From assembly GCF_013377085.1 (NCBI RefSeq), contig NZ_JACAAX010000010.1, positions 62,001 to 126,000 on the forward strand: DNA of 64,000 bases, in the 5' to 3' direction. The position numbers and the translations under genes are program-made. The stretch comes from Rhodoplanes sp. (GTDB lineage: Bacteria > Pseudomonadota > Alphaproteobacteria > Rhizobiales > Xanthobacteraceae). Under the pieces are notes generated by a model, which was not told the DNA's origin, searched no databases, and saw only the letters and a list, made by a program, of their open reading frames with translations. Shown here in pieces: positions 1-64,000 of the stretch; positions within the stretch are counted from its first letter, which is position 1, and each line of letters opens with the position of its first letter.

Positions 1-1
1 G

Positions 2-1210
2 CTCTACACCATCGTGGTCGCGCTCTATCGCGAGGCCGCGACGGTGCCGCAGCTCGTCAGGGCCCTCGACGCACTCGACTACCCGCCCGAAAAACTGCAG
101 ATCGTTCTGGTCCTGGAGGCCGACGACGCCGCGACGCGCGAGGCCCTGGAGGCGCAGCGGCTGGGGCCGCCCTACGAGATCCTGATCGCTCCCGACATCG
201 GCCCGCGCACCAAGCCGAAGGCCCTCAACGCGGCCCTGCCGTTCGCCCGCGGCCATCTGCTCGCGGTGTTCGACGCCGAGGACCGCCCCGAGTCCGACCA
301 GCTCCGCCGCGCCGTCGCCGCCTTCGCGGCCGGCGGCGACCGGCTCGCCTGCGTGCAGGCGCGCCTCACCATCGACAACACCCGCGACGGTGTTCTGACC
401 GCGCTGTTCACGGCCGAATATGCCGGGCTGTTCGACGTGTTCCTGCCCGTTCTGGCGCGGCTGCGGCTGCCGCTGCCGCTCGGCGGCTCGTCCAATCACT
501 TCCGCACGACGGCCCTGCGGGCGGTCGGTGGCTGGGATGCGTTCAACCTCACCGAGGATGCCGATCTCGGCATGCGGCTCGCCCGCCACGGTTTTGGCAC
601 CGACGTGATCGCCTCGACCACGCACGAGGAGGCGCCGGCGCGGCTGACACCGTGGCTGCGTCAGCGCACCCGCTGGTTCCAGGGCTGGATCCAGACCTGG
701 CTGGTGCACATGCGCGCGCCGCGCCGCACGCTGCGCGAGCTCGGGCCGGCCGGCTTCGTCACGCTGCAGCTCGTCGTCGGCGGCACCGTGCTGGCCGCGC
801 TGGTGCACCCGCTGTTCGCCGCCGTGCTGATCGCCAAGCTCGCGACCGCCGGCTGGCCGCGCTTGTCCGACGGCGCCGAGGCGGCGCTGGTGACGCTGTT
901 CGGCGGCACATGTGTCGCCGGCTATGCAGCCTCGGTGCTGCTCGGGCTGGTGGGCCTGGCGCGGCGGCGGCTCTTGTCGGTCGCCCCGGTGCTGCTGCTG
1001 ATGCCGCTGCACTGGCTGCTGCTCGCCGCAGCCGCGTGGCGGGCGCTGATCAAGCTGTTCCGCGATCCCTATCGCTGGGACAAGACCGAGCACGGGCTGG
1101 CGAGGACGTCGCGCACGACGACGTGGCGTCAGCGCGACGCCGGCTCCGGTATGCGAGGCGTGCGCAGCGGCTTGAAGAAGCCCGAGGTCGAGCCGGCGAT
1201 CAGCCAATAG
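2..1210 (+). CDS. Family 2 glycosyltransferase, membrane-bound (5' end outside window)
   Basis: Partial gene: the frame is already open at base 2 and reads LYTIVVALYREA, the usual first strand of a GT-A fold, so the true start lies to the left. The visible part has the acidic nucleotide-sugar motif DAED (bases 272-283), the TEDADLG motif with the catalytic Asp (551-565) and the QRTRW acceptor/processivity motif (662-676). Two or three hydrophobic segments follow in the C-terminal third. This order is that of processive, cellulose-synthase-like inner-membrane transferases that polymerise or extend an extracellular polysaccharide. The sugar and acceptor cannot be told. The last 82 bp overlap the convergent membrane-protein gene. 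Confidence 0.88.
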   Translation, partial: LYTIVVALYREAATVPQLVRALDALDYPPEKLQIVLVLEADDAATREALEAQRLGPPYEILIAPDIGPRTKPKALNAALPFARGHLLAVFDAEDRPESDQLRRAVAAFAAGGDRLACVQARLTIDNTRDGVLTALFTAEYAGLFDVFLPVLARLRLPLPLGGSSNHFRTTALRAVGGWDAFNLTEDADLGMRLARHGFGTDVIASTTHEEAPARLTPWLRQRTRWFQGWIQTWLVHMRAPRRTLRELGPAGFVTLQLVVGGTVLAALVHPLFAAVLIAKLATAGWPRLSDGAEAALVTLFGGTCVAGYAASVLLGLVGLARRRLLSVAPVLLLMPLHWLLLAAAAWRALIKLFRDPYRWDKTEHGLARTSRTTTWRQRDAGSGMRGVRSGLKKPEVEPAISQ

Positions 1211-1617
1211 GCGAGGCCGGCCGCGAGCCCGGCCGCGATCAGTGTCTTGGGCTCGGAAAAAGCGCGAAGACCGCCGTCGCCGCTGGCCGAGAGCGACCAG
1301 CCGATCCAGGCGGAAAGGCCGCCATTGGCGGCATGAAAGATCCACGAGCGGATGGCGAAAACCTCGGCGATCAGCACGCCGATCGCGGCCGCCGCCAGCG
1401 TGTACAGCATGGTGGTCGACAGCGCCACGAACAGCTCGGGCCCGGCCGCGACCAGCGCCATCATGTAGTCGCCCTGCCGCTCCGGATCGGCGGTCGCCAG
1501 CGCCTGGATGGCGCCCCAGTGGGCCGCCACCACGACGGCAATCGCCACCGCAACGGCGACCATGCCGCCGAGCGGCACGAGGAGCAGGCGAAGCAGCAGG
1601 CGGCCGACGTGATCCAT
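1129..1617 (-). CDS. Small inner-membrane protein of unknown function
   Basis: Predicted 162 residues starting MDHVGRLLLRLLLVP. I chose the ATG at 1617 because the 30 codons upstream run into the dispersed palindromic repeat, whose translation (MRGSSPRMT) is a frequent false N-terminus. There are about four hydrophobic segments: an N-terminal helix rich in Val/Ala, a helix around LYTLAAAAIGVLIAEVF, one over AWIGWSL, and one over LIAAGLAAGLAYWLIAG. The C-terminus is short and basic. I do not recognise a named family. The gene is convergent with the glycosyltransferase and their 3' ends overlap by 82 bp, so both strands code over that stretch. Confidence 0.7.
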   Translation of the reverse strand: MDHVGRLLLRLLLVPLGGMVAVAVAIAVVVAAHWGAIQALATADPERQGDYMMALVAAGPELFVALSTTMLYTLAAAAIGVLIAEVFAIRSWIFHAANGGLSAWIGWSLSASGDGGLRAFSEPKTLIAAGLAAGLAYWLIAGSTSGFFKPLRTPRIPEPASR

Positions 1618-1680
1618 GCGGCGGTTATACACGACCGGGTGCGGAGCGCACGGCACACATCGCGTCACATGCATCAGAAC

Positions 1681-1775
1681 CGTCATGCGCGGGCTCGACC
1701 CGCGCATCCATCAAGTTTCGTAAAAACGCTCTTTTCGCAGCATGATGGATCGCCGGGTCGAGCCCGGCGATGACG
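1681..1775. repeat. Dispersed palindromic repeat, family A, copy 1
   Basis: A 95-bp element of two GC-rich arms around an A/T-richer centre. The left arm begins CGTCATGCGCGGGCTCGACC; the right arm ends CGGGTCGAGCCCGGCGATGACG-like sequence. Each arm is itself a hairpin (GGGCTCGACCC; CCGGGTCGAGCCCGG), and the ends CGTCAT/ATGACG are inverted. Related copies lie at 19501-19593, 39300-39393 and 49550-49636. It sits between two genes read leftward, rlmN and the small membrane protein. Confidence 0.85.
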
Positions 1776-1878
1776 TCGGAGGGTGAGGCACGCTCTTTGC
1801 CGCACCATCCGATCTCTTCGACAAAACAAGATCTGAGCACCCCGTAGCGCCTGCGCGGTGTACGACGCCGCGTCCTCG

Positions 1879-3129
1879 CTACTCCGTCATCGCCATGGCG
1901 CGCAGCGCCATGCGCTCGCGGGCGGTGAGGCGCTCGGTCTCGCTCTTGAGCTGGCCGCAGGCGGCCGAGATGTCGCGGCCGCGCGGGGTCCTGACCGGCG
2001 ACGAGTAGCCGGCGGCGAACACGTACTCGGAGAACTTCTCGATCTGCTCCCAGTCGGAGCATTCGTACCTAGTGCCGGGCCAGGGATTGAACGGGATCAG
2101 GTTGATCTTGGCCGGAATGCCCTTGACGAGCTTCACCAGCGCCTTGGCGTCGGCGAGCGAGTCGTTGACGCCCTTCAGCATCACGTATTCGAAGGTGATG
2201 CGCCTGGCATTGTTGAGGCCCGGATAGTTGCGGCAGGCCTCCATCAGTTGCGCGATCGGATATTTCTTGTTGAGCGGCACCAGCTCGTCGCGCACGGAGT
2301 CGCGCACCGCATGCAGCGACACCGCCAGCATGACGCCTATCTCGTCGCCGGCCCGCACGATGTTGGGCACCACGCCCGAGGTCGACAGCGTGATGCGGCG
2401 CTTGGAGATGCCGATCCCCTCGCCGTCGGCGGCCACCAGCAGCGCGTCGCGCACCGCCTCGAAATTGTAGAGCGGCTCGCCCATGCCCATCATGACGATG
2501 TTGCTGATGAAGCGGCCGCCGTCGGTCGGCACGATGCCGTCGGTCGGCGGTGTTCCGCCCGGCCATTCGCCCAGACGATCGCGGGCGACGAGAATCTGGC
2601 CGACGATCTCGCCGGCCGTCAGGTTGCGCACCAGGCGCTGCGTGCCGGTGTGGCAGAACGAGCAGGTGAGCGTGCAGCCGACCTGGCTGGAGACACACAA
2701 TGTCCCGCGGTCGGTCTCGGGAATGTAGACGCACTCGACCTCGTGCGGATTTCCAGCCGTCCCGTCGCCCGGCAGGCGCAGCAGCCATTTGCGGGTGCCG
2801 TCGGACGACACCTGCTCGGCCACCACCTCGGGCCGCGCCAGGGTGAAATGCCGGTCCAGCTCGACGCGCAGATCCTTCGACATGGTCGTCATCACGTCGA
2901 AATTCTGGGCGCCGCGCACATAGATCCAGTGCCAGATCTGCTGGACCCGCATCTTGGTCTGGGCCGGCGGCACCCCGATGCCGATCAGCGCCTCTTTCAG
3001 CGCCGCCCGCGAAAAACCGACCAGCGACGGCTTATCTGGCGCCACATAGGCCTCGAGCGGCGTCTTCTCCAGCGGAGCAGGCGCGGGAGCGGCGGTGTCG
3101 AGCGAAACAGGTTCGGGCGAAGCGGTCAT
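1879..3129 (-). CDS. rlmN: 23S rRNA adenine-2503-C2 / tRNA A37 methyltransferase RlmN
   Basis: A 416-residue radical-SAM enzyme that methylates C2 of A2503 in 23S rRNA, and A37 in a subset of tRNAs. The CX3CX2C iron-sulfur motif is visible as CTLTCSFC (Cys152, 156, 159), followed by HTGTQ. The GEPLYNF motif for SAM binding and the late [12 protein letters not shown] segment carrying the second catalytic Cys are also present. The first 25 residues are an Ala/Pro-rich extension. Start ATG at 3129. The gene is monocistronic in this window: a palindromic hairpin lies just upstream (3270-3351) and repeat A just downstream. Confidence 0.97.
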
Positions 3130-3269
3130 GGGTCTCTGCGGGCGGTGTCTTCGGGCATCGCCCGGCGCTTTTCGGGGGTGATCGGCTTTCGGGCCGCCCC
3201 GTTATGTAGGCGTTCGCGTCCCGGATGTCCAAGGAGGCCCGTCGCACCCGCCTCCGAGTCGCCGAGTGT

Positions 3270-3351
3270 GTAGGGCGCAATGAGCGCAGCGAATTGCGCC
3301 GCCGGGACGCCGGGCAAGCCGGCGCAATTCGCTGCGCTCATTGCGCCCTAC
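3270..3351. repeat. Perfect 31-bp inverted repeat, family B, copy 1
   Basis: Bases 3270-3300 and 3321-3351 are exact reverse complements (31 bp) separated by a 20-nt loop. The outer end is GTAGGGCGCAATGAGCGCAG. The hairpin lies just past the stop of the leftward aldo/keto reductase gene and upstream of rlmN, so it could act as a transcript end. A second copy (4345-4419) lies on the other side of the reductase gene. Confidence 0.95.
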
Positions 3352-3366
3352 GACGTTTCGGCGGCG

Positions 3367-4236
3367 TTAAGAGCCTGCGATTCCCGCAAGCTCCGCCATC
3401 GCGTCGTCGGGCAGCGTCAGGTAGGCGGCGGCGAGGTTTTCGTGCAGGTGGGCGAGCGACGACGTCCCGGGGATGAGCAGAATGTTTTCTGCGCGACGCA
3501 GGAGCCAGGCCAGCGCCACCTGCATGGGCGTCGCCCCGAGCCTTTCGGCGACCGCGTCCAGCACGGACGACTGCAACGGCGTGAAGCCGCCGAGCGGGAA
3601 GAACGGCACATAGGGAATGCCGTCGCGGGCGAGGTCGTCGATCAGGGCGTCGTCGGCGCGGTGGGCCACGTTGTACATGTTCTGCACGCAGGCGATCGGC
3701 ACGATCTTTTGACCGTCGGCAACCTGCTTGGGCGTGACATTGCTCAGCCCGATATGGCGGATCAGCCCTTTTTCGCGCAGCTCCGCCAGCACTGTCAGCG
3801 GCGCCTCGAGCGAGCCCTCGGCCGGCCCGTGGACGTCGAGCATGCTGCGCAGGTTGACCACCTCCAGCACGTCGAGCCCGAGATTCTCGAGGTTGTCGTG
3901 CACGGCCTGGGTCAGCTCCGGCGGCGACATCGCCGGGATCCACGAGCCGTCCTTGCCGCGCCGGGCGCTGATCTTGGTGACGATGACGAGATCGTCCGAA
4001 TAAGGGTGCAGCGCCTCGCGGATCAGCCGGTTGGTGACGTGCGGGCCGTAGAAATCGGAGGTGTCGATGTGGTTCACGCCGCTCGCCACCGCCTCGCGCA
4101 GCACGGCGCGGGCCGCGTCGGGATCCTTGGGCGGCCCGAACACGCCCGGCCCGGCGAGCTGCATGGCGCCGTAGCCGAGCCGCTTCACGCTGCGGTGGCC
4201 GAGCGCGTGGGTGCCGGACTGGTCGATGCGCGACAT
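3367..4236 (-). CDS. ydbC: Aldo/keto reductase, YdbC/PdxI-like
   Basis: A 289-residue NADPH-dependent reductase with the (beta/alpha)8 fold. The catalytic Asp and Tyr are in NHIDTSDFYG, the catalytic Lys in IVTKI; the usual His position reads VVNLRS, as in the YdbC subgroup. From memory, long stretches (GYGAMQLAGPGVFGPP, DFYGPHVTNRLIREAL, VPFFPLGGFTPLQSS) match Escherichia coli YdbC, reported as the pyridoxal reductase PdxI, so pyridoxal-to-pyridoxine reduction in B6 salvage is a reasonable inference. Start ATG at 4236. It is a single-gene unit, bracketed by two copies of the family B palindrome. Substrate is less certain than family. Confidence 0.88.
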   Translation of the reverse strand: MSRIDQSGTHALGHRSVKRLGYGAMQLAGPGVFGPPKDPDAARAVLREAVASGVNHIDTSDFYGPHVTNRLIREALHPYSDDLVIVTKISARRGKDGSWIPAMSPPELTQAVHDNLENLGLDVLEVVNLRSMLDVHGPAEGSLEAPLTVLAELREKGLIRHIGLSNVTPKQVADGQKIVPIACVQNMYNVAHRADDALIDDLARDGIPYVPFFPLGGFTPLQSSVLDAVAERLGATPMQVALAWLLRRAENILLIPGTSSLAHLHENLAAAYLTLPDDAMAELAGIAGS

Positions 4237-4344
4237 GGTCGATCTCCTTGTCAGACCGGCACAGCTACACGGTCGAGGAGCGTTCGAAAACTAGGACCGA
4301 TCCGCACGGGCCGTGCGAAATTCCGAACAGTGCGAATCCGGAGC

Positions 4345-4419
4345 GTAGGGCGTCAATGAGCGCAGCGAATTGCGCCATCGGCACCCCGGCGCAATTCGCT
4401 TCGCTCATTGGCGCCCTAC
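4345..4419. repeat. Imperfect 32-bp inverted repeat, family B, copy 2
   Basis: Arms 4345-4376 and 4388-4419 are complementary except at two positions, with an 11-nt loop. The arms match those of copy 1 (3270-3351) apart from one extra base and single changes; the loop differs in length and sequence. It lies between the aldo/keto reductase and the aminotransferase gene, a few bases beyond the stop of the latter. Confidence 0.93.
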
Positions 4420-4432
4420 GACACGGCCGCTC

Positions 4433-5641
4433 CTACTCCGCCGCCACCCGGGCCGGCTTGGCGTGGGCCTCGACCAGGAAATCCATGGCGGCCTGGACGC
4501 CGCCCTTGCGGTGCGGGATGCCGGCGAGCGACAGCGTCATCTCGGCGCCGGCCAGCGCCGCCAGCACGGTGAGGTCGTTGGTGTCGCCGAGATGGCCGAT
4601 GCGGAAGTATTTTCCGGCGTAAGGTCCGAAGCTGGCGCCGTAGGAGACGTTGAAGTGCTCCAGCGCCTGGGCGCGCAGCGCGTCGGCGTTGTGGCCCTCG
4701 GGCAGCAGCACGGCCGTGACGGTCGGCGAGTACGCCTTCGGGTCGCGGCACAGGATGTCCAGGCCCCAGGCCCGCACGGCCCGGCGGGTCGCCTCGGCCA
4801 GCCGCTCGTGGCGGGCGAACACCGCCTCCAGCCCCTCCTCGTGCAGCATGTCGATGGCGACGACCAGGCCCTGGATCATGTTGGTGGCCGGCGTGTAGGG
4901 GAAGAAGCCCTGCCGGTTCATGGTCAGCATGTCGTCCCAGGCGAAGAAGGATTTCGGCAGCTTCGCCGTCTTGCTCGCCGCCAGCGCCTTGTCGCTGACC
5001 GCGTTGAACGACATGCCGGGCGGCAGCATCAGGCCCTTCTGGGCGCCGCCGACCGTGACGTCGACGCCCCATTCGTCGTGGCGGTAGTCGACCGAAGCGA
5101 GCGACGAGATGGTGTCGACCATCAGCAGCGCCGGATGGCCGGCCGCGTCGATCGCCTTGCGCACCGCTGCGATGTCGGACAGGCAGCCCGTGGCGGTCTC
5201 GTTGTGGAGCACGCAGACGGCCTTGATGGCGTGCGCCTTGTCGTCCTTCAGGCGCGCCTCGACGGCGGCGGGATCGACGCCGACCCGCCAGTCGGTCGGG
5301 ATCATCTCGGGGGTCAGCCCGAGCTTCTGCGCCATGTTGCGCCACTGGGCGGCGAACTGGCCGGTCTCGACCATCAGCACATGGTCGCCCGGCGACAGCG
5401 TGTTGACCAGCGCCGCCTCCCAGGCGCCCGTGCCGGTCGCCGTGTAGATGATCACCGGGTTGGTGGTCTTGAAGATCGTCTTGATGCCGTCGAGCGCGCG
5501 GCGCGCCAGCGCCGAAAACTCCGGGCCGCGATGATCGATCAGCGGCGTGTCCATGGCGCGCAGGATGCGATCGGGCACCGGGGTCGGGCCGGGAATGTGG
5601 AGGAAATGCCGTCCGGCGGCGCGCGAGGCATTCTTGGGCAT
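4433..5641 (-). CDS. Serine-glyoxylate / alanine-glyoxylate aminotransferase family
   Basis: A 402-residue class V PLP aminotransferase. The start at 5641 gives MPKNASRAAGRHFLHIPGP, matching the family N-terminus with its IPGPTPVP motif; the longer open frame upstream looks unrelated. The PLP lysine is Lys202 in VGGAQKGLMLPPG, and TATGTGAWEAAL is the cofactor phosphate-binding region. Family members transfer the amino group of serine or alanine to glyoxylate, giving glycine plus hydroxypyruvate or pyruvate. The divergent neighbour is a 2-hydroxyacid oxidase-like flavoprotein that could supply a 2-oxoacid such as glyoxylate, so a joint glycolate/glyoxylate role is an inference from context. 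Confidence 0.9.
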   Translation of the reverse strand: MPKNASRAAGRHFLHIPGPTPVPDRILRAMDTPLIDHRGPEFSALARRALDGIKTIFKTTNPVIIYTATGTGAWEAALVNTLSPGDHVLMVETGQFAAQWRNMAQKLGLTPEMIPTDWRVGVDPAAVEARLKDDKAHAIKAVCVLHNETATGCLSDIAAVRKAIDAAGHPALLMVDTISSLASVDYRHDEWGVDVTVGGAQKGLMLPPGMSFNAVSDKALAASKTAKLPKSFFAWDDMLTMNRQGFFPYTPATNMIQGLVVAIDMLHEEGLEAVFARHERLAEATRRAVRAWGLDILCRDPKAYSPTVTAVLLPEGHNADALRAQALEHFNVSYGASFGPYAGKYFRIGHLGDTNDLTVLAALAGAEMTLSLAGIPHRKGGVQAAMDFLVEAHAKPARVAAE

Positions 5642-5787
5642 CGGGGGTTCCCTGTCGGTGGCGTCTTCGGAACGAAGCGCCGCATGAAAACGTGTCGGCG
5701 CCGGATGGCCCGGCCGGAGCGCATTCGGTAGGCCGCGGCTTGCCGTTTTCAAGGACGAATGCGACAGTCCGTCAAGGTTCTTGGGCT

Positions 5788-5800
5788 GTTGCAGCGCAAC
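5788..5800. promoter_or_regulatory. Operator-like inverted repeat between divergent aminotransferase and oxidase genes
   Basis: GTTGC-AGC-GCAAC, a perfect 5-bp inverted repeat, extended on both sides by an imperfect CTG/CAG pair. It lies in the 224-bp gap between the two divergent start codons (5641 and 5866), 65 bp before the oxidase ATG. The symmetry fits a dimeric repressor or activator site, but no regulator gene is nearby, so the role is unproven. Confidence 0.3.
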
Positions 5801-5865
5801 CAGAACACGCCGCAACACGGCCTCGCGCCGCCTGCCTGACCCTCCAGCCCGCCGAAGAGTGCCGC

Positions 5866-8800
5866 ATGCCCCGTCCCAACGCGTCCGGCCTGGAGCGCCG
5901 CCTCGCCGCCGAGAACCTGGGCGACGTCGCCTTCGACCGCTTCACCCGCGGCCGCTACGCCACCGATGCCTCGCACTATCAGAAATTCCCGGTCGGCGTG
6001 GTGGCGCCGCGCACCGCCGAGGACGCGGCCAAGGCCATCGCGATCGCGCGTGAAAACGGCGTCAGCGTGCTGGCGCGCGGCGGCGGCACCTCGCAGGCCG
6101 GCCAGACGGTCGGGGACTCGCTGGTCGTCGACTGCTCGAAGCATCTCACCCGGATCATCGATCTCGACGTCGCCGGATCCCGCTGCGTGGTCGAGCCCGG
6201 CCTGGTGCTCGACGAGCTGAACCGCAAGCTGAAGCCGCACGGCCTGTGGTTTCCGGTCGATGTCTCCACCGCGTCGCGGGCCACCATCGGCGGCATGACG
6301 GCCAACAATTCGTGTGGTGGCCGGTCGCTGCGCTACGGCAATACGCGAGAGAACGTGCTGGCGATCGACGCGCTGCTGGCCGACGGGACGCCGGCGCGGT
6401 TCGGCCGTGTCGCCGCGGACTTGTCCGATCTCCCGAAAACATCGCCGGTACGGCCGCTGGCCCAGGACCTGCTCGCGCTGGCCGCACGAGAGGCCGGCGA
6501 GATCGCGGCGCGGTTTCCGAAGGTGCAGCGGCGGGTCGGCGGCTATGACATCGATGCGCTGGTGCCGGGCACCAACGACCTCAACCTCGCTCATATTCTG
6601 GTCGGCTCCGAGGGCACGCTCGCCTTCTCGACCGCGATCGAGCTGAAGCTGTCGCCGCTGCTCGGCCGGCGCGTCGTCGGCGCCTGCCATTTCGGCGACT
6701 TTCGCGGCGCCATGGACGCGGCGCAGCACATCGTCCGGCTGATGCCGATGGCGGTCGAGCTGGTCGACGCCACCATGATCGGGCTCGCCCGTGACATCGC
6801 GATGTTTCGCCCGACCCTCGAGGCGGTGGTGCGCGGCACGCCTGCCGCCATCCTGCTGGTCGAGTTCGCAGAAGCGGAGCACGACGAGAATTTGTTCCGC
6901 CTCGCCCGCCTGCACGAGCTGATCGGCGACCTCGGCTTCGCCTGGGACAAGCCGGGGAAGACTTTCGGCGGCGTGGTCGACATCACCGACGCCGGGCTGC
7001 AGGCGGCCGTCACCGAGCTGCGCACCGCCGGGCTCAACATCATGATGTCGATGAAGGACGCGGGAAAGCCCGTCTCCTTCGTCGAGGACTGCGCCGTGCC
7101 GCTGGAGCACCTCGCCGACTACACGTCGCGACTGACCGAGGTGTTCCACAGGCACGGCACCACCGGCACCTGGTACGCGCATGCGTCGGTCGGCTGCCTG
7201 CATGTGCGGCCCGTGCTGAACCTGCGGCTGGAACAGGACCGCAAGGCGATGCGGGCGATCGCCGAGGAGGCCTTCGCGGTCGTGCGCGAGTACAAGGGCT
7301 CGCATTCGGGCGAGCACGGCGACGGCCTGGTGCGCTCGGAGTTTCACGAGGCGATGTTCGGCACGCGCCTGGTGCGCGCCTTCGAGACCGTGAAGGACCG
7401 CTTCGACCCGCAGGGCCTTTTCAATCCCGGCAAGATCGTGCGCGCTCGAAAATTCGACGACCGCGCCTGGTTCCGGTTCGGCGAGGGATACGGCGCGGCG
7501 CCGATGACGACGGCACTCGACTGGTCGGCGTATCCCGGCGCCGGCAGCGGTTTTCAGGGCGCCGTCGAGATGTGCAACAACAACGGCGCCTGCCGGTCGC
7601 TCGCCGGCGGCGTCATGTGCCCGAGCTTTCGCGCGACGCGGGACGAAAGAGACTCCACGAGAGGTCGCGCCAACACGTTGCGACTCGCCATCACGGGCCA
7701 GCTCGGGCCGGGTGCGCTGACATCCGATCAGATGATGGAGACGCTGACGCTGTGCGTCTCCTGCAAGGCGTGCCGGCGCGAATGCCCGACCGGCGTCGAC
7801 ATGGCCCGCATGAAGATCGAGGTTTTGCACGCTTGGACGCAGACGCACGGGCTGTCGCTGCAGGACCGCGTCACGGGCTGGCTGCCGCGGTACGCCCCCT
7901 ATGCGGCGCGCGTGCCGTGGCTGATGAATCTTCGCGATCGCATTCCGGGGCTGGCGGCATTGTCTGAGAGTTTGCTCGGCTTCTCGGCACGGCGCCCGCT
8001 GCCGCGGTGGCGGAGTGATTATTTCAGGGACGACGAGGGCACCGTCTTTTCACCCTCCCCTGGAGGGGGAGGGTCGACGCGCGAAGCGCGGCGGGGTGGG
8101 GTGAAACCACACGCGCCGGCTTCGCCGTTCACCCCACCCCGGACGCGAGCTGCGCTCGCGCCCGACCCTCCCCCTCCAGGGGAGGGTGAAGGAAGACACG
8201 TCGTCCTGTTCGCCGACACGCTCAATCGCTGGTTCGAGCCCGACAATCTCCGGGCTGCTCGGACTGTGCTCGCCGCCGCGGGCTTTCGCGTCCATGTCGC
8301 GCGACCCGTCGACGGCGGACGCCCGCTGTGCTGCGGCCGCACGTTTCTCTCTGTCGGCCGCGTCGAGGAGGCGCGCCGCGAGGCGGAGCGCACGCTCGCC
8401 GCGCTCGCGCCCTATGTCGCGCGAAAAATCCCGGTGGTCGGGCTGGAGCCGAGCTGCCTCTTGACCTTCCGCGACGAGATTCCGGCTCTGGTGAACACCG
8501 ATACCGCCCGCGCGGTGGCGCAGCAGGCGCTGCTGTTCGAGGAGTTTCTGGTCCGCGAGGCGGAGCGCGGCACGCTGGCGCTGCCACTGGCGCCGATCGC
8601 CGGCCGCGCATTTCTGCACGGGCATTGTCATCAGAAATCATTCGGCGCGATGGGCGACGTCGCCCGCGTGCTGCGGCTGATCCCGGATTTGTCGGTCGAG
8701 ACGATCGAGTCGAGCTGCTGCGGCATGGCGGGCGGCTTCGGCTTTGCGGCCGAGACCATCGACGTGTCGCTCGCCATGGGCGAGCTGTCGCTGCTGCCGG

Positions 8801-8961
8801 CCGTGCGCGGCGCGCCCGACGACGCCCTGATCGTCGCCGACGGTGCCTCCTGCCGGCATCAGATTTCTGACGGCGCCGGGCGAAAAGCGCTTCACGTCGC
8901 CCGCGTGCTGGCGGCGAGCGTGAAGGCGGCACGCGAAACCCGCGCTGATCGGGCGACGTGA
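5866..8961 (+). CDS. FAD-linked oxidase fused to Fe-S and CCG domains (D-2-hydroxyacid dehydrogenase type)
   Basis: A 1031-residue fusion. The ATG at 5866 (MPRPNASGLERRLAAENLG) fits the family N-terminus. Order: a VAO-type FAD-binding domain (VLARGGGTSQAGQTVG, then MTANNSCGGRSLRYGNTREN), the FAD-oxidase C-terminal domain with SGEHGDGLVRSEFH, a segment with EMCNNNGACR, a ferredoxin-like CVSCKACRRECPTGVDM (near residue 630), and cysteine-rich CCG motifs (LCCGRTF near 820, HCHQKSF near 918, SCCGMAGGFG near 948). Relatives (YdiJ, GlcD+GlcF fusions) oxidise D-2-hydroxyacids and pass electrons to quinone. Residues about 729-775 come from a 138-bp palindromic element inserted in frame between the Fe-S and CCG parts. 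The gene ends next to the convergent lipoprotein gene, with no gap. Confidence 0.9.
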   Translation: MPRPNASGLERRLAAENLGDVAFDRFTRGRYATDASHYQKFPVGVVAPRTAEDAAKAIAIARENGVSVLARGGGTSQAGQTVGDSLVVDCSKHLTRIIDLDVAGSRCVVEPGLVLDELNRKLKPHGLWFPVDVSTASRATIGGMTANNSCGGRSLRYGNTRENVLAIDALLADGTPARFGRVAADLSDLPKTSPVRPLAQDLLALAAREAGEIAARFPKVQRRVGGYDIDALVPGTNDLNLAHILVGSEGTLAFSTAIELKLSPLLGRRVVGACHFGDFRGAMDAAQHIVRLMPMAVELVDATMIGLARDIAMFRPTLEAVVRGTPAAILLVEFAEAEHDENLFRLARLHELIGDLGFAWDKPGKTFGGVVDITDAGLQAAVTELRTAGLNIMMSMKDAGKPVSFVEDCAVPLEHLADYTSRLTEVFHRHGTTGTWYAHASVGCLHVRPVLNLRLEQDRKAMRAIAEEAFAVVREYKGSHSGEHGDGLVRSEFHEAMFGTRLVRAFETVKDRFDPQGLFNPGKIVRARKFDDRAWFRFGEGYGAAPMTTALDWSAYPGAGSGFQGAVEMCNNNGACRSLAGGVMCPSFRATRDERDSTRGRANTLRLAITGQLGPGALTSDQMMETLTLCVSCKACRRECPTGVDMARMKIEVLHAWTQTHGLSLQDRVTGWLPRYAPYAARVPWLMNLRDRIPGLAALSESLLGFSARRPLPRWRSDYFRDDEGTVFSPSPGGGGSTREARRGGVKPHAPASPFTPPRTRAALAPDPPPPGEGEGRHVVLFADTLNRWFEPDNLRAARTVLAAAGFRVHVARPVDGGRPLCCGRTFLSVGRVEEARREAERTLAALAPYVARKIPVVGLEPSCLLTFRDEIPALVNTDTARAVAQQALLFEEFLVREAERGTLALPLAPIAGRAFLHGHCHQKSFGAMGDVARVLRLIPDLSVETIESSCCGMAGGFGFAAETIDVSLAMGELSLLPAVRGAPDDALIVADGASCRHQISDGAGRKALHVARVLAASVKAARETRADRAT
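8051..8188. repeat. Palindromic repeat element inside the oxidase gene, family C
   Basis: The ends are an exact 26-bp inverted repeat (8051-8076 against 8163-8188; outer end CACCCTCCCCTGGAGGGGGA). A second inner pair, GGGGTGGGGTGAA / TTCACCCCACCCC, lies inside it, and two small hairpins (GCGCGAAGCGCG; GCGAGCTGCGCTCGCG) sit between. The element spans 138 bp, exactly 46 codons, and the reading frame stays open through it, giving a Pro/Gly/Arg-rich peptide with no match to the flanking domains. Confidence 0.93.
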
Positions 8962-10194
8962 TCAGGTGAAGGTTCGGGGCGCCGCCGACACCACCTGGCC
9001 GCCCGCGGTCGTCACCTTCAGCACGGCGAGGCCGCGCTGATTGGTGCCGTCGGCGCGGAAGCGAAACACGCCGTCGATGCCGGCGAAGCCGGACGGGTTG
9101 GTCAGCACCTCGTCGCTGATCCGCTGGCCGCCCTTGAGCAGCGCCGCAACCAGCGCGACGGCGTCGTAGGCGAGGGTCGCGGTGCGCACCGGGTCCTGCC
9201 CGTAGCGGCCGCGATAGCGCCCCGAGAAGGCGCGGAAGCCGGCCGAATCCGGCGCCGCGAACCAGCCGCCGTCGAGCGCCGCGTCGGAAAAGACGCGCGG
9301 GTCGTCCCACAGGCCGGTGCCGATGAGCTGCAGGCGCTTGGGGTCGACGCCGCCGGCCTGCAGGGCCTGCACGACCCGCGGCAGCGAATCGCCCGAGTCG
9401 GCGATGAACAGCGCGTCGGAGCGGCCGGCCGCCTCGGCGATCTGGCGCACCGGCCCCTGCAGACCTTCGGCCTTGTAGCGCTCCACCACGGTGACGCGGC
9501 CGCCCTTGCGCGACACCGCCTGCTTGAACGCCGCCTCGACGACGCTGCCATAGGGGTTGTCGGGCAGCAGCGCCGCGAAAGAGCGCTTGCCCTGCTGGGC
9601 CGCGTAATCGACGACCCGGTCGACGTCGGACTCGGGCAGAAAGCTCAGCAGATAGACACCGCGCGAGGCGACGTTCGAATCGGTCGAGAAGGCGATCACC
9701 GGCACGCGGCCGCGCGCCACCTGGGCGGCGGCGCCGACCGCATGGGCGAACAGCGGCCCGAGGATCACCACGGCGCCCTCGTCCAGCGCCTGCCGGGCGG
9801 CGCCCTGAGCGCCCTGGGCGGTGCCGCCGTCGTCCTTCACGTCGAGCAGGACGGCCGGGTTGTTGAACTCGGCGAGCGCCATCTCGGCGGCGTTCTTCAT
9901 CGACTGGGCGGCGGCGCCGGCATTGCCGCCGGCCGACAGCGGCAGCAGCAGGCTCACCCGCGTCTGGCCGGGCGGGGTCGCCCCGGCCGGACCGCCGCCG
10001 GGGGCGGGAAGCGGCTCGCCGATCGGGGCCGAGGCCGTGGAGGGCGGCGGCGCATCGGGTCCCCCGCGCGAGCCGAGGCTGCCGAGGTCGACGCCCGTGC
10101 AGCCGGCCGCGAGCGCCGCCGCGCCGATCCCGAGAACCCGGACCACGACGCGACGGGTCGGGGCGCGACCGGTCGGATCGTCAGAGGCTGCCAT
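8962..10194 (-). CDS. LpoA-like / branched-chain-amino-acid-receptor-fold lipoprotein
   Basis: A 410-residue protein with an N-terminal twin-Arg-containing signal region (RRVVVRVLGIGAAALAAGC) and the lipobox LAAGC, so it is probably an envelope lipoprotein. A Pro/Gly/Ala-rich linker follows, then a periplasmic-binding-protein type I domain (VSLLLPLSAGGNAGAAAQSMKNAAEMAL; VVILGPLFAHAV; PVIAFSTDSNVAS; FAALLPDNPYGSVVEAAF). The same fold is used by LpoA, the outer-membrane activator of penicillin-binding proteins, and by Leu/Ile/Val receptors. Being divergent from rsmI-yraN favours the LpoA-like (YraM) reading, since that trio is also adjacent in enterobacteria. Start ATG at 10194. Confidence 0.85.
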   Translation of the reverse strand: MAASDDPTGRAPTRRVVVRVLGIGAAALAAGCTGVDLGSLGSRGGPDAPPPSTASAPIGEPLPAPGGGPAGATPPGQTRVSLLLPLSAGGNAGAAAQSMKNAAEMALAEFNNPAVLLDVKDDGGTAQGAQGAARQALDEGAVVILGPLFAHAVGAAAQVARGRVPVIAFSTDSNVASRGVYLLSFLPESDVDRVVDYAAQQGKRSFAALLPDNPYGSVVEAAFKQAVSRKGGRVTVVERYKAEGLQGPVRQIAEAAGRSDALFIADSGDSLPRVVQALQAGGVDPKRLQLIGTGLWDDPRVFSDAALDGGWFAAPDSAGFRAFSGRYRGRYGQDPVRTATLAYDAVALVAALLKGGQRISDEVLTNPSGFAGIDGVFRFRADGTNQRGLAVLKVTTAGGQVVSAAPRTFT

Positions 10195-10339
10195 GACCGA
10201 AACTCCCCCGCGGAAAGGCGGGCCAGAACACTATCGCGACCAACAGCGCCACAGCGCAATCGCCTGGTCAATCCTCAACGACGCGCCGGGAGCCCGGCCA
10301 GCCCTTCCGGTCCGGGCCGGGGCCGGCTAGAACGCCCGG

Positions 10340-11326
10340 ATGAGCGACGACGCGCCAGAACCCGGCGACTCCGAGCCGGCGGAGCCGGATTTCGACACGA
10401 CCGATCTCGACGCGGCCACGGTCGCGGACGCGGGCGAGCGCAGCTTCGTGCTGTTCGGCGCACCGCGGCGCTGCCCGCCGCTCGCCTCCGGCCTCCATGT
10501 GGTCGCGACCCCGATCGGCCATCTCGAGGACGTGTCGCTGCGGGCGCTGGCGACGCTGGCGGCCGCCGACCTGATCGCCTGCGAGGACACGCGGGTGACG
10601 CGGAAGCTGCTCGCCCGCTATGGCATCTCGCGCCCGCTCACCGCCTATCACGAGCACAACGCGACGGTCGCCCGGCCGAAGATTTTGGCCCGGCTCGCCG
10701 CCGGCGAGGCCGTCGCGCTGGTGTCGGACGCCGGCACGCCGCTGGTCTCCGATCCCGGCTTCCGCCTAGTGCGCGAGGCGCGCGAGGCCGGAGTTCCGGT
10801 GACGGCGGTGCCCGGCCCCTCCGCCGTGCTGACGGCGCTGACCATCGCCGGTCTGCCGACCGACCGCTTCTTCTTCGAAGGCTTCCTGCCGCCCCGCGAA
10901 GGTGCCCGCAGAAACCGGATCGGCGAGATTTCAAAGATCCCCGCCACCCTGGTGCTGTTCGAGACCGGGCCGCGGCTCGCCGACGCGCTGGCCGACCTCG
11001 CTGCCGGCCTGGGCCCGCGCGAGGCGGCGGTGTGCCGCGAACTGACCAAGCTGCACGAGGAAGTCCGGCGCGGCGACCTCGCCGGTCTCGCGGCGGCTTA
11101 TGCCGCAGGGGCCGAGACCCGCGGCGAGGTCGTGCTGGTGATCGCCCCGCCCGCCGCGGAGGCCGCGACCGCGCCGGAGGAGATCGACGCCATGCTGGCG
11201 ACGGCCCTGCGCGCGGCCTCGCTGAAGGATGCCGTGGCGACCGTCGTGGCCGCGACCGGAGCGCCGCGCCGCGACGTCTACCAGCGCGCGTTGGCGCTCG
11301 CCCGGGAGACGCCCGATGAGCCGTGA
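10340..11326 (+). CDS. rsmI: 16S rRNA 2'-O-ribose C1402 methyltransferase RsmI
   Basis: A 328-residue tetrapyrrole-methylase-fold enzyme that adds the 2'-O-methyl group to C1402 in the ribosomal P site, using SAM. The family motifs are clear: [49 protein letters not shown] and [11 protein letters not shown]. The first 45 residues are an acidic extension before the domain. It is divergent from the LpoA-like gene, and its stop overlaps the yraN start by 11 bp, so the two are probably translationally coupled. Confidence 0.96.
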
Positions 11327-11879
11327 CGACGGAACGCCGCCGCCTCCGCGCAAGCCCGTGCGCGCGGTGCCGAGCGGCGTCGGGCCGACCGGTTTGCAGG
11401 GCCGGCGAACGCTCAAAGGTCCGGGCGAAATCGGACAGCCGGCATCCGGCCCGTCGCCCAAGCCTGTCCCGACCGAAGCATCAGGCCAGCCGAACGGACA
11501 GCCGAAGCCGCCGCCGGCGCCGAAACGGCAAGCCGCGATGAAACTCGGCCTCTCGGCCGAGAGCCGGGCCGCTGCCTTCCTGATGGCGAAGGGCTACCGC
11601 ATCATCGCCCGCCGCTACAAGACGCCGGTCGGCGAGATCGACATCGTGGCGCAGCGGCTCGGAACCGTGGTGTTCGTCGAGGTGAAGGCGCGCACGTCGT
11701 TGGACGCGGCGGCGGAGTCGATTTCGCTGCGCCAGCGCAGCCGCATCATCGACGCGGCACAATACTGGCTCGCGGCCCATCCGAAGACCGAAGGGCTGGC
11801 GTTGCGCTTCGACGCCATCCTGATCGCCCCCGGCTCGCTGCCGCGGCACCTGCCCGGCGCCTTCGACGCCAGCACGTGA
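11316..11879 (+). CDS. yraN: UPF0102 / YraN family protein with long Pro-rich N-terminus
   Basis: A 187-residue protein. The conserved domain covers about the last 115 residues: [20 protein letters not shown], then GEIDIVAQ and VVFVEVKAR, the D...ExK arrangement of the restriction-endonuclease-like fold. No enzymatic role is established for the family. The first 70 residues are Pro/Gly/Lys-rich and look disordered. I chose ATG 11316 ([11 protein letters not shown]), inside the end of rsmI, as the overlap gives a coupled start; an ATG later at 11539 ([10 protein letters not shown]) would give the plain domain. Confidence 0.85.
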
Positions 11880-11930
11880 GACCGCGGCCGCGCGCGGCCT
11901 CGGCCTCGTCATTTGCACCAGGAGCCTCCC

Positions 11931-12338
11931 GTGACGACCAAGACCTTCATTCAACCGGCCGGCATGGCGGAAGCGGTCGGCCCGTTCTCGCGGGCCGTCC
12001 TGGTCGGAGATCACCTCTACATTGCCGGCACGACGGCGCTGAGCCATGTCAGCGGCGACTATTACGAGCGCTACGTCCCGCCCGACATCGAGGCGCAGAC
12101 GCGGCTCACGCTCGACAACATCCGGGCCTGCGTCGAGGCTGCCGGCGGCACCATGGAGGACGTCTTCAAGGTGGTGATCATGCTGAAGAACCCCGCCGAC
12201 TACAAACGCATGAACGCGGTGCGGGCCGAGTACTTCAAGACGGATCCGCCGATCAGCACCTGCTTTCGCGCCGAGGTGATGCGCGACGACATCCTGGTCG
12301 AGATCGAGGCGGTCGCGCTGATCCGGCCGAAGGGCTGA
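11931..12338 (+). CDS. RidA (YjgF/YER057c/UK114) family protein
   Basis: A 135-residue protein starting at GTG 11931, set by AGGAG six bases upstream. Family features: GPFSRAVLVGDHLYIAGT, QTRLTLDNIRACVEAAGGTMEDVFKV, and the end RDDILVEIEAVALI. Archetypal RidA enzymes hydrolyse reactive enamine/imine intermediates with an Arg in a PAR(S/T) motif. Here the equivalent stretch reads PPISTCFRAEV, so that Arg appears absent or shifted, which suggests a non-archetypal Rid subfamily of unknown substrate. It is convergent with the Bug receptor gene 29 bp downstream. Confidence 0.88.
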   Translation: MTTKTFIQPAGMAEAVGPFSRAVLVGDHLYIAGTTALSHVSGDYYERYVPPDIEAQTRLTLDNIRACVEAAGGTMEDVFKVVIMLKNPADYKRMNAVRAEYFKTDPPISTCFRAEVMRDDILVEIEAVALIRPKG

Positions 12339-12367
12339 CCGGACCGGCGCGGTCGATCGGCGAATTT

Positions 12368-13327
12368 TCAGTCGCCGGGCTTGATGTTGCCGGCGCGGAT
12401 CACCTCGGCGTATTTCGCTTCCTCGGTGTCCATGAAGCGGGCGAAATCGGCCGGCGCGGACCCGATCGGGTCGATGCCCTGCTCGATCAGCTTGGCCCGC
12501 ACGTCGGGCTTTTGCAGCGCGTTCGTCACGGCGGCATGCCATTTGTCGATCACGGCCTGCGGCGTTCCGACCCGGGCCACCAGCCCATACCAGGACATCG
12601 AGACGTATCCCGGATAGCCGCTCTCGATCACGGTCGGAACGTCCGGCAACGAGACCGAGCGCTGCTCGCCCGCGAAGGCGACCGGCCGTGGCCTGCCGGC
12701 CTTGATGTTGCCGTCCATGTGGTCGGCGAGCATGAGGTCCACGTGATCGGCCAGGACGTCGGTCAGGGCGGGCGCGTTGCCCCGATAGGGCACATGCACC
12801 ATCTGGACGCCGAGGCGGCGCAGCAGAATCTCGGTGCCGAGATGGCCCGAGGAGCCGTTTCCGAACGACGCAAAAGTCGCCGATCCACCCTTGCTCTTGA
12901 TCCAGGTCACCAGTTCGCCGACATCCTTGGCCGGCACGTTCCGGCTGACCACCAGGACATGCGGCGAGGCGGCGACGAGGCTGACCGGCACGACCTGGGA
13001 GCGCTCGAACGGCTTGGCGGCGAGCAGCAGCGGCGTGATCAGGAAGCTCGCGGTGTTGAACATCAGCGTGTAGCCGTCCGCCGGCGCGTTCAACAGCGCC
13101 TGCGCGCCAATCACGGTGCCGCCGCCGGTGCGGTTCTCGACCGCGATGTTGGCCTGCCACTCCTCGGCGACCGCTTGGACGATGGTGCGGGCGACGATGT
13201 CGGTGCCGCCGCCGGCCGCCAGCGGCACGATGATGCGGATCGGGCGGCTCGGATAGGCATCCTCGGCAGGCGCGGGAGCCGGGACGGCGAGCACGGCCGC
13301 CGCGAGCAGCACGGTCAGAGGGCGCAT
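12368..13327 (-). CDS. Bug/TctC-type periplasmic solute receptor (1)
   Basis: A 319-residue exported protein with a cleavable signal peptide (MRPLTVLLAAAVLAVPAPAPAED). The Bug fold starts YPSRPIRIIVPLAAGGGTDIVART and shows the usual VENRTGGGTVIGAQAL, HLGTEILLRRLGVQMVHVPYRG and DVPTVIESGYPGY segments. Such proteins bind carboxylates or related metabolites, either for tripartite tricarboxylate transporters or as orphan sensors. No tctA/tctB membrane genes are visible near it. It is followed, in the direction of transcription, by convergent ridA; a chemotaxis receptor lies 212 bp upstream on the same strand. Confidence 0.93.
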   Translation of the reverse strand: MRPLTVLLAAAVLAVPAPAPAEDAYPSRPIRIIVPLAAGGGTDIVARTIVQAVAEEWQANIAVENRTGGGTVIGAQALLNAPADGYTLMFNTASFLITPLLLAAKPFERSQVVPVSLVAASPHVLVVSRNVPAKDVGELVTWIKSKGGSATFASFGNGSSGHLGTEILLRRLGVQMVHVPYRGNAPALTDVLADHVDLMLADHMDGNIKAGRPRPVAFAGEQRSVSLPDVPTVIESGYPGYVSMSWYGLVARVGTPQAVIDKWHAAVTNALQKPDVRAKLIEQGIDPIGSAPADFARFMDTEEAKYAEVIRAGNIKPGD

Positions 13328-13539
13328 GGAGTTCTCCGCTGGGGGCGGCCGACGCGACAGCCGCGCGGGGGTGAGACGGGACAGCGAGCGGCAGCAGGCT
13401 AACAGCCATTCCCGAGGGCTGGCTACCCAGCGCCGGTCGAGCCGGCCGCCGGGGGGCCGGCCCCACCGGACCGGCTTGTGCCGTCATGCGCAGAACAGGC
13501 GTTGCGCGACAACCCCCGCCCGAGCCGGGCGTTTGCGGG

Positions 13540-15252
13540 TCACGCCGCCTTGGCGGCTGTGCCGGCACCCTCGCTGCGGAGCCGGGTGAAGAAGCCTTCG
13601 ACGGCCTGGGCGAGGTCCTGGGTGTCGCGGGTGAGGCCGCCGATCTTGTCGAGCACGTCGGCGGCCGAGCGGCTGGTCTCTTCGATCGCCCCGGTGACGC
13701 CCGAGATGTTGCCGACCAGCATGGCATTGCCGCGGGCGGCGAGCTGGGCGCTGCCGGAGATCTCGCGCGAGGCGGCGTTCTGCTGCTCGATGGCGCTGGC
13801 GATCGTGGTGGTGACCTCGCTGATCTGCCGCATGGCGGCGCCGATCTCGCCGACCGCCTCGGCGGCGCTGCGGGTCGACGACTGGATGGCGCCGACCTGC
13901 TCGGAAATCTCACCCGTCGCCTTGGCGGTCTGCCCGGCCAAGGCCTTGACCTCCTGGGCGACGACCGCAAATCCCTTGCCGGCCTCGCCGGCCCGGGCCG
14001 CCTCGATGGTGGCGTTGAGGGCGAGCAGATTGGTCTGCGCCGCGATCGCCTGGATGAGCTGCATGACGTCGCCGATGCGGATGCTGGCGGTGGCGAGCCC
14101 CTGGATCTCGGCGACCGAGCGGTCCGTCTTGGCGCTCGCCTCGGCGACGATGCGGGTGGCGTGGCCGACCTGCCGGCCGATCTCGCCGACCGAGCTCGAC
14201 AGCTCCTCGGCGGCGGCCGCGACGGTCTGGATGCTGGTCGAGGCCTGCTCGGTGGCGCCGGCGGCGGAGCCGGCCTCCTGCGCAGCGCTCTGCGCCATGC
14301 CCGTGATCGTCTCGGCGGCGGTGCGCATCGACGCGGCGTCGGAGGTGACCGACTTCAGGATATGCTCGACCGAGTGGCGGAACGCCTCGATCGCCTCCTC
14401 GACCCGGCTGGTGCGGCCGGCGATGGCCTCGGTCTGGGCCTTGACGGCGAGCCCGAGCTCCTTGTTGCGGGTCATCGCGGTCTCGAACACCGCGACGGCG
14501 CGGGCCAGCGAACCGATCTCGTCCTGTCGCGCCGCGTAGGGGATCTCGCCGGTGTGGCGATCCTCGGCGACCGCATCGATGGTGTGCGTGATGGCGGAGA
14601 GCGGTCGCGCCACCGCGCGCCAGATCACCACGGCGCCGATCGCCGCGAAGGCGAGCGCGAAGCCCGCGATGGCGTCCTGGATCATCGTGCTGGTCGCCGT
14701 GCGCGCCTCCAGCTCGCGCGCCCGTTCGGCCCGGACCGCATACACCTTCGAGAGCTCCTCGAGATCCTTGTTGAGCGCCGTGCGCACCGCCCGGTTGGCG
14801 TCGTTGTCGCCCCACTCGCGGCCGGCCGCCGACGACACCTCGACGGCACGGCGCACCAGCTCGCGGCGGAAATCGCGGAACTGCTCGACCCGCTTGGCGA
14901 AGGCATCGAACTGGGCGGCATCGTCGGCCCGCACGGTGCCGCGCCAGTCCTGCATGGTGCGGTCGATCTGGCCGTTGAAGGCGAGCAGGCCGTCGCCGTA
15001 GCGCTTCACCACGGCCGGCTCGGCCGACATGTAGACGCCGCGGGATTCCATCACCACGGCGTAGATCAGCCCGTTGATCCGCTCGATATTGCGAGCGCCG
15101 CGGGCGGCCGACTCGATCTCGGCGGCGAGCTGCGACTGCAGCGAGGCGCTGCGGTTGCCGACGACGGCGAGCGCCGCGAGCGCGAGACCGAGGATGACGA
15201 AAATGGCGTAGAGCTTGGCGGCGATGGACACCCGCGCGATCGCGTGCAACAC
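13540..15252 (-). CDS. Methyl-accepting chemotaxis protein
   Basis: A 570-residue receptor. GTG at 15252 is preferred to TTG at 15258 because GGAGA then lies six bases before it. Layout: TM1 in the first 35 residues, a helical periplasmic domain ([20 protein letters not shown] and following), TM2 around [19 protein letters not shown], then the MCP signalling domain with the hairpin tip [20 protein letters not shown] and [15 protein letters not shown]. There is no C-terminal CheR/CheB tether pentapeptide; it ends GTAAKAA. The periplasmic module is closely related to that of the PAS sensor at 44486-46126. The adjacent Bug receptor could be its ligand-binding partner, which is inference. Confidence 0.95.
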
Positions 15253-15346
15253 GGACAATCTCCAATAAGGCTTCGGCGAACTATCTAAACTTTAGCCACA
15301 CCTCGTTAAGTATCCGTTCTCATCAACCCAGATCTGGCACATCGAG

Positions 15347-16291
15347 ATGAAATATCGAGTCGCAGTGCAGATGGATCCCATCGAGCGGATCAATATTCGG
15401 GGCGATTCCACGTTCGCCCTGCTGCTCGAAGCCCAGGCTCGCGGCTTCGGACTAGCCTATTATACGCCAGAAAGGCTTATTTTGCTGAACGGCCAAGTAT
15501 TCGCGCGGGTGACGACCTTGTCGGTCCGCGACGAGCCAGGGCAACACTTCAGCTTAGGCGAGGAAAAACGCGAGTCGCTCGGCGCTTTCGACGTGATCCT
15601 GATGCGCCAGGACCCGCCCTTCGACTTGGCCTACATCACGGCGACCCATCTCTTGGAGCGGGTTCACCCGCGCACCTTCGTGGTCAACGATCCCGCGCAT
15701 GTGCGCAACGCGCCCGAGAAGATCTTCGTCACCGAATTTCCCGACCTGATGCCGCCGACGCTGGTCACCCGCGACCGCGAGGAAATCCAGTCGTTCCGGG
15801 CCGAGCACGGCGACATCGTGATGAAGCCGCTCTACGGCCATGGCGGCGGCGCGGTGTTCCGCGTCACCCGCAACGACCTCAATTTCGGCTCGCTCTACGA
15901 CATGTTCTCGGTGACGTACCGGGAGCCGTGGGTGATTCAGAAGTTCCTGCCGGCGGTGGCGCAGGGCGACAAGCGCATCATCCTGGTCGACGGCGTGTTC
16001 GCCGGCGCCGTCAACCGCGTGCCGGCGGCCGACGACCTGCGCTCCAACATGGTGCGGGGCGGCGCCGCCAAGCCGACCGAGCTCACCGCCCGCGAGCGCG
16101 AGATCTGCGAGCGGATCGGCCCGGCGCTGCGGGTGCGCGGCCTGCTGTTCGTCGGCATCGACGTGATCGACGGCTTCCTCACCGAGATCAACGTCACCTC
16201 GCCGACCGGCATCCGCGCCATCAAGGCTCTCGGCGGCCCCGACATCGCGGCGCTGATCTGGGACACGATCGAGAGGAAGCGCGGCGGCTGA
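15347..16291 (+). CDS. gshB: Glutathione synthetase
   Basis: A 314-residue ATP-grasp ligase that joins gamma-glutamylcysteine and glycine in the cytoplasm. It begins [21 protein letters not shown], typical of GshB, with the ATP-binding loop [15 protein letters not shown], the [19 protein letters not shown] strand and [23 protein letters not shown] carrying the metal and nucleotide ligands. Full length for the family. The 94 bp before it are relatively A/T-rich and hold the divergent promoters for gshB and the chemotaxis receptor. Confidence 0.97.
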
Positions 16292-16320
16292 GACGCAGCG
16301 CCCGTCCCGACCCGCCGCCC

Positions 16321-16503
16321 TCAGCCGACCGAGAACAAATCCGGCTTCGCCGCCTCGCGGCCGAAAGGCAGCCGGTACCAGGCGCGCTGCGAGCCGCGGA
16401 CGCTGTCCAGCAGGGTCTCGATATCGCGGGCCGACGCCTGCGCCTCGGCACGCGCCTTGCGCGCCTGCTGCAACTCCTGCTGAAGCACACCGACGTCGAT
16501 CAT
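16321..16503 (-). CDS. 60-residue coiled-coil protein of unknown function
   Basis: Starts MIDVGVLQQELQQARKARAEAQ; the ATG at 16503 has GGAGGGGAG just upstream, so translation is well supported. An upstream in-frame ATG would add 13 residues but lacks that signal. The first 35 residues are Gln/Ala/Arg/Glu-rich and form a likely amphipathic coiled coil; the tail is AWYRLPFGREAAKPDLFSVG. No family recognised. The gene is convergent with gshB, 29 bp away, and is preceded by an unusual tandem-repeat promoter region (16549-16588). Confidence 0.72.
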   Translation of the reverse strand: MIDVGVLQQELQQARKARAEAQASARDIETLLDSVRGSQRAWYRLPFGREAAKPDLFSVG

Positions 16504-16548
16504 CGCTCCCCTCCGAACCGCGAATGCTGCAAGCCGCGACACGGAAGT

Positions 16549-16588
16549 TATCCTAATGTATCCTAAATGTTCTGTAAATGTTCTTTTT
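16549..16588 (-). promoter_or_regulatory. Tandem 10-11-bp repeats upstream of the coiled-coil gene
   Basis: Read on the minus strand, two copies of AGAACATTTA sit 11 bp apart, followed by GGATACATTA and a partial GGATAACTT. The block is far A/T-richer than its surroundings and lies about 45-85 bp before the ATG at 16503. Helically phased direct repeats like this are typical of an operator bound side by side by a regulator. It also sits between two leftward genes, the diheme cytochrome being on the far side. Confidence 0.5.
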
Positions 16589-16718
16589 CTACAATCCGCA
16601 CGCGTGTCCGGTTGTAATTGGTCCGCGATCGTTCTCGTCCGAACGGTCGACGTCGGCGCAAACTAATCTCGCCGGGCTGCCATCGACGGCAGTCCGGCCC
16701 GCAACCCATCCGGGAGAG

Positions 16719-17702
16719 TCAACGCGGCTGCTTCTCGGCCTTCAGCCGCGCGATCGCGGCCCGGATCGGGGCGAACGGGCCATATTTGTGCTGCTGCTCC
16801 GGGAAGCCGTCCGCATAGGGCCCGTAAGGCGTGTCGACGGGCTTGGCGAGGAGGTCGGGAAAATCCTTGTCGAGGCCGGCGCGGTGCGGCCGCGGCTGCG
16901 ACACCATGAAGGCGGCCAGATCCCAGGCGTCCTCGGCCGAGAGCTGCGGGTTCAGGTAGTCGGTCCCGTGCGGCATGTTGAAGTGCAGGAAGTTGGCCGC
17001 GGTGATCAGCCGCGCCATGCCGGCGCCGTCGTTGAAGCTGTCCGGGCCCCACAGCGGCGGCACCATGTAGCCGAGATCGGTGGTCGGCAGGCTGCGCCGC
17101 AGCCCCTGCCCGTCGGTGTTGTGGCAGTCGAGGCAGGTCTTGGCGTAGAGGGTGCGGCCGCGGGCCGGATCGGCGGCGCGGTCGAGCTCCGGCATCGCGC
17201 CGGTGCCGAGCCCGGCGACCGGCCGGCCGGCCGGATAGCCGATCGAGAGGAACCGCACATAGGCGACGAAGGCGCGCATCTCGGGCGACTCCGCCGGCAG
17301 CGCCCGACCGTTCATGCTGCGGGTCATGCAGCCGTCGATGCGGTCCTCGATGGTGATCTCGGCGCCGGCCCGGGCGCTGTATTGCGGAAAGCTTTCGAAC
17401 AGGCCGTAGATCGGCAGGCCGAACTTCTTGGTGCCGGCCTGCAGGTGGCAGTTGCCGCAGGCGAGATTGTTGCCGGCAAAGCGCTTTTGCGGATCGGCGA
17501 CCTCCGGCCCGATATGGGCGTAGGTGGCGGTGACGAGGTCGCGCCCGCGCCGCACCAGCCGTCCCGCCTCGTCGTCGGGCAGGCTGCCGGGCTCCGGCGC
17601 CGCGAGCACGCGATCGGGACCACGCGGCGGATCGGCCGGCTGAGCGAGCGCGAGCCCGGCCGCCGCGGCGGAGAGGCACAGCACCACGGTCGCAAGGCGC
17701 AT
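16719..17702 (-). CDS. Exported diheme cytochrome c, thiosulfate-dehydrogenase-like (TsdA-type)
   Basis: A 327-residue protein with signal peptide MRLATVVLCLSAAAAGLALAQ; ATG 17702 has AGGAG eight bases upstream. Two heme-c motifs, CGNCH and CLDCH, mark two class I domains. The segment DRIDGCMTRSMNGRALP contains a conserved Cys that in TsdA enzymes serves as an unusual axial heme ligand, and FNMPHG may supply a Met. This fits periplasmic thiosulfate dehydrogenase/tetrathionate reductase relatives, though no sox or dox genes are near, so substrate is uncertain. It ends before the minus-strand coiled-coil gene. Confidence 0.82.
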   Translation of the reverse strand: MRLATVVLCLSAAAAGLALAQPADPPRGPDRVLAAPEPGSLPDDEAGRLVRRGRDLVTATYAHIGPEVADPQKRFAGNNLACGNCHLQAGTKKFGLPIYGLFESFPQYSARAGAEITIEDRIDGCMTRSMNGRALPAESPEMRAFVAYVRFLSIGYPAGRPVAGLGTGAMPELDRAADPARGRTLYAKTCLDCHNTDGQGLRRSLPTTDLGYMVPPLWGPDSFNDGAGMARLITAANFLHFNMPHGTDYLNPQLSAEDAWDLAAFMVSQPRPHRAGLDKDFPDLLAKPVDTPYGPYADGFPEQQHKYGPFAPIRAAIARLKAEKQPR

Positions 17703-17807
17703 CGACGGATCTCCTGTTCGGGGCGCAGCGGGAGCGCCACTGTGCCGGGCTCCGGTGACCAAACCGTCAAGGTGCGGCGCGCGCCGGCGCGACGCGGCGG
17801 CGGCGCC

Positions 17808-19415
17808 TCACAGCGGCGGCTCGTAGGCCTCCGCCTTGCAGGCGATGCTCTGCTCCTCGAGGTCGAGCTCGCGTTCGATCCGGCGGCGCGATTCGTCGGT
17901 GATCTCGCCGTCGCGCTCGAGCTTGTGGAGATGCTGGCGCTCCGCCTCGATCAGGTCCAGCCGCAGCTTGGCACTCAGCCTAGCGGTCTCGAAGCTGCCC
18001 TCCAGGTCGCGCGGCACCATCCGGGTGCGCTGCTCGTTGCGCGCCGCCAGCAGCGCCGAGATGTCCTCGTTCACGTCGGCGCGGGTTTCCAGCTCGAGGA
18101 GCCGCGCCTGCGCCACCTCGCTCGCCGAATGGCGGGCGCGCAGTTCCTGCTCGCGGATGACGCGGCTCTCCGCCGTGCCGATCGCGGCGAGGCCGAGCCA
18201 GCGCATCACCACGGGCATCATCAGGCCCTGCCCGACCAGCGTCATCACGATGACGCCGAACACGACGACGACGACGAAGTCGCGATAGGGAAAAGGCTGG
18301 CCATTCTGCAGCACGAAAGGCAGCGCCAGCGCGGCGGCGAGCGACACCACGCCGCGCACCCCGACGAAGGCGATCATGAAAGGCCGTTGCCAGATCGGTG
18401 CCGGATCGCTCGCCTGCACCCGCGAGGACAGCCAGCGCGGCAGATAGATGGCCGGGAACACCCAGACGAAGCGGGCGACGACGCAGATCGCCGTGGTGAC
18501 CAGGATGCCGACCACGATCTCGCGCGGCGAATGCGACTGGATGCGCTCGAGCAAGGCGCGGGCCTGCATGCCGGTGATCAGGAAGATGAAGCCCTCGATC
18601 AGGTAGACGAGCAGGTCCCAGAAGAAGACGCCCTGCAGGCGGGTCGCCGAGGAGATCAGCAGCGGGCCGTTCCAGCTCACATAGAGGCCGGCCGCGACCG
18701 TCGCCAGCACGCCGGAGCCGCCGACATGCTCGGGCACCCAGTAGCAGAGATAGGGCGTCATCATCGACAGCGTGATCTCGACGCGCGGATCGCGCGCCCA
18801 ATGGCGCAGCCGCAGGCTGATCCAGCCGACCGCGATGCCCCAGAAGATCTCGCCGACCACGATGGCCCCGAAGGTGCCGGCCGCCTCCGGCAGCGAGAAC
18901 ATGCCGGTGCTCACCGCCGCCACGGCGAAGCGGTAGAGGATCAAGGCGGTGGCGTCGTTGGCGAGGCCTTCGCCCTCCAGCACCACCAGGATGCGGCGCG
19001 GCAGGCCGAGCCGGCGCGCCAAGGCGAGCGGGGCGACCACGTCGGGCGGCGACACGATGGCGCCGAGCACGAAGCCGACGCTCCACGGCAGGCCGAGAAT
19101 GTAGTGCGCCCCGGCCGCCACCGCGACCGTGGTGAACACCACGCAGCCGAAGGCCAGGAGCGAGATCGAGCGCAGATTGAAGCGGAACTCGCGCCAGCTC
19201 ATGGCGACGCCGGCCAGATAGATCAGCGGCGGCAGCACCACCAGAAGCACGAACTCGGGGGCGAGCTCGATCGGCGGCAGGCCGGGCACGAAGGCGATCG
19301 CCACCCCGGCGATCACCAGGATGATGGACGGGGCGACGTTCAGGCGCCGGGCCAGCACGGCCACGACGACCAGGACGGCGAGCAACAGGAGCAGGGTCTG
19401 AATGATGGCGGTCAT
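17808..19415 (-). CDS. CPA1-family Na+/H+ antiporter
   Basis: A 535-residue polytopic protein. ATG 19415 gives MTAIIQTLLLLLAVLVVVAV; an upstream TTG would add 12 polar residues. About twelve membrane helices occupy the first 410 residues. The ion-binding signature is visible as SPPDVVAPLALARRLG and EGEGLANDATALILY, with the NDA motif of the CPA1/NhaP branch. The last 120 residues are a charged cytoplasmic domain rich in Glu/Arg, probably helical and regulatory. It exchanges Na+ or K+ for protons at the inner membrane. The upstream cytochrome gene is 105 bp beyond the stop on the same strand. Confidence 0.92.
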   Translation of the reverse strand: MTAIIQTLLLLLAVLVVVAVLARRLNVAPSIILVIAGVAIAFVPGLPPIELAPEFVLLVVLPPLIYLAGVAMSWREFRFNLRSISLLAFGCVVFTTVAVAAGAHYILGLPWSVGFVLGAIVSPPDVVAPLALARRLGLPRRILVVLEGEGLANDATALILYRFAVAAVSTGMFSLPEAAGTFGAIVVGEIFWGIAVGWISLRLRHWARDPRVEITLSMMTPYLCYWVPEHVGGSGVLATVAAGLYVSWNGPLLISSATRLQGVFFWDLLVYLIEGFIFLITGMQARALLERIQSHSPREIVVGILVTTAICVVARFVWVFPAIYLPRWLSSRVQASDPAPIWQRPFMIAFVGVRGVVSLAAALALPFVLQNGQPFPYRDFVVVVVFGVIVMTLVGQGLMMPVVMRWLGLAAIGTAESRVIREQELRARHSASEVAQARLLELETRADVNEDISALLAARNEQRTRMVPRDLEGSFETARLSAKLRLDLIEAERQHLHKLERDGEITDESRRRIERELDLEEQSIACKAEAYEPPL

Positions 19416-19500
19416 CCGCGGGAAACTGAGGGAGTTCGCCGCGGCATGCAAGGAGGCGCACGCCGCCGTGCGGAAATGCCGGCCGTCCCGTGCTCCGACT

Positions 19501-19593
19501 CGTCATACGCGGGCTCGACCCGCGTATCCATCTCTGGAAAGCAGCTCAGTTTCAGCAGCTTGATGGATGGCCGGGTCAAGCCCGGCCATGACG
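19501..19593. repeat. Dispersed palindromic repeat, family A, copy 2
   Basis: 93 bp with the same plan as copy 1: outer CGTCAT/ATGACG ends, left hairpin CGGGCTCGACCCG, an A/T-richer middle and right hairpin CCGGGTCAAGCCCGG. It lies between the divergent antiporter and mtgA genes, so it is within their promoter region, unlike copies 1 and 3. Confidence 0.88.
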
Positions 19594-19635
19594 CGAAGGG
19601 GCGAAGCCCGTGAAGGCTGGTATAAGATCGTCGCA

Positions 19636-20340
19636 ATGAGCCCGGGGCCGTCCCTTCGCCGATCCAGAACGCTCGCCGGCTGGCTGAAGCTGGCGGCGGT
19701 GGTGGTGCTCGTGCTGCTGCTGATCCCGTACGTCGTCACCCCGTTCTACCTGATCGGAAATCCGGTCTCGACCCTGATGCTCGGCCGCTGGCTCACCGGC
19801 GCCCGGGTCGAGCGACAATGGGTGCCGCTCGCCGAGATCGCGCCGGTGCTCCCCGTCACCGTGATTGCCTCGGAGGATGGCCAATTCTGCCGCCATCGCG
19901 GCATCGATCTGGCGGAAATCCGCGACGCCGTCGCGGACGGCGACCTCGGCGATGTGCGCGGCGCCTCGACGCTGTCGCAGCAGCTCGCCAAGAATCTCTT
20001 TCTGTGGCCGGGCCGCAGCTTCGTGCGCAAGGCGCTGGAGGCGCCGCTGGCGCTGTGGCTCGATCTGGTGCTCGGCAAGCGCCGGCTGATGGAGATTTAC
20101 CTGAACATCGCCGAATGGGGCCCGGACGGCGAGTTCGGCGCCGAAGCCGGCGCGCGAAAGGCCTTCGGCCGCTCGGCCCGCGACCTCACGGCCGGCCAGG
20201 CCGCCCTGATGGCCGCCATGCTGCCCGATCCGCACCGGCGCAATGCCGCCCATCCCGGCCCCGGGCTGCGCCGGCTCGGCGGGCTGTACGAGCGCCGCGC
20301 CACCCGGGTGCTGACGCGTTGCGTCGCCACCCGACGGTGA
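19636..20340 (+). CDS. mtgA: Monofunctional peptidoglycan glycosyltransferase MtgA
   Basis: A 234-residue GT51 enzyme that polymerises lipid II into glycan strands at the periplasmic face. ATG 19636 ([12 protein letters not shown]) is chosen; upstream in-frame sequence is translated repeat A. One N-terminal TM helix ([16 protein letters not shown]) is followed by the catalytic motifs: [14 protein letters not shown] with the essential Glu, [31 protein letters not shown] and [14 protein letters not shown]. The gene is convergent with tetR 20 bp downstream. Confidence 0.96.
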
Positions 20341-20359
20341 GCGCGGCCGCCGGCTGGTC

Positions 20360-21112
20360 TCAGTCGTCCTCGCGCCGGGACGGCGTCGCATCCGGGGCAG
20401 CCGCAGCGCTCGGCGGCGCCTGCATGCCGGTGGTGAGGAACGGCATCGCGTATTTGAGCGCGCCGTCGACGTCGGACAGCGTGAAGCCGGGGCCGAACAG
20501 GTGCTGCAGCCGGCCGTTGTCGGCGCGGATATACATCATGGCGCCGTAGACGCAGGTGAGCCGCCAGAACAGCTCCGCCTTCGACAGGTCCGGGCAGGCC
20601 GCCGCGGCCGCCTCGACAAAGCAGCGCCCGACCGAATCGTAGACCTGGAAGAGGATCCGCTTGACCTCGGGATTGGGGTCGGTCGAGGCGCGGCCGGTCA
20701 GCAGGTTGAACCGCCGCCCCTCCTCGGTCTTCGACAGCCGCAAGGTCGGCCCGATGAAGGCCTCCAGCACGTCCTGGATGGCCGGCCGGCCGCCGGCGTC
20801 ACGCATGCACTGCGTCAGCAGGCGCTCGCGCTCGGCATTGATGCCGTCGAGACGCCGCCCGAGCACCGCCTCGAGCAGCCCTTCCTTCGAGCCGAAGTGG
20901 TAATGCGCCGCGGCGATGTTGGAGCGCGCCTCGTCGGCGATCTGGCGGGTCGAGACATTGCTGTAGCCGCTCTCGGCGAACAGCCGTTCGGCGGCATCGA
21001 GGATCCGCTCGCGCGTCTCGCGTCCCGCCGCGCTCGCCCGCCGGCTCCCGATCGCGGTTCGAATCGCTGTACCCACCACGTGCTCGTCTCGATCTGCCAA
21101 GGTGATAGCCAT
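20360..21112 (-). CDS. TetR-family transcriptional regulator
   Basis: A 250-residue repressor-type protein. The helix-turn-helix is in RILDAAERLFAESGYSNVSTRQIADEA with the recognition helix and the AAAHYHFGSKEGLLEAVL continuation, all typical of TetR. A large C-terminal ligand-binding domain and a charged, low-complexity end (PSAAAAPDATPSRRED) follow. It is divergent from the cyclase-Bug-BKACE operon with a 136-bp gap to the most likely cyclase start, and that gap contains repeated AAGCA/TGCTT half-sites over a TTGACA box. It most likely controls both directions. Confidence 0.93.
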   Translation of the reverse strand: MAITLADRDEHVVGTAIRTAIGSRRASAAGRETRERILDAAERLFAESGYSNVSTRQIADEARSNIAAAHYHFGSKEGLLEAVLGRRLDGINAERERLLTQCMRDAGGRPAIQDVLEAFIGPTLRLSKTEEGRRFNLLTGRASTDPNPEVKRILFQVYDSVGRCFVEAAAAACPDLSKAELFWRLTCVYGAMMYIRADNGRLQHLFGPGFTLSDVDGALKYAMPFLTTGMQAPPSAAAAPDATPSRREDD

Positions 21113-21114
21113 AA

Positions 21115-21146
21115 TTCAAGCATCTGCTTCAAGCAAGTGATTGACA
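21115..21146 (+). promoter_or_regulatory. Operator-like half-site array and -35 box for the cyclase operon
   Basis: Three half-sites form two overlapping inverted repeats: AAGCA (21118-21122), TGCTT (21125-21129) and AAGCA (21131-21135). The octamer TTCAAGCA is also repeated directly, 13 bp apart. A consensus TTGACA follows at 21141-21146. The array starts 2 bp before the tetR start codon, so a bound TetR protein could block both promoters. No good -10 box is visible 17 bp beyond TTGACA (TGTCGT). Confidence 0.5.
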
Positions 21147-21248
21147 AAAATTCCGGCCCATGGTGTCGTTCGCGCGCCCCATCCTCGGGGCGAGCCGGCC
21201 GCAATGGTCGACCGCCTGCCCGCCTCTGTCCCGAGCGCGTCCGCATCC

Positions 21249-22040
21249 ATGGTCCAGCGCATCATCGATCTCTCGATCAGCATCGACAACGAGCTGGTCA
21301 GCGACCCGCCGATGGCGCGGCCGAAGATCACCTATCTGGACCACGGCCAGACCTTCGACCGGATCGGCGCGTTCTTCCCGGGCCTAACGCTCGAGCGGCT
21401 GCCGGACGGCGCCGCCTGGGCCATCGAGAAGATCGAGCTGACCACCCACAACGGCACCCATCTCGACGCGCCGTATCATTTTCATCCGACCATGAACCAT
21501 GCGCTGGTCGCCGGCGGCGAGCGCTCGGCGACCATCGACGAGATCCCGCTGGAGTGGTGCTTCAAGCCCGGCGTGAAGCTCGATTTCCGGCATTTGCCCG
21601 ACGGCTATGTGGCGACGCCCGCGGACGTCGAGACCGAGCTCGCCCGCATCGGCCACACACTGGCGCCGCTCGAGATCGTGCTGATCAACACCGCGGCCGG
21701 CGCCCGCTACGGCCAGCCCGACTATCTCGATTCGGGCTGCGGCATCGGCCGCGACGCGACCCTCTACCTCACCGAGCGCGGCGTGCGCATCACCGGCACG
21801 GACGCTTGGTCGTGGGACGCGCCGTTCGCGGCGACGGCGAAGCGGTTCGCCGACACCGACGACGCCGCGCTCATCTGGGAAGGCCACAAGGCCGGCCGCG
21901 AGATCGGCTACTGCCACCTGGAGAAGCTGCACAATCTCGAGCTGCTGCCGCCGACCGGTTTCACGGTCGCCTGCTTTCCCGTGAAGATTCACGCCGCCTC
22001 GGCCGGCTGGACCCGCGCCGTGGCGATCCTCGACACCTGA
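21249..22040 (+). CDS. Cyclase family protein (metal-dependent hydrolase, kynurenine-formamidase-like)
   Basis: A 263-residue protein from ATG 21249 (MVQRIIDLSISIDNELVSD); ATG 21204 would add 15 residues. The metal-binding motif HNGTHLDAPYHF near residue 74 is the HxGTHxDxPxH signature of the cyclase family (PF04199), which includes bacterial kynurenine formamidases and other amide or lactone hydrolases. It is the first gene after the TetR-controlled promoter and is followed 68 bp later by a Bug receptor and then a DUF849 enzyme, so it probably acts in the breakdown of one imported compound. The substrate is unknown. Confidence 0.88.
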   Translation: MVQRIIDLSISIDNELVSDPPMARPKITYLDHGQTFDRIGAFFPGLTLERLPDGAAWAIEKIELTTHNGTHLDAPYHFHPTMNHALVAGGERSATIDEIPLEWCFKPGVKLDFRHLPDGYVATPADVETELARIGHTLAPLEIVLINTAAGARYGQPDYLDSGCGIGRDATLYLTERGVRITGTDAWSWDAPFAATAKRFADTDDAALIWEGHKAGREIGYCHLEKLHNLELLPPTGFTVACFPVKIHAASAGWTRAVAILDT

Positions 22041-22108
22041 TCGGCAGGCCGCTCCCCCGCATCACCGACCTGTCGATGCACGGTCATGTCACGCGAAGAA
22101 GGGCTGTC

Positions 22109-23092
22109 ATGAGACAAATTTTTGGACGAGGAGCTGGACTGGGGCGCGGCCTGGGATCGGCTCTCGCGCTCGCATGCACTCTGTCGATCGCGCCGGCGGC
22201 GGCGCAGACCTGGCCGTCGCGGCCGATCGAGCTGGTCGTCCCGTGGACGGCGGGCGGCGGCGTCGACATCGTCGCCCGCGCCATGGCGCAGGCGATGTCG
22301 GGCCAGCTCGGCCAGAACGTCTTCGTCACCAACCGCGAGGGCGCCGGCGGCACGCTCGGCTTCCGCCAGCTCCTGGCCGCCACCCCGGACGGCCACATGC
22401 TCGCCGCGGGTCCGGCGACCCCGGTCACCAATGCGCCCTATCTGGTCAAGGGCGTCGCCTACAACGCCGATTCGTTCGAATACATCTGCCAGTATTTCGA
22501 GAACGTCTTCGCCGTGGTGGTGCGGGCCGACTCCAAATACGCCACCGCCAAGGACTTCGTCGCCGCCGCGCAGGCGAGCCCGACCGAGCTGACCTATGGC
22601 AGCCCGGGCGTCGGCTCGATCGGCCATCTGTCGGCCGAGAACATGGCCGACGCCCTCAAGCTCAAGGTCCAGCACATCCCGTTCCGCGGCGATGCCGCCG
22701 GCCTGCCGGTGCTGCTCAAGAGCGACATCGATTTCCTGGTGCCGGCGCTGTCGTCGGTTCGCGGCCAGACCGTGCGGGTCCTGATGGTGTTCTCGGAGCG
22801 GCGCCATCCGTCGCTGCCGGACGTGCCGACCGCCAAGGAGCTCGGCGTCGAGCGCTCGCTGTCGCAGGGCCTCAACGGCCTGTTCGCGCCGAAGGGAATC
22901 CCGGCTTCCGTCAAGGCGAGCCTGGAGCGCGCCTGCGCAACAGCGATCACGTCCGAGAGCGTCGTCAACGCCCTCACCAACACCGGCCAGACGGCCGAGT
23001 ATCTCGACAGCGAGCAGTTCCGCGCCCGCATCGTCGCCGACTACAAGCTCAAGGGCGAGCTGATCCAGCGGCTGGGACTGAAGGGCGAATAG
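22109..23092 (+). CDS. Bug/TctC-type periplasmic solute receptor (2)
   Basis: A 327-residue exported protein. ATG 22109 has AAGAAGG just upstream. The signal peptide ends around SIAPAAAQT; the mature fold starts WPSRPIELVVPWTAGGGVDIVARAM and continues with NREGAGGTLGFRQL, YGSPGVGSIGHLSAENM, VQHIPFRGDAAG and DVPTAKELGVE. It binds a small carboxylate-like ligand. It lies between the cyclase and BKACE genes (3-bp gap to the latter), so the ligand is presumably the substrate of that pathway. No transporter membrane subunits are in the cassette. Confidence 0.93.
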   Translation: MRQIFGRGAGLGRGLGSALALACTLSIAPAAAQTWPSRPIELVVPWTAGGGVDIVARAMAQAMSGQLGQNVFVTNREGAGGTLGFRQLLAATPDGHMLAAGPATPVTNAPYLVKGVAYNADSFEYICQYFENVFAVVVRADSKYATAKDFVAAAQASPTELTYGSPGVGSIGHLSAENMADALKLKVQHIPFRGDAAGLPVLLKSDIDFLVPALSSVRGQTVRVLMVFSERRHPSLPDVPTAKELGVERSLSQGLNGLFAPKGIPASVKASLERACATAITSESVVNALTNTGQTAEYLDSEQFRARIVADYKLKGELIQRLGLKGE

Positions 23093-23095
23093 ACC

Positions 23096-24010
23096 ATGGC
23101 AAAGACGCCTGAAGGCAGCGCCGGCAAGCGGCCCGTCATCGTCACCTGCGCGCTGACGGGCGGCGGCGACACGGTCGGCAAGAACCCGGCCGTGCCGGTG
23201 ACGCCCGAACAGATCGCCGTCTCGGCCGTCGAGGCGGCCCGGGCCGGCGCCGCGATCGTCCACATCCATGTGCGCGATCCGGCGACCGGCAAGCCGGCGA
23301 CCGAGCTCGCGCTCTACCGCGAGGTGGTCGACCGCATCCGCGCCGTCGACGCCGACGTCGTCCTCAACATCACGACCGGAGCCGGGGCGCGCTTCATCCC
23401 GTCGCAGGCCGACCCGAAGGTCGGCGGCGAAGGCTCGACGCTGGCGCCGCCGGAAGTCCGCGTAAGGCACATCGAGGCGATCCGCCCCGAGATCTGCACG
23501 CTCGACATCACCACGATGAATTTCGGCGAGTTCGTCTTCGTCAACACGCCGGCGCATCTGCGGGTGATGGGGAAGGCGGTCGCCGCCGCCGGCGTCCTGC
23601 CCGAGCTCGAATGCTTCGACAGCGGCAATATCCGGCTCGCCCTGCGGCTGATCGAGGAGGGCGTGCTGCGCCAGCCGGCCATGTTCCAGATCTGCCTCGG
23701 CGTGCCGTGGGGCGCCCCGGCGACGACCGAGGCCATGATGTTCATGAAGGACATGCTGCCGGCCGGCACCTTCTGGACCGGCTTCGGCATCGGCCCGGCC
23801 CAGTTCCCGATGGTGGCGCAGGCACTGCTGCTCGGCGGCCATGTCCGGGTCGGCCTGGAGGACAATCTCCATCTGGAGCGCGGCGTGCTCGCCCCCAGCA
23901 ATGCGGCGCTGGTCGAGAAGGCGGTGCGGATTGTTCGGGCGCTCGACGCCGAGCCGGCCAGCCCGGCCGAGGCGAGGCGCCTCCTGGGGTTGCCACGGGC
24001 AGCCGCTTGA
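23096..24010 (+). CDS. BKACE (DUF849) family beta-keto acid cleavage enzyme
   Basis: A 304-residue (beta/alpha)8 enzyme starting MAKTPEGSAGKRPVIVTCALTG. The family hallmarks are visible: an early strand leading to TGGGDT, VHIHVRDPATGKP with the Zn-binding His pair HIH, LNITTGAG, ECFDSGNIRLA and RVGLEDNLHL. BKACEs condense a beta-keto acid with acetyl-CoA, releasing acetoacetate and a new acyl-CoA; characterised members act on 3-keto-5-aminohexanoate (Kce) or dehydrocarnitine. The substrate here is unknown but probably chemically linked to the upstream cyclase and receptor. Confidence 0.92.
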   Translation: MAKTPEGSAGKRPVIVTCALTGGGDTVGKNPAVPVTPEQIAVSAVEAARAGAAIVHIHVRDPATGKPATELALYREVVDRIRAVDADVVLNITTGAGARFIPSQADPKVGGEGSTLAPPEVRVRHIEAIRPEICTLDITTMNFGEFVFVNTPAHLRVMGKAVAAAGVLPELECFDSGNIRLALRLIEEGVLRQPAMFQICLGVPWGAPATTEAMMFMKDMLPAGTFWTGFGIGPAQFPMVAQALLLGGHVRVGLEDNLHLERGVLAPSNAALVEKAVRIVRALDAEPASPAEARRLLGLPRAAA

Positions 24011-24234
24011 TATCCCAACGGTTGCGGCGCGGCCTGCGACGGCGTCGCGGGCCGCCGCGGGGACGATATCGGTCGCCGGCGGACGGCCGTGTCATGTCAA
24101 GGACTTGGCGCCCGCCCGTGCCCCGCGAAAACCGCTCTAGCCAGGCCGGAGCGCATGCTCTATAAGCCCGACCTTCCGGAAAACCGGGCCTCGGCGCGCC
24201 TTCGCAGCCGGCCCCTGTCGAGGAGACCGCACCC

Positions 24235-24420
24235 ATGGCCGTGCCGAAACGAAAGACCTCGCCCTCCCGTCGCGGCATGCGCCGCTCGGCCGACGCCATC
24301 AAGGCGCCGACCTATGTCGAGGACAAGGATTCGGGCGAGCTGCGCCGCCCGCACCATGTCGACCTGAAGACCGGCATGTATCGCGGCCGCCAGATCTTCA
24401 CCAAGAAGACCGAGGAATAA
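24235..24420 (+). CDS. rpmF: 50S ribosomal protein L32
   Basis: 61 residues, starting [21 protein letters not shown] and ending [11 protein letters not shown]. The basic N-terminus is the usual bL32 sequence. The C-terminal part ([21 protein letters not shown]) contains no zinc-binding CxxC pair, so this is the zinc-independent form. The AGGAG-like GAGGAGAC lies 11-18 bases upstream of the ATG. It stands alone, 224 bp after the BKACE gene. Confidence 0.97.
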
Positions 24421-24463
24421 GGCCCGCCCGCGCCGCCCGGCGGCGCGTCCGAGCCTCTGCGGG

Positions 24464-24501
24464 GCCGCGACCCGGATCGCGGCGGACGTCTGGCGTTTTT
24501 T
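24464..24501 (+). terminator. Weak intrinsic terminator after rpmF
   Basis: GCCGCGA (24464-24470) can pair with TCGCGGC (24477-24483) around a 6-nt loop, and a run of six T residues follows at 24496-24501. The 12-nt gap between stem and T-run makes this atypical. A second hairpin, GGACG...CGTCC, enclosing another T-run lies immediately after. Confidence 0.35.
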
Positions 24502-24609
24502 CGCGCCGGACGTTTTTGTGCGTCCAGTACCGTGGTGTCACTGGACTGACGGCGCCGACGTGCTTTAACGACGCGGCATTCGAGACTCTGCCGTTTCGAG
24601 GACCTGCCG

Positions 24610-25026
24610 ATGTTCATCCTCGGGTTTCCGCTGCTCGTCGTCCCGTTCGCGCTCTACAACATCGTCGCCTTCCTGCTGCGCGGCTTCGTGTGGACCGACC
24701 CGATGGTGCAGGTGACGATGATCTCGCAGGCACCCTTCGTGCTGAGCTGGGGCGACGGCCTGATCGTCGTCGCGCTCTTCTTCCTGTTCCTGGAGATCGC
24801 CAAGGCGACCCGGATGTCGCGCCGCAGCGTCGTCGATCACGTGCTGTCGCTGCTCCTGTTCATCGCCATGCTGGTCGAGTTCCTGATGGTCAAGGAGACC
24901 GCCACCGCGACCTTCTTCCTGCTGCTCGCCATCGCCTTCGTCGACGTGATCGCCGGCTTCACGGTGTCGCTGCGCACCGCGCAGCGCGACGTCTCCTTCG
25001 AGACGGTGCGGGCCTCGGACGCGTGA
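24610..25026 (+). CDS. Four-helix integral membrane protein, unknown
   Basis: A 138-residue protein that is nearly all membrane: helices around MFILGFPLLVVPFALYNIV, GLIVVALFFLFLEIA, VLSLLLFIAMLVEFLMV and FFLLLAIAFVDVIAGFTV. Charged loops (ATRMSRRSVVDH; RTAQRDVSFETVRASDA) separate them and set the topology. I do not recognise a function. Orientation matches rpmF, 189 bp upstream; hemW is convergent downstream. Confidence 0.8.
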   Translation: MFILGFPLLVVPFALYNIVAFLLRGFVWTDPMVQVTMISQAPFVLSWGDGLIVVALFFLFLEIAKATRMSRRSVVDHVLSLLLFIAMLVEFLMVKETATATFFLLLAIAFVDVIAGFTVSLRTAQRDVSFETVRASDA

Positions 25027-25135
25027 TCCCGACGGGCATCGCCGGCTGTACGCCCGGTTCCGGCAACGGGCAGGCGGCGTCGAGGCCGTCCTCGATGGCG
25101 CGTGTCGCAGCGCGCGCCAAGGCCCTGACGCCCCC

Positions 25136-26326
25136 TCACGCCGCGAGATCAGCCACCACGGCATCGAGAATGGGAAAGCCGGAGCGGGTGACGCGCAGGC
25201 GGCCGGAGGGCGTGGTCTCGACGAAGCCGTAGGCGTGGAGCTCGGCGATGCGGGCCGGATCGAGGGCGCGGCCGGCGATCCTTTGGAAGCGTTTCGGGTC
25301 GATGCCCTCGGTGAGGCGCAGCCCCATCAGCAGAAACTCGTCGGCCTGCTCGGGGCGCGTCACGATCTCGTCGACGACCAGGCCGTGGCCGGCGGCCTCG
25401 ACCTGCTCCAGCCATTTCTCGGGCCGCTTCTCGGTCGCGGTGGCGATGCGCTTGCCGGCGACATCGAGGCGGCCATGCGCGCCCGGGCCGATCCCGGCAT
25501 ACTCGCCGTAACGCCAGTAGACCAGATTGTGCCGGCATTCGGCGCCGGGGCGGGCGTGGTTCGACACCTCGTAGGCCGGCAGCCCGGCGAGGCTGCAGAC
25601 CTCCTGGGTGGCGTCGAACAGATGGCGCGCCGCATTGTCGCCCGGCACATGGAGCTTGCCGGCGGTTTCCAGCGCCGCGAAGGGCGTGTCGGGCTCGATG
25701 GTGAGCTGGTAGAGCGACACATGCTCGGCCGCCTCGCCGAGCGCACGACCGAGCTCCTCGCGCCAGGCGATGGCCGTCTGGCCCGGGCGGGCATAGATCA
25801 GGTCGAACGAATAGCGATCGAACACGCTGCGGGCGACCGCGATGGCGGCGAGCGCCTCGGCCGCCGTGTGCATCCTCCCGAGCGCCCTCAGGGCGTCGTC
25901 GTCGAGCGCCTGGACGCCGAGCGAGACCCGGTTCACGCCGGCGCTGCGGAAGCCGCGGAACCGCGTCGCCTCGACCGAGGTCGGATTGGCCTCGAGCGTG
26001 ATCTCGGCGTCGGGCGCCACGGTCCAGTGCTTCGCCACCGCGTCGAGCACGGCCCCGACCGTGTCCGGGCCCATCAGCGACGGCGTGCCGCCCCCGAAGA
26101 AGACGGTCGAGACGGTGCGCGAGCCGGTCCGCGCCGCCGTGGCGGCGATCTCGGCCGCGAAGGCGCGGACGAAGCGCTTCTGGTCGACCGCGCCTTGCCG
26201 GACATGGCTGTTGAAGTCGCAATAGGGGCACTTCGACAGGCAGAACGGCCAGTGGATATAGACCCCGAAGGGCGTGTCCTCGCGGGTTTCGGTCTCGGCG
26301 AGGTCGAGCACGTCAGCGCTGCTCAA
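25136..26326 (-). CDS. hemW: Radical SAM heme chaperone HemW
   Basis: 396 residues. The radical-SAM motif CLSKCPYC follows FGVYIHWPF near the N-terminus, then [18 protein letters not shown] and [17 protein letters not shown], as in HemW (formerly HemN-like). HemW binds heme and delivers it to membrane proteins; it lacks coproporphyrinogen oxidase activity. The start is TTG at 26326: GGAGG lies six bases upstream and the 14-bp overlap with the end of rdgB fits coupling. The codons further upstream in the same frame are antisense-like Arg/Pro-rich sequence. Confidence 0.93.
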
Positions 26327-26960
26327 GGCACGCCTCCGCGAGTTGCAGGAACGCACGCGCCCGGTGCGAGAGGCCGCGGCCGCGCGGCGGAAGGCCGTGC
26401 TTCTCCTCCGCCGGCATCTCGCCGAAGGTACGCGAATGCCCGTCGGGCAGGAACATCGGATCATACCCGAAGCCGAGTTGTCCACGCGGCGGCCACACCA
26501 GGATCCCGTCGACCCGGGCCTCGAAGTCCTCGCGGTGCCCGTCCGGCCAGGCGACGCACAGGGCCGAGACGAAATGCGCCCGGCGTGCGTCCGGCGCGGT
26601 CGCGCCGCGCTCCAGGAGCTTCTCGTGGATGTCGGCCATGGCGCGGGCAAAATCCTTGTCCGGGCCGGCCCAGCGGGCCGAATGGATGCCGGGCGCGCCG
26701 TCCAGCGCATCGACCACCAGGCCGGAATCGTCGGCGAAGGCGGGCAGCCCGGTCGCCGCCGCGGCGGCCGCCGCCTTGATATGAGCGTTCTCGCGAAAGG
26801 TCGTGCCGGTCTCGGGGGGCTCGGCGAGGCCGAGCTCGCCGGCCGAGACGGCGTCGACGCCGAAGGGGGCGAGCAGATCGCGCATCTCGCGCAGCTTGCC
26901 GGCATTGTGGGTCGCGACGACCAACCGGCCGGTCAGCAGGCGATGCGCGTGCGGGCTCAC
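26313..26960 (-). CDS. rdgB: RdgB/HAM1 non-canonical purine NTP pyrophosphatase
   Basis: A 215-residue house-cleaning enzyme that hydrolyses dITP, XTP and related triphosphates to monophosphates. Motifs: [14 protein letters not shown] (the substrate-binding HNxxK), [17 protein letters not shown] with the catalytic Asp, SARWAG, and [13 protein letters not shown] 26960 is the start: it overlaps the rph stop (GTGA, 4 bp), so translation is coupled. It is the middle gene of rph-rdgB-hemW. Confidence 0.95.
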
Positions 26961-27673
26961 ATCACGGCCATTTTCTGCAGCTCGATCAGGCGGCCGGTGC
27001 CCTTGCGGGCGAGCCCCAGGAGGACCAGGAACTCGGTCTCGCTGAACGGCACCTTCTCGGCGGTCGCCTGGATCTCGACGATGCCGCCGTTGCCGGTGAG
27101 GACGAAATTGGCGTCCGTGTCGGCGGTGGAATCCTCGGCATAGTCGAGGTCGAGCACGGCGAGGCCGTTGTGGACGCCGCACGACACCGCGGCGACGTGA
27201 TCGCGTAAAACCTCGCCGCCGCGCAGCATGTCGCGCGCCTTCATCCAGGCGAGGCAGTCGTGCAGCGCCACCCAGGCGCCCGTGATCGAGGCCGTGCGGG
27301 TGCCGCCGTCGGCCTGGATGACGTCGCAGTCGATGGTGATCTGCCGCTCGCCGAGCGCCTCGAGATCGACCACGGCGCGCAAGCTGCGGCCGATCAGGCG
27401 CTGGATCTCGACGGTGCGGCCGGTCTGCTTGCCGGCCGAGGATTCGCGGCGGGTGCGCTCGCTGGTGGCCCGCGGCAGCATGCCGTACTCGGCCGTCACC
27501 CAGCCGCGCGCCTGGCCCTTCAGCCAGGGCGGCAGGCGGTCTTCCAGGGTCGCCGTCACCAGCACATGGGTATCGCCGAACTTCACGAAGCAGGAGCCCT
27601 CGGCGTATTTCACCACGGCCCGTTCGAGCGAGATGGCACGCAGCTCGTCGGGCTGGCGGTGACTCGGACGCAT
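26957..27673 (-). CDS. rph: Ribonuclease PH
   Basis: A 238-residue phosphorolytic exoribonuclease that trims tRNA 3' ends. It starts [27 protein letters not shown] and contains [26 protein letters not shown] with the phosphate-binding Arg/Thr residues, [19 protein letters not shown], and a full-length C-terminus, so it is not truncated as in E. coli K-12. First gene of the rph-rdgB-hemW operon, divergent from hrcA-grpE across 198 bp. Confidence 0.97.
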
Positions 27674-27828
27674 CGGGGCACTCCTCGAACAGGCTTTGGG
27701 GACAAGGCCGGACCGTGCGGGCGGCGGGCGCCGCGCGCATGACGATCAGCGGCTCGCTTGTAGGTCTCTGCGGGCGGTGCGGCAAGGCCCCCTGGCGCAT
27801 GACGCCGCCTTGCGCTCGGGGGGACGGA

Positions 27829-27847
27829 GGGACAAGTCTGTTGTCCC
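27829..27847. promoter_or_regulatory. Perfect 7-bp inverted repeat upstream of hrcA
   Basis: GGGACAA-GTCTG-TTGTCCC, in the rph/hrcA divergent region, ending 24 bp before the hrcA GTG. A lone half-site GGGACAA also occurs at 27698-27704, near the rph start. It does not match the CIRCE sequence (TTAGCACTC-N9-GAGTGCTAA) that HrcA usually binds, so it may be the site of another regulator or a small RNA hairpin in the hrcA leader. Confidence 0.45.
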
Positions 27848-27871
27848 CGGCCCTTTTGCGAGACGCACCCC

Positions 27872-28945
27872 GTGTCCCAGGACTTCCCGATCTCTCCGAG
27901 CGCCAGCCTGGTGCAACTCAACGAGCGCTCCCGCGAGATTTTTCGTGGGATCGTCGAGAGCTACCTGGCGACCGGCGAGCCGGTCGGCTCGCGCAATCTG
28001 TCCCGCATGATCGCGATGACGCTGTCGCCCGCCTCGGTGCGCAACGTCATGCAGGACCTCGAGCAGGCCGGCCTGATCTACGCCCCGCACACCTCGGCGG
28101 GCCGGCTGCCGACCGAGTTCGGGCTGCGCTTCTTCGTCGACGCGCTGATGCAGGTCGGCGACCTGCCGGAGGACGAGCGCCGCTCGATCGAGGCCCAGGT
28201 GGCGACCGCCGGCCGGTCGATGGAAAGCGTGCTGACCGAGGCCTCGACCATGCTGTCGGGCCTCACCCGGGCGGCCGGCGTGGTGCTGACGACGAAGTCC
28301 AATGCCCGCCTCAAGCATATCGAGTTCGTCCGGCTGGAGCCGACCCGGGCCCTGGTCGTGCTGGTCTCCGAGGACGGCCAGGTCGAGAACCGCGTCGTCG
28401 ACCTGCCGCCCGGCCTGCCGAGCTCCGCCCTGGTCGAGGCGACCAATTTCCTCAACCGCCACATCCGCGGCCAGACCATCCTGGACGCCAAGGCGGCGCT
28501 CGAAGGGGCGCTGACGGCCGGCCGGGCCGAGCTCGACCAGCTCACCCAGCGGATCGTCACGGCCGGGCTGGCGAGCTGGTCGGGCGGCGACGGCGACGAG
28601 CGGCGGCTGATCGTGCGCGGCCACGCCCATCTGCTGGAGGACCTGCACGCGCTGGAGGACCTCGAGCGGGTGCGCCAGCTCTTCGACGAGCTGGAGACCC
28701 AGCGCGGCCTCGTCGACCTGCTCGGACGGGCCGAATCGGCCGAGGGGGTGCGCATCTTCATCGGCTCGGAGAACAAGCTGTTCTCGCTGTCCGGATCGTC
28801 GACCATAGTCTCCCCCTACCATGATGCCGCCGGCCGCATCGTCGGGGTGATCGGGGTGATCGGGCCGACCCGGCTCAACTATGCCCGCATCGTTCCGATG
28901 GTCGACTACACGGCCCGGGTGGTCGGCCGCCTGCTGGGCGGCTGA
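27872..28945 (+). CDS. hrcA: Heat-inducible transcription repressor HrcA
   Basis: A 357-residue repressor of the groE/dnaK class of heat-shock genes. The N-terminal winged helix is in [52 protein letters not shown]; the GAF-like and dimerisation regions follow, with the C-terminal [24 protein letters not shown] typical of HrcA. Start GTG at 27872. It is followed by grpE after 125 bp. No CIRCE element is visible in this window, so its targets (for example groESL) must lie elsewhere. Confidence 0.96.
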
Positions 28946-28993
28946 GCGCCGCCCGGGCGGCGCGGCGGGCGGGCCGATATGCCGGCCGAAACG

Positions 28994-29022
28994 CTTGATT
29001 TTCCGGCCTCGCAGCCCGATAT
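28994..29022 (+). promoter_or_regulatory. Possible sigma-32 promoter before grpE
   Basis: CTTGATT (28994-29000), 14 nt, then CCCGATAT (29015-29022), close to the heat-shock consensus CTTGAAA-N13-17-CCCATNT. It ends 48 bp before the grpE ATG, a sensible leader length. This would give grpE its own heat-inducible start inside the hrcA-grpE unit. Confidence 0.4.
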
Positions 29023-29070
29023 GCGGGGGCGAAACTCATAACCGTACCCGTCAGAGATGGACCGACCGCC

Positions 29071-29745
29071 ATGACCGACAGCAAGGCAGACGCCGCGGCC
29101 GCCTACGAGGCGACGAGCGCGGCGGCGCCCAGCGCCCCCCCGACGACCGCCCCCGCCGATCCGCCGCCGGCAAGCCCGTTGCAGGCGGAGCCGCAGGTCG
29201 ACGTCGCCGCGCTCGCCAAGGAGGCCGCCGACAACAAGGACCGGCTGCTGCGCACGCTGGCCGAGATGGAGAACCTGCGCCGGCGCACCGAGCGCGAGGT
29301 CGCCGACGCCCGCGCCTACGGCATCTCGGGCTTCGGCCGCGACATGCTGGGGGTCGCCGACAATCTCCGCCGCGCGCTCGCCGCCGTCGCGCCGGAGAGC
29401 CGAGCGGACCTGCCCGCCCCGATCGTCGCCTTCATCGACGGCGTCGAGCTGACCGAGCGCGAGCTTTTGAAGGCCTTCGAGCGCAACGGGGTGAAGAGGT
29501 TCGATCCGGTCGGCGAGAAATTCGACCCCAATGTCCACCAGGCCATGTTCGAGATCCCCGATCCGACGGCACCGACCGGCACGGTCGTGCAGGTGCTGCA
29601 GTCCGGCTTCATGATCGGCGACCGCGTTCTCCGTCCGGCGATGGTGGGCGTCGCCAAGGGCGGCCCGAAGGCGGCGCCAGCGGCGCCGGCCTCGACCGGG
29701 ACCGAGTCTTCCGGGACAGCCGGAGCCGGACCGGGAGCGTCGTAA
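29071..29745 (+). CDS. grpE: Nucleotide exchange factor GrpE
   Basis: A 224-residue cochaperone that releases ADP from DnaK. The first 50 residues are Ala/Pro-rich and disordered; the long helix follows ([35 protein letters not shown]), then the four-helix bundle and the beta domain ([47 protein letters not shown]), the most conserved part. The C-terminal 25 residues are an Ala/Gly/Ser tail. dnaK is not downstream; the next gene is convergent. Confidence 0.97.
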
Positions 29746-29800
29746 GGACGTTCCGGCGCGCGCTTCCAGTGCTGAGGCAGAAGCCCCGCGTCCCCGGGAC

Positions 29801-30292
29801 TCAAAGCGAATATCGATAGAATTTGGTGTCGACGTCCATCACCGGGAACGACGGCGGAAGCTGCGATCGCGCCACTTCGACGAAGCCGTTCTTCTCGTAG
29901 AAGCGGTGTGCGGCGAGGAACTGCGCCGTCGTGCCGAGATGGATGGTCGCCAGCCCCCGGGCCCTGGACCAGGCGAGGGCGGTGCGCAGCAAACGACCCG
30001 CCGTACCGTGGTCGCGGCCGCGATAGCCGGGGGACACGAACATCTTGCGCAAGGCGGCCCCGGCCGCGCCGATATCCTTGAGCGCGATCGTGCCGACGAC
30101 GCGGCCATCGTGCTGCGCCACCCAGAAATTGCCGTTGCCCGTCTGGTAATAGTGTTCGACGTCCGACAGGTCGGGTTGCTGCGCGGCCGTGATGGCAACG
30201 CCGAATTCGTCCCGCTGGATCGAAACGATCAGCTCGATCACGTCGGTCCGATCGATCCCGACATATTCCCGGACATCGACTCGCTCGGACAT
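29801..30292 (-). CDS. GNAT-family N-acetyltransferase
   Basis: A 163-residue enzyme from ATG 30292 (MSERVDVREYVGID); an ATG 12 bases upstream is an alternative. The acetyl-CoA-binding region is RKMFVSPGYRGRDHGTAGRLLRTAL, preceded by the FWVAQHDGRVVGTIAL strands and followed by HRFYEKNGFVEVAR, the standard GNAT order. The acyl acceptor cannot be predicted. It is convergent with grpE and lies 29 bp after the exported protein gene on the same strand, so those two may be cotranscribed. Confidence 0.88.
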   Translation of the reverse strand: MSERVDVREYVGIDRTDVIELIVSIQRDEFGVAITAAQQPDLSDVEHYYQTGNGNFWVAQHDGRVVGTIALKDIGAAGAALRKMFVSPGYRGRDHGTAGRLLRTALAWSRARGLATIHLGTTAQFLAAHRFYEKNGFVEVARSQLPPSFPVMDVDTKFYRYSL

Positions 30293-30321
30293 CGGGCTGT
30301 GCATCCTGCCTTGCGCGTGCC

Positions 30322-31314
30322 CTACCCTCGCGTGTTGACCCCGTCGCGGACGGCTCGGAAGCGGCGGAGCGCGTCCGACCAGGCGTCGTCGCGGGCGATG
30401 CCGACGATGCGCAGATAGGCACCGGAGCCGAACCGCACCCATTGCACCAGCTTGATCGGCGCGTCGGTCTTGGGGTCCTTGCCCTCGGCCATCACCTGGT
30501 GGGTGTGGGCACCGCCGCCGCCGAGCCGCAGCATCTCGGTGCCGACGACCCGCACGTCCTTGTAGCCGCCGAAGCCGGCCAGAAGGTTGCGGGCGAAGGT
30601 GTCGCGGGCCGAGTTCTCCTCCGGCCCGCCGCGACCGACCGTGACCAGCAGCAGCGGCTGCTCGGCGGCGTCGAGCGTATCCTTGGGTCCGTCGGTGAGC
30701 AGCGCGCCGTTGCTGCCGATCACCCGGATCGGCCGCATGCCCGAGAGGTCGTCGAGCCGGATCGGCAGCAGGCGGAGCTGCTCCTCGATCGGCACCTCGG
30801 TGCGCACCGCGAAGGAGGCCAGCATGTCGCGCACGGCGGCGTCCGGATAGGCCTTGGCGGACTCCTCGGGGACCTGGACGATGACCAGCGCGGCGCCCTC
30901 GCCGGCCGGCGCCAGCAGCAGCCATTTGCGCACCGCCTTGCCCTCGGCCTCCTGGCGGCCGGCCACCAGCGTGCCCTTGCCGCCGGCCGGGAAAGCCTCG
31001 CGGCGGTCCTCGGCGATGCCCTGCTTCTTGATGCGGTCGCGGGCGATCTGCTTGGCCGTCTCGGCGAAGGGCTGGCCCGTCACCTCGAGCAGCAGCACCG
31101 AGGCCCCCGTGTCCTTGTCCTCGAAGCCGGGGAAGCGCTCGCTCGCCTGCAGGCCGGGCGCCGGCGACAGCCCGATCCTCTGGCCGATCGGATAGACCGG
31201 GTCGGCCGCCCGGGCCGGGACGACCAGGGCGGCGGCCGCCAGCGCCGTGACCAGGGTCAGGCCGGCCAGCACGCGGCCGCAGGCAAACGGACGAAGCTTT
31301 CGAACCATCGACAT
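30322..31314 (-). CDS. Exported protein of unknown function
   Basis: A 330-residue protein with a Sec-type signal peptide (LAGLTLVTALAAAALVVPARA, cut before ADPVYP). The mature part is soluble, with a repeated theme of alternating beta strands and no Cys. Conserved-looking blocks are IGQRIGLSPAPGL, RKWLLLAPAGEGAALVIVQVP and GGGGAHTHQVMAEGKDPKTDAPIKLVQWVRFG. I do not recognise the family; the organisation is that of a conserved periplasmic protein. The GNAT gene follows closely. Confidence 0.8.
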   Translation of the reverse strand: MSMVRKLRPFACGRVLAGLTLVTALAAAALVVPARAADPVYPIGQRIGLSPAPGLQASERFPGFEDKDTGASVLLLEVTGQPFAETAKQIARDRIKKQGIAEDRREAFPAGGKGTLVAGRQEAEGKAVRKWLLLAPAGEGAALVIVQVPEESAKAYPDAAVRDMLASFAVRTEVPIEEQLRLLPIRLDDLSGMRPIRVIGSNGALLTDGPKDTLDAAEQPLLLVTVGRGGPEENSARDTFARNLLAGFGGYKDVRVVGTEMLRLGGGGAHTHQVMAEGKDPKTDAPIKLVQWVRFGSGAYLRIVGIARDDAWSDALRRFRAVRDGVNTRG

Positions 31315-31440
31315 GTCCTCGCGCCCCGATCGGCTCGGCCGTCCGGGTCGAGGACTGATGTCAGCCCAATGCGGCGCGGTTCGGGCAGACGGGCCGTCGA
31401 CGCAGATCTGCGCCCCGCTCGCTGTCCGGCGGACCAGCCC

Positions 31441-31665
31441 TCAGGCCGGCGCAGCGCCGCGGCGGGATCGGCGCACGCCGCCCGCGGCAGGCGGCAGCGT
31501 GCCCTGCGGCGCGGTCTCCTGCGGCATGAGGTCGTAGCGGCGGCCGTTCGGCATCACCACATAGCGGGACACGACACGCAGCGCGCCATGGCGGTCCGGC
31601 TCGCCCTCGATCACCAGACGGGTCCCGACCGGAAATCGGCGGGGCAGTCGCTGCTTGGGGGTCAT
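31441..31665 (-). CDS. 74-residue basic protein, unknown
   Basis: Starts [20 protein letters not shown] at ATG 31665, with GGAG ten bases upstream. The core is a compact run of beta-type sequence, [28 protein letters not shown], followed by a disordered Pro/Gly/Arg tail. Net charge is strongly positive, so nucleic-acid contact is possible, but no family is recognised. It is divergent from proA (185 bp). Confidence 0.7.
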
Positions 31666-31849
31666 GGCAAAGCTCCAGGAGCAGTCTTCCGGGCGGCCGC
31701 GAACGGGCCGGTGGACCACGGGCGCGGCGGCCGGGCAGAGGCCGATGCGCCCGAAACGCCAATCTGCCCCGCGGCAGACAGATCGACGGCGGCTTCGCAG
31801 CCGGCCTGTCGACATGCTAGGAAGGCGTGATGACAAGGGCATGTCGGCC

Positions 31850-33142
31850 ATGAGCGCCACCCTGACGACCAGCATCAAGGCTCCGGATCTCGCCGCCCAG
31901 ATGGGCGACATCGGCCGGCGGGCCCGCGCGGCCGCGCGCGTCATCGCCCGGTCCGCCGCCACCGACAAGACCGAGGCGCTCGGCGCGATGGCCGAGTCGG
32001 TGCGCGCAGCCGCCCACGACATTCTCGCCGCCAATGCCGAGGACGTGACCGAGGCGCGCAGCCGCGGCGCCACCGCCGCGCTGATCGACCGGCTGCGGCT
32101 CGACGACAAGCGCATCGGCGCCATGGCGGACGGCATCGCCGTGGTCGCCGGCCTGCAAGATCCGGTCGGCGTCGCGATCGACGCCTGGACGCGGCCGAAC
32201 GGCATGCGGATCGAGCGCGTGCGGGTGCCGCTCGGCGTCATCGGCGTGATCTACGAGAGCCGGCCGAACGTCACGGCCGACGCCGGCGCGCTGTGCCTGA
32301 AGGCCGGCAATGCCGTGATCCTTCGCGGCGGCTCCGACGGCTTCCGCTCTTCGCGCGCCATCCACAGGGCGCTGGTCGAGGGGCTGCACGCCGCCGACCT
32401 GCCCGAGGATGCGATCCAGCTCGTCCCCACCCGCGACCGCGCGGCCGTCGGCATGATGCTGGCGGGCCTCGACGGCAATCTCGACGTGCTGGTGCCACGC
32501 GGCGGCAAGGAGCTGGTCGCCCGCGTCCAGGCCGAGGCGCGGGTGCCGGTGTTCGCCCATCTCGACGGCAACTGCCATGTCTATGTCGACGCGGCGGCCG
32601 ACCTCGCGATGGCCAAGAGCATCGTCCTCAATGCCAAGATGCGGCGCACCGGCGTCTGCGGCGCCGCCGAGACCCTGCTGGTCGACCGCGCCGCGGCGCC
32701 GACCCATCTGGCGCCTCTCGTCGGCATGCTGCTCGACGCCGGCTGCGCCGTGCGGGGCGACGCCGCCGCCCGCGCGGTCGATCCGCGCGTGACCGCGGCC
32801 GTCGAGGAAGACTGGTTCACCGAGTATCTCGACGCCGTCATCGCCGTGAAGGTGGTGGACGGCGTCGCCGACGCCATCCACCACATCGAGCACTACGGCT
32901 CGCACCACACCGACGCGATTGTCACCAACGACGGCGCCGCGGCCGAAAAATTCCTCGCCGAGGTCGACTCCGCCATCGTCCTGCACAATGCCTCGACCCA
33001 GTTCGCCGACGGCGGCGAGTTCGGGTTCGGGGCGGAAATCGGCATCGCCACCGGCCGGCTGCACGCCCGCGGCCCGGTCGGCGTCGAGCAGCTCACCACA
33101 TTCAAGTACCGCATCCGCGGCTCGGGACAGACCCGTCCATAG
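31850..33142 (+). CDS. proA: Gamma-glutamyl phosphate reductase
   Basis: A 430-residue aldehyde-dehydrogenase-fold enzyme: second step of proline synthesis, reducing gamma-glutamyl phosphate to glutamate semialdehyde with NADPH. Motifs: [45 protein letters not shown] and the active-site Cys in [17 protein letters not shown] 31850 is preferred to 31841 because AAGGG then lies about ten bases upstream. The usual partners obg and proB are not upstream here; downstream nadD follows after 61 bp. Confidence 0.95.
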
Positions 33143-33203
33143 GGTCCGACTGATCCTCCCGGCCGGGAGGGGGCGCGCGGAGCCGGAGGGATCGTCGAAT
33201 TCC

Positions 33204-34028
33204 ATGCCCATGGCGTACCAATCGCCCCGGCCCATCCCGGCACGGGATGACGCGGCGCTCAACGGCCGCGACTACCGTGTTCCGCCCTACGCGCCCGGCA
33301 TGCGGGTCGGCCTGTTCGGCGGCACCTTCGATCCGCCCCACGAGGCGCATCTGGCCGCCTGCCTGCTGGCCATGCGGCGCCTGCAGCTCGACCGGGTGTG
33401 GTGGCTGGTGACGCCCGGCAACCCGCTCAAGAACACGGCCGGCCTCGCGCCGCTGGCCGAGCGGATCGCCGCCGCCCGCGCGCTCGCCCACCATCCCCGC
33501 ATCGACGTGACCGGCTTCGAGGCCGCCGTCGGGGTGCGCTACACCTACGACACCGTCAAATACCTGGTGACGCGCTGCCACGGCGTGCGCTTCGTCTGGA
33601 TCATGGGCGCCGACAATCTGCGCAGCTTCCACCGCTGGAACAATTGGCGCGGCATCGCGTCGCTGGTGCCGATCGTGGTGGTCGACCGGCTCGGCCCCAG
33701 CCTCTATGCCAGCGCCGGCGTTGCCGGGCAGGCGCTCGCCTTCGCCCGCGTGCGCGAGGAGAACGCGGTGCGTCTGCCGATGCTGCGGCCGCCCGCCTGG
33801 GCCTTCCTGCACGGGCTGAAATCGCCGCTGTCCTCGACCCAGTTGCGGGCCAGGCGCCGGCCGACGGCGGCCGAGATCGCCGCTGCGCGGCGGAGCGAGG
33901 CCGCATCGGGCGGCAACGGCAGCGCCGAGGCGACCGCCGAGACGGCGTCCGTCGGACCCGACGCGCCGATTGTGGCCCGGCCGCCCGAGTCCGAAAGAAA
34001 CCGCCGGCAGGGCACCGGGGGAGGTTGA
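33204..34028 (+). CDS. nadD: Nicotinate-nucleotide adenylyltransferase
   Basis: 274 residues. The nucleotidyltransferase signature is GLFGGTFDPPHEAHLAA, followed by WWLVTPGNPLK, YDTVKYL, WIMGADNLRSFHRW and the SSTQLRAR motif. It adenylates nicotinate mononucleotide in NAD synthesis. ATG 33204 gives a 32-residue extension before the signature, as in several relatives; ATG 33300 would start directly at it. The last 65 residues (from RPTAAEIAAARRSE) are Ala/Gly/Ser-rich and look disordered, longer than usual. Confidence 0.94.
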   Translation: MPMAYQSPRPIPARDDAALNGRDYRVPPYAPGMRVGLFGGTFDPPHEAHLAACLLAMRRLQLDRVWWLVTPGNPLKNTAGLAPLAERIAAARALAHHPRIDVTGFEAAVGVRYTYDTVKYLVTRCHGVRFVWIMGADNLRSFHRWNNWRGIASLVPIVVVDRLGPSLYASAGVAGQALAFARVREENAVRLPMLRPPAWAFLHGLKSPLSSTQLRARRRPTAAEIAAARRSEAASGGNGSAEATAETASVGPDAPIVARPPESERNRRQGTGGG

Positions 34029-34114
34029 AACCGTTTACCCCGACCACCTATCTTGTGAGTCTCCCGGGCAACGGGCCCGGGTCTTGCTTGAAGGAAGGTC
34101 CCCTGACGACATCT

Positions 34115-34555
34115 GTGCGCCCGCGGGCGAGCGCTCAACGAAAGCCCGCCGTGGTCTCCCGTTCGGTATCCTCCGCTCCGGCGGCTTCCGCTTCGGCGTC
34201 AAAGCCGCGACCCGATGCCGACGAGACTCTCCGTCTGGTCCTCACACGCCTCGACGACATGAAGGCCGAGGACACCACCACCATCGACCTCCGCGACAAG
34301 TCGACGATCGCCGACACCATGGTGATCGCCAGCGGCCGCTCGAGCCGCCATGTCGGCTCGATCGCCGACCGGGTGATCGAGGACCTGCACAAGGCCGGGC
34401 TGAGGGCCCGCGTCGAGGGCATGCCGCATTGCGACTGGGTTCTGATCGACGCCGGCGACGTGGTCGTCCACGTGTTCCGGCCCGAAGTCCGCAGCTTCTA
34501 CGCTCTCGAGAAGATGTGGGCCGGGCGGGACACGGGCACGCGCCGCGCGAGCTGA
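34115..34555 (+). CDS. rsfS: Ribosome silencing factor RsfS
   Basis: A 146-residue protein with an unstructured Ala/Ser/Lys/Arg N-terminus and the conserved domain from LRLVLTRLDDMKAEDTTTIDL to FRPEVRSFYALEKMWAGRD. It binds uL14 and blocks subunit joining under starvation. The start is unresolved. GTG 34115 is used here, GTG 34151 is possible, and the best ribosome-binding site (AAGGAAGG, 34091-34098) sits just before a CTG at 34103. Between nadD and rlmH, as in most Rhizobiales. Confidence 0.92.
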   Translation: MRPRASAQRKPAVVSRSVSSAPAASASASKPRPDADETLRLVLTRLDDMKAEDTTTIDLRDKSTIADTMVIASGRSSRHVGSIADRVIEDLHKAGLRARVEGMPHCDWVLIDAGDVVVHVFRPEVRSFYALEKMWAGRDTGTRRAS

Positions 34556-34571
34556 GCCCAGCGGAGCGACC

Positions 34572-35054
34572 ATGCGGCTCGTCGTCGCCGCCGTCGGCCG
34601 CATGAAAGCCGGGGCCGAGCGCGAGCTCGCCGACCGCTATCTCGACCGCCTGGAGAAGGCCGGGCGGGCGATCGGCCTGCGCGGCGTCGAGGTGATCGAG
34701 ATTCGCGACAGCCGCGCCCAGGAGGTGGAGCGCCGCCGCCTCGAGGAGGCGATCGCACTCGCCAATGTGATCCCGGACGGCGCCGCCACCGTGGTGCTCG
34801 ACGAGCGCGGCGACAATCTCGACAGCGGCACCATCGCGGGCGAAATCCGCGCCTGGCGCGATTCGGGCCGCGAGGCCGCCGTGTTCGCGATCGGCGGCGC
34901 CGACGGGCTCGGACCCGAGATCAGGCGCCGCGCCGACGTGACGCTGTCGTTCGGCGCCGCCACCTGGCCGCACCAGCTCGTCCGCGTGATGCTGCTGGAG
35001 CAGCTCTACCGGGCGGCGACGATCCTGTCCGGCCACCCCTACCACCGCGGCTGA
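34572..35054 (+). CDS. rlmH: 23S rRNA pseudouridine-1915 N3-methyltransferase RlmH
   Basis: A 160-residue SPOUT-fold methyltransferase that acts on pseudouridine 1915 in helix 69 of 70S ribosomes. It begins MRLVVAAVGRMKAGAERELADRY; the SAM-binding trefoil knot is LDERGDNLDS, FAIGGADGLGPE and LSFGAATWPHQLVRVMLLEQLYRAATILSGHPYH, matching the conserved C-terminal end. Follows rsfS after 16 bp. Confidence 0.97.
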   Translation: MRLVVAAVGRMKAGAERELADRYLDRLEKAGRAIGLRGVEVIEIRDSRAQEVERRRLEEAIALANVIPDGAATVVLDERGDNLDSGTIAGEIRAWRDSGREAAVFAIGGADGLGPEIRRRADVTLSFGAATWPHQLVRVMLLEQLYRAATILSGHPYHRG

Positions 35055-35185
35055 GGCGGATTGCGAGCCGGAATCATGGACTCCAATTCATCTTCGCCCG
35101 CCCGCAGGGACGCGAAGCCGCCCCAATCGGCCGCTACGAGCGTGCCGTTCCCAAGTTCCGCGATTCAGGCCCGACCGCGCAACCG

Positions 35186-36525
35186 ATGACGCCGAGCCAC
35201 GCCCTCCGACCCGCGCATGCCGCGCTCGCGCTGGCGTTGGCATTCGCCTGCGTGGCGGTGCCGGCGGTGCCCGGGCGTGCCCAATCGGAGCGCGCACCGC
35301 GCGGCCCGGCGACGCTCGACAGCATCCGCCAGCGCGACCAGGAGCTCGAGTCCATCAAGGCCGAGCAGAAGCGCGCGGTCGACACCGAGAAGGCGCTGCG
35401 CGCCGAGATCGACCGGCTCGGCGAGGACCGCCGCAAGCTCAACCAGACCATGATCGACACCGCCGCGCGGGTGCGCGGGGCCGAGCAGGCGATCGCCGCC
35501 ATCGAGTCGCGGCTCGACCTCCTGGAGAGCACCGAGCACGGCATCAACGGCTCGCTGGAGGGGCGCCGCGCCATCATCGCGCAGGTGCTGGCCGCCCTGC
35601 AGCGGCTCGGCCGACGGCCGCCGCCGGCCCTGCTGGTGTCGCCCGACGACGCGCTGAGGTCGGTCCGCACCGCGATCCTGCTCGGCGCCGTGCTGCCGGA
35701 GCTGCGCAGCGAGGCGGAGGCGCTCGCCACCGACCTCGCCGACCTCGTGCGGGTGCGCCGCGAGAGCGCCGCCGAGCACGCCAAGCGGGCCAACGACCTG
35801 GCCGTCCTGTCGGAGGAGCGCACCCGTCTCGGTCTTCTGGTCGAGGAGCGCCAGCGCCGTCTCGGCGAGGTCGAGAAGGAGCTCGACGGGGCGCGCCGCC
35901 GCGCCATGCAGCTCGCCCTCCAGGCCGACAATCTCAAGGATCTGATCGCCCGGCTCGAGCAGAATCTCGATTCGGCCGCCCGCGCCGCGCGCACCCAGGC
36001 CGACCGCCAGGCCGACCGCCAGCCGGCCGAGCCGCGCCGCGACCTCGCCGCCCTGAAGGATCCCGGCCGGCTCGCGCCGGGCGTGGCCTTCGCCTCTGCC
36101 AAGGGCCTGCTGCCGCTGCCGGTGAACGGCGCGCGACTGCGCGAGTTCGGCGCCTCGGACACGCATGGCGGGACCGAGAAGGGGTTGTCGATTACCGCCC
36201 GCGCGGGCGCGCAGGTGACGGCGCCGTGCGACGGCTGGGTCGTCTATGCCGCCCCTTACCGCTCCTACGGCCAGCTCTTGATCCTCAACGCCGGCGGCGG
36301 ATATCATGTGCTGCTGGCGGGCATGGAACGGATCACGGTCGACCTCGGCCAATTCGTCCTGACCGGAGAGCCCGTAGGGACGATGGGAACGAGCGGCCCG
36401 GCCACGGCAAGCACCGCCGCCGCCGGTGCCGCACAACCGATTCTCTATGTGGAATTCCGGAAAGACGGCCTCCCCGTCGATCCATCCCCATGGTGGGCAA
36501 CCAACGATAGCGAGAAGGTCCGCGG

Positions 36526-36529
<4 letters not shown>
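35186..36529 (+). CDS. EnvC-like murein hydrolase activator (degenerate LytM/M23)
   Basis: 447 residues. A signal peptide (ALALALAFACVAVPAVPGRAQ) is followed by about 250 residues of heptad-patterned coiled coil (DQELESIKAEQKRAVDTEKAL and similar) and a C-terminal LytM domain (LREFGASDTHGGTEKG to YVEFRKDGLPVDP). The zinc ligands of active M23 peptidases are not all present: HxGxD is replaced around EKGLSI and HxH reads HVL. This fits an amidase activator rather than an endopeptidase. Overlaps ctpA by 4 bp. Confidence 0.88.
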
Positions 36530-37866
<1,337 letters not shown>

Positions 37867-37892
37867 ACGGCGCGCGCGCCCAACCGAGCTCG

Positions 37893-37925
37893 AAGGGGCG
37901 GCCGCAGGGCCGCCCCTTTCGTTTT
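37893..37925 (+). terminator. Intrinsic terminator after ctpA
   Basis: Stem AAGGGGCGGCC (37893-37903) pairs perfectly with GGCCGCCCCTT (37908-37918) across a GCAG loop, followed by TCGTTTT. It closes the proA-to-ctpA unit. Confidence 0.85.
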
Positions 37926-38031
37926 AGGGCCCATTCGGTTTGACCCGGCGCCGACCGCATCCGTGTTTCCAACACGTGACGGAGTGCGTCGCGGAGCCAC
38001 CGGCGCGAATCGCGTGTGCTAGATTCGCGGC

Positions 38032-39270
38032 GTGATTCGCGAGGAGTCCTCGGTGGCCGGCGACGACCTGGAAAAGCCGCTCGGCGTGACGGAGCCCGGG
38101 CGCAAGCGGCGCCATATCCCGATCGGCATGCCGATCGCGGCCCTGCTGGTGCTGTGCCTCGTCACCTTCGTGGGCTGGGCCTTCGTGGTCGACGATCCGC
38201 TCGGCGGCGAGCCGGTCGTGGTGGTGAAGCTGCCGGCCGCGCTCCCGGCCGCGGGCGGACCTGCGGGCGGCGCCGCGCCGGCGCCCGCTCCGTCCGGGGC
38301 GGAGGCACCGGCCGCGCCCAAGGTCGAGGCAGCCGCCGCTACCCCGGCACCGGCCGGCCCGGCCGCGGGCGGCCAGACCATCACGATCATCGACGGCTCG
38401 ACCGGCAAGCGGCAGGAGGTCACGCTTCCCGCCGCGGGCGGCGCGGCCGGCGGCGAGGTCAAGCTCGCCGCGGTCGAGCAGAGCCTGCTGGAGGCGACCC
38501 GCCACGGCCACGTGCCGCGCATCGGCCTCAACGGCGGGCGTCCCTCGGTTGTCTATGCCCGCAAGCCGCCGCCCCTCAGCGACGGCGCCACCGCCCGGGT
38601 CGCCCTGGTGATCGGCGGCCTCGGGGTGAGCGCGACCGCCACGGCCGACGCGATGAAGAAGCTGCCGGGCGTCGTCACCTTCGCGTTCGTGCCTTACGGA
38701 AACGAGGTGGACAAGCTGGTGGCGAAGGCCCGCGGCGAAGGCCACGAGGTGCTGCTGCAGCTCCCGATGGAGCCGTTCGAGTATCCCGACAACGACCCCG
38801 GCCCGCAGACCCTGCTGACCTCTCTGACGCCCGAGCAGAACATCGACCGCATGCAGTGGGCGATGAGCCGCTTCCAGGGCTATGTCGGGATCGTCAACTA
38901 CATGGGCGGCCGCTTCACCTCGACCGAGACGGCGATCGGCCCGGTGCTGCGCGAGGTGGCCAAGCGCGGCCTCGTCTATGTCGACGACGGCTCCTCGCCG
39001 CGCAGCCTCGCCGGCCAGTTCGCCGGCGCCAACAACCTGCCCTTCGCCAAGGCCGCCGTGGTGCTCGACGCGGTGCCCTCCAACGCCGAGCTCGACCGGG
39101 CGCTGGCCAAGCTGGAGGCTGTGGCGCGCGAGTCCGGCAGCGCCGTCGGCATCGCCCGCGCCCTGCCGCTGTCGATCGAGCGCCTCGCCCAGTGGGCCAA
39201 GCAGGCGGAGGGCCGCGGCATCGTGCTGGTGCCGATCACGGCGATCGCGGCCAAGGCCAAGGCGAGCTGA
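38032..39270 (+). CDS. Divergent polysaccharide deacetylase family protein (DUF610)
   Basis: A 412-residue membrane-anchored envelope protein. One TM helix (IPIGMPIAALLVLCLVTFVGWAFVV) follows a short basic cytoplasmic end, then about 110 residues of Ala/Pro/Gly linker, then the NodB-like domain: ARVALVIGGLGVSATATADAM, LLQLPMEPFEYPDNDPGP, VGIVNYMGGRFTSTE and VYVDDGSSPRSL. In this divergent branch the classic metal ligands are altered, so activity is uncertain. Start GTG 38032; GTG 38053 is possible. Its usual neighbour rppH is displaced by a Bug gene. Confidence 0.88.
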   Translation: MIREESSVAGDDLEKPLGVTEPGRKRRHIPIGMPIAALLVLCLVTFVGWAFVVDDPLGGEPVVVVKLPAALPAAGGPAGGAAPAPAPSGAEAPAAPKVEAAAATPAPAGPAAGGQTITIIDGSTGKRQEVTLPAAGGAAGGEVKLAAVEQSLLEATRHGHVPRIGLNGGRPSVVYARKPPPLSDGATARVALVIGGLGVSATATADAMKKLPGVVTFAFVPYGNEVDKLVAKARGEGHEVLLQLPMEPFEYPDNDPGPQTLLTSLTPEQNIDRMQWAMSRFQGYVGIVNYMGGRFTSTETAIGPVLREVAKRGLVYVDDGSSPRSLAGQFAGANNLPFAKAAVVLDAVPSNAELDRALAKLEAVARESGSAVGIARALPLSIERLAQWAKQAEGRGIVLVPITAIAAKAKAS

Positions 39271-39299
39271 TACCCGTCTTTCCTGTCCTCGCCATTCTC

Positions 39300-39393
39300 C
39301 GTCATTGCCGGGCTCGACCCGGCAATCCATCAAGCTGCGGAAAATGCTCTTCTTTCGAAGGGATGGATCGCCGGGTCGAGCCCGGCGATGACG
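39300..39393. repeat. Dispersed palindromic repeat, family A, copy 3
   Basis: 94 bp with outer CGTCAT/ATGACG, left hairpin GCCGGGCTCGACCCGGC, an A/T-richer centre sharing AATCCATCAAG and CTCTT with copy 1, and right hairpin CCGGGTCGAGCCCGG. It separates the deacetylase gene from the third Bug gene. Confidence 0.9.
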
Positions 39394-39490
39394 GCGATGA
39401 AACTCCCGGTGAAGCCGTCGGCGAAAGCGGCTAGATTTGCGGTGCCCGCTCGGCGCCCCGCCGCGACCCCCGGATGTCCGGAGTTTTCAT

Positions 39491-40450
39491 ATGAGAGCCG
39501 TCGCCACGTTCGTCGCCCTCGCGATCCTGGCCGCGCCGCTGCCGGCGGCCGCCGCCGACGACGCCTATCCGACCCGTCCCGTCACCATGGTGGTGCCGTT
39601 CGCGGCCGGCGGCACCTCGGACGTGATCGCCCGCATCGTCTCCGAGCAGATGAGCCAGGCGCTCGGCCAGCGCATCCTCAACGAGAACGTCCCCGGCGCC
39701 GGCGGCTCGACGGCGCTGGCCCGCGTCGCCCGCGCGGTCCCCGACGGCTACATGATCGCCATCGGCAATGTCGGCACCAACGCGGCCGCCTACACGATCT
39801 ATCCCGAGATCAAGTACACCAACGACGACTTCGTCCCGATCGGTCTGGCCGCCAAGACCGTGCCGGTGATCGCGGTGCGCAAGGATTTTCCGGCAGCCGA
39901 CCTGAAGAGCTTCATCGCCTACGTGAAAGCCAATCCCGGCAAGGTCAATCTCGGCCATGCCGGCATCGGCTCGTCGAACTATCTCATCTGCAAGACCTTC
40001 ATGGCGGCGGCCGGCATCGATGTGACGCTGGTGAGCTATCGGGGCGCCGCCCCCGCCCTCAACGACCTGATGGGCGGCCAGGTCGACGGCGTCTGCGACG
40101 CCGCCGCCTCGGTGACGGGGGCGATCCAGAACGGCCTCGTGCGCGGCCTCGTCGTGTCGGCGCAAAGCCGCATGCGCACCCTGCCGGACGTGCCGACCGC
40201 CGTGGAGGCCGGCCTGCCGGAGTGGCAGCAGCAGGGCTGGAACGCCCTGTTCGCCCCCAAGGGCACGCCGCAGGCCGTGCTCGACAGGCTGAACGTGGCG
40301 CTGCGCAAGGCGGTGGCGAGCGACGCGCTGCAGAAGCGCATGGACGATCTCGGCTCCATCCCGGCGACCGAGGACGAGATGGTGCCGGCGAATGCCGGCC
40401 GGCTGGTCACGGCCGAGATCGAGAAGTACCGCAAGGTGCTGGCGCCCTGA
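39491..40450 (+). CDS. Bug/TctC-type periplasmic solute receptor (3)
   Basis: A 319-residue exported protein; ATG 39491 has CGGAG seven bases upstream. Signal peptide [23 protein letters not shown]; mature fold [87 protein letters not shown] and [13 protein letters not shown]. One internal Cys pair could form a disulfide. It stands alone, without transporter subunits or a regulator, between the deacetylase and rppH genes. Confidence 0.93.
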
Positions 40451-40485
40451 GCCGCAGGCGCCACACCGCTGACCATGAGACCCGC

Positions 40486-40992
40486 ATGACCCGCTTCGAA
40501 GACCTTCCCTACCGTCCCTGCGTCGGCGTGATGGTGCTCAACCGCGACGGCCTCGCCTTCGTCGGGCGGCGCACCGAGGGGCCCGAGCACGTCGATGCCG
40601 TGCACGCCTGGCAGATGCCGCAGGGCGGCGTCGATCCGGGCGAGGACCCGTGGCCGGCGGCGCTGCGCGAACTGTGGGAGGAGACCTCGATCCGCTCGGT
40701 CGAGAAACTCGGCGAGATGCCCGAGTGGCTCGCCTACGACATCCCGCGCGCCATCGTCGGCCAGGCCTGGAAGGGCAGGTATCGCGGCCAGACGCAGAAA
40801 TGGTACGCGCTGCGCTTCACCGGCGACGAGCGCGAGATCGACATCGCCAGCCCGGGCGGCGGCGCCCACAAGCCCGAGTTCGCCGCGTGGCGGTGGGAGC
40901 CGGTGGAAAACCTGCCGGGCCTGATCATCCCGTTCAAGCGGCCCGTCTACGAGCGGGTGGTGCAGGAGTTTTCGCGGTTCGCGACGCCGTAG
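40486..40992 (+). CDS. rppH: RNA pyrophosphohydrolase
   Basis: 168 residues. The Nudix box is intact: [20 protein letters not shown] (positions 49-68). The N-terminal [21 protein letters not shown] and AWQMPQGG are those of RppH/IalA proteins, which remove pyrophosphate from 5'-triphosphate RNA and so start mRNA decay; they also hydrolyse diadenosine polyphosphates. Start ATG 40486, 35 bp after the Bug gene. Confidence 0.95.
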
Positions 40993-41034
40993 CGGCCGCC
41001 CTGCCGGCGACGCGTCGAGCGGCGCGCCGCCCGC

Positions 41035-42360
41035 TCAGCGAAACAGCGGCTCACGGCGCGCGAACCGCGGCGCCAGCGCGTGGGCCTGCTCGTCCGGCTG
41101 CCAGCCGCGATAGACGACCGGATTGATGATGACGGCGCTCGCCGGTCCGGCCCGCAGGAGCACGCTCAGGGCCGGGTTGGTCCACGGCCAATTGTAGCCC
41201 TCGAACAGACCGCCGCGATACACCGCCGTCGCCTCGATCGGCACCCGCCCGGTGCGGGTCGTCACCTCCGATTCGAACGTCCTCGCCCAGTCGCGAAAGC
41301 CGACCGTGTGCACGAGGAACGGAATCAGCAGCGACCCGAGCAGCAGAAGCGCGACCCCGGAGACGGCGGCGTCCGGCTCGGCGACCGGCCGCCACCCGAG
41401 GCTCGCCGAGAACCGCCAGACGATCGTCACCAGCAGGATCCCGAACAGCCCGAGGCCGGCCACGGCCCGCGACAGGTAATGCATATCCGGGGGAAGCCAC
41501 AGCATCGGCATCGCGACGAAGACGACCGACAGGACCGCGGCGCCGATCAGGGCGGCGCGCCGCGACGACGGTCGTCGCGACACCAGCGCGACCAGGACCG
41601 CGATGCTCATGAGGCAGGTGTAGACGACCTGCGGACTGCGGAGCACCTGCTTGACGGCGGCGGCGCCGGCCATGTTGCCGGGGCTGCTCGGAGACAGGAT
41701 CGACCACGCCGCCACGGCCGCGCCGACCACAAACAGCACCGCCGCCAGCCCGAGCCCGGTCCGGGTGACGGCGGACGCGTCGTCACGCCGGACCAGCCGC
41801 ACAAGCGACGCGCCGCACAGCAGCGGCCCGAGAAAGACCGTCGCCTCGTAGGACCGCGTCAGCGCGGCGGCGAGAGCGACCAGCACGACGACGCCGCCGG
41901 TCCGCAGCGGACCATCCTGGACGAGGATCGCGGCGCACAGGGCCGCCATCGCGTAGGTCAGATTGTACTCGCCGGCGGCGAAGAAGCCCGAATCGAGATA
42001 GGTCGCCGCGAATGCCCAGACGAGCAGCCAGAAGCAGCGTGACCGAAACAGCACCAGGAGGGCGCCGGTCCAGGCTGCCAGCGGCAGCACGACGAGGGCG
42101 GCGCTGTGCAGCCGGATCAGGCCGTTGAGATCCGCGACGCCCGCCTCGAGCGCCGCCACCACGGGCGCCTGCAGGATCAGATTGGCGAACAGCCGCGGCG
42201 GGTCGGTCGTCCAGAACCCGTCCGTCTTCAGGATCTGCAGCAAAAAGTAGGCGCCGTCCCCGTAGAGACCGCGGGCCGACCAGACGCCGGACACGGCCAG
42301 CGCGACGATCGCGAGCAGCACCGCGGCGCGGAGCACGGGATCGAGGGTCTTTGACAGCAT
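41035..42360 (-). CDS. Polytopic membrane protein, unknown
   Basis: 441 residues from ATG 42360 (MLSKTLDPVLRAAVLLAIV). About ten to eleven TM helices, with a first large periplasmic loop between TM1 and TM2 (RGLYGDGAYFLLQILKTDGFWTTDPPRLFAN) carrying an Asp pair, and a last C-terminal soluble segment of about 85 residues (FRDWARTFESEVTTRTGRVP onwards). The layout, with an early acidic loop, resembles GT-C-type lipid-linked glycosyltransferases, but I see no definite signature. Encoded downstream of the lactonase-fold gene on the same strand, 204 bp away. Confidence 0.75.
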   Translation of the reverse strand: MLSKTLDPVLRAAVLLAIVALAVSGVWSARGLYGDGAYFLLQILKTDGFWTTDPPRLFANLILQAPVVAALEAGVADLNGLIRLHSAALVVLPLAAWTGALLVLFRSRCFWLLVWAFAATYLDSGFFAAGEYNLTYAMAALCAAILVQDGPLRTGGVVVLVALAAALTRSYEATVFLGPLLCGASLVRLVRRDDASAVTRTGLGLAAVLFVVGAAVAAWSILSPSSPGNMAGAAAVKQVLRSPQVVYTCLMSIAVLVALVSRRPSSRRAALIGAAVLSVVFVAMPMLWLPPDMHYLSRAVAGLGLFGILLVTIVWRFSASLGWRPVAEPDAAVSGVALLLLGSLLIPFLVHTVGFRDWARTFESEVTTRTGRVPIEATAVYRGGLFEGYNWPWTNPALSVLLRAGPASAVIINPVVYRGWQPDEQAHALAPRFARREPLFR

Positions 42361-42564
42361 GGGCCACTCTGTGAGGCGCCGGCGGCGCCGCGCGACGGTG
42401 CCGCGTCGGCGGCCGGACCGCAATCGGCAAGATGTCGATCGGCCGACGACCTCACCTGCTGCTCGCCGCCGCTCCGGAGCGTGGTCGAGCGAAGTGGCCG
42501 CTCCCGTGGCCGCCGCATTCGCGTGATCGGCGGTGCCGGGGCTCGTCCGCCGGAACCGGGCCGC

Positions 42565-43728
42565 TCAGTGGAGATCGACGATCTCGATCCAGCTCGCCGA
42601 CGGCCCGACCGGATAGCGCTTCAACAGCGTCAGGTCGCCCGACGCCTGGTCGATCCTGAAGACCGACAGGTCCGACGACTTCTCGCCGGCGCAGATCAGG
42701 AAGTTGCCGCGGGTGTCGATACGAAAGCCGCGCGGCTGCGCCTCGGTCGGTACGCTCTTCACGTAGGTCAGCCGGCCGGTGCCGGGCTCGACCGTAAACA
42801 CCGCCAGCGTGCTGCTGGACCGCTCGCTCGCATAGAGAAATCGGCCGTTCGGAGCGAGATGAAGGTCGGCAGCCCAGATCGCCGGTCGGGTGTCGGGGGA
42901 TTCCGCCGCCTGTCCGGCCGCGCTGCGTCCGTCGTGGGGCTTTCCTGGCGCGAGCCCGAGGCTCGCGGGCACGGCCGACACCGACTCGGCGACCGCAAGG
43001 AGCCCGGTCGCGGCGTCGACACTCAATCGGGTCACCGTGCCCTGGCTCTCGCTGAGGACATAGACGGACCGCCCGTTCGGCGCGAACCGGAAGTGTCGCG
43101 GGCCGGTGCCGGGTGGAAAGACGACCGCGGCGGGATCGTTGGGACGCAGGAGGCCGGTCTTCTCGTCGAACACGAACTGCTCCAGCCGGTCGGCGCCGAG
43201 ATTGGTCGCGTAGACGAAGCGGTTGGAGGGATCGGCGAGAACCGCATGCGGCTGCTTGCCGGTCCTCAGAACCTGAACCGCCTCGCCGAGCACCAGCCCG
43301 GACTCGGAGATCGGGCTGACGGCCAGACTGTCCGCGCCATAGGCGACGGACAGCAGGAACCGTCCGGTGCGATCGACCGACACGAACGGAGCGCTGTGGG
43401 GAAGCGGAACGGTCGCGAGCCGGACCAGGTCGCCGGTCACGGAGTCGATCGCGTAGGTCAGGACCGAGGTCGGCCGCGCGCGCACGTGGGCGTACAGGAA
43501 GCGCCGGTCGGGGCTGACGGCCATCGGCGTGACCACCTTCCCGGCCTCGACGGTCTTCAGAGGCACGAGATCGCCGGTGTCCTCGTCCAGCCGAAACGAG
43601 ACGATGTGGCCGCCGTCGGGGTTCGCGACATAGACGAAGGTCCTCGCCTGCAGCGCCGTCACGCCGCCGACGGCAAGCACGGTCGCCACGGCGGCCAGGA
43701 CGCGGAGCATCCTCTCGACACGGCCCAT
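42565..43728 (-). CDS. Exported lactonase-family beta-propeller (6-phosphogluconolactonase-like)
   Basis: 387 residues starting MGRVERMLRVLAAVATVLAVGG with a signal peptide ending near ALQA. The rest is a seven-bladed propeller of the YbhE/Pgl type (PF10282): repeated TFVYVANPDGGHIVSFRLDEDTG, RFLYAHVRARP, RFVYATNLGADRLEQFVFDEKTG, GPRHFRFAPNGRSVYV and RFLYASERSSSTLAVF. YbhE is cytoplasmic and hydrolyses 6-phosphogluconolactone; an exported copy more likely acts on an extracytoplasmic lactone or only binds a ligand. Start ATG 43728. Confidence 0.87.
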   Translation of the reverse strand: MGRVERMLRVLAAVATVLAVGGVTALQARTFVYVANPDGGHIVSFRLDEDTGDLVPLKTVEAGKVVTPMAVSPDRRFLYAHVRARPTSVLTYAIDSVTGDLVRLATVPLPHSAPFVSVDRTGRFLLSVAYGADSLAVSPISESGLVLGEAVQVLRTGKQPHAVLADPSNRFVYATNLGADRLEQFVFDEKTGLLRPNDPAAVVFPPGTGPRHFRFAPNGRSVYVLSESQGTVTRLSVDAATGLLAVAESVSAVPASLGLAPGKPHDGRSAAGQAAESPDTRPAIWAADLHLAPNGRFLYASERSSSTLAVFTVEPGTGRLTYVKSVPTEAQPRGFRIDTRGNFLICAGEKSSDLSVFRIDQASGDLTLLKRYPVGPSASWIEIVDLH

Positions 43729-43977
43729 CCTTCACTCCATCGGTCTGGGTTCGGCCGCAGGTCCTGCTCGTCCGGACGTGCCTCCCACGCCGCGCCGATC
43801 GACGACCTCGCACCGTCGTCACCGCTTAGGCTTCGACGAAGCAAAGTTCCATTTTCTAAGTTTCAACCGATGCAAACCGGCGGCGAACGATCCGGCCCTC
43901 CGGCCATCGCGGGCGGCGAAGAGGAAGAGCAGCAATGTCCGTTCCGGCGGACACGGCAGATCGGGGCCGGCCGGCGA

Positions 43978-44256
43978 TCAGCCGCGGGGACGTCCGCCGG
44001 ATGTGCGGGCGGGCCGGGACGACGATGTCACGGCCGCCAGCATGGCGCGGCCGCGGGCCGTCAGGCGCACCGGCGACGCGTCGCGCGTCGCGGCGCCCGA
44101 CCCGATCTCGACCAGGCCGTCGATGAGGGCATCCTCCCAGATCGACAGCCGCGGGCAGCTCGTCCGCCACGCCTCCATGACGTCCGCATAGTTGCGCGGG
44201 TGCTCGGCGAGCCAGCCGAGAAACTGGAGCGTGAGATAGGCGGCTGGTGTGCTCAT
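43978..44256 (-). CDS. Small winged-helix-like protein of unknown function
   Basis: 92 residues: MSTPAAYLTLQFLGWLAEHPRNYADVMEAWRTSCPRLSIWEDALIDGLVEI..., then VRLTARGRAMLAAV and a basic tail. Helices followed by a V-x-LTARGRA hairpin resemble a winged helix, so a DNA-binding or regulatory role is possible but unproven. The codon pattern and the protein-like sequence support it as real. It is divergent from the PAS sensor gene, with 229 bp between the starts. Confidence 0.75.
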   Translation of the reverse strand: MSTPAAYLTLQFLGWLAEHPRNYADVMEAWRTSCPRLSIWEDALIDGLVEIGSGAATRDASPVRLTARGRAMLAAVTSSSRPARTSGGRPRG

Positions 44257-44485
44257 GCGGGCTCCGTCAAGCGCGCAGCCTTCCGCGCCGGCAGGATGAA
44301 AACGTCCTTAACACCGCATTTAACCCAAATTTACTCACGAAAACTCAACTTTTCGGAGAAGTCGTGCGTCATTCTTGTGGGCTAGCCGACCGTCCCGCTC
44401 GCCGGCCGTGAAGGCACCGGCAAGACTTCCTTAGAAGATCGGGCGAACCCTGGGGCCGAAGCAACCTCCAGGAACGAGCTCATCC

Positions 44486-46126
44486 GTGAACCCTCACGTC
44501 GCCGCCGCCGTCAGCGCGATCCGGAGCCCCACGATCGCCGGGAAGCTCCTCAGGATCAATGTCGGGCTCGGCATGCTGATCGCCCTGCTGACAATCGTCG
44601 CCGTTTCGGCGATAGCGCAGCAGGCGACCCTTCGGGAGCTGATCCGCAATTCCGAGCGCGGCGCCCTGAACGTCGAGCGGATCAACGGGCTGGTCTACGC
44701 GACCGTCATGGAGTCCCGCGGCATTTACATGTCGCCCGACGCGGCGGCCGCGAAGCGCTTCGCCGACGGCGTGACGCGGTTCACCGACGAGATCGGCAAG
44801 GTCACCTCCGACTGGTCGAGGATGGTGCGCGCGGACGATGCCGTGCGGTTCGCCGGATTCCACGCACGGGTCGAGCAGTTCCGCGCCTTCCGCAAGGAGC
44901 TGGTGCGGCGCGCCGTGGATCTCGGCCCGCTGTCCGCACGCAAGTTCGGCGACGACGAGGCCGCACGCGCCGTGCGGGTCGCGCTCAACCAGGATCTCGA
45001 AGCCTTGTCGCGCGTCTATCAAGCCCGCGTGGACGAGATCGAGCGACAAACCGCCAGCTCAATTCTGATTTCCTGGTCCCTGGCGCTGACCGCCACAGTG
45101 ACGTTGGTGCTCTTGATCGCCGGCGCGTTCATGATGCACCGGTCAGTCGTAAAGCCTCTCACCGAGATCAAGGACGCGACTCTCGCGATCGCGGCCGGCC
45201 TAGTCGACGCCAAGACCCCTCACACCGACCGCCCGGACGAGATCGGCGCCCTCGCCGGCGCGATCGAGGTCTTCAAGAGCACCATGCAACGCAACGGGGT
45301 GCTCGACGCCGAGTCGGCCGCTGCCGTGGTCGAACGCAATCTGATGCTGGGCGTGATCCGTCTGCAGAAGCGCCACCTCGACACGGCGCTCGACAACATG
45401 GCGCATGGTCTGCTCGTGGTCGACCGGTCGATGCGGCTCGTCTTCTGCAACAAGCGCTATCTCGAGATCTACGGGTTGCCCGCCGACGCGGCGGAGCCAG
45501 GACTGCGGCTCGACGGCCTGCTGAGGCGGCAGATCAAGGCCGGGACGTTCTGCGGCGATATCGCCGCATTCATCCGCTGGATGGCGGACGGCAAGGTGAC
45601 GTCGGGCGACCTCGAGCTCACCGGCGGCCGGACCATCCGGATCTGCAACCGCACCTTGGAAGAAGGCGGCTGGGTCGCCACCCACGAAGACATCACCGAA
45701 CAACGGCGGGCGGAGCGTGCCCTCGAATGCACCGAGAGATTCCTCGGCACCGTCATCGAGAACGTTCCGGAAGCGATCATCGTGAAGGACGCGCGCAGTC
45801 TGCGTTACGTGCTGCTCAACCAGGCAGCCGATGCGCTCTTCGGCGTCCCTCGATCGGACATCATCGGCAAGACGGCCCGCGAGATCTTTCCCGCGGCAGC
45901 GGCCGAGATCATCGAATCCCATGACCGCGCCATGGTGGCCGCGGGGCATATGATGGAATTCCCGGATCACGAAATCGATACGCCGAGAGACGGTCGACGC
46001 ACCATCGTGTCACGGCGCCTGCCGATCTACGGTCAGGCGGGCGAAGTGACCTTCCTGCTGAGCGTGGTCGAGGACCGGACGGCGAAGGCGGCCGCTGCGC
46101 CGCTGCGCCTCGCCGCCGCCGAGTAG
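44486..46126 (+). CDS. Membrane PAS-PAS sensor protein lacking an output domain
   Basis: 546 residues from GTG 44486. Layout: TM1 (GLGMLIALLTIVAVSAI), a helical periplasmic domain starting NVERINGLVYATVMESRGIYMS, TM2 (SLALTATVTLVLLIAGAFMM), HAMP (HRSVVKPLTEIKDATLAIAAG), a first PAS-type domain (LDNMAHGLLVVDRSMRLVFCNKRYLEIYGLP) and a second (VIENVPEAIIVKDARSLRYVLLNQAADALFGVPR). The sequence ends after the second PAS with no HisKA, HATPase, GGDEF, EAL or MCP domain. The periplasmic module is a paralogue of that of the chemotaxis receptor at 13540-15252. The convergent atpC starts 37 bp beyond, so nothing was lost by a simple downstream frameshift. Confidence 0.88.
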   Translation: MNPHVAAAVSAIRSPTIAGKLLRINVGLGMLIALLTIVAVSAIAQQATLRELIRNSERGALNVERINGLVYATVMESRGIYMSPDAAAAKRFADGVTRFTDEIGKVTSDWSRMVRADDAVRFAGFHARVEQFRAFRKELVRRAVDLGPLSARKFGDDEAARAVRVALNQDLEALSRVYQARVDEIERQTASSILISWSLALTATVTLVLLIAGAFMMHRSVVKPLTEIKDATLAIAAGLVDAKTPHTDRPDEIGALAGAIEVFKSTMQRNGVLDAESAAAVVERNLMLGVIRLQKRHLDTALDNMAHGLLVVDRSMRLVFCNKRYLEIYGLPADAAEPGLRLDGLLRRQIKAGTFCGDIAAFIRWMADGKVTSGDLELTGGRTIRICNRTLEEGGWVATHEDITEQRRAERALECTERFLGTVIENVPEAIIVKDARSLRYVLLNQAADALFGVPRSDIIGKTAREIFPAAAAEIIESHDRAMVAAGHMMEFPDHEIDTPRDGRRTIVSRRLPIYGQAGEVTFLLSVVEDRTAKAAAAPLRLAAAE

Positions 46127-46163
46127 GTCCGCGAGCCGGGCCGAAAGCGGGTGATGTCTCGGC

Positions 46164-46565
46164 TCAGTGCCCGAGCGCGTCCTTGAGAGTCTGGAGCTGG
46201 GCGAGTCGCTCGGTCGCCTTGTCGCGGGTGCGGTCGTCCTTGGCGTCGGCGAGGTCTTCCTCGGCGTCCTGGATGGCCTGGCGGATCACCTCGGGCTGAA
46301 TCTCGTCGACCGGCACGACCTCCTGGGCCAGCACGGTCAGGCCGTTCGGGCCGACCTCGGCGAAGCCGCCACGCACCACGATCATGGTCGGCACATGCTC
46401 GCCGCCATAGACGGTGAGCACCCCGGGTCGCAGCGTGGCGACGAACGGCGCGTGGCCGGCCAAGACGCCGAAATCGCCCTCCTCGCCGGGCACGTCCACC
46501 TGGGTGACCTCGCCGGAGAACATCAGCTTCTCCGGCGACACGAGCTCGAAATGGAACGTGGACAT
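46164..46565 (-). CDS. atpC: F1 ATP synthase subunit epsilon
   Basis: 133 residues, MSTFHFELVSPEKLMFSGEVTQVDVPGEEGDFGVLAGHAPFVATLRPG, the standard epsilon N-terminal barrel, followed by the C-terminal helical hairpin (AIQDAEEDLADAKDDRTRDKATERLAQLQTLKDAL). It joins gamma and the c-ring and inhibits ATP hydrolysis. Last gene of the atp unit, separated from atpD by a 126-bp gap that holds a palindromic repeat. Confidence 0.97.
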   Translation of the reverse strand: MSTFHFELVSPEKLMFSGEVTQVDVPGEEGDFGVLAGHAPFVATLRPGVLTVYGGEHVPTMIVVRGGFAEVGPNGLTVLAQEVVPVDEIQPEVIRQAIQDAEEDLADAKDDRTRDKATERLAQLQTLKDALGH

Positions 46566-46573
46566 CTGTTCTC

Positions 46574-46678
46574 TAGCGAATGGCGAATAGCGAGTAGCGA
46601 ATAGTTTCAGAGACCATCCGCTGCCGCCCTTCCCGCTTCGCTACTCCCCTATTCGCTATTCGCCACTCGCTATTCGCC
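46574..46678. repeat. Repeat of GCGAATAG-type units between atpD and atpC, family D
   Basis: The left part (46574-46604) is built of GCGAATGG, GCGAATAG, GCGAGTAG and GCGAATAG; the right part (46649-46678) is the complementary series CTATTCGC, TATTCGC, CACTCGC and TATTCGC. The two can fold into a long imperfect hairpin around a 44-nt loop. In the atp mRNA this lies between atpD and atpC and could stabilise or process the transcript. Confidence 0.85.
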
Positions 46679-46691
46679 TGGGAGCCGCGAC

Positions 46692-49512
<2,821 letters not shown>

Positions 49513-49549
49513 TCCGTGGTCACCTTTGCGCCCGTACCGGCCTCTGCTC

Positions 49550-49636
49550 CGTCATGCCCGGCCCCGTGCCGGGCATCCACGCTCGTCATCAGCCCCGCCG
49601 AGGACGTGGACGGCCGGGACAGGCCCGGCCATGACG
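49550..49636. repeat. Dispersed palindromic repeat, family A, copy 4 (divergent)
   Basis: 87 bp, outer CGTCAT/ATGACG preserved, left hairpin GCCCGGCCCCGTGCCGGGC and right hairpin GGCCGGGACAGGCCCGGCC. The centre (ACGCTCGTCATCAG...) is shorter and unlike copies 1-3. It lies in the 148-bp gap between atpA and atpG, so it is transcribed in the atp mRNA. Confidence 0.75.
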
Positions 49637-49660
49637 ACGACGATCACGCGAACGTCGTCA

Positions 49661-51750
<2,090 letters not shown>

Positions 51751-51886
51751 GGCGCTCTCTTTCGACGTTGGACACCCAAGGTCCCGCCGCGGCTCCGAAG
51801 AACACGCGCAAGCCCCTGGAATTGAAGCGGGACCAGGACTGTGAGGGGCGCCGGAGCGGCCCGCGCCCCGTTGAAAAACCGTCGTT

Positions 51887-51915
51887 TTGCTAACACAGCC
51901 CCGAGGGCGGTGCAA
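51887..51915 (-). promoter_or_regulatory. Possible promoter of the atp operon
   Basis: On the minus strand TTGCAC (51915-51910), a spacer of 17 nt, then TAGCAA (51892-51887), or TTAGCA with a 16-nt spacer. It lies about 140 bp upstream of the atpH start, in a 274-bp gap between atpH and the stop of nnrS. The match is moderate and there is no other strong candidate in the gap. Confidence 0.3.
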
Positions 51916-52024
51916 TATGGCGAACGTACCGCGAGTGGTGCCGCGAGGCGCGTCGCCGCCCGCGTCGCGACGGGCCGCTGGCGATCCTGTCGGGGCGACG
52001 TGGAGCGACGCTGCGGACGACGGA

Positions 52025-53212
52025 TCAGCCGGCCTTGTGACGCGGCCGCACCAGCATCGGTCCGTAAGCGAGGCAGAAGCCCCAGAAGGCGGCGACCCAG
52101 GCCGCCGCGGCGGCCCACAGGAGCGGCGTCGCCACCTCGGGCAGCAGACCGCCCAGGATGCGCAGGGCTGCAGCCGCCAGCACGGCCATGAAGATGAACC
52201 GGGTCGCCGGTGGCGCCTCGAGCGCGTGGCCGGTGTGGCCGCGCGTCGCCCGCGTCATCACGGCGAGCGTCATGACGCCGGCGGCGCCGACCGACCAGGC
52301 ATGGATGCCGGCCGCCTCGCCGACCGCCGGCCACACCGCGGCTGCCGCCAGCAGCAGAAAGCCGAGCGGCACGAAGGCGTAGCCGAGATGCAGGATCAGC
52401 ACGATCGGATCGCGGCCGGTCCGGTCGCCGCGCCATCGCGCCAGCCGCACCGCGTGCGCAAGCCCGGCGGCGGCGAGCGCGACCGCCGTGACGGGCGCTT
52501 CGGGCGCCACCAGCCAAGCCGCGAGGCCGAGCACGGCGGCGGCGATCGCCACCGCGTCGACGCGGCCGAACGGTGCCGGCAGCTCACCCGGATTGGACTT
52601 CACCAGCCAGTTGCGGGTGAAGCTCGGAATGATGCGGCCGCCGATCAGCACGATCAGCATCACGACGGCGGCGAGCGCCAGCCTGCGGCCCAGCACGGCG
52701 CCGCCCCACAGATGCGCCTCGACATGGAAGACGACGTTGGCCAAGGCGAGCACTACGACGATCACCAGGACGCGCAGGTTGCGCCAGTTCTTTCCGGCGA
52801 TCACCTCGCGGCCGGCGGCGGCGAGCACCAGCACCAGGAAGCTCACGTCGATCAGCGCCACCAGGCCCCAGCCGAGCAGGTCGCCCGCCGCGACCGCCAG
52901 TCGGCCGGCCAGCCAGGCGAGCACCAGCACCAGCAGCGGCAGGCCGGCGAGCGGCAGCCGCCCGGTCCAGTTCGGGATGGCGGTGAGCAGGAAGCCGGTC
53001 ACCACGGCGGCGACGTAGCCGAACAGCAGCTCGTGGGCGTGCCAGTCGGTCGGCGTGAACATCGTGTCGAGGGCGATGTGGCCCTCGTAGACGGGCAGCC
53101 AGAGCAGCACGGTCAGCCCGGCCCACAGGGCGCCGAGGAGGAAGAAGGGACGAAAGCCGTAGCTCAGAACAGCCGGCCCGGAAAAAGGCGCGACACGCGG
53201 GATGGGGGTCAT
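52025..53212 (-). CDS. nnrS: NnrS family heme-copper membrane protein
   Basis: 395 residues with twelve predicted TM helices. The N-terminal signature [14 protein letters not shown] and [12 protein letters not shown]-like [29 protein letters not shown] are diagnostic for NnrS, with several His available as metal/heme ligands. NnrS protects cells from nitric oxide stress, and in rhizobia its gene is under NnrR/FNR-type control. Start ATG 53212. An FNR/NnrR-like box lies 119 bp upstream, shared with the divergent cytochrome c gene. Confidence 0.93.
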
Positions 53213-53330
53213 GGATCGTCCTGGGTCGCGAGGGCCGCCGGGCGCCGACCGGTCGGCCGGGGATTCGGTTCACGGCGCCGGCCATTAGGCGCTGTCGGGC
53301 CGCGACGGGAACCGGTCAATTCCGAGACGC

Positions 53331-53344
53331 TTGATTTTCGTCAA
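53331..53344. promoter_or_regulatory. FNR/NnrR-like box between nnrS and cytochrome c
   Basis: TTGAT-TTTC-GTCAA: nine of ten bases of the FNR/NnrR consensus TTGAT-N4-ATCAA. It lies in the 224-bp divergent gap, 119 bp before the nnrS start and 92 bp before the cytochrome c start, positions suited to a CRP/FNR-family activator sensing low oxygen or nitric oxide. It is the only such match I found near these genes. Confidence 0.7.
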
Positions 53345-53436
53345 GCTTCTGTTTCTTTGCTGCCGGCGGGGCCTCCATATCGTGGCTGAACGGCTCGGGC
53401 GGCCGGTCCTCGTGAACCAAAAGGGAACCACGCACT

Positions 53437-53823
53437 ATGATCACCAGAGCGTTCGTTGTCGTGTTCGCAGTTGCGGCCTCCACCAGCGTCGCGGTCGCCG
53501 CCGACGTCGAGGCCGGTGCCGTCCAGTTCCGCAAATGCACGCCGTGTCACAATATCGGTGAGGGCGCGACCAACAAGGTCGGTCCGATCCTCAACGGCCT
53601 CGAGGGCCGCAAGAGCGGCTCGATCCCGGGCTTCAACTACTCGGAGGCCAACAAGAACTCCGGCATCACCTGGAGCCACGAGACCTTCAAGTCCTACATC
53701 ACCGATCCGCGCGCCAAGATCCCGGGCACCAAGATGGTGTTCGCCGGCATCAAGAACGAGAAGGACCAGGAAGACCTGTGGGCGTTCCTGACCCAGTATG
53801 GCCCGGACGGCAAGAAGAAGTGA
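53437..53823 (+). CDS. Class I cytochrome c (c2-like)
   Basis: 128 residues with signal peptide MITRAFVVVFAVAASTSVAVAAD. The heme site is KCTPCHNIG, the fold includes NKVGPILNGLEGRKSGSIPGFNYSEANKNSGITW, and the distal Met is in PGTKMVFAGI, close to mitochondrial cytochrome c and bacterial c2. It carries electrons in the periplasm, for example from the bc1 complex to an oxidase, nitrite reductase or reaction centre. The divergent FNR-like box suggests oxygen or NO control. A strong terminator follows. Confidence 0.95.
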   Translation: MITRAFVVVFAVAASTSVAVAADVEAGAVQFRKCTPCHNIGEGATNKVGPILNGLEGRKSGSIPGFNYSEANKNSGITWSHETFKSYITDPRAKIPGTKMVFAGIKNEKDQEDLWAFLTQYGPDGKKK

Positions 53824-53856
53824 CCGCGGCCTGATTTCGATTTCGGACGTCATTCG

Positions 53857-53890
53857 CGCGCCGACGACTCTGTCGCGGCGCGTTTTTTTT
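53857..53890 (+). terminator. Intrinsic terminator after cytochrome c
   Basis: CGCGCCGACGAC (53857-53868) pairs with GTCGCGGCGCG (53872-53882) with one bulged A, around a 3-nt loop, and is followed by eight T residues. Confidence 0.85.
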
Positions 53891-54298
53891 GCGCGATGCG
53901 GCCCCGCGGTCGGGCCACGATGGCGTGGCCCCGCCCGCCCTCCGACGCTGCGACCGCCCCGCTTTTTCCGCCCCGACCCGGCGACCTGTCTCTGCCACCC
54001 CGCGTATCGCCGTCCGGCCCTGCCGGGGCCGGCGCAGCGCCGACCGCAGGCCGGGACAGTTTTGACCGCAGACGTCTCCATGCGGCGAAGCACCGCGATC
54101 CGCGGAACGAGCCGGCGGCAGCCCCGCGCGGCTGACCGTTGATTTTAATGACGTTTTCAAAATCTCGCGTATAGCGAGAGTCTCCCGCTGCAATATCCGA
54201 AACACATCGTGATGAAACCGGGACGGCTTGCCATGTTCTGCGCACATTTGCCCGATCTAACCAAGGTTCACCCCAACAACACGGAGACTATACAGCGC
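53891..54298. other. Intergenic region before the RlpA-like gene, no convincing gene
   Basis: About 400 bp without credible coding sequence on either strand. It holds a perfect hairpin (GGGCCACG 53912-53919 with CGTGGCCC 53924-53931) and, nearer its end, a stretch unusually rich in A/T for this genome (about 54137-54180, TTGATTTTAATGACGTTTTC and a CTCGC/GCGAG hairpin). The latter probably carries the promoter of the RlpA-like gene, although I could not pick a -10/-35 pair. Confidence 0.5.
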
Positions 54299-54661
54299 AT
54301 GGCGATGCTGATCCTTGTACGATGTGTTGCAGTGATGATCGCAATATTCGCGGTCGCGACTATTTCATCGCGGGCCGAGGCGTTCAGCCAATCAGGTATT
54401 GCTTCGGTCTATTCGGGTGGGCGCACGGCAAATGGTGAGCGAGCCCACGCCGGCGGCATGACGGCCGCCCACAAGCACCTCCCGTTCGGGACCAAGGTGC
54501 TGGTCACCAACAAGCACAACGGCCGGTCGGTCGTCGTCCGCGTCAACGATCGGGGCCCGTTCGTGCGGGGCCGGGTGATCGATCTCACGCCGGCCGCCGC
54601 GCGGGCCATCGGGTTCTCCGGCCTGGCGCCGGTCTCGCTCGCGGTGCTCGGCCGCGACTGA
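54299..54661 (+). CDS. Small RlpA-like septal-ring/cell-wall protein
   Basis: 120 residues from ATG 54299 ([28 protein letters not shown], a signal peptide); an ATG 90 bases upstream gives an odd extension. The double-psi beta-barrel of RlpA fills the mature part: [74 protein letters not shown]. RlpA proteins bind or cleave naked glycan strands at septa. There is no SPOR domain and no lipobox, so it is a minimal secreted version. A strong terminator follows. Confidence 0.88.
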
Positions 54662-54686
54662 GCCGAGACCCCTGCAGTTTGGTTTC

Positions 54687-54719
54687 AGGGAGCGCCGCAT
54701 TGCGGCGCTCCCTTTTTTT
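54687..54719 (+). terminator. Intrinsic terminator after RlpA-like gene
   Basis: AGGGAGCGCCGCA (54687-54699) pairs perfectly with TGCGGCGCTCCCT (54701-54713), followed by seven T residues in all. Confidence 0.93.
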
Positions 54720-55294
54720 GTGTTCTGCGTCGGGTGCGCAATCGCGTCACACCGCCGTCATGGTCGCCGGCGATCACCGGGCTGGCACGTGGGTTGCTCT
54801 GCTGCACTGCCGAGGACAGCCGTCGGCGGCACAAGTCACCGGCGGAGGCAAGGCACAGCATGAGCGTGCGGCTCGGGGACGCGGACGTACACGGTCGACT
54901 GTCGTGCAATGCGATGCGGGGGATGGCGCGCCGCATGGTGGCGTATCGATCCGCCGACGAGACCTTTGCGCGCCCGACCGATAGTGTGCGACAAAGGAGC
55001 AAAGGTGCATTCTGCGACGACTCGTGTGTGCACTGCATTGATTGCGACGAGTCCGACTGTGCGAGAGGGGGGCCACGATGACGAGTCCATCGATACGACC
55101 ATGGCCTTGTGCTTCCGCCGGCTGCCCCCGCGAAGCAAGCCCGCCGCTCGGTTGCGGGCTGCGGCACCGGTCCGCATCGTCGACGGATCGTCGCCCCGAG
55201 CAACGGCCGGACCTGCACCGCGCGCGCCCGTGAGCGCCCGTCGGTCCGGCTGCGAACCAATCCGTTTCCAGGCCACACCCCTCGCGGAGCTGCA
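54720..55294. other. 575-bp gap before glgP without a recognised gene
   Basis: Open frames here (for example 54734-55081 on the plus strand) have no protein-like pattern, no ribosome-binding site and Arg/Cys-rich composition. Around 54990-55080 the sequence is richer in GTGCA, TGTGTGCAC and CGACGAG motifs than its surroundings and can form several short hairpins. It may hold the glgP promoter and leader or an untranslated RNA; nothing is firm. Confidence 0.4.
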
Positions 55295-56995
55295 ATGATC
55301 GAGGTCGCGCGCTATCTGTCCGTCCACCGCATCGCCTATTTCTCGATGGAAGTCGGGATCCGGCAGGAGATGCACACCTATTCGGGCGGCCTCGGGCTGC
55401 TGGCGGGCGACGCCGCGCGCTCCGCCGCCGATCTCGACCTGCCGATGGTGTTCGTGACGCTGGCGTCGCGGGAAGGCTCGATCAAGCAGGAGATCGACGC
55501 CGACGGCAACCAGATCGACGGGCCCGATCCGTGGAGTCCGGAGGACTGGGCGACGCCGATCGGCGCCCTCATCGCGGTCGAGATCGAGCGCCGGCAGGTC
55601 TGGATCCGGCCCTGGCTCTACGACCTGAAGTCGCAGCGCGGCCACCAGATCCCGGTGCTGCTGCTCGACACCAACGTGCCGGAGAACGATCCGCGCGATC
55701 GCAACATCACCAACCGGCTGTATTTCGGCGACCAGAAGGATCGCATCAAGCAGGAGGCCGTGCTCGGGGTCGGCGGGGTGCGGGTGCTGCGTGCGCTCGG
55801 CTTCACCATCGACACCTACCACCTCAACGAGGGCCACGCGGCGTTCCTGTCGCTGGCGCTGCTCGACCAGCACCGCATCAACCGCATTCCCGGCATCCCC
55901 GAGCCGTTCAGCTACGACGTGCACGCGGTGCGAGAGAAGTGCGTGTTCACGACCCACACGCCGGTCGAGGCCGGGCACGACCAGTTCGAATACGACGACG
56001 TGCGCGCGATCGTCGGCGACCTGATCGAGTTCGACCAGTTCAAGCTGTTGGCCGGGCACGACAAGCTCAACATGTCGCTGCTCGCCCTGAACCTCTCGCG
56101 CTATGCCAACGGCGTCGCCCGCCGGCACGCCGAGACGGCCCAGAAGATGTTCCCGGACTATCCGATCCGCACGGTCACCAACGGCGCCCATGTGCCGACC
56201 TGGATGCATCCGGCGATCGCCGATCTGTTCAAGACCATCGCGCCGCACTGGGTCTACGAGCTCGAGGACCTGCTCAAGGCCGACCAGGTCCCGCCCGACG
56301 CCCTGTGGGACGCCCACCAGCGCGCCAAGGGCGAGCTGATCGACTATGTCAGGGCGACGACCGGGGTCGAGATGGATCCGGACGTGCCGGTGATCGCGTT
56401 CGCCCGGCGCATGACCGGCTACAAGCGGCCGGATCTCCTGTTCCACGACATGGAGCGGCTGCGCGCGATCGGCCAGAAATACCCGTTCCAGGTCGTCATG
56501 GCCGGAAAGTCGCATCCGCGCGACTTCGAGGGCAAGGCGATCATCCGATCGATCCACGGTCATATGAGATCGATCAAAGACATGCCGATGGCATTCCTGC
56601 CAAACTACAGCATCGACATCGCCAAGAAGCTCGTCTCCGGCACGGACGTCTGGCTCAACAATCCGGTGCCGCCGCTCGAGGCTTCAGGGACGAGTGGCAT
56701 GAAGGCGGCGTTCAACGGCGTGCTGAACTTCAGCGTGCTCGACGGATGGTGGCTGGAAGGGTGGGAAGAGGGCGTCACCGGCTGGGCGATCGGCAGCGAC
56801 GGCAGCGAATCGTCGCCGCAGGCGCACGCGGCCGCCATGTACGACAAGCTCGAATCGACCATCCTGCCGCTCTATCACGACGACAGGGCCCGCTGGATCT
56901 GGATGATGCAGCAGACCATCGCCAAGATCGGCGCAGTGTTCAACAGCGCCCGCATGATGCGGCGCTACTCGACGGAGGCATATCTCCGCTCTTGA
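55295..56995 (+). CDS. glgP: Alpha-glucan phosphorylase, short (archaeal/Thermus-type)
   Basis: 566 residues, well below the roughly 800 of E. coli GlgP. ATG 55295 has GGAG seven bases upstream. Conserved parts: RIAYFSMEVGIRQEMHTYSGGLGLLAGD near the start, YHLNEGHAAFL, FTTHTPVEAGHDQF, TNGAHVPTWMHP, FARRMTGYKRPDLL and EASGTSGMKAAFNGVLNFSVLDGWW with the PLP Lys. It phosphorolyses alpha-1,4-glucan to glucose 1-phosphate. First gene of glgP-glgC-glgA; 138 bp separate it from glgC. It also resembles the GlgP/GT35 relatives used on short maltooligosaccharides. Confidence 0.93.
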   Translation: MIEVARYLSVHRIAYFSMEVGIRQEMHTYSGGLGLLAGDAARSAADLDLPMVFVTLASREGSIKQEIDADGNQIDGPDPWSPEDWATPIGALIAVEIERRQVWIRPWLYDLKSQRGHQIPVLLLDTNVPENDPRDRNITNRLYFGDQKDRIKQEAVLGVGGVRVLRALGFTIDTYHLNEGHAAFLSLALLDQHRINRIPGIPEPFSYDVHAVREKCVFTTHTPVEAGHDQFEYDDVRAIVGDLIEFDQFKLLAGHDKLNMSLLALNLSRYANGVARRHAETAQKMFPDYPIRTVTNGAHVPTWMHPAIADLFKTIAPHWVYELEDLLKADQVPPDALWDAHQRAKGELIDYVRATTGVEMDPDVPVIAFARRMTGYKRPDLLFHDMERLRAIGQKYPFQVVMAGKSHPRDFEGKAIIRSIHGHMRSIKDMPMAFLPNYSIDIAKKLVSGTDVWLNNPVPPLEASGTSGMKAAFNGVLNFSVLDGWWLEGWEEGVTGWAIGSDGSESSPQAHAAAMYDKLESTILPLYHDDRARWIWMMQQTIAKIGAVFNSARMMRRYSTEAYLRS

Positions 56996-57133
56996 GGCCG
57001 GCGCGACGGCGGCGCTGGATCGTCGACGCAGGCATCGCCGCGGCACCGGTCGTCGCGGCGGGTCCTGGCCGCCGGAGCAGGGCGATCGAAGGTTCGGAGG
57101 AGAGACTTCTCAACCCCCATACGAGGCAATTCC

Positions 57134-58396
57134 GTGCGAATTGAGCATTCCTCGCCGGGGCCGCTCGCACGTAGTGCGATGGCCTATGTTCTCGCCGGCG
57201 GCCGCGGCAGCCGCCTTCACGAACTGTGCGACAACCGCGCCAAGCCCGCCGTCTATTTCGGTGGCAAGTCCCGCATCATCGACTTCACGCTGTCCAATGC
57301 CCTGAATTCCGGCATCCGCCGCATCGCGGTGGCGACGCAATACAAGGCGCACAGCCTGATCCGACACATGCAGCGGGGCTGGAACTTCTTCCGGCCGGAA
57401 CGAAACGAGAGCTTCGACATCCTGCCGGCGAGCCAGCGCATCGCCGGCGCGAGCTGGTATGCCGGCACGGCCGACGCCGTCTACCAGAACCTCGACATCA
57501 TCGAGAGCTACAACCCCGAATACATCGTGCTGCTCGCGGGCGACCATGTCTACAAGATGGACTACGAGCCGATGCTCCAGCAGCACGTGGAGCAGAAGGC
57601 CGACATCACCATCGCCTCGCTCGAGGTGCCCCTGAAGGAGGCGAGCCATTTCGGCGTGATGCATGTCGACGAGGACGACGTCGTCATCGATTTCGTCGAG
57701 AAGCCCGAGAAGCCGCCGCACGTGCCCGGCAACCCGGCCGTGGCGCTGGCCAGCATGGGCATCTACGTCTTCAACACCAAGTTCCTGGTCGACCAGGTCC
57801 GCCGCGACGCGGCCGACCCGCATTCGACGCACGACTTCGGCAAGGACATCATCCCGTATCTGGTCAAGTACGGGAAGGCGGTGGCGCATCCGTTCTCGCG
57901 CTCCTGCGTGCGCTCTCGCGAGGAGGCCTCGGTCTATTGGCGCGACGTCGGCACCATCGAGTCCTACTGGGAGGCCAATATCGACCTCACGGCCGTGGTG
58001 CCGCAGCTCGATCTGTTCGACCACAACTGGCCGATCTGGACCTATGCGGAGATCACCCCGCCGGCCAAGTTCGTGCATGACGAGCAGGGCCGGCGCGGCA
58101 TCGCCATCTCGTCGCTGGTCGCCGGGGGCTGCATCGTCTCGGGCGCCTCGATCCGCCGCTCCCTGGTCGGCACCGGGGCGCGGATCCACTCCTATTCGTT
58201 CATCGAGAACTCGGTGATCCTGCCCGAGGTCGACGTCGGCCGCGGCGCGCGGCTGCGCAACGTCGTGGTCGACAAGGGCACGGTGATTCCGGCGAAGCTC
58301 GTGGTGGGCGAGGATCCGGAGGTCGACGCCGAACGGTTCCGGCGGACCGAGAACGGCATCTGCCTCATCACCCAACACATGATCGATCGGTTGTGA
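57134..58396 (+). CDS. glgC: Glucose-1-phosphate adenylyltransferase (ADP-glucose pyrophosphorylase)
   Basis: 420 residues from GTG 57134. The nucleotide-binding loop is [35 protein letters not shown], with the glucose-1-phosphate site [11 protein letters not shown] and FVEKPEKP, and a left-handed beta-helix at the C-terminus ([44 protein letters not shown]). It makes ADP-glucose for glycogen, the regulated step. The stop overlaps the glgA start (GTGA, 4 bp). Confidence 0.98.
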
Positions 58397-59853
58397 CCGG
58401 CGCGCCACCGATCCTCGTCCTCTCCGTCGTCTCCGAGATTTTCCCCTTCGTGAAGACCGGGGGACTCGCGGACGTCACCGGCGCGCTGCCGGCGGCGCTC
58501 GCCCCCGAGAATGTCCGCACCCTGACGGTGATCCCCGGCTACCCGGCCGTGCTCGCCGCCATGCGCGACGTCAGCATCGTGCTGGAGCTGCCCGACCTGT
58601 TCGGCAGCCCGGCCAGGCTCGTCCACGGCCGCGCCCGCAACTGCGAGCTGATCGCCATCGATGCGCCGCATCTCTACGACCGGCCGGGCAATCCCTACAT
58701 GGCGGCCGACGGGCGCGACTGGCCCGACAACGCCATCCGGTTCGGCGCCCTCGGCCTGGTCGCGGCGCGGCTCGCCGCCGGCGAGATCCAGGCGTTCCGA
58801 CCCGACATCCTGCACGCCCATGACTGGCAGGCCGGGCTCGCCACCGCCTATCTGCGCTACCGCTACGACCGCGGCCCGCGCACCGTGATGACGGTGCACA
58901 ATCTCGCCTTCCAGGGGCTGTTTCCGGCCTCGCTGTTGTCGGCCCTGGCGCTGCCGCCGCAGGCTTTCAGCATCGACGGCGTCGAGTTCCACGGCGAGAT
59001 CGGCTTCCTCAAGGCAGGGCTGGCGCTCGCCGACTGGATCACCACGGTGTCGCCGACCTATGCGGCCGAGATCCGCACGCGCGAATACGGCATGGGGCTC
59101 GACGGCCTGCTGCGCAGCCGCACCGAGCGGCTCTCCGGCATTCTCAACGGCATCGACGACTCGGTGTGGAATCCGAGCCGCGACCCGCTGATCGCCGCCA
59201 ATTTCGACGCCCGACGGATCGCCCCCCGGATCGCCAACAAGGCCGTCCTGAAGAAACGCATGAACCTCGCGGCCGACGACGCGCTCCTGTTCGGCGTGGT
59301 CAGCCGATTGTCCTGGCAGAAGGGCCTCGACATGTTGGTCGAGGTGCTGCCGACCTTGCTCGCCACCGGCGCCCAGCTCGTCGTGCTCGGCTCCGGCGAG
59401 CGCAATCTGCAGCAGGCGTTCGAGGACGCCGCACGCATCCATCCGGGCCGCGTCGCCTGCGTGGTCGGCTACGACGAGGAGGTCGCCCACCTGATCCAGG
59501 CCGGCGCCGACGCGCTGCTGATGCCGTCGCGCTACGAGCCCTGCGGGCTCGCCCAGATGTGCGCGCTGCGCTACGGCACCCTGCCGGTGGTGAGCCATGT
59601 CGGCGGGCTCGCCGACACCGTGATCGACTGCAACGACATGGCGATCGCGGAAGGGGTCGGCACCGGCATCCAGTTCGCCCCCACGATCGGCATGCTGGAG
59701 GCGGCGCTGCTGCGCACCACGGCGATGTGGCGGAACGGCCGGGTGTGGCGCCGCGTCCAGCGCAACGCCATGCGGGCCGACGTCTCCTGGCGCCGCTCCG
59801 CCCGCCGCTACGCCCAGCTTTATCGCGACCTCCTGGCCGAACGGCGGAAGTGA
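58393..59853 (+). CDS. glgA: Glycogen synthase (ADP-glucose)
   Basis: 486 residues, GT5 family. The ADP-glucose loop [16 protein letters not shown] is at the N-terminus, then [31 protein letters not shown] and the C-terminal active-site region [33 protein letters not shown] with the EPCG motif. GTG 58393 overlaps the glgC stop, so both are translated in tandem. No glgB branching enzyme or glgX debranching enzyme follows in the window. Confidence 0.98.
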
Positions 59854-60388
59854 GCTTTTGGCGGGCGCCGTGCGGTCCTGGCCGGGCCCATTCGACGCGA
59901 GCCCAGCTTATGGCGCATAGCCGATGGCCGGACTCCGGCTCCGCGGTAAAACTTCATGATCGTGAAACTTTGATGGAGTATAACTCCACACTGATAGAAG
60001 CGGCTGCCTGCAAAGACCACGTTCAGACTCGGACGCGCGCCTAGGTCGGCCTTTCGGCCGATGTTGTCAGGTCGAGCATTCGGGACGTGATGTGATGCAT
60101 GATTTGGGGCTATTGCTGCTGACCGTGGTTACGGCCAACCCGCTCCCCGCAGGGGCACTTGTCGGATCGTCTCTGCTGATGGTCCTGGCGTTCAAGTTCC
60201 CGAAATCCGGTTTGAACTGAACCCGAAGCGAGCGGCAGACCGGCTCTCGCCTCGAACGGCCTCGCTCGCGTCGGCGCCCGCACCGGGCCCCGCCGTCGCG
60301 CGGCCCCCGCAGGCGCGTTCCTCTATTGTTCTTGAAGCACGACCGCCCCCCTGCTACCCTGGCGCGTAATCCGGCAGGGGCCAAGAGC
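59854..60388. other. Gap between glgA and comM; promoter-like A/T-rich patch
   Basis: 535 bp holding only one plausible small frame (60095-60220, listed separately). The patch around 59946-59995 is A/T-rich (AACTTCATGATCGTGAAACT with TTCA/TGAA symmetry, then GATGGAGTATAACTCCACAC with GGAGT/ACTCC symmetry: GGAGT-ATA-ACTCC is a perfect inverted repeat). A short CGGCC/GGCCG hairpin lies at about 60046-60060. These could serve as promoter and operator of the small frame. No terminator for glgA is visible. Confidence 0.45.
60095..60220 (+). CDS. Possible 41-residue membrane peptide
   Basis: ATG 60095 to TGA 60220 codes MHDLGLLLLTVVTANPLPAG followed by ALVGSSLLMVLAFKFPKSGLN. It has two hydrophobic segments broken by NPLP and a basic C-terminus, which is what a small inner-membrane peptide looks like; comparable random frames in this GC-rich DNA are Arg/Pro-rich instead. 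The ribosome-binding site is weak (GGGACGTG). An A/T-rich promoter-like patch with inverted repeats lies about 100-150 bp upstream. No family recognised. Confidence 0.4.
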   Translation: MHDLGLLLLTVVTANPLPAGALVGSSLLMVLAFKFPKSGLN

Positions 60389-61927
60389 ATGGTGCAGCGG
60401 GTGTCGACCGTGGCGTTCGAGGGCATCGCGGCGCGCGCCGTCGACGTGCAGGTGCAGGTCGCCCCCGGATTGCCGGCCTTCAACGTGGTCGGGCTGCCCG
60501 ACAAGGCGGTGTCGGAGGCGCGCGAGCGGGTGCGGGCCGCGCTGGTCGCCTCCGGGCTGGCGCTGCCGGCGCGCCGCATCACGGTCAATCTCGCCCCGGC
60601 CGACGTCCCCAAGGAGGGCAGCCATTACGACCTGCCGATCGCGCTCGGCCTGATGGGGGCGATCGGCGCGATCCCGCCCGACGCATTGGACGGCTGCACC
60701 GTCCTGGGCGAGCTCGGCCTCGACGGCACCATCGCGGCGGTGGCCGGCGTGCTGCCGGCCGCCATCGGGGCGAACGGGCGCGGCGAGGCGCTGATCTGCC
60801 CGGCCGCCTGCGGTCCCGAGGCCGCCTGGGCCAGCCCCGACATGACCATCGTGGCGGCCGGCTCGCTGATCCAACTGGCCAATCATTTCAAGGGCACCCA
60901 GGTTTTGGCGCGGCCGCAGCCGAAGATCCGGGCCGCCGCCGCCGAGACCCTCGACCTCGCCGACATCAAGGGCCAGGAGAGCGGCAAGCGGGCGCTGGAG
61001 ATCGCCGCCGCCGGCGGCCACAATCTGATGATGGTCGGGCCGCCCGGCGCCGGAAAGTCGATGCTGGCGGCCCGGCTGCCGTCGATCCTGCCGCCGCTGG
61101 CGCCCTCCGAGCTGCTCGAGGTCTCGATGATCGCCTCGGTGGCCGGCGAGATCGAGGACGGCGCGCTGACCAACCGGCGGCCGTTCCGCAGCCCGCATCA
61201 CTCGGCCTCGATGCCGGCCCTGGTCGGCGGCGGCCTGCGCGCCAAGCCCGGCGAGATCTCGCTCGCCCACAACGGCGTGCTGTTCCTCGACGAGCTGCCC
61301 GAGTTCGAGCCCCGCGTGCTGGAATCGCTGCGCCAGCCGCTGGAGACCGGCGAGGTGGCGATCGCCCGCGCCAACCACCGGGTCACCTATCCGGCCCGGT
61401 TCATGCTGGTCGCCGCCATGAATCCGTGCCGCTGCGGCCAGGCGGGCGAGCCCGGCTTCGCCTGCCGGCGCGGGCCGATCGGGCGCTGCACGGCGGAGTA
61501 TCAGGGCCGCATCTCCGGCCCGCTGCTCGACCGCATCGACCTGCATGTCGACATGCCGGCGGTGAGCGCCGCCGACCTGGTGCTGCCGCCGCCGGCCGAG
61601 GGCAGCGCCGCCGTGGCGGCCCGGGTTTTTCGCGCCCGCGCCCTGCAGACCCAACGCTACGAGGCACTCGGTTTTCCCCATGTGCGCACCAACGCGCAGG
61701 CGCAGGGCGGCCTGCTCGAGGACGTGGCGACGCCCGACCGCGCCGGCCAGGCGCTGATCCGCGACGCCGCCGACGCCATGCGGCTGACGGCGCGCGGCTA
61801 TCACCGGGTCCTGCGGGTCGCCCGCACGCTCGCCGACCTCGACGGCAGCGAGAGGGTCGGCCGCCTCCACGTCGCCGAAGCGCTGGCCTACCGGGCCCGG
61901 CTCGACGAGGTGCGCCGCGCCGCCTGA
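60389..61927 (+). CDS. comM: YifB/ComM family Mg-chelatase-like AAA+ ATPase
   Basis: 512 residues. ATG 60389 ([52 protein letters not shown]) matches the ComM N-terminus. Then comes the AAA+ core: Walker [35 protein letters not shown], Walker [12 protein letters not shown] and the zinc-type cluster [25 protein letters not shown]. ComM is a hexameric helicase that promotes branch migration during natural transformation. Isolated here from other competence genes. Confidence 0.95.
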
Positions 61928-62086
61928 CCGGTCCCGGCACGCCCCGACGCCCCACCAGCCGACTAGCCAGCCCCACCCGTTCGGGCTGCATCTTCGGCAG
62001 CAGCCTCCATCAGGGGTTTAATCGATTTTTTCCGCTTCACTGGCATGGTGGGAAGACGACCAGGCCGATGTCGCGGGGACGAGACA

Positions 62087-62566
62087 ATGCTGGAGCGGAT
62101 CGACGACCAAGCACCGCGTGCCACGGCGGATCCCGGACCGGCGGCGGGCGCACCGGCCCCGACGCTGCTCGTCATCGACGACGACACGGTCCATCGGATG
62201 ATCATCGGCCGGGTCGCGGCCCGGGCCGGCTACACGGCGACCGAGGCGGCCTCCTACGAGGAGGCTGTCGCACTGCTCCGGGGCAACGCCTACACGCTGA
62301 TCACCCTCGATCTCACGCTCGGCCAGCACGGCGGCGCCGAGGTCCTGCACGTGATCGCGGCCATGGACCTGAAGACGCCGATCGTCATCGTCTCCAGCTC
62401 GAACGAGACGATCCGGCGGGAGACCGCGGCGATGGCGAACCTGCTCAGCCTCAATGTCTGCCGGGCGCTGGCCAAGCCGGTCGACCTCGGCGAGCTGCGG
62501 CGCATTCTCCTCGACGTGCGCCAGCGCAGCGCCATCGGCCTGATGCCGGCCGGCTGGTCCGCGTGA
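62087..62566 (+). CDS. Single-domain response regulator
   Basis: 159 residues from ATG 62087 ([19 protein letters not shown]); ATG 62045 is an alternative. Only a receiver domain is present: acidic pocket [11 protein letters not shown], phospho-acceptor Asp in [12 protein letters not shown], the switch Ser/Thr in VIVSSSNE and the conserved Lys in RALAKPVD. About 30 disordered residues precede it and no output domain follows. The stop overlaps the next gene (GTGA), so it is translated with the sensor kinase and is probably its phosphoryl partner. Confidence 0.92.
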
Positions 62567-64000
62567 GCGCGGCGGAGCACGATACCGACGCGCCGACCGG
62601 CGCGTCGGCGCCGACCCGGCTCGACGACACGCAACCGCGGCCGCGCCGACCGTATCTCGGCCTGATCGCCGGCGCCGTGTTCCTGATCGCCACCATCGTC
62701 GGCATGAACGCCCTGGTGCTGGCCAATCTGCGCGAAAGCACCCTGAAATCCACCGAGGAGGCGCTGGCCCAGCGCAGCGCCATCCTGGCCGAGCAGACCG
62801 AGCGCACCATCCATTCGGTGGACGTGATCCTCGCCGACCTGATCGAGCGCGTGCCCGAAAGCGGCATCGCCGACGCTGCCGCCTTCGCGGCCCGGTTCTC
62901 CGGCCTTCCGACCCACATGCTGCTGCGCGAGAAGCGGGCCGGCCTGCCGCAGCTCGACGCATTGTCGCTCGTCGACGGCAAGGGCCGCATCGTCAACTTT
63001 TCTCGCTCATGGCCGGCGCCGCCGCTGTCGGTCGCCGACCGCGACCACTTCGTCCAGCTCGAGGCGCACCGTGGCGCCGCCTCGATCGTCAGCCCGCCGC
63101 TGCAGAGCCGCGTCACCGACCAATGGCTGGTCGGCCTGCACCGCCGGATCGAGGCGGGCGACGGAACCTTCATGGGCATCGCCTCGGCCGGGCTGTCGCT
63201 CGACTATTTCGAGGACTTCTATCGCTCGATCGCACTCTCCAAGGCAGATTCCTTCGCCCTGCAGACAAAGGACGGCGTGCTGCTGATACGCCACCCGAAT
63301 GTCGGCCTGATCGGCAAGACGTTCGCGGTCCAGCACGGTGGCACGCGGCCCTACACCGTGCGGGCGATCAGCCCGCTCGACGGGCAGCAGCGGGTCTGGG
63401 CCGTGCACCCGCTGAAAACCTATCCGCTCGTGATGATCTCCAGCACGACGACCGCCAACGCGCTGTCCGGCTGGACCGCCATCGCCCGCCTGTCGCTGTT
63501 CCTGTCCGCGGCCGGCGCCCTGATCGTCGTGGTCGCGGCCCTGTGCATCGCCATGTGGTGGAACGAGCAGAGCAAGGCGGTGCAGGCCCGCACGGCCCAC
63601 ATGGAGGCCGAGAACGCCCGCGCCCATGCCGAGGCCGATCTGCTGCGCGAGCGCGAGGAGGCCGCCGAGGCGGCGAACCGGGCCAAGTCCGAGTTCCTCG
63701 CCACCATGAGCCACGAGATCCGCACGCCGATGAACGCGCTGATCGGGCTGGCCGCGACGCTGCTCGAAACCGACCTCGATCCCGAGCAGCGCGCCTCGGT
63801 GGCGGCGATGCACGATTCGGGCGACAATCTGCTGCGCATCCTCAACGACATTCTCGACTTCTCCAAGCTCGAGGCGGGGCGCCTCGAGTTCGAGCAGATC
63901 GCCTTCTCGCCCGCCGCCCTGGTCGACAACGCGGTCAGCATCGTCGGCGCGCGCGCCGCCGCCCGCGGGCTGGCGATCCGCACCGCGCTCGATCCGGCCG
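62563..64000 (+). CDS. Membrane sensor histidine kinase (3' end outside window)
   Basis: GTG 62563 overlaps the response-regulator stop by 4 bp; 479 residues are visible and the frame is still open at the window edge. Layout: TM1 ([24 protein letters not shown]), a Cache-type extracytoplasmic domain ([14 protein letters not shown] to [14 protein letters not shown] and [12 protein letters not shown]), TM2 ([24 protein letters not shown]), a coiled coil ([34 protein letters not shown]) and HisKA with the phospho-His in [16 protein letters not shown]. The HATPase and any receiver domains must lie to the right. The Cache domain suggests sensing of a small extracellular molecule. Confidence 0.93.

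Follow-up and report, generated by a model that had tools for sequence, protein, structure and literature searches.

A palindromic repeat in frame within the Fer4-CCG linker of a YdiJ-like dehydrogenase gene of Rhodoplanes sp.

RPEs (Ogata 2000, 2002) are protein-coding palindromes of about 150 bp that lie in frame in unrelated genes and are predicted to be tolerated by the protein fold, and nearly half of those first reported from R. conorii are intragenic, as summarised in a later source (PMC10969869). Dimers of GTAG and CGTC REPs have likewise been found inside ORFs, many of them in DNA repair genes (uvrA, uvrB, DNA ligase), and different REPs occur near one recB site in two Xanthomonas species (Di Nocera 2013; PMC3733652). 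The repeat described here lies in a 64,000-nucleotide stretch of Rhodoplanes sp. DNA (the window). It resembles RPEs in that it sits in frame in protein genes, three of them in the host genome, and a reading of the window made from its letters and open reading frames (the sequence-only reading) had rightly taken it as RPE-like in kind but in another host, a dispersed palindromic repeat in frame between Fer4 and CCG domains. It differs from RPEs in that the hosts are free-living Alphaproteobacteria with large GC-rich genomes, in that about 5% of the copies are intragenic as against nearly half of the first R. conorii RPEs, and in that, across many genera, unrelated repeats have entered one linker again and again.

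The comparison with REPs is similarly mixed. Inserts that we call type I, found in the same linker of related bacteria, resemble the CGTC dimers of Di Nocera, whereas the window element lacks both the GTAG and the CGTC tag (in the aligned copies its terminal hairpins start with TTCACCC and finish with GGGTCG), measures 142 bp and has four hairpins, and a single site has here been re-used in some ten genera or more. With MITEs (ERIC, RUP, NEMIS and others) the repeat shares a short, non-coding, dispersed character and terminal inverted repeats, here perfect 28-nt arms, but it has nested covarying hairpins, and neither a target duplication nor a parent IS was found. So extensive a convergent re-use of a single linker appears to be new within the searchable open-access literature.

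The element and its host gene

The ORF of the host gene (5692-8961, with the ATG at 5866 as the likely start) stays open through the repeat. Its product scores 495 bits on the NCBIfam model for D-2-hydroxyglutarate dehydrogenase YdiJ (NF049975), below the cut-off of 1350; it is a YdiJ relative that, so far under the model cut-off, is not assigned as YdiJ. Foldseek matched its FAD half to D-lactate and D-2-hydroxyglutarate dehydrogenases. The Fe-S and FAD motif residues, including the cofactor-binding cysteines, are invariant in a 44-sequence orthologue alignment, identity to intact orthologues is 54-75%, and the codon score is high on either side of the insert. The gene is absent from the five congeners searched, and hence there is no same-genus empty site for it.

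Conservation across 61 aligned copies, which start with TTCACCC and end with GGTGAA(G), sets the element at 142 bp rather than the 138 bp first proposed; the element itself is real, and the shorter length was a choice of limits. The exact terminal inverted repeat and the inner pair of the sequence-only reading are both present, with terminal arms of 28 nt instead of 26 and an inner pair of 14 nt, each 100% complementary, and the window holds two arm matches against 0.00 expected from shuffles. A length divisible by three, on which that reading had relied, reflects the chosen limits, and the genome copies fall in all three length residue classes. The frame is open, as had been claimed, but the 46 residues said to be added to the linker become about 45 when measured against the usual orthologue linker, while the 142-bp element codes a 47-residue segment (example peptide within it, GGVKPHAPASPFTPPR). 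Orthologue comparison confirmed intact family sequence either side of the insert, between Fer4 and CCG.

The window element is rich in GC, and two of its six frames contain no stop. The frame in use is the more hydrophilic of the two (GRAVY -1.06 vs -0.71) and reads as a hydrophilic Pro/Gly/Ser stretch. In an AlphaFold2 model of the dehydrogenase (mean pLDDT 85), residues 729-775 are mostly below 50 and the neighbouring domain blocks reach 94-97, which supports a disordered loop between folded domains.

Table 1. Positions of the element, its parts, the host gene and related copies. Plain coordinates refer to the window; those with L or G handles refer to other loci of the host genome.
Feature	Position	Strand	Remarks
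YdiJ-like FAD/Fe-S dehydrogenase gene	5866..8961	+	1031 aa from ATG 5866; domains FAD_binding_4, FAD-oxidase_C, Fer4, CCG
Palindromic repeat element, 142 bp	8049..8190	+	codes residues 729-775 (SPSPGGGGSTREARRGGVKPHAPASPFTPPRTRAALAPDPPPPGEGE); from conservation limits over 61 copies, inverted repeat and frame
Left terminal arm	8049..8076	+	itself a hairpin, CCCTCCCC-TGGA-GGGGGAGGG; inverted-repeat search
Left inner hairpin	8078..8090	.	CGCGC-GAA-GCGCG; from sequence, covaries between copies
Inner inverted pair, left member	8092..8105	+	CGGGGTGGGGTGAA; inverted-repeat search
Inner inverted pair, right member	8128..8141	-	TTCACCCCACCCCG; inverted-repeat search
Right inner hairpin	8144..8160	.	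CGCGAGC-TGC-GCTCGCG; from sequence, covaries between copies
Right terminal arm	8163..8190	-	exact reverse complement of left arm; inverted-repeat search
CGTC-REP-like inverted dimers	about 1690-1767, 19505-19585, 39308-39385, 49550-49628		all intergenic
Copy in cisplatin damage response ATP-dependent DNA ligase gene	L016 1501-1632 (G000:C12:93346-93477)		in frame
Partial copy in UvrB C-terminal tail	L091 1573-1709 (G000:C42, about 32673-32808)		in frame

The repeat family in the host genome

There are about 60 occurrences of the arm motif CCCTCCCCTGGAGGGGGAGGG in the genome and none in a reversed-pattern control, so that the proposal of a dispersed repeat stands. A search of the whole genome gave 40 scored elements, and the copy in the window shared 85% identity with the best of the rest. 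The copies are dispersed, mostly intergenic and often arranged as inverted dimers, in the manner of REPs, and the element was found in 32 of 90 relatives. A typical copy runs from an outer hairpin through a variable inner hairpin to GGGGTGGGGTGA, paired with CACCCC(C/A)(T/A)CCC, and on through a second variable inner hairpin to the closing outer hairpin. The inner stems exist in some 24 sequence variants on the left and 18 on the right, yet they are perfect over at least 6 bp in 84-85% of copies, compared with 12-17% after exchange of halves among copies; because the stems vary while their pairing is kept, it is the hairpin structure that persists and not the sequence.

Two variants of the terminal hairpins were seen. 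At loci L001 and L002 the two arms are exactly complementary, while most other copies have a distinct right arm (GACCTCCCCCCTCCAGGGGGAGGTGAA), which suggests either arm conversion or a subfamily. At L074, L076, L077, L081 and L092 the right terminal hairpin holds an extra hairpin in its loop (e.g. GGCGCGGCTTCGCCGCGC).

Several searches for the origin of the repeat were negative. The flanks of the copies are weakly conserved and showed no excess of matches over shuffled pairs that would indicate a target-site duplication, an absence that is not proof. The sole Y1_Tnp (RAYT-like) gene of the genome scores 69.5 bits on NF047646, under the cut-off of 80, and no arm motif lies within its 3.3-kb locus. 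An Rfam search with the repeat gave no credible match, the motif was not found in searchable open-access text, and a literature search with the raw sequence returned unrelated papers only.

When 59 copies were sorted with a codon-usage score, just three (about 5%) were intragenic, although the genome is mostly coding. These in-frame copies lie in the dehydrogenase, in the DNA ligase (TIGR04120, 799.9 bits, cut-off 400) and in the UvrB tail, and share one reading frame (PSPGGGGS...). The ligase site is empty in the congener G004, and the UvrB tail matches uninterrupted in four congeners (G001-G004). Two of the three genes serve DNA repair.

Recurrent insertion at two sites in related bacteria

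Across 118 sampled orthologues the dehydrogenase linker, bounded by ..LPxW and xVVLFADTFNR, usually has 14-19 residues, and in one genus (g34) often about 23. Recognisable palindromic inserts occupy it in 20 of the 118, ten being CGTC-REP-like dimers or parts thereof (SWPGLSRPS..DVDARHKAGHD) and ten CCCTCCCC-type hairpins, and twelve further inserts are ambiguous or possibly decayed; the classification is partly by eye, and the sample is skewed to better-scoring hits. For each insert type ten genomes were tested, and in every one of them the type was dispersed. When 122 full-length proteins were aligned, internal inserts longer than 25 residues fell nowhere but in the Fer4-CCG linker, N-terminal length differences being set aside as start-site variation, and a wider sample reaching outside the family has short linkers at this site. 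The sequence-only reading depended on the segment not being common to orthologues from unrelated genera; other genera indeed lack it, and where their linker is filled, the palindromes are different ones.

On a tree from which the linker was left out, its filled or empty state changed at least 15 times, or 17 times with three states, although the tree is quick, leaves many forks unresolved and does not separate gains from losses, and some sister pairs may share one insertion event. Given that it has been invaded repeatedly by different repeats in related bacteria, the linker is a hotspot of insertion, at which spreading DNA would be turned into protein. A gene-fusion boundary was considered as the cause and rejected, as the linker falls inside the Fe-S half (Fer4/CCG) and not at the FAD/Fe-S joint.

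The copy in the DNA ligase led us to search relatives with the ligase flanks, and many of the matches split at one point. The loop there, with a base length of 10-13 residues, has at least 20 in 25 of the 70 loci read and reaches 109 in other genera. Twelve inserts passed a strict G/C-hairpin pattern, several more look alike by eye, and none among the ligase-loop inserts is of the CGTC type. This loop is a second insertion hotspot, used in many genera. Element type therefore differs by site, the ten CGTC-type and ten hairpin-type inserts of the dehydrogenase linker facing 19 from the ligase, identified with the pattern and by eye (nominal Fisher p 0.0004, which is merely indicative, since the compared sequences share ancestry and were not sampled at random), and plain tolerance does not explain such a difference.

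Origin of the insert and competing explanations

We consider it very probable that a non-autonomous palindromic repeat spread through the genome and inserted in frame in a flexible linker, and that in-frame copies survive in a few permissive loops. A double-hairpin, REP/MITE-like repeat of this kind would spread by some transposition or copying process, presumably driven by an enzyme, and would have entered the Fer4-CCG linker in frame. Most intragenic insertions would be purged, and disordered linkers such as the dehydrogenase linker, the ligase loop and the UvrB tail would tolerate them, the first two having been entered repeatedly by different repeats in many genera. Because the GC-rich repeat is stop-free in two frames, one of them hydrophilic and rich in Pro/Gly/Ser, the loop could grow with the fold intact. 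At the level of sequence, the multi-copy repeat, the lack of the insertion in most orthologues, the open frame and the conserved flanks are all established. Against this explanation stand the lack of a linked transposase, the lack of a detected target duplication, and the difference in element type between sites.

That difference also bears on whether the copying machinery itself makes the hotspots, by preferring sites for their secondary structure or their replication or transcription context, with no selection of survivors. The re-use of two loops across many genera would fit such targeting, as would the partition of types; however, the weakly conserved flanks, the missing target duplication, and the variation of insert types and frames within each hotspot make it unlikely. 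Retention for a function we judge quite unlikely: a very stable mRNA hairpin might slow ribosomes where the domains meet, or the enzyme might benefit from a longer linker rich in Pro/Gly. The linker with its insert is predicted to fold at -130.6 kcal/mol (z about -8.6), and type I inserts used the most (or near-equal most) hydrophilic open frame in the two examples tested, but most orthologues have no insert, and both the sequence and the length of the inserts vary freely, some inserts looking decayed.

A broken, decaying gene disrupted by the insert, to which the lack of the gene in other species of the genus might point, is very improbable in view of the open frame, the intact cofactor residues, the identity to intact orthologues noted above and the high codon score on both sides. 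An assembly artefact is scarcely credible: the genome is in 89 contigs, but the site lies inside one of 148 kb, similar inserts are seen in genomes assembled completely into one contig (e.g. G074), and the copy is unique, its mere 85% identity to the nearest other copy making a repeat collapse unlikely.

The dehydrogenase linker offers a natural series of many states, from empty linkers through those that unrelated repeats have filled to possibly decayed ones, that makes the passage from selfish repeat to protein, and whether a role is gained, directly testable by comparison and simple deletion. It is possible, though not likely, that the loops are more than permissive; CGTC elements make up about half of the YdiJ-linker inserts and none of those in the ligase loop, which could reflect targeting or selection on hairpin or linker composition, and palindromic repeats would then repeatedly supply adaptive linkers between domains. 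In one dehydrogenase linker (L031, genome G088), a CGTC-type insert seemingly has two further unrelated hairpins inside it, a nested insertion.
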